11,078 nucleotides of DNA from Anaerolineae bacterium (GTDB lineage: Bacteria; Chloroflexota; Anaerolineae; 4572-78; NAK82). A model generated the notes under the pieces. That model had not been told where the DNA came from. It made no database searches and saw nothing but the letters and a program-made list of their open reading frames with translations. A program made the position numbers and the translations under genes. Positions 1 through 11,078 of the stretch are shown one piece after another. Positions within the stretch are counted from its first letter, which is position 1, and each line of letters opens with the position of its first letter. Location: contig JAUVPY010000038.1 in NCBI GenBank assembly GCA_030598425.1, positions 1-11,078 on the forward strand, in the 5' to 3' direction.

Positions 1-12
1 CTTGGATTCGCC

Positions 13-41
13 GTCGCCACAAGATGTTGTGGCGACCTTTT
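13..41 (+). terminator. Possible terminator of an upstream gene outside the window
   Basis: A perfect 10-bp stem (GTCGCCACAA at 13-22, TTGTGGCGAC at 27-36) with a 4-nt loop is followed by CTTTT. This has the shape of an intrinsic terminator for a plus-strand gene ending before the window. The T-tract is short, and the same bases form the distal NrdR-like box, so the palindrome could be an operator, a terminator or both. Confidence 0.4.
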
Positions 42-64
42 ATGGCTGACACTAGATATTGTGC
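17..64 (+). promoter_or_regulatory. Tandem NrdR-box-like sites upstream of nrdJ
   Basis: Two 16-bp sites lie at 17-32 (CCACAAGATGTTGTGG) and 49-64 (ACACTAGATATTGTGC), separated by 16 bp. By hand, the proximal site matches the NrdR consensus acaCwAtATaTwGtgt at 14 of 16 positions and the distal site at 12 of 16. NrdR is the ATP/dATP-sensing repressor of ribonucleotide reductase genes, and its sites typically occur as pairs about three helical turns apart, as seen here. The downstream gene is a ribonucleotide reductase, which supports the call. The distal site is also the core of a perfect hairpin (13-36), so it may serve a second purpose. Confidence 0.72.
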
Positions 65-66
65 TT

Positions 67-95
67 TTTACCCCAAGTCGCAATTAACGCATTAT
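67..95 (+). promoter_or_regulatory. Weak candidate nrdJ promoter
   Basis: TTTACC (67-72) and CATTAT (90-95) are 17 bp apart, each matching the sigma-70 consensus at 4 of 6 positions. They lie just downstream of the NrdR-like boxes, and the -10 overlaps the first DnaA-like repeat, which suits repression. Other placements are possible, for example TATAAC at 97-102 as the -10. Confidence 0.3.
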
Positions 96-119
96 CTATA
101 ACACGTTATCTACAACACG
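92..119 (+). repeat. Tandem 14-bp repeat resembling two DnaA boxes
   Basis: TTATCTATAACACG (92-105) is followed immediately by TTATCTACAACACG (106-119), with one difference. The first nine bases of each unit resemble the DnaA box TTATCCACA: 8 of 9 match in the second copy and 7 of 9 in the first. DnaA sites are known in the E. coli nrdAB promoter. A DnaA role here is inference; the repeat itself is direct observation. Confidence 0.55.
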
Positions 120-163
120 ATTGACGACTGCCACCGTTTAGGTTAGAGGAAGGGAAGGGTCTT

Positions 164-2608
164 ATGGCTTCGACTAGTATTTCTACCCCGTCTCCGAATA
201 CCACCCTCAGAAAAGGCGCGTGGACCGACGCCGCGCTGAAAGTGTTAAAAGAGCGTTATCTCAACCGCCGCGCCGATGGGACATCCGAGACGCCGGAGCA
301 GATGGTCTGGCGCGTTACCTCGTCCATCGCCAATGCCGAGCGCGAATATGGCACGACCGACGACGAGATCCAGGCCATCGCCGGGCAGTTTTACGATCTG
401 CTGATCGACCGCAAATTCATCCCCAACAGCCCCACCCTGATGAACGCCGGGCTGGGCAACAATCTGCAATATTCGGCCTGCTACGTGCTGCCGGTGGAGG
501 ATTCGATTGAGGGCATCTTTATGGCCATTCAGCACGCGGCCAGTGTCCATCAGTCGGGTGGCGGCACCGGTTTCGCCTTCTCCCGGCTGCGGCCCAACGG
601 CAACCGGGTCCAGACCAGCGGCGGCGTGGCCAGCGGGCCGGTCAGCTTTATGCGCGTCTTCGACGCGGCCACCGAGGCCATCAAGCAAGGGGGACGCCGG
701 CGCGGGGCCAACATGGGCATCTTGCGTGTCGACCATCCCGACATCGAGGAGTTCATCACCTGCAAACTGGACGGCGGCATCACAAATTTTAACATCTCGA
801 TCGCGGCCACCGACGCCTTTATGGACGCTCTGGCCAGAGATGAGGACTACGACCTTATCGCTCAGCCAGACTGGCCTGTCCCTGGCGGCGGCCGCTACCA
901 GGGGGGCGAAGTCATTAGAAAAAAGAACGCCCGCGAGGTTTTCCAAAAGATCGTAGAAGCTGCCTGGAAGACGGGTGATCCCGGCCTGGTCTTTATTGAC
1001 CGGGTCAACCACAGTCCGGCCAACCCCACGCCAGAAGTGGGGCTGATCGAGGCCACTAACCCGTGTGGCGAGCAGCCGCTTTTGTCAAATGAGGCCTGCA
1101 ACCTGGGCTCGGTTGACTTGGCCAAGTTTGTCCGCCCGTCCGCGAGTGTTCCAGGACGGGCAGGAAACGGCTCCGGCGGCAACGGGACCGACCCCATCGA
1201 CTGGCAGGGGTTGGAAGAGGCGGTGCGGCTGGCCGTGCGCTTCCTGGACGACGTGATCACCGTCAACCCCTATCCCCTGCCCGAGATTGACGAGGCGGTG
1301 AAGGCCAATCGGCGCATCGGCCTGGGGGTGATGGGCTGGGCCGACATGCTCTTTGAGCTGGGTGTCCCCTACGACAGCCAGGAGGCGCTCAACTTGGCCG
1401 AGCAGGTGATGGCCTTCATCAACCAGATTGGTCACCACGAGGATGCCCGGCTGGCCGAAGCACGAGGCCCCTTCCCCAACTGGCCGCGCAGCATCTACAA
1501 GGACGGCCCACCGCTGCGCAACAGCACGGTCACCACCATCGCGCCCACCGGATCCATCAGCATCATCGCCGGCACCAGCAGCGGCATCGAGCCTATCTTT
1601 GCCCTGGCCTTCCGCCACGTCGTCAAGCAGCCCGAAGGGGGCGAACGGGTGCTGACCTTCGTCAACCCCGTCTTCGAGCGAGTGGCTAAAGGACGCGGCT
1701 TCTGGAGTGAGGAACTGATGACCGCAGTCGCCCGCCGGGGTACCTGCCACGGCGTCGAAGGGGTGCCACCTGAGGTGCAACGGGTGTTCGTCACCGCTCA
1801 CGAGGTGACGTCGGAATGGCACATCCGCACCCAGGCCGCCTTCCAGAAACATACCGACAACGGCGTCTCCAAGACCATCAATTTACCCAACGAAGCCAGG
1901 GTGGACGACGTGGCCGCCGCCTATCAGCTTGCTTACGATACCGGCTGTCTGGGCATCACCGTCTTTCGCGACGGCAGCAAGGGAGAGCAGGTGCTCAACA
2001 TTGGGGTCAAGCGATCAGAAGGTCAACAGGATACTGAGGCAGCAAGTCAAGGTGACAAAGAGGAGACCAATCTCCAGTCTCCCATCTCTAAAGTGCCCAA
2101 ACCGCGCCCGACCTTGTTGACGGGCACCACCTATCGCAAGTCCACGCCGGTAGGCACAGCCTACATCACCGTCAACAGCAACGGCGAGGGTATGAGACAG
2201 CCCTTCGAAGTTTTCATCAACATCGGTAAGGCCGGCTCTGACACCACTGCGCTGGCCGAGGCTCTAGGCCGCCTCATCAGCCTGGTCTTGCGCCTGCCGT
2301 CGCCGCTGAGTGCTTTTGAACGAGCCCAAGACATCGTTGGCCAGATGCGTGGCATTGGCAGTGGTCGCGCGACCGGCTTTGGTCCGCAGAGAGTGATGAG
2401 CTTGCCCGACGCGGTGGCCCAGGTGTTGGCCGAGCACGTCGGGCTGACCGGCACCGAACCCTTGCCCGGGCTGCCCGACCTCGAAAACGAAGCGCAACAA
2501 CTTTCCCTGTTCTCCGGCGCTGATCTCTGCCCTGAGTGCGGCCAGGCCACCTTTGTGATGGAAGAGGGCTGCAAAAAGTGTCACGCCTGCGGCTTTAGCG
2601 AGTGTTGA
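164..2608 (+). CDS. nrdJ: Vitamin B12-dependent (class II) ribonucleoside-diphosphate reductase
   Basis: This 814-residue cytoplasmic enzyme reduces ribonucleotides to deoxyribonucleotides using adenosylcobalamin as radical source, supplying DNA precursors without oxygen. It shows the family landmarks NSPTLMNAG, SACYVLPVEDSIEGIF, GGGTGFAFSRLRP, NPCGEQPL and APTGSISIIAGTSSGIEPIF. Cys301 in NPCGE is the expected thiyl-radical cysteine with Glu303. Cys106 and Cys312 fit the redox pair; the 11-residue gap between 301 and 312 is the one known in the Thermotoga enzyme. The tail from about residue 788 is a four-cysteine zinc-ribbon-like element (CPEC...CKKCHACGFSEC) typical of long NrdJ proteins and thought to re-reduce the active site. 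There is no obvious N-terminal ATP-cone. A variable linker near residues 615-650 holds a heptamer-repeat tract. The ATG has a purine-rich site (GGAAGGGAAGGG) just upstream. NrdR-like boxes upstream suggest dATP-responsive repression. Confidence 0.97.
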   Translation: MASTSISTPSPNTTLRKGAWTDAALKVLKERYLNRRADGTSETPEQMVWRVTSSIANAEREYGTTDDEIQAIAGQFYDLLIDRKFIPNSPTLMNAGLGNNLQYSACYVLPVEDSIEGIFMAIQHAASVHQSGGGTGFAFSRLRPNGNRVQTSGGVASGPVSFMRVFDAATEAIKQGGRRRGANMGILRVDHPDIEEFITCKLDGGITNFNISIAATDAFMDALARDEDYDLIAQPDWPVPGGGRYQGGEVIRKKNAREVFQKIVEAAWKTGDPGLVFIDRVNHSPANPTPEVGLIEATNPCGEQPLLSNEACNLGSVDLAKFVRPSASVPGRAGNGSGGNGTDPIDWQGLEEAVRLAVRFLDDVITVNPYPLPEIDEAVKANRRIGLGVMGWADMLFELGVPYDSQEALNLAEQVMAFINQIGHHEDARLAEARGPFPNWPRSIYKDGPPLRNSTVTTIAPTGSISIIAGTSSGIEPIFALAFRHVVKQPEGGERVLTFVNPVFERVAKGRGFWSEELMTAVARRGTCHGVEGVPPEVQRVFVTAHEVTSEWHIRTQAAFQKHTDNGVSKTINLPNEARVDDVAAAYQLAYDTGCLGITVFRDGSKGEQVLNIGVKRSEGQQDTEAASQGDKEETNLQSPISKVPKPRPTLLTGTTYRKSTPVGTAYITVNSNGEGMRQPFEVFINIGKAGSDTTALAEALGRLISLVLRLPSPLSAFERAQDIVGQMRGIGSGRATGFGPQRVMSLPDAVAQVLAEHVGLTGTEPLPGLPDLENEAQQLSLFSGADLCPECGQATFVMEEGCKKCHACGFSEC

Positions 2609-2633
2609 GAATCTGGCTGGAAATGAAGAGTAG

Positions 2634-2674
2634 GCCGGCCCGGACATGTATGTCTTCCGGGCCGGCTTCTTTTT
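2634..2674 (+). terminator. Intrinsic terminator of nrdJ, possibly shared with the kinase gene
   Basis: A perfect 11-bp GC-rich stem (GCCGGCCCGGA at 2634-2644, TCCGGGCCGGC at 2656-2666) with an 11-nt loop is followed by TTCTTTTT. It sits 25 bp after the nrdJ stop and 9 bp beyond the stop of the convergent histidine kinase gene. On the minus strand the following bases (CTACTCTTCATTT) are moderately T-rich, so it may act in both directions. Confidence 0.9.
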
Positions 2675-2675
2675 G

Positions 2676-4130
2676 TCAGTTCAATCGATCTGGGGTTGTG
2701 TGAGGCTGGCTTGGCAGGGCGATAACAAACGCAGTGCCCTCGCCCCGCGTGCTGGAGACGGAGATCGTACCACCCTGGGCCTCGACCAGCGATTTGGCAA
2801 TCGCCAGCCCCAGCCCGGATTCGCCCTCGTCGGTTTCGCGGGCAGCATCGCCGCGATAGAACCGGTCGAAGACGTGTGGTAGATCGGCGGGGGCGATGCC
2901 CGTGCCGGTGTCCTGGACAGTGAGGTGTATGGCGCCGGCGTGTTGCCGAGCAGCAAGCGTGATGCGCCCGCCCCCGGGCGTGTGGCGCAAGGCGTTGCCG
3001 ATCAGGTTCCCCAACACCTGGGCCAACCGCTCCGGGTCGACGTGGACGGGCGGCAGACCGGGGGCGGGGTCCACGTGAAGCGCGATACCCAACCCCTGGG
3101 CCTGGGGCAGATAGGCGGCAGCGGTCCGCTCCAGCAAGTCACGCGGTGAGGCCGGCCGGCAATTGAGCGTAAGCTCGCCCGCATCTACCAACGATAGGGT
3201 TCGCAGGTCCTCGATCAAATGGCTGAGGTGCTCGGCTTCCCGGTAGATCGTGTCAAAGGTAGCCGTGGTGGGAGGTAGATCCTCATCCCGCAGAGCCTCG
3301 GCATAGCCCTTGATCACCGTGAGCGGCGTGCGCAAGTCGTGGGCGATGTCGGCCGTCATCTGGCGGCGGGCCTGATTGGCACGCGCTAACTCAGCGCTCA
3401 TCTGATTGAACGCGAGGGCCAACTCGCCCAGTTCATCCTGGGAGCGGACGGTGACGCTTTGCTCCAGATCACCCTGAGCCATGGCTCGAGAGGCAGCGGT
3501 CAACTCGCGCAGAGGACGCGTGAGCGTCCTGGCCAGCAACAGGCCCAGGGGCAAGGCGATCAAGGCGGCGCCCAGCGCTGCATAAAGCAAGGCCCGGTTG
3601 ATACGCGTGAGAAACAGCTCCTCGCGGGGAGTGAGTTCGGGTGGCTCCCCTGCGGTAAGCACCGTCCCCACCACCTGGCCGTCAACTTCAACCCCAACCC
3701 CGCGCGCCAATTCCTCAGCGGGGACGTAATCGCCGACGCGATATGGCCCGGCAGGGACCACCACGTATCCATCCTGATCCACCAGCGCAAAGGCAAAGGA
3801 TGGTGGTGGTTGTGTTCCTGGATGCTCGGCGTCCGCCGATGGCAATGGTAGCTCTGCCGGTGGCTGTCCGGGGCGATCGCGGGCTGGGGGAGGCCCCGAC
3901 GATGGCGCCAACCCTCGCGGGGGAAAATACCCCATCACCCCCGCCCACGATCCATTTGCGCGGTAATATGTAGCTGCGTCGGCAACAAACTCACTCTGCG
4001 CCTGGTCTAACACCAGGCTCCCAAACTCTGTAAACGTGCTCCACCTGGCAAGGACAGCGGCCAGGGCGGCGCCGATAATGCTCACAATAAGGAAAGCCAG
4101 TGCCAATTTCAGAGTCAGGGAGCGTATCAT
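2676..4130 (-). CDS. Membrane sensor histidine kinase (HAMP-HisKA-HATPase)
   Basis: This 484-residue inner-membrane sensor kinase is the partner of the adjacent response regulator. One membrane segment spans about residues 8-29 and a second about 179-201, leaving an external sensor region of about 150 residues. A Pro-rich stretch lies at about 74-110 within it. A HAMP linker (about 200-253) precedes the HisKA box DIAHDLRTPLTVIKGYAEAL, with phospho-acceptor His264. The ATP-binding domain has an N box with Asn375 and Asn379, the G1 motif DTGTG (407-411), an F box FDRFY (421-425) and the G2 motif GLGLA (439-443), so the catalytic core looks intact. The ATG lies 3 nt after the regulator stop codon, indicating translational coupling. 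The architecture is BaeS/PhoR-like, but the signal sensed cannot be read from the sequence. Confidence 0.95.
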   Translation of the reverse strand: MIRSLTLKLALAFLIVSIIGAALAAVLARWSTFTEFGSLVLDQAQSEFVADAATYYRANGSWAGVMGYFPPRGLAPSSGPPPARDRPGQPPAELPLPSADAEHPGTQPPPSFAFALVDQDGYVVVPAGPYRVGDYVPAEELARGVGVEVDGQVVGTVLTAGEPPELTPREELFLTRINRALLYAALGAALIALPLGLLLARTLTRPLRELTAASRAMAQGDLEQSVTVRSQDELGELALAFNQMSAELARANQARRQMTADIAHDLRTPLTVIKGYAEALRDEDLPPTTATFDTIYREAEHLSHLIEDLRTLSLVDAGELTLNCRPASPRDLLERTAAAYLPQAQGLGIALHVDPAPGLPPVHVDPERLAQVLGNLIGNALRHTPGGGRITLAARQHAGAIHLTVQDTGTGIAPADLPHVFDRFYRGDAARETDEGESGLGLAIAKSLVEAQGGTISVSSTRGEGTAFVIALPSQPHTTPDRLN

Positions 4131-4133
4131 GGA

Positions 4134-4835
4134 TCACGCCCCAGCCGGTGGGCTATCTGCGCAAAAGCGATATCCCACGCCGAACACGGTCTCAATGTAG
4201 CGCGGTTTACTCGGGTCCGGCTCGATCTTGGAGCGCAGGTTGCTGATGTGGACGTTGATGGAGCGCTCCATGCTATCAATGGATACCCCTTGAATAGCCT
4301 CCAGCAACGAGGCGCGGGTAAAGACCCGCCCTGGAGCGGACATCAACTCGGCCAACAGGTCAAACTCAGTGGGAGTCAGAACCACAGGCTCGCCACCGAC
4401 GCTCACCGCCCGCGTTTCCTTATCGAGCGTGATGTCGGCCGCACGCAGCACCTCTGGAGGAATGCTGCCTTTCCCGGCGCGACGCAGCACGGCACGGATG
4501 CGGGCCGACAGCTCGCGCATTCCAAAGGGTTTTGTGATGTAGTCGTCGGCACCTAGCTCCAAACCTACCACCTTGTCTGATTCCTCCAGCTTCGCCGTAA
4601 GCAGGATAATCGGCGCGTCGCTTTCTTTGGTAAAGACACGAATGAACTCGTAACCGTCCATCTCGGGCATCATGATGTCGAGGAGGATCAGGTCAGGTTT
4701 CTCCTCCCGCGCCACGAAGAGGGCTTCCTGGCCATTGGCTGCAGTGACCACGCGAAAGCTCTGCCCGGTCAGGTAGTCCTCGACCATTTTTCGCAAACTC
4801 GCTTTGTCATCCACGACCAAAATCGTCTTTGGCAT
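4134..4835 (-). CDS. OmpR/PhoB-family response regulator
   Basis: This 233-residue DNA-binding response regulator has an N-terminal receiver domain with the acidic pair Asp9-Asp10, phospho-acceptor Asp53 (LLDIMMPEMDG), Thr80 and Lys102 (TKPFG). It ends in a winged-helix domain (about 135-228) with the typical LTPTEFDLLAELMSAPGRVF and RSKIEP...YIETVFGVGYRF patterns. I chose the ATG at 4835 because a strong GGAGGGAGGGAG ribosome site lies just before it and the protein then begins MPKTILVVDD, as usual for the family. An in-frame ATG 12 codons upstream (4871) would add a non-conserved extension. The gene leads a two-gene operon with the kinase. It is the likely binder of the 11-bp-phased hexamers in the divergent region, since PhoB/PhoP/OmpR proteins bind such direct repeats. 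Confidence 0.96.
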   Translation of the reverse strand: MPKTILVVDDKASLRKMVEDYLTGQSFRVVTAANGQEALFVAREEKPDLILLDIMMPEMDGYEFIRVFTKESDAPIILLTAKLEESDKVVGLELGADDYITKPFGMRELSARIRAVLRRAGKGSIPPEVLRAADITLDKETRAVSVGGEPVVLTPTEFDLLAELMSAPGRVFTRASLLEAIQGVSIDSMERSINVHISNLRSKIEPDPSKPRYIETVFGVGYRFCADSPPAGA

Positions 4836-4913
4836 ATCTCCCTCCCTCCGGGCTCGGAACCAGCGTGGCATCAGCAGGCGGCGGTCTAACCCTATGGTTG
4901 GATCTCAAACAAG

Positions 4914-4941
4914 ATTATATATCCTGACCTCGAATCTGCAA
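4914..4941 (-). promoter_or_regulatory. Candidate promoter of the response regulator-kinase operon
   Basis: Read on the minus strand, a perfect TATAAT occupies 4919-4914, preceded by TTGCAG (4941-4936) with a 16-bp spacer. The -35 matches the consensus at only 3 of 6 positions, so an activator may help. The predicted leader is about 70 nt before the ATG at 4835. Confidence 0.5.
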
Positions 4942-5041
4942 CCAAACGCCACGCGCTTGCACGTAACATCCAGTCTATCACACTCATTTGCTTGCTCGGT
5001 TGAGTGCCCGGTGATCCTGGCTAAAGCATACCGAACAGATG

Positions 5042-5080
5042 TTAAGAAGTGGTAAAGACGGGATAAAGATTTGGTTCAGG
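5042..5080 (+). promoter_or_regulatory. Distal cluster of 11-bp-phased hexamers (putative response-regulator operator)
   Basis: Four hexamers start exactly 11 bp apart: TTAAGA (5042), TAAAGA (5053), TAAAGA (5064) and a weaker TTCAGG (5075), each separated by 5 bp. This layout is that of PhoP/OmpR-class operators, for example Bacillus PhoP boxes of TTAACA-like hexamers with 5-bp gaps. The adjacent gene encodes such a regulator. The cluster is about 120 bp upstream of the regulator operon -10 and about 90 bp upstream of the -10 of the secreted-protein gene, so it could serve either side. Confidence 0.65.
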
Positions 5081-5130
5081 TCCGGCCCCCGTTGAAACGG
5101 AAAGATGCGTCACACGAAATCTGTATCAGA

Positions 5131-5158
5131 TCTGAACCTCATCTTTACCACTTCTTTA
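5131..5158 (-). promoter_or_regulatory. Proximal cluster of 11-bp-phased hexamers (putative response-regulator operator)
   Basis: On the minus strand there are TAAAGA (5158-5153), TAAAGA (5147-5142) and TTCAGA (5136-5131), again at 11-bp steps. The 15-mer TCTTTACCACTTCTT (5142-5156) is the exact reverse complement of 5044-5058 in the distal cluster. The cluster ends 11 bp before the -10 at 5170 and occupies the -35 region, as in PhoB-activated promoters. I infer activation of the downstream gene by the phosphorylated regulator. Confidence 0.66.
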
Positions 5159-5169
5159 CAACTGCTTGG

Positions 5170-5175
5170 TATATT
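5170..5175 (+). promoter_or_regulatory. -10 element of the secreted DUF1566 protein gene
   Basis: TATATT (5170-5175) matches 5 of 6 positions of the -10 consensus and predicts a start near 5182, giving a leader of about 35 nt. No good -35 exists at 16-18 bp; the operator cluster lies there instead, suggesting an activator-dependent promoter. Confidence 0.55.
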
Positions 5176-5216
5176 CCGGTCGAAAAGACAAAACATTCAA
5201 TAGAAAGGAGTAAAAA

Positions 5217-6941
5217 ATGTCTTTCAAAAAATCACCATTCGTTCTTTTGCTCATCGTGTTCAGTTTGATCCTGGCCGCCTATTCACAACAGGCGGCTCAA
5301 GCCCTGGCCGCCAGGCCGGATCTGGCAGAAAGCACGGCGGTTCAGGAAATACCCTCGGAGACAGATAACCCAACTGTACCATTGGACTCGACCGACACCT
5401 ATACTGGCTCGGTCTATCTGCCAATCATTACGGGCGGCCGGCAAACCACGGCCGGCGGTTACACCGTGGTCGACACCGGGCAGACCAACTGCTACGACAA
5501 CCAGAACACAACCGCCTGCCCGCAGCCTGGGGGATCGTTTTACGGCCAAGACGCCCAGTACGCCGGCGTGCAACCCAGCTACGTCGACAACGGCGACGGA
5601 ACGGTGACGGACGTCAATAGCGGCCTGATGTGGCAGAAAACCCCAGGCGACAAGGTTACGTTTGCCGAGGCCGTAGCGGGTGCGGAATCCTTCAATCTCG
5701 CCGGCTACGACGATTGGCGACTACCGACCATCAAGGAACTCTACTCCCTTATGGGCTTCAGCGGAAGCACCGGTATGTCTGCAGGGACCTCCGTGCCTTA
5801 TATCGATACAGACTACTTTGATTTCGAATATGGGGATACGAGCGCAGGCGAGCGCTTCATCGACGCCCAATACTGGTCCAGCACTCAGTACGTCGGCACT
5901 GTCTTTGGCGGCCAAGCCGCCGTCTTTGGGGTCAACTTTGCCGACGGACGCATCAAAGGGTATCCACGCGATACCGGACCTGGCGGCTCACCCATGACCG
6001 AGTTTGTCCGTTACGTGCGAGCCAATCCCGATTATGGCGTCAACAGTTTTGTCGATGATGGCGGCCCTTCGGCGGGCTCAGGACAGGTCACCGACCAGGC
6101 GACCGGCTTGATGTGGCAGAAGGGGGACAGTGGCACCACGATGACCTGGGAGAACGCCCTCGAGTACTGCGAGAACCTGGAAAATGCCGGGTACGACGAC
6201 TGGCGACTGCCGAACGCCAAGGAACTCCAGAGCATTGTCGACTATGCCCGTGCACCCGACGCGGCGGATCCGGCCCAGCAGGGTCCGGCGATCGATCCTA
6301 TCTTTGACATCACCGAGACCGAATCTTGGTTCTGGACGAGCACGACCCACGTGGAAGGCCCAAGGGGCGATTTCGCAGCCTACGTTACGTTCGGACAGGC
6401 ATACGGCGTGTTAACCGACCCAACAGGCAACGACGCTCTGGTCAATGTTCACGGCGCGGGTGCACAGCGCAGCGATCCAAAGAGTGGTGACCCGGCTGAT
6501 TGGGCGGGGGGACACGGCCCCCAAGGTGATGAAATCCGCATCTACAACTATGTCCGCTGCGTACGGAATGGTGCCCAGTTCGTAGAAGTGACCAGCTCGG
6601 GCAGTGATGAGGCGGGTGTTCAGCCAGCGGCGGGTAACCAACTACCTGGCGGGGGAGAGCCGCCAACAGGTGAGCGGCTGCTTGGAGGTAACCAGCCTCC
6701 CGATGCGGAGCAATCACCCACGAGTGGGCAGTTCCCCGGACGCAACCAGCCACCGAGCGGGGAAGGGGTACTCACGGGCGGGCAACCGCCCACGGAAGCC
6801 ATCAGCGCCTGCAGCGGTCTGAGCGAGAACGCAGCCTGCGAATTCACCTCGCCGCGAGGTTCTGTCACTGGCACCTGCAGGCTGGTTCAATCTCAACTGG
6901 CCTGCGTACCGCAAGGGGGCCCGCCTGGAGGATCACCATAG
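5217..6941 (+). CDS. Secreted protein with two DUF1566 (Lcl C-terminal-like) modules, Gly/Pro stalk and four-Cys tail
   Basis: This 574-residue exported protein starts with a signal peptide (about residues 1-31, ending AQALA). A linker containing VYLPIITGG follows. DUF1566 module 1 spans about 81-269, with VDNGDGTVTD, SGLMWQKTPGD, GYDDWRLPTIKEL, YWSST and FVRYVR. Module 2 spans about 270-450, with VTDQATGLMWQK, GYDDWRLPNAKELQSI, FWTST and YNYVRCVR. DUF1566 occurs in surface proteins, including Legionella collagen-like adhesin, but has no settled enzymatic role. Residues 465-528 form a Gly/Pro/Gln-rich stalk with NQPP/GQPP repeats. The end (531-563) has four cysteines (CSGL...ACEF...GTCR...LACVP), probably two disulfides. 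Module 2 lacks the usual DNGDGT; it carries GPSAGSGQ, encoded by a short repeat-like tract at 6065-6087. An AGAAAGGAG site precedes the ATG by 7 nt. A surface or adhesive role is inference. Confidence 0.9.
   Translation: MSFKKSPFVLLLIVFSLILAAYSQQAAQALAARPDLAESTAVQEIPSETDNPTVPLDSTDTYTGSVYLPIITGGRQTTAGGYTVVDTGQTNCYDNQNTTACPQPGGSFYGQDAQYAGVQPSYVDNGDGTVTDVNSGLMWQKTPGDKVTFAEAVAGAESFNLAGYDDWRLPTIKELYSLMGFSGSTGMSAGTSVPYIDTDYFDFEYGDTSAGERFIDAQYWSSTQYVGTVFGGQAAVFGVNFADGRIKGYPRDTGPGGSPMTEFVRYVRANPDYGVNSFVDDGGPSAGSGQVTDQATGLMWQKGDSGTTMTWENALEYCENLENAGYDDWRLPNAKELQSIVDYARAPDAADPAQQGPAIDPIFDITETESWFWTSTTHVEGPRGDFAAYVTFGQAYGVLTDPTGNDALVNVHGAGAQRSDPKSGDPADWAGGHGPQGDEIRIYNYVRCVRNGAQFVEVTSSGSDEAGVQPAAGNQLPGGGEPPTGERLLGGNQPPDAEQSPTSGQFPGRNQPPSGEGVLTGGQPPTEAISACSGLSENAACEFTSPRGSVTGTCRLVQSQLACVPQGGPPGGSP
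6065..6087 (+). repeat. Short dispersed-repeat-like tract inside DUF1566 module 2
   Basis: The 23-bp tract begins CCCTTCGGCGGGCTCAGGA and is in frame, encoding roughly PSAGSGQ. It replaces the expected NGDGT of the module with about five extra residues. From memory, near-identical tracts (CCTTCGRCRRGCTCAGG type) recur widely in Chloroflexota and other environmental genomes; I could not verify copies beyond this window. Confidence 0.5.
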
Positions 6942-6976
6942 GAAGTTCGCCGGGCACCCGATAGGCCGGACGTGTC

Positions 6977-7034
6977 GGGACACGGACGGCACGGATAACA
7001 CGACTATTCGCCTTAACCGTGCGGTCCGTGTCCC
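6977..7034. repeat. Intergenic palindromic element between the two secreted-protein genes
   Basis: GGGACACGGACGGCACGG (6977-6994) and CCGTGCGGTCCGTGTCCC (7017-7034) are inverted copies with a single mismatch (17 of 18), enclosing 22 bp. A shorter competing palindrome CGTGTC-GG-GACACG sits at 6971-6984, and CCCAAA/TTTGGG (7032-7037/7045-7050) could pair next to it. No T-tract follows, so it is not a standard terminator. It resembles the CACGGATTACACGG-type palindromic repeats of environmental genomes (recollection). As RNA it may act as a stability or attenuation element between the two genes. Confidence 0.7.
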
Positions 7035-7079
7035 AAAGACAAGATTTGGGACCCAAACACAGAGAAAGGAGCTAGGGAA

Positions 7080-8720
7080 ATGAAGTTGTATACATCGTTA
7101 AAATATTGGAAGGTGATTCTTCAGCTTCTGATCATAGTCGTTTGTCTAGCAACTTTACCCCAGTTAACCAAGGCCCAAAGTGGCCCCCCAACGACCAGTT
7201 ACACCGTGACTGACACCGAGCAGACCAGGTGCTATGACAACACCAACGAGATTTCCTGCCCGCAGTCGGGTGAGGCCATCTACGGCCAGGACGCCCAGTA
7301 TAACGGCGTTCAGCCTAGCTACGTAGACAACGGCACCGTGACGGACCTCAATACCAGGCTGATGTGGCAAAAGACCCCAGGCGACAAGGCCACGTTAGCC
7401 GAGGCGGTTGAGGTCACTGACACCTTAGATATCGACACGGCAACTGCCACCATCACCAGTGCTACCCCCCCCACCATGCCATACAGGGTTAATCTACCGC
7501 TAATCATAGGGGGACCAGAGGATGACAGCAACGCTTCTGGTGAGTTTAACCTGTTCGCCCCCTTGCGCTCCACCACCACCTACTTGATGGATAATGACGG
7601 AGCCGTCGTCTACACCTGGGCGAGCGATTATGGACCTGGAAACTCGGTATACTTGCTGGAGAACGGCAATCTCCTGCGCACCGGCAACACGAGGTCAGGG
7701 AGCTTTGAAGCTGGCGGTGCGGGCGGCATTGTGCAGGAGATCGCGCCGGATGGCACGGTGGTCTGGGAATTCGAATATGTCAGTGACCAGGTCCGGCTGC
7801 ATCATGACATCGAGCCGCTGCCCAACGGCAACGTGTTGATGATCGCCTGGGAGCGCAGGACTGAAGCCGAGGCCATCGCCGCAGGCCGTAACCCCAGCCT
7901 GATGAGGGATGGAGAAATATGGCCGGACCACATCATCGAGGTCAACTCGACGATTGGCGCCATCGTCTGGGAATGGCACGTCTGGGACCACCTCATCCAG
8001 GATTTCGACCCGACGAAAGAGAACTATGGCATAGTGATCGACCATCCCGAGTTAGTCGACCTGAACTTCAGCTCTGGCGGTCTTCCCGGTGATCCCGATT
8101 GGAATCACACCAACTCGATTGATTATGACGCAGAACTTGACCAGATCCTACTCAGCGTGCGCAGTTTCAGCGAAATCTGGGTGATTGACCACAGCACCAC
8201 CTCTGCCGAAGCAGCGGGACACGCCGGCGGCAACAGTGGCAAGGGCGGTGATCTCCTCTACCGCTGGGGTAATCCCAAGGCCTACGACGCTGGAACCGCT
8301 GCCGACCAGATGCTCTTTGTGCAGCACGACGCGCAGTGGATTCCGTCCGGCTACCCGGGAGAGGGAAACATCCTGGTGTTCAACAACGGCACGGGACGTT
8401 CCAGCGGCAACTACTCCTCGGTCGACGAAGTCATCCCGCCAGTGGATGCCTCTGGCAACTACACGCTAACCGCCGGCTCGGCCTATGGACCGGCAGAACC
8501 AATCTGGATGTACAGGGCTGACAACCCAACGGATTTCTACGCCAACCGGATTTCCGGTGCCCAGCGACTTTCCAACGGGAATACACTCATCTGCGACGGC
8601 CCCAACGGCACCTTCTTTGAGGTCACGCCAGAGAATGACGTCGTCTGGACGTACGACTATGAAGGCGAAGTGTTCAGAGTCACCCGCTACGCGTCGGACT
8701 ATCCGGGGCTTCCGGATTAA
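7080..8720 (+). CDS. Secreted chimera: truncated DUF1566 module fused to an arylsulfotransferase (ASST)-like domain
   Basis: This 546-residue exported protein has a signal peptide at about residues 1-33 (…LTKAQS). Residues 40-112 copy module 1 of the upstream protein (53 of 73 aligned residues identical by hand count) but stop before the conserved GYDDWRLP, and GDG is reduced so that VDNGTVTD remains. A linker with RVNLPLIIGG follows. Residues about 155-540 form an ASST-like beta-propeller with repeats such as DNDGAVVYTW, APDGTVVWEFEY, LPNGNVL and LSNGNTLI. Family-like conserved positions include HHD (241-243), WNHTNSIDYD with His343, SVR with Arg361 and QHDAQW with His416, which parallel the His/Arg active-site set of E. 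coli ASST. ASST enzymes move sulfate between phenolic compounds outside the cytoplasm; the substrate here is unknown. The ATG has AAAGGAG 9 nt upstream. The gene lies 138 bp after its neighbour, probably in the same operon. Confidence 0.9.
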   Translation: MKLYTSLKYWKVILQLLIIVVCLATLPQLTKAQSGPPTTSYTVTDTEQTRCYDNTNEISCPQSGEAIYGQDAQYNGVQPSYVDNGTVTDLNTRLMWQKTPGDKATLAEAVEVTDTLDIDTATATITSATPPTMPYRVNLPLIIGGPEDDSNASGEFNLFAPLRSTTTYLMDNDGAVVYTWASDYGPGNSVYLLENGNLLRTGNTRSGSFEAGGAGGIVQEIAPDGTVVWEFEYVSDQVRLHHDIEPLPNGNVLMIAWERRTEAEAIAAGRNPSLMRDGEIWPDHIIEVNSTIGAIVWEWHVWDHLIQDFDPTKENYGIVIDHPELVDLNFSSGGLPGDPDWNHTNSIDYDAELDQILLSVRSFSEIWVIDHSTTSAEAAGHAGGNSGKGGDLLYRWGNPKAYDAGTAADQMLFVQHDAQWIPSGYPGEGNILVFNNGTGRSSGNYSSVDEVIPPVDASGNYTLTAGSAYGPAEPIWMYRADNPTDFYANRISGAQRLSNGNTLICDGPNGTFFEVTPENDVVWTYDYEGEVFRVTRYASDYPGLPD

Positions 8721-8743
8721 GGCCCATTACGCCCTTCCCCCCC

Positions 8744-8772
8744 TTGACACAGAGACACGGCTGGTGTATTCT
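8744..8772 (+). promoter_or_regulatory. Consensus-like promoter of the GAF-PAS protein gene
   Basis: A perfect -35 TTGACA (8744-8749) is followed after exactly 17 bp by TATTCT (8767-8772), 4 of 6 to the -10 consensus. It predicts transcription from about 8779, so this gene is a unit separate from the secreted pair. Confidence 0.75.
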
Positions 8773-8828
8773 AGCTTTTGAGGAGATATCGCATTTGGAC
8801 CTCACATACTCAAGCTGGAGCGATAAAG

Positions 8829-10778
8829 ATGGCCGAAACACCGGAAGGAAAGGGCAATCCAACCGCAACACGGTTACTTGAGCATCGCGTCCGGGAGCTA
8901 AATACCCTGCACGAAATCGCGCGGGCGGTAACGTCGGTTCTGGACCTGGAGTCGGTGCTCAATCGCATTGTGGAAGCCGCCGTGTTCTTGACCAATGCCG
9001 AGGAAGGCTTTCTGTTCTTGGTGGACGAAGAAACTGGTGACCTGACTCTGCGCGCCGGCAAGGGACTGGGCGAGAAAGCCTCACGCGTTATGAGCCTTAA
9101 GGTCACCGACAACATCCCGGCTCAGGTGGTCAAGACCGGTCGCCCGGTCCGAATGGGCGGCTTTCAGCGTGACGAAGAATTCAAAGTTAAGACGGGCTAT
9201 CTGGTCAAATCGCTGCTTAACGTACCCATCAAATCCGCTGGTCACGTCATCGGCGTCTTAGGGGTAGATCATTCCATCGCCAGTATGCGCAGCTTCAGCG
9301 ACCACGACGTGGCACTCCTGTCGTCCTTAGCCGATTACGCTGCCATCGCCATTCAGAACGCGAACCTGTATGCCGAGGCATCGGCCAGAGCCGATGAACT
9401 AGCCAAAGCGCTGGAAGAACAGACTGGTAGTATACCGGAAGGCCCCTCACCCGAGGAGGATCGACGCGCACTGGAGCAATTTGCACAAGGGCTGCGTGCC
9501 CAGCGGGAGGAGGTACTGCGCGGCATCGACAGCGCGCGAGAGCTGGCCCAAGATCTCCAGGGCCAGGCTCGCAATGCCGAAGACGTGGCCAGACGGTTGG
9601 GCCTGTGGGACGAAGAGGTGCTCGGTCTGCTCCCTCAATTGGAATGGCTGGCTGAGTCCGGGTTACCCCGCGCAGCGCAAGCGTTTGCCGTGGCCGAGGA
9701 GACGCCGCTCACCACCGACGCCGGCATGCCTCCGGCCAGTTCTGTATCTGATAGACAGCTATTGCAGCACCTGGCCGAGGGTGCGCTTCTGTGCGATGAC
9801 AAGGGTGTCATCCGTGATGCTAACCAAGCGGCAGCCCAGATTCTGGACAAGTCCCCGTCCGAACTGGTCGGCTCCGATTTGCAGACAATCATCGACGATC
9901 CCCGCTGGGGACGGTTGGTTAGCTCGCTGCGGCTCGCGTTGGTGATGGGGCGAGGTGAAGAGCCAGCACCGCCGGCTCCGGAAACGACAGTGCGCATCGG
10001 CGACCACGTCATCCACGCCAAACTAATCCCCATTTACGACAGCCAGACCGGGGCTGCGACCATCACTGCTACTTTCCTGCGTGACATTTCGGCCGAGACT
10101 GAAGGTTGGCGCGCTCGCGACGAGACGTTGGCCACTTTGTCAAAGAATATGCGGGGACCTATGACGGCTATCGCCAGCTACAGCGACCTGCTGCTAGGTG
10201 ATAAGATGGGCGTGGCCGATCCGATGCAACGTCGCTACCTGGAACGCATCCAGCAAGGTGTGGAACGTCTGGAGGCAGTGCTTAACGAGTTGAGCGACGA
10301 GCCTACCACTACCGGCAGGCGGATCACCCCAGTTCCCACCCACCCCGTGACGGACTTAATCGACCAGGCCATAGATACTGCGCAGAATATGCTCACACTT
10401 GACGGTGTCAGTATCGTGAAGGACATCGGTTACGAACTGCCGCCGGTGCAGCTTGATGCCGACTACATCAGCCGTATTCTGGCCGACCTGCTGGCGGCTG
10501 CCGGTGCTCGTACCGGCGCCGGCGACAGCGTCAGCGTCACCACTCAGGTGAGGGGCGAGGATGACCAGACCGGACACCTGGTCGTACTCATTCAGGGAGG
10601 GGGCGTCGATGCACAAGACGCCCCGCCTCTTGAAGAGGATGAGGGCATCCGCGCGGCAGTGACGCTGGCGGAAGACGCTGGCGGCCGCATTTGGATGGAA
10701 CACCAGGCTGACGGGAGTGACCTGATCTGCTTCTTGCTGCCCGTGGCTGAGCCTATGGTAGTGGATCATCAGTCGTAG
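8829..10778 (+). CDS. Cytoplasmic GAF-PAS protein with degenerate histidine-kinase core
   Basis: This 649-residue soluble protein has no membrane segment. A GAF domain spans about residues 25-180 (LHEIARAVTSVLDLESVL to AIAIQNANLYAEA) and is followed by a coiled-coil-rich stretch (about 181-300). A PAS domain (about 308-420) has EGALLCDDKGVIRDANQAAA and ends LRDISAETE. A HisKA-like segment (430-490) reads LATLSKNMRGPMTAIASYSDL; the phospho-acceptor histidine of the usual SHELRTP is Lys439 here. The ATPase-like end (about 505-640) has lost the N-box asparagines (ILADLLAAAGART) and keeps only IQGGG at the G1 position. It therefore looks catalytically dead, perhaps a scaffold or ligand-responsive partner. 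I chose the ATG at 8829 because GGAG lies 8 nt upstream. A TTG at 8778 in the same frame lies at the predicted transcription start and is unlikely. Confidence 0.88.
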   Translation: MAETPEGKGNPTATRLLEHRVRELNTLHEIARAVTSVLDLESVLNRIVEAAVFLTNAEEGFLFLVDEETGDLTLRAGKGLGEKASRVMSLKVTDNIPAQVVKTGRPVRMGGFQRDEEFKVKTGYLVKSLLNVPIKSAGHVIGVLGVDHSIASMRSFSDHDVALLSSLADYAAIAIQNANLYAEASARADELAKALEEQTGSIPEGPSPEEDRRALEQFAQGLRAQREEVLRGIDSARELAQDLQGQARNAEDVARRLGLWDEEVLGLLPQLEWLAESGLPRAAQAFAVAEETPLTTDAGMPPASSVSDRQLLQHLAEGALLCDDKGVIRDANQAAAQILDKSPSELVGSDLQTIIDDPRWGRLVSSLRLALVMGRGEEPAPPAPETTVRIGDHVIHAKLIPIYDSQTGAATITATFLRDISAETEGWRARDETLATLSKNMRGPMTAIASYSDLLLGDKMGVADPMQRRYLERIQQGVERLEAVLNELSDEPTTTGRRITPVPTHPVTDLIDQAIDTAQNMLTLDGVSIVKDIGYELPPVQLDADYISRILADLLAAAGARTGAGDSVSVTTQVRGEDDQTGHLVVLIQGGGVDAQDAPPLEEDEGIRAAVTLAEDAGGRIWMEHQADGSDLICFLLPVAEPMVVDHQS

Positions 10779-10781
10779 GCA

Positions 10782-10815
10782 AGACCCCAGGGGCTTTCGG
10801 AAACCCCTGGGGTCT
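10782..10815 (+). terminator. Strong hairpin after the GAF-PAS gene
   Basis: A perfect 12-bp stem (AGACCCCAGGGG at 10782-10793, CCCCTGGGGTCT at 10804-10815) encloses a 10-nt loop that can pair further (TTT with AAA). It starts 4 nt after the stop codon. The bases following (GCCATTTGG) lack a clear T-tract, so it may be a weak or factor-assisted terminator, or a 3'-end stabiliser. Confidence 0.65.
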
Positions 10816-10832
10816 GCCATTTGGCCTGGATC

Positions 10833-10891
10833 AAGTGCAACGCACCCCTGGATTCACTCGCACAGCAAGGTGTGTTGCACTTTGTACGTTT
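10833..10891 (+). terminator. Second inverted repeat before the deformylase gene, possible terminator
   Basis: AAGTGCAACGCACC (10833-10846) pairs with GGTGTGTTGCACTT (10869-10882) over 14 positions, one of them G-U, around a 22-nt loop. TGTACGTTTTT follows, so a T-run comes 7 bases after the stem. It may be a back-up terminator for the GAF-PAS gene or a palindromic repeat. Confidence 0.45.
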
Positions 10892-10928
10892 TTCAAATGC
10901 GATTGCTCTGGTCGGGGCGCACTCGCTG

Positions 10929-10957
10929 TTGACAAATGGCCCGTTAAGCACTATACT
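10929..10957 (+). promoter_or_regulatory. Consensus promoter of the deformylase-like gene
   Basis: A perfect TTGACA (10929-10934) is followed by a 17-bp spacer and TATACT (10952-10957), 5 of 6 to the -10 consensus. It predicts a start near 10964 and a leader of about 28 nt with AGGAGG at 10972-10977. Confidence 0.85.
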
Positions 10958-10970
10958 AACATCATAGTAT
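10953..10970. promoter_or_regulatory. Dyad overlapping the -10 and start site of the deformylase-like gene
   Basis: ATACTA (10953-10958) and TAGTAT (10965-10970) are exact inverted copies around 6 bp. They cover the -10 and predicted start, a position suited to a repressor site, but no binding protein can be named and chance is possible. Confidence 0.35.
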
Positions 10971-10991
10971 TAGGAGGCTTTTTGTCTGAAT

Positions 10992-11078
10992 ATGGCCAGC
11001 AGAGAAATCATTTATGCCAGCGACCCTCGTCTTCGTGAGAAAGCGAAGCGAGTCAAGCAGTTCGGGGCGCCTCTCAAA
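10992..11078 (+). CDS. def: Probable peptide deformylase, N-terminal part (cut by window end)
   Basis: The first 29 codons are visible, reading MASREIIYASDPRLREKAKR followed by VKQFGAPLK. The pattern 'REI-x3-DPRLR-x-KAK-x-V' is the typical opening of peptide deformylases, which remove the formyl group from new proteins with a metal-dependent active site. The active-site motifs lie beyond the window, so the call rests on the opening alone. The GGAGG at 10973-10977 is 14 nt from the ATG, longer than usual. An in-frame CTG two codons upstream would be spaced better but is a rare start. A consensus promoter lies directly upstream. Confidence 0.68.
   Translation, partial: MASREIIYASDPRLREKAKRVKQFGAPLK

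Follow-up and report, generated by a model that had tools for sequence, protein, structure and literature searches.

Positions 5025–5175 of the window (the whole 11,078-nucleotide stretch of DNA analysed here) very probably comprise two divergent OmpR/PhoB-type operator-promoters controlled by the adjacent response regulator, one of which would serve the regulator's own operon. As judged by sequence comparison, the operator pair appears to be real and well supported; the kind of switch is known and this instance is new, and a search of titles and abstract openings, mostly outside the subscription journals, returned no paper on this operator. The prediction would assign a two-component system its operator and a first target, with autoregulation as part of the circuit, and the box signature can be used for regulon prediction in relatives.

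Two box arrays and the genes on either side

Read on the strand of the genes served, each cluster consists of four 6-bp boxes at 11-bp steps, followed by N10 and a –10 hexamer: CTGAAC-N5-CTTTAT-N5-CTTTAC-N5-CTTAAC-N10-TATGCT leftward, toward the regulator and kinase, and CTGTAT-N5-CTGAAC-N5-CTTTAC-N5-CTTTAC-N10-TATATT rightward, toward the DUF1566 gene (Table 1). Because each cluster stops 10 bp short of a –10 hexamer, we take the functional unit to be 5025–5175. The first-pass annotation had described the hexamers on the strand opposite to the genes served, and the hexamers, the 11-bp steps and the perfect 15-bp inverted match that it listed (5044–5058 with 5142–5156) are all in place. On the plus strand, TTAAGA at 5042 and TAAAGA at 5053 and 5064 are joined in register by TTCAGG at 5075, as read from the sequence; on the minus strand, TAAAGA at 5158 and 5147 is followed in register by TTCAGA at 5136. 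Its count of four hexamers on one side holds, whereas the three that it gave for the other side should also be four.

The centres of the two clusters are separated by about 80 bp, and the clusters are identical at 27 of 33 positions over the last two boxes, the spacer and the –10. The spacer between boxes is CACTT at the window as compared to AAYTT at most orthologous sites, which mostly have CTTAAC or CTGAAC where the window has CTTTAC. Boxes 1 and 2 of the rightward array are partly covered by a 10-bp palindrome, TCAGATCTGA (5126–5135).

Table 1. Features of the window, with coordinates, strand and basis.
Feature	Position	Strand	Basis or detail
Sensor histidine kinase gene	2676–4130	–	HAMP, HisKA, HATPase_c; immediately follows the regulator gene
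OmpR/PhoB-family response regulator gene	4137–4835 (coding part as searched)	–	Pfam receiver PF00072 and Trans_reg_C PF00486
–10 element TATGCT, leftward (regulator/kinase) promoter	5025–5030	–	10 bp past the last box; sequence
Leftward operator (predicted)	5041–5079	–	CTGAAC 5079–5074, CTTTAT 5068–5063, CTTTAC 5057–5052, CTTAAC 5046–5041; 11-bp steps
Rightward operator (predicted)	5121–5159	+	CTGTAT 5121–5126, CTGAAC 5132–5137, CTTTAC 5143–5148, CTTTAC 5154–5159; 11-bp steps
–10 element TATATT, rightward (DUF1566) promoter	5170–5175	+	10 bp past the last box; sequence
DUF1566/Lcl_C protein gene	5217–6941	+	PF07603, two Lcl_C stretches; first gene of the rightward unit
Arylsulfotransferase-like (ASST) gene	7080–8720	+	PF05935

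The regulator belongs to the OmpR/PhoB family, with both Pfam domains recognised (PF00072, 4.1e-30; PF00486, 9.8e-26), and carries the recognition helix ERSINVHISNLR. The NCBIfam cut-off was reached by none of the best 25 models listed for the regulator, nor by any of those listed for the kinase. The regulator scored 220.1 bits against the PhoB equivalog TIGR02154 (cut-off 296.2), 228.3 against the MtrA equivalog NF040689 (cut-off 300), 182.5 against the BaeR equivalog (cut-off 380) and 170.7 bits against the heavy-metal CopR/CzcR/SilR model TIGR01387 (cut-off 279.2), and the kinase scored 233.6 against BaeS_SmeS (cut-off 500), though its residues 112–472 align. Below every listed cut-off, the kinase is nearest to cell-envelope and metal sensors, and we infer the probable kind of signal from this placing. 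Among the 80 named loci kept, the five best matches to the regulator (49–56% identity) come from Candidatus Thermoflexus, two Chloroflexi bacteria, Anaerolineales and Anaerolineaceae, and the remaining named matches are mixed, with many Clostridia.

On the rightward side, the DUF1566 protein begins with a hydrophobic, signal-like stretch, and a GAF/PAS kinase lies beyond the ASST gene. The gap between the DUF1566 and ASST genes (6942–7079) holds a strong hairpin (–57.6 kcal/mol, z = –4.9, matched by 0 of 200 shuffles) with no T run behind it, perhaps an attenuator or a protector of the mRNA end. The matrix scan found no array in this gap and we found no operator belonging to the ASST gene itself, which is possibly co-transcribed with the DUF1566 gene. 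The start of the ASST protein (window 7185–7430) is 66% identical to residues 75–160 of the neighbouring DUF1566 protein, suggesting local duplication and fusion.

The array upstream of regulator homologues

We scanned the regions upstream of 30 regulator homologues (51–100% identity) and of 60 further ones (60–79%; the best new ones in the list, minus some near-duplicates dropped by hand) with a matrix trained on 13 hand-picked sites. Part of the search behind these sites required a –10 starting with TA at 10 or 11 bp, and the sites came from seven genomes of the first 30 loci (the window's own, G000, and G004, G005, G006, G014, G021 and G024, of which G004–G006 are of the same genus); each training genome was left out of the matrix when it was scanned. 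The 60 loci added later provide a fairer test than the first 30. All matrix scans, whether of homologues, paralogues or own-genome regulators, allowed the –10 only at 10 or 11 bp, so that the spacing to the –10 is tested by a boxes-only scan alone.

With the held-out matrix, the four-box array plus –10 was found on the regulator's own strand at 19 of the 30 loci of the first set, with none of 200 shuffles as good; a few of the 19 score low (for example, L035 at 2.6). We defined a strong site as one on the regulator's own strand with a score of at least 15 and none of 100 shuffles as good, base 4 of each box being left flat. By this measure, and with G014 counted from the larger stretch L126, strong sites lie upstream of 50 of the 90 homologues (18/30 in the first set and 32/60 in the second). 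In five of the 90 the best site was as strong but lay on the opposite strand. For the 40 homologues outside the 50, the best site in the upstream stretch examined fell below the criterion, and L217 has a sub-threshold site scoring 12.4. Some of the homologues that lack a site have upstream stretches that are short or cut by a contig end (L206, L223, L232 and L242 are short); L209, L210, L214 and L224 have no site in the full 3 kb upstream.

The boxes-only scan of the 60 new loci detected arrays that beat 100 shuffles at 37 loci, 29 on the regulator's strand and eight on the other. In 28 of these 37 arrays, which had been found without using the –10, a –10-like hexamer (beginning with TA, ending in T and matching at four or more of six positions) stood exactly 10 bp beyond the last box, and any other distance from 0 to 35 bp was seen in at most two arrays. 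In the same 60 regions, same-strand half-site pairs occurred 43 times at 11 bp, 13 times at 22 bp and 15 times at 33 bp; the remaining distances averaged 4.3 pairs (s.d. 2.6), and shuffled sequences gave about 2.

The same threshold was reached by one of 20 OmpR-family paralogues (L259) from genomes that hold the orthologue; another paralogue, L265, has a weaker array (12.6, 0/100 shuffles). In the window's own assembly, which is 2.96 Mb and 63% complete, no array was found in the upstream stretches examined of seven other OmpR-family regulators, one of which is also among the 20 paralogues. On sequence grounds, the DNA signature appears unusually clear across the regulator family: its 11-bp direct repeats, held at a fixed distance from the –10 and conserved with the regulator, are those of an OmpR/PhoB-type operator, and comparison establishes the array, its –10 spacing, its direction and its predicted link to the regulator. 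The conserved arrays and the fixed spacing support the first-pass proposal that an operator of this type occupies the –35 position of the DUF1566 promoter. That the adjacent regulator exerts this control, also proposed there, is supported by the arrays kept at the regulator's homologues together with the co-occurrence at DUF1566 genes described below.

DUF1566 genes and other candidate targets

Homologues of the DUF1566 protein were present in seven of the 61 genomes searched. The array lies upstream of the DUF1566 gene in all three genomes with a regulator orthologue (the window's own, G020 and G014; regulator identity 69–100%; 0/200 shuffles each), and in none of the four others (G016, G012, G018 and G010), where the best regulator match is at most 52%; these four assemblies are 74–97% complete, so an orthologue could be missing by chance. 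Fisher's exact one-sided p, calculated by hand, is 1/35 with the window and 1/15 without it. In both G020 and G014 the DUF1566 gene and the regulator are on different contigs; a pattern search had already turned up the G014 site, and the G020 site emerged from a blind scan. The regulator of G020 itself has no array in the 1054 bp upstream. The closest regulators (78–79%; G291 and G232) are both preceded by an array, and a tblastn search (E up to 1) of the 3 kb upstream gave no DUF1566 match for either. The rightward half of the arrangement therefore rests on two other genomes, in which the DUF1566 gene is unlinked to the regulator. The divergent arrangement of regulator and DUF1566 gene was seen nowhere else in the loci examined. 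Another divergent array pair is found in G024, with the third boxes 50 bp apart, a –10-like hexamer for each array and a DUF4405 protein on one side.

The array also precedes an ABC transporter in G004 and G005 (ABC_tran, then MacB_PCD/FtsX; Pfam recognises the ATPase in both, and the permease was checked in G005). Genes for a PMT_2/YkcB_C protein carry it in G014 and in G348, where the gene stands ahead of the regulator. It is likewise seen at genes for small proteins located before the regulator: DUF5666 in G014, DUF2680 in G024 and a DUF2680 match below the cut-off in G058. Three related small proteins stand ahead of the regulator in G004–G006, and the one tested matched no Pfam family.

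The search for TWAAGA-N5-TAAAGA that the first-pass annotation had suggested gave five matches in the 2.96-Mb assembly, three of them in this region, as compared to none for the backwards pattern, which is more than chance. Allowing up to one mismatch, CTTWAC-N5-CTTWAC-N10-TATNNT matches only the two window sites, both with no mismatches. With a matrix trained without this genome, the leftward array scores 44.4 and the rightward one 33.0, the best of 100 whole-window shuffles being 12.0. A plain hexamer match elsewhere in the genome (C473:639) has a matrix score of –0.8, and we took it as chance.

An intergenic region on contig C447 of the same genome (L006, 9090–9320) has a CTTTAC pair on each strand, the rightward array scoring 27.1 (maximum of 100 shuffles, 10.6) and the leftward one only 0.5. 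A Met-rich protein and a heavy-metal ATPase flank it on one side, and SHOCT and cupredoxin-like proteins on the other. We considered it as a copper regulon of the window regulator and did not assign it so, because the boxes there look more like the ones seen in a paralogous subfamily (L259, G050). In three relatives, CTTWAC pairs with a –10 at N10 stand before PBP_like_2 genes (L134, L135 and L139), and the same type of pair precedes a 149-aa frame without a Pfam match at a contig end (L152); these four may perhaps be a Pho box of close design. The sequence CTTTACTGAAYTTTTAC occurs at five places in G012 (L140, L153, L167, L174 and L175).

Proposed circuit, alternatives and the recognition helix

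Several known regulators use sites of similar geometry. Mycobacterium tuberculosis PhoP binds as a tandem head-to-tail dimer to 7-bp motifs with a strict 4-bp spacer, that is, an 11-bp step, and binds three or four motifs in a row more tightly than two (PMC4832192); the step is like that of the window, while the motif differs (TCACAGC as compared to CTTWAC), and we do not claim common ancestry of the sites. Escherichia coli KdpE recognises two 6-bp direct repeats with 5 bp between them, a size and separation that the window boxes share, and PhoB makes base contacts through T194, V197, R201 and R219 (PMC3264566); both differ from the window system in box sequence and, by the NCBIfam cut-offs, in the regulator itself. 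A parallel in layout is the two-component regulator CopR of Corynebacterium glutamicum (PMC3140484). Its direct repeat TGAAGATTTgaTGAAGATTT has an 11-bp step and contains CTTCA on the complement, like the CTTCAC boxes of remote homologues here, and the copR-cg3286 box sits in the intergenic region that separates the divergent copR operon from a second gene set, both of which it controls, as we propose for the window. CopR, however, uses one two-box site for both sides, whereas the window has two four-box arrays, one per promoter, and the copper signal of CopR has been demonstrated (PMC3140484), unlike the window signal, for which we have a prediction.

In the circuit that we propose, the regulator would bind both arrays, most likely once phosphorylated by the adjacent kinase, and each array would be filled by two tandem head-to-tail dimers. 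The bound regulator would replace the –35 contact and bring RNA polymerase to the –10 element, which begins 10 bp beyond the last box. On the left it would control its own operon, and such autoregulation could act as a self-amplifying switch; rightward, it would turn on the DUF1566 gene and perhaps the ASST gene too. We infer binding, phosphorylation, the signal and activation rather than repression from the DNA and protein sequences, activation being read from the position of the boxes.

It is unlikely that a different OmpR-family regulator (a PhoB-type one, or the regulator on contig C252 of the same genome) binds these boxes, with adjacency being incidental or a matter of cross-talk. CTTWAC pairs of similar kind, again with N10 before a –10, do precede the phosphate-binding-like PBP_like_2 genes of G007, G017 and G020; in G050 such sites stand before an HlyD-type protein and before a Met-rich protein whose gene is followed by one for a heavy-metal (HMA/YHS) protein; and the paralogues L259 and, more weakly, L265 have arrays of their own. 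But the spacer is GCACC, CTACC or TGAGC before the PBP genes and ACATT or ACAAC in G050, unlike CACTT in the window and AAYTT at most orthologous sites, none of the seven other regulators of the 63%-complete own assembly has an array in the stretches examined, and the DUF1566 sites track the presence of the adjacent regulator's orthologue. We consider it quite improbable that the regulator acts here as a repressor of either promoter or of both. The boxes do span the –35 region, where a repressor could sit too, but the exact 10-bp distance in 28 of 37 arrays found without the –10 is what is expected of an activator replacing the –35, since a repressor would need no fixed distance. A scan for sigma-70 –35/–10 pairs in 4830–7100, which likewise speaks against repression, found none; as shuffles average only 0.8 pairs, the scan has little power and the absent –35 is weak evidence alone.

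The first-pass annotation had suggested looping between the clusters, and the two could in principle form one control unit for the DUF1566 gene, which the shared 15-bp inverted match and the distance of about 80 bp between the arms would fit. This reading is very unlikely, and we reject it because each cluster owns a –10, at an equal 10-bp spacing, and a gene; the regulators of G291 and G232 are preceded by single arrays although their 3 kb of upstream sequence contain no DUF1566 gene, and in G024 each divergent array has a –10-like hexamer of its own. From this layout, the far cluster, which faces the regulator, appears to be the regulator's own promoter and not a looping enhancer. The 27 of 33 identical positions would also fit a rightward array that arose recently by inverted duplication of the leftward promoter and has no regulatory use itself. 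We regard this as highly improbable: in G020 and G014, DUF1566 genes unlinked to the regulator have arrays as well, so the window locus is not alone in having this target, and an origin by inversion is in any case compatible with function.

In the recognition helix, with the pattern VHI-X-NLR, residue X varies together with base 4 of the boxes. Where X is Lys, base 4 is C in both last boxes (10/10); where X is Arg, it is A in the last box in 36 of 38 cases and in the second-last box in only 26 of 38 (9 C, 2 T, 1 G). Ser goes with T, with one exception: the last two boxes of the window have T then A leftward and T,T rightward, and those of G348 have T,T. A third Ser regulator, G108, has no site in its 683 bp upstream. 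On a tree of the 90 regulators that included the helix column, X changes five times and the last-box base four times, giving one independent Lys/Arg pair and one or two Ser/Arg pairs; the base shifts in the expected direction in nearly every pairing and never in the opposite one. As there are too few independent pairs for proof, the relation between helix and box stays a lead. A one-residue code (Arg to A, Lys to C, Ser to T), in which the window regulator and its operators would have co-switched to Ser and T to form a private regulon, is a tentative suggestion that we hold to be rather less than probable. In our own alignment, X falls on what we take to be R200 of PhoB. The same alignment places X at Ser219 of M. 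tuberculosis PhoP, which is reported to hydrogen-bond a phosphate (PMC4832192). The matched regulators and sites offer a testable case of OmpR-family recognition helices changing their DNA preference.
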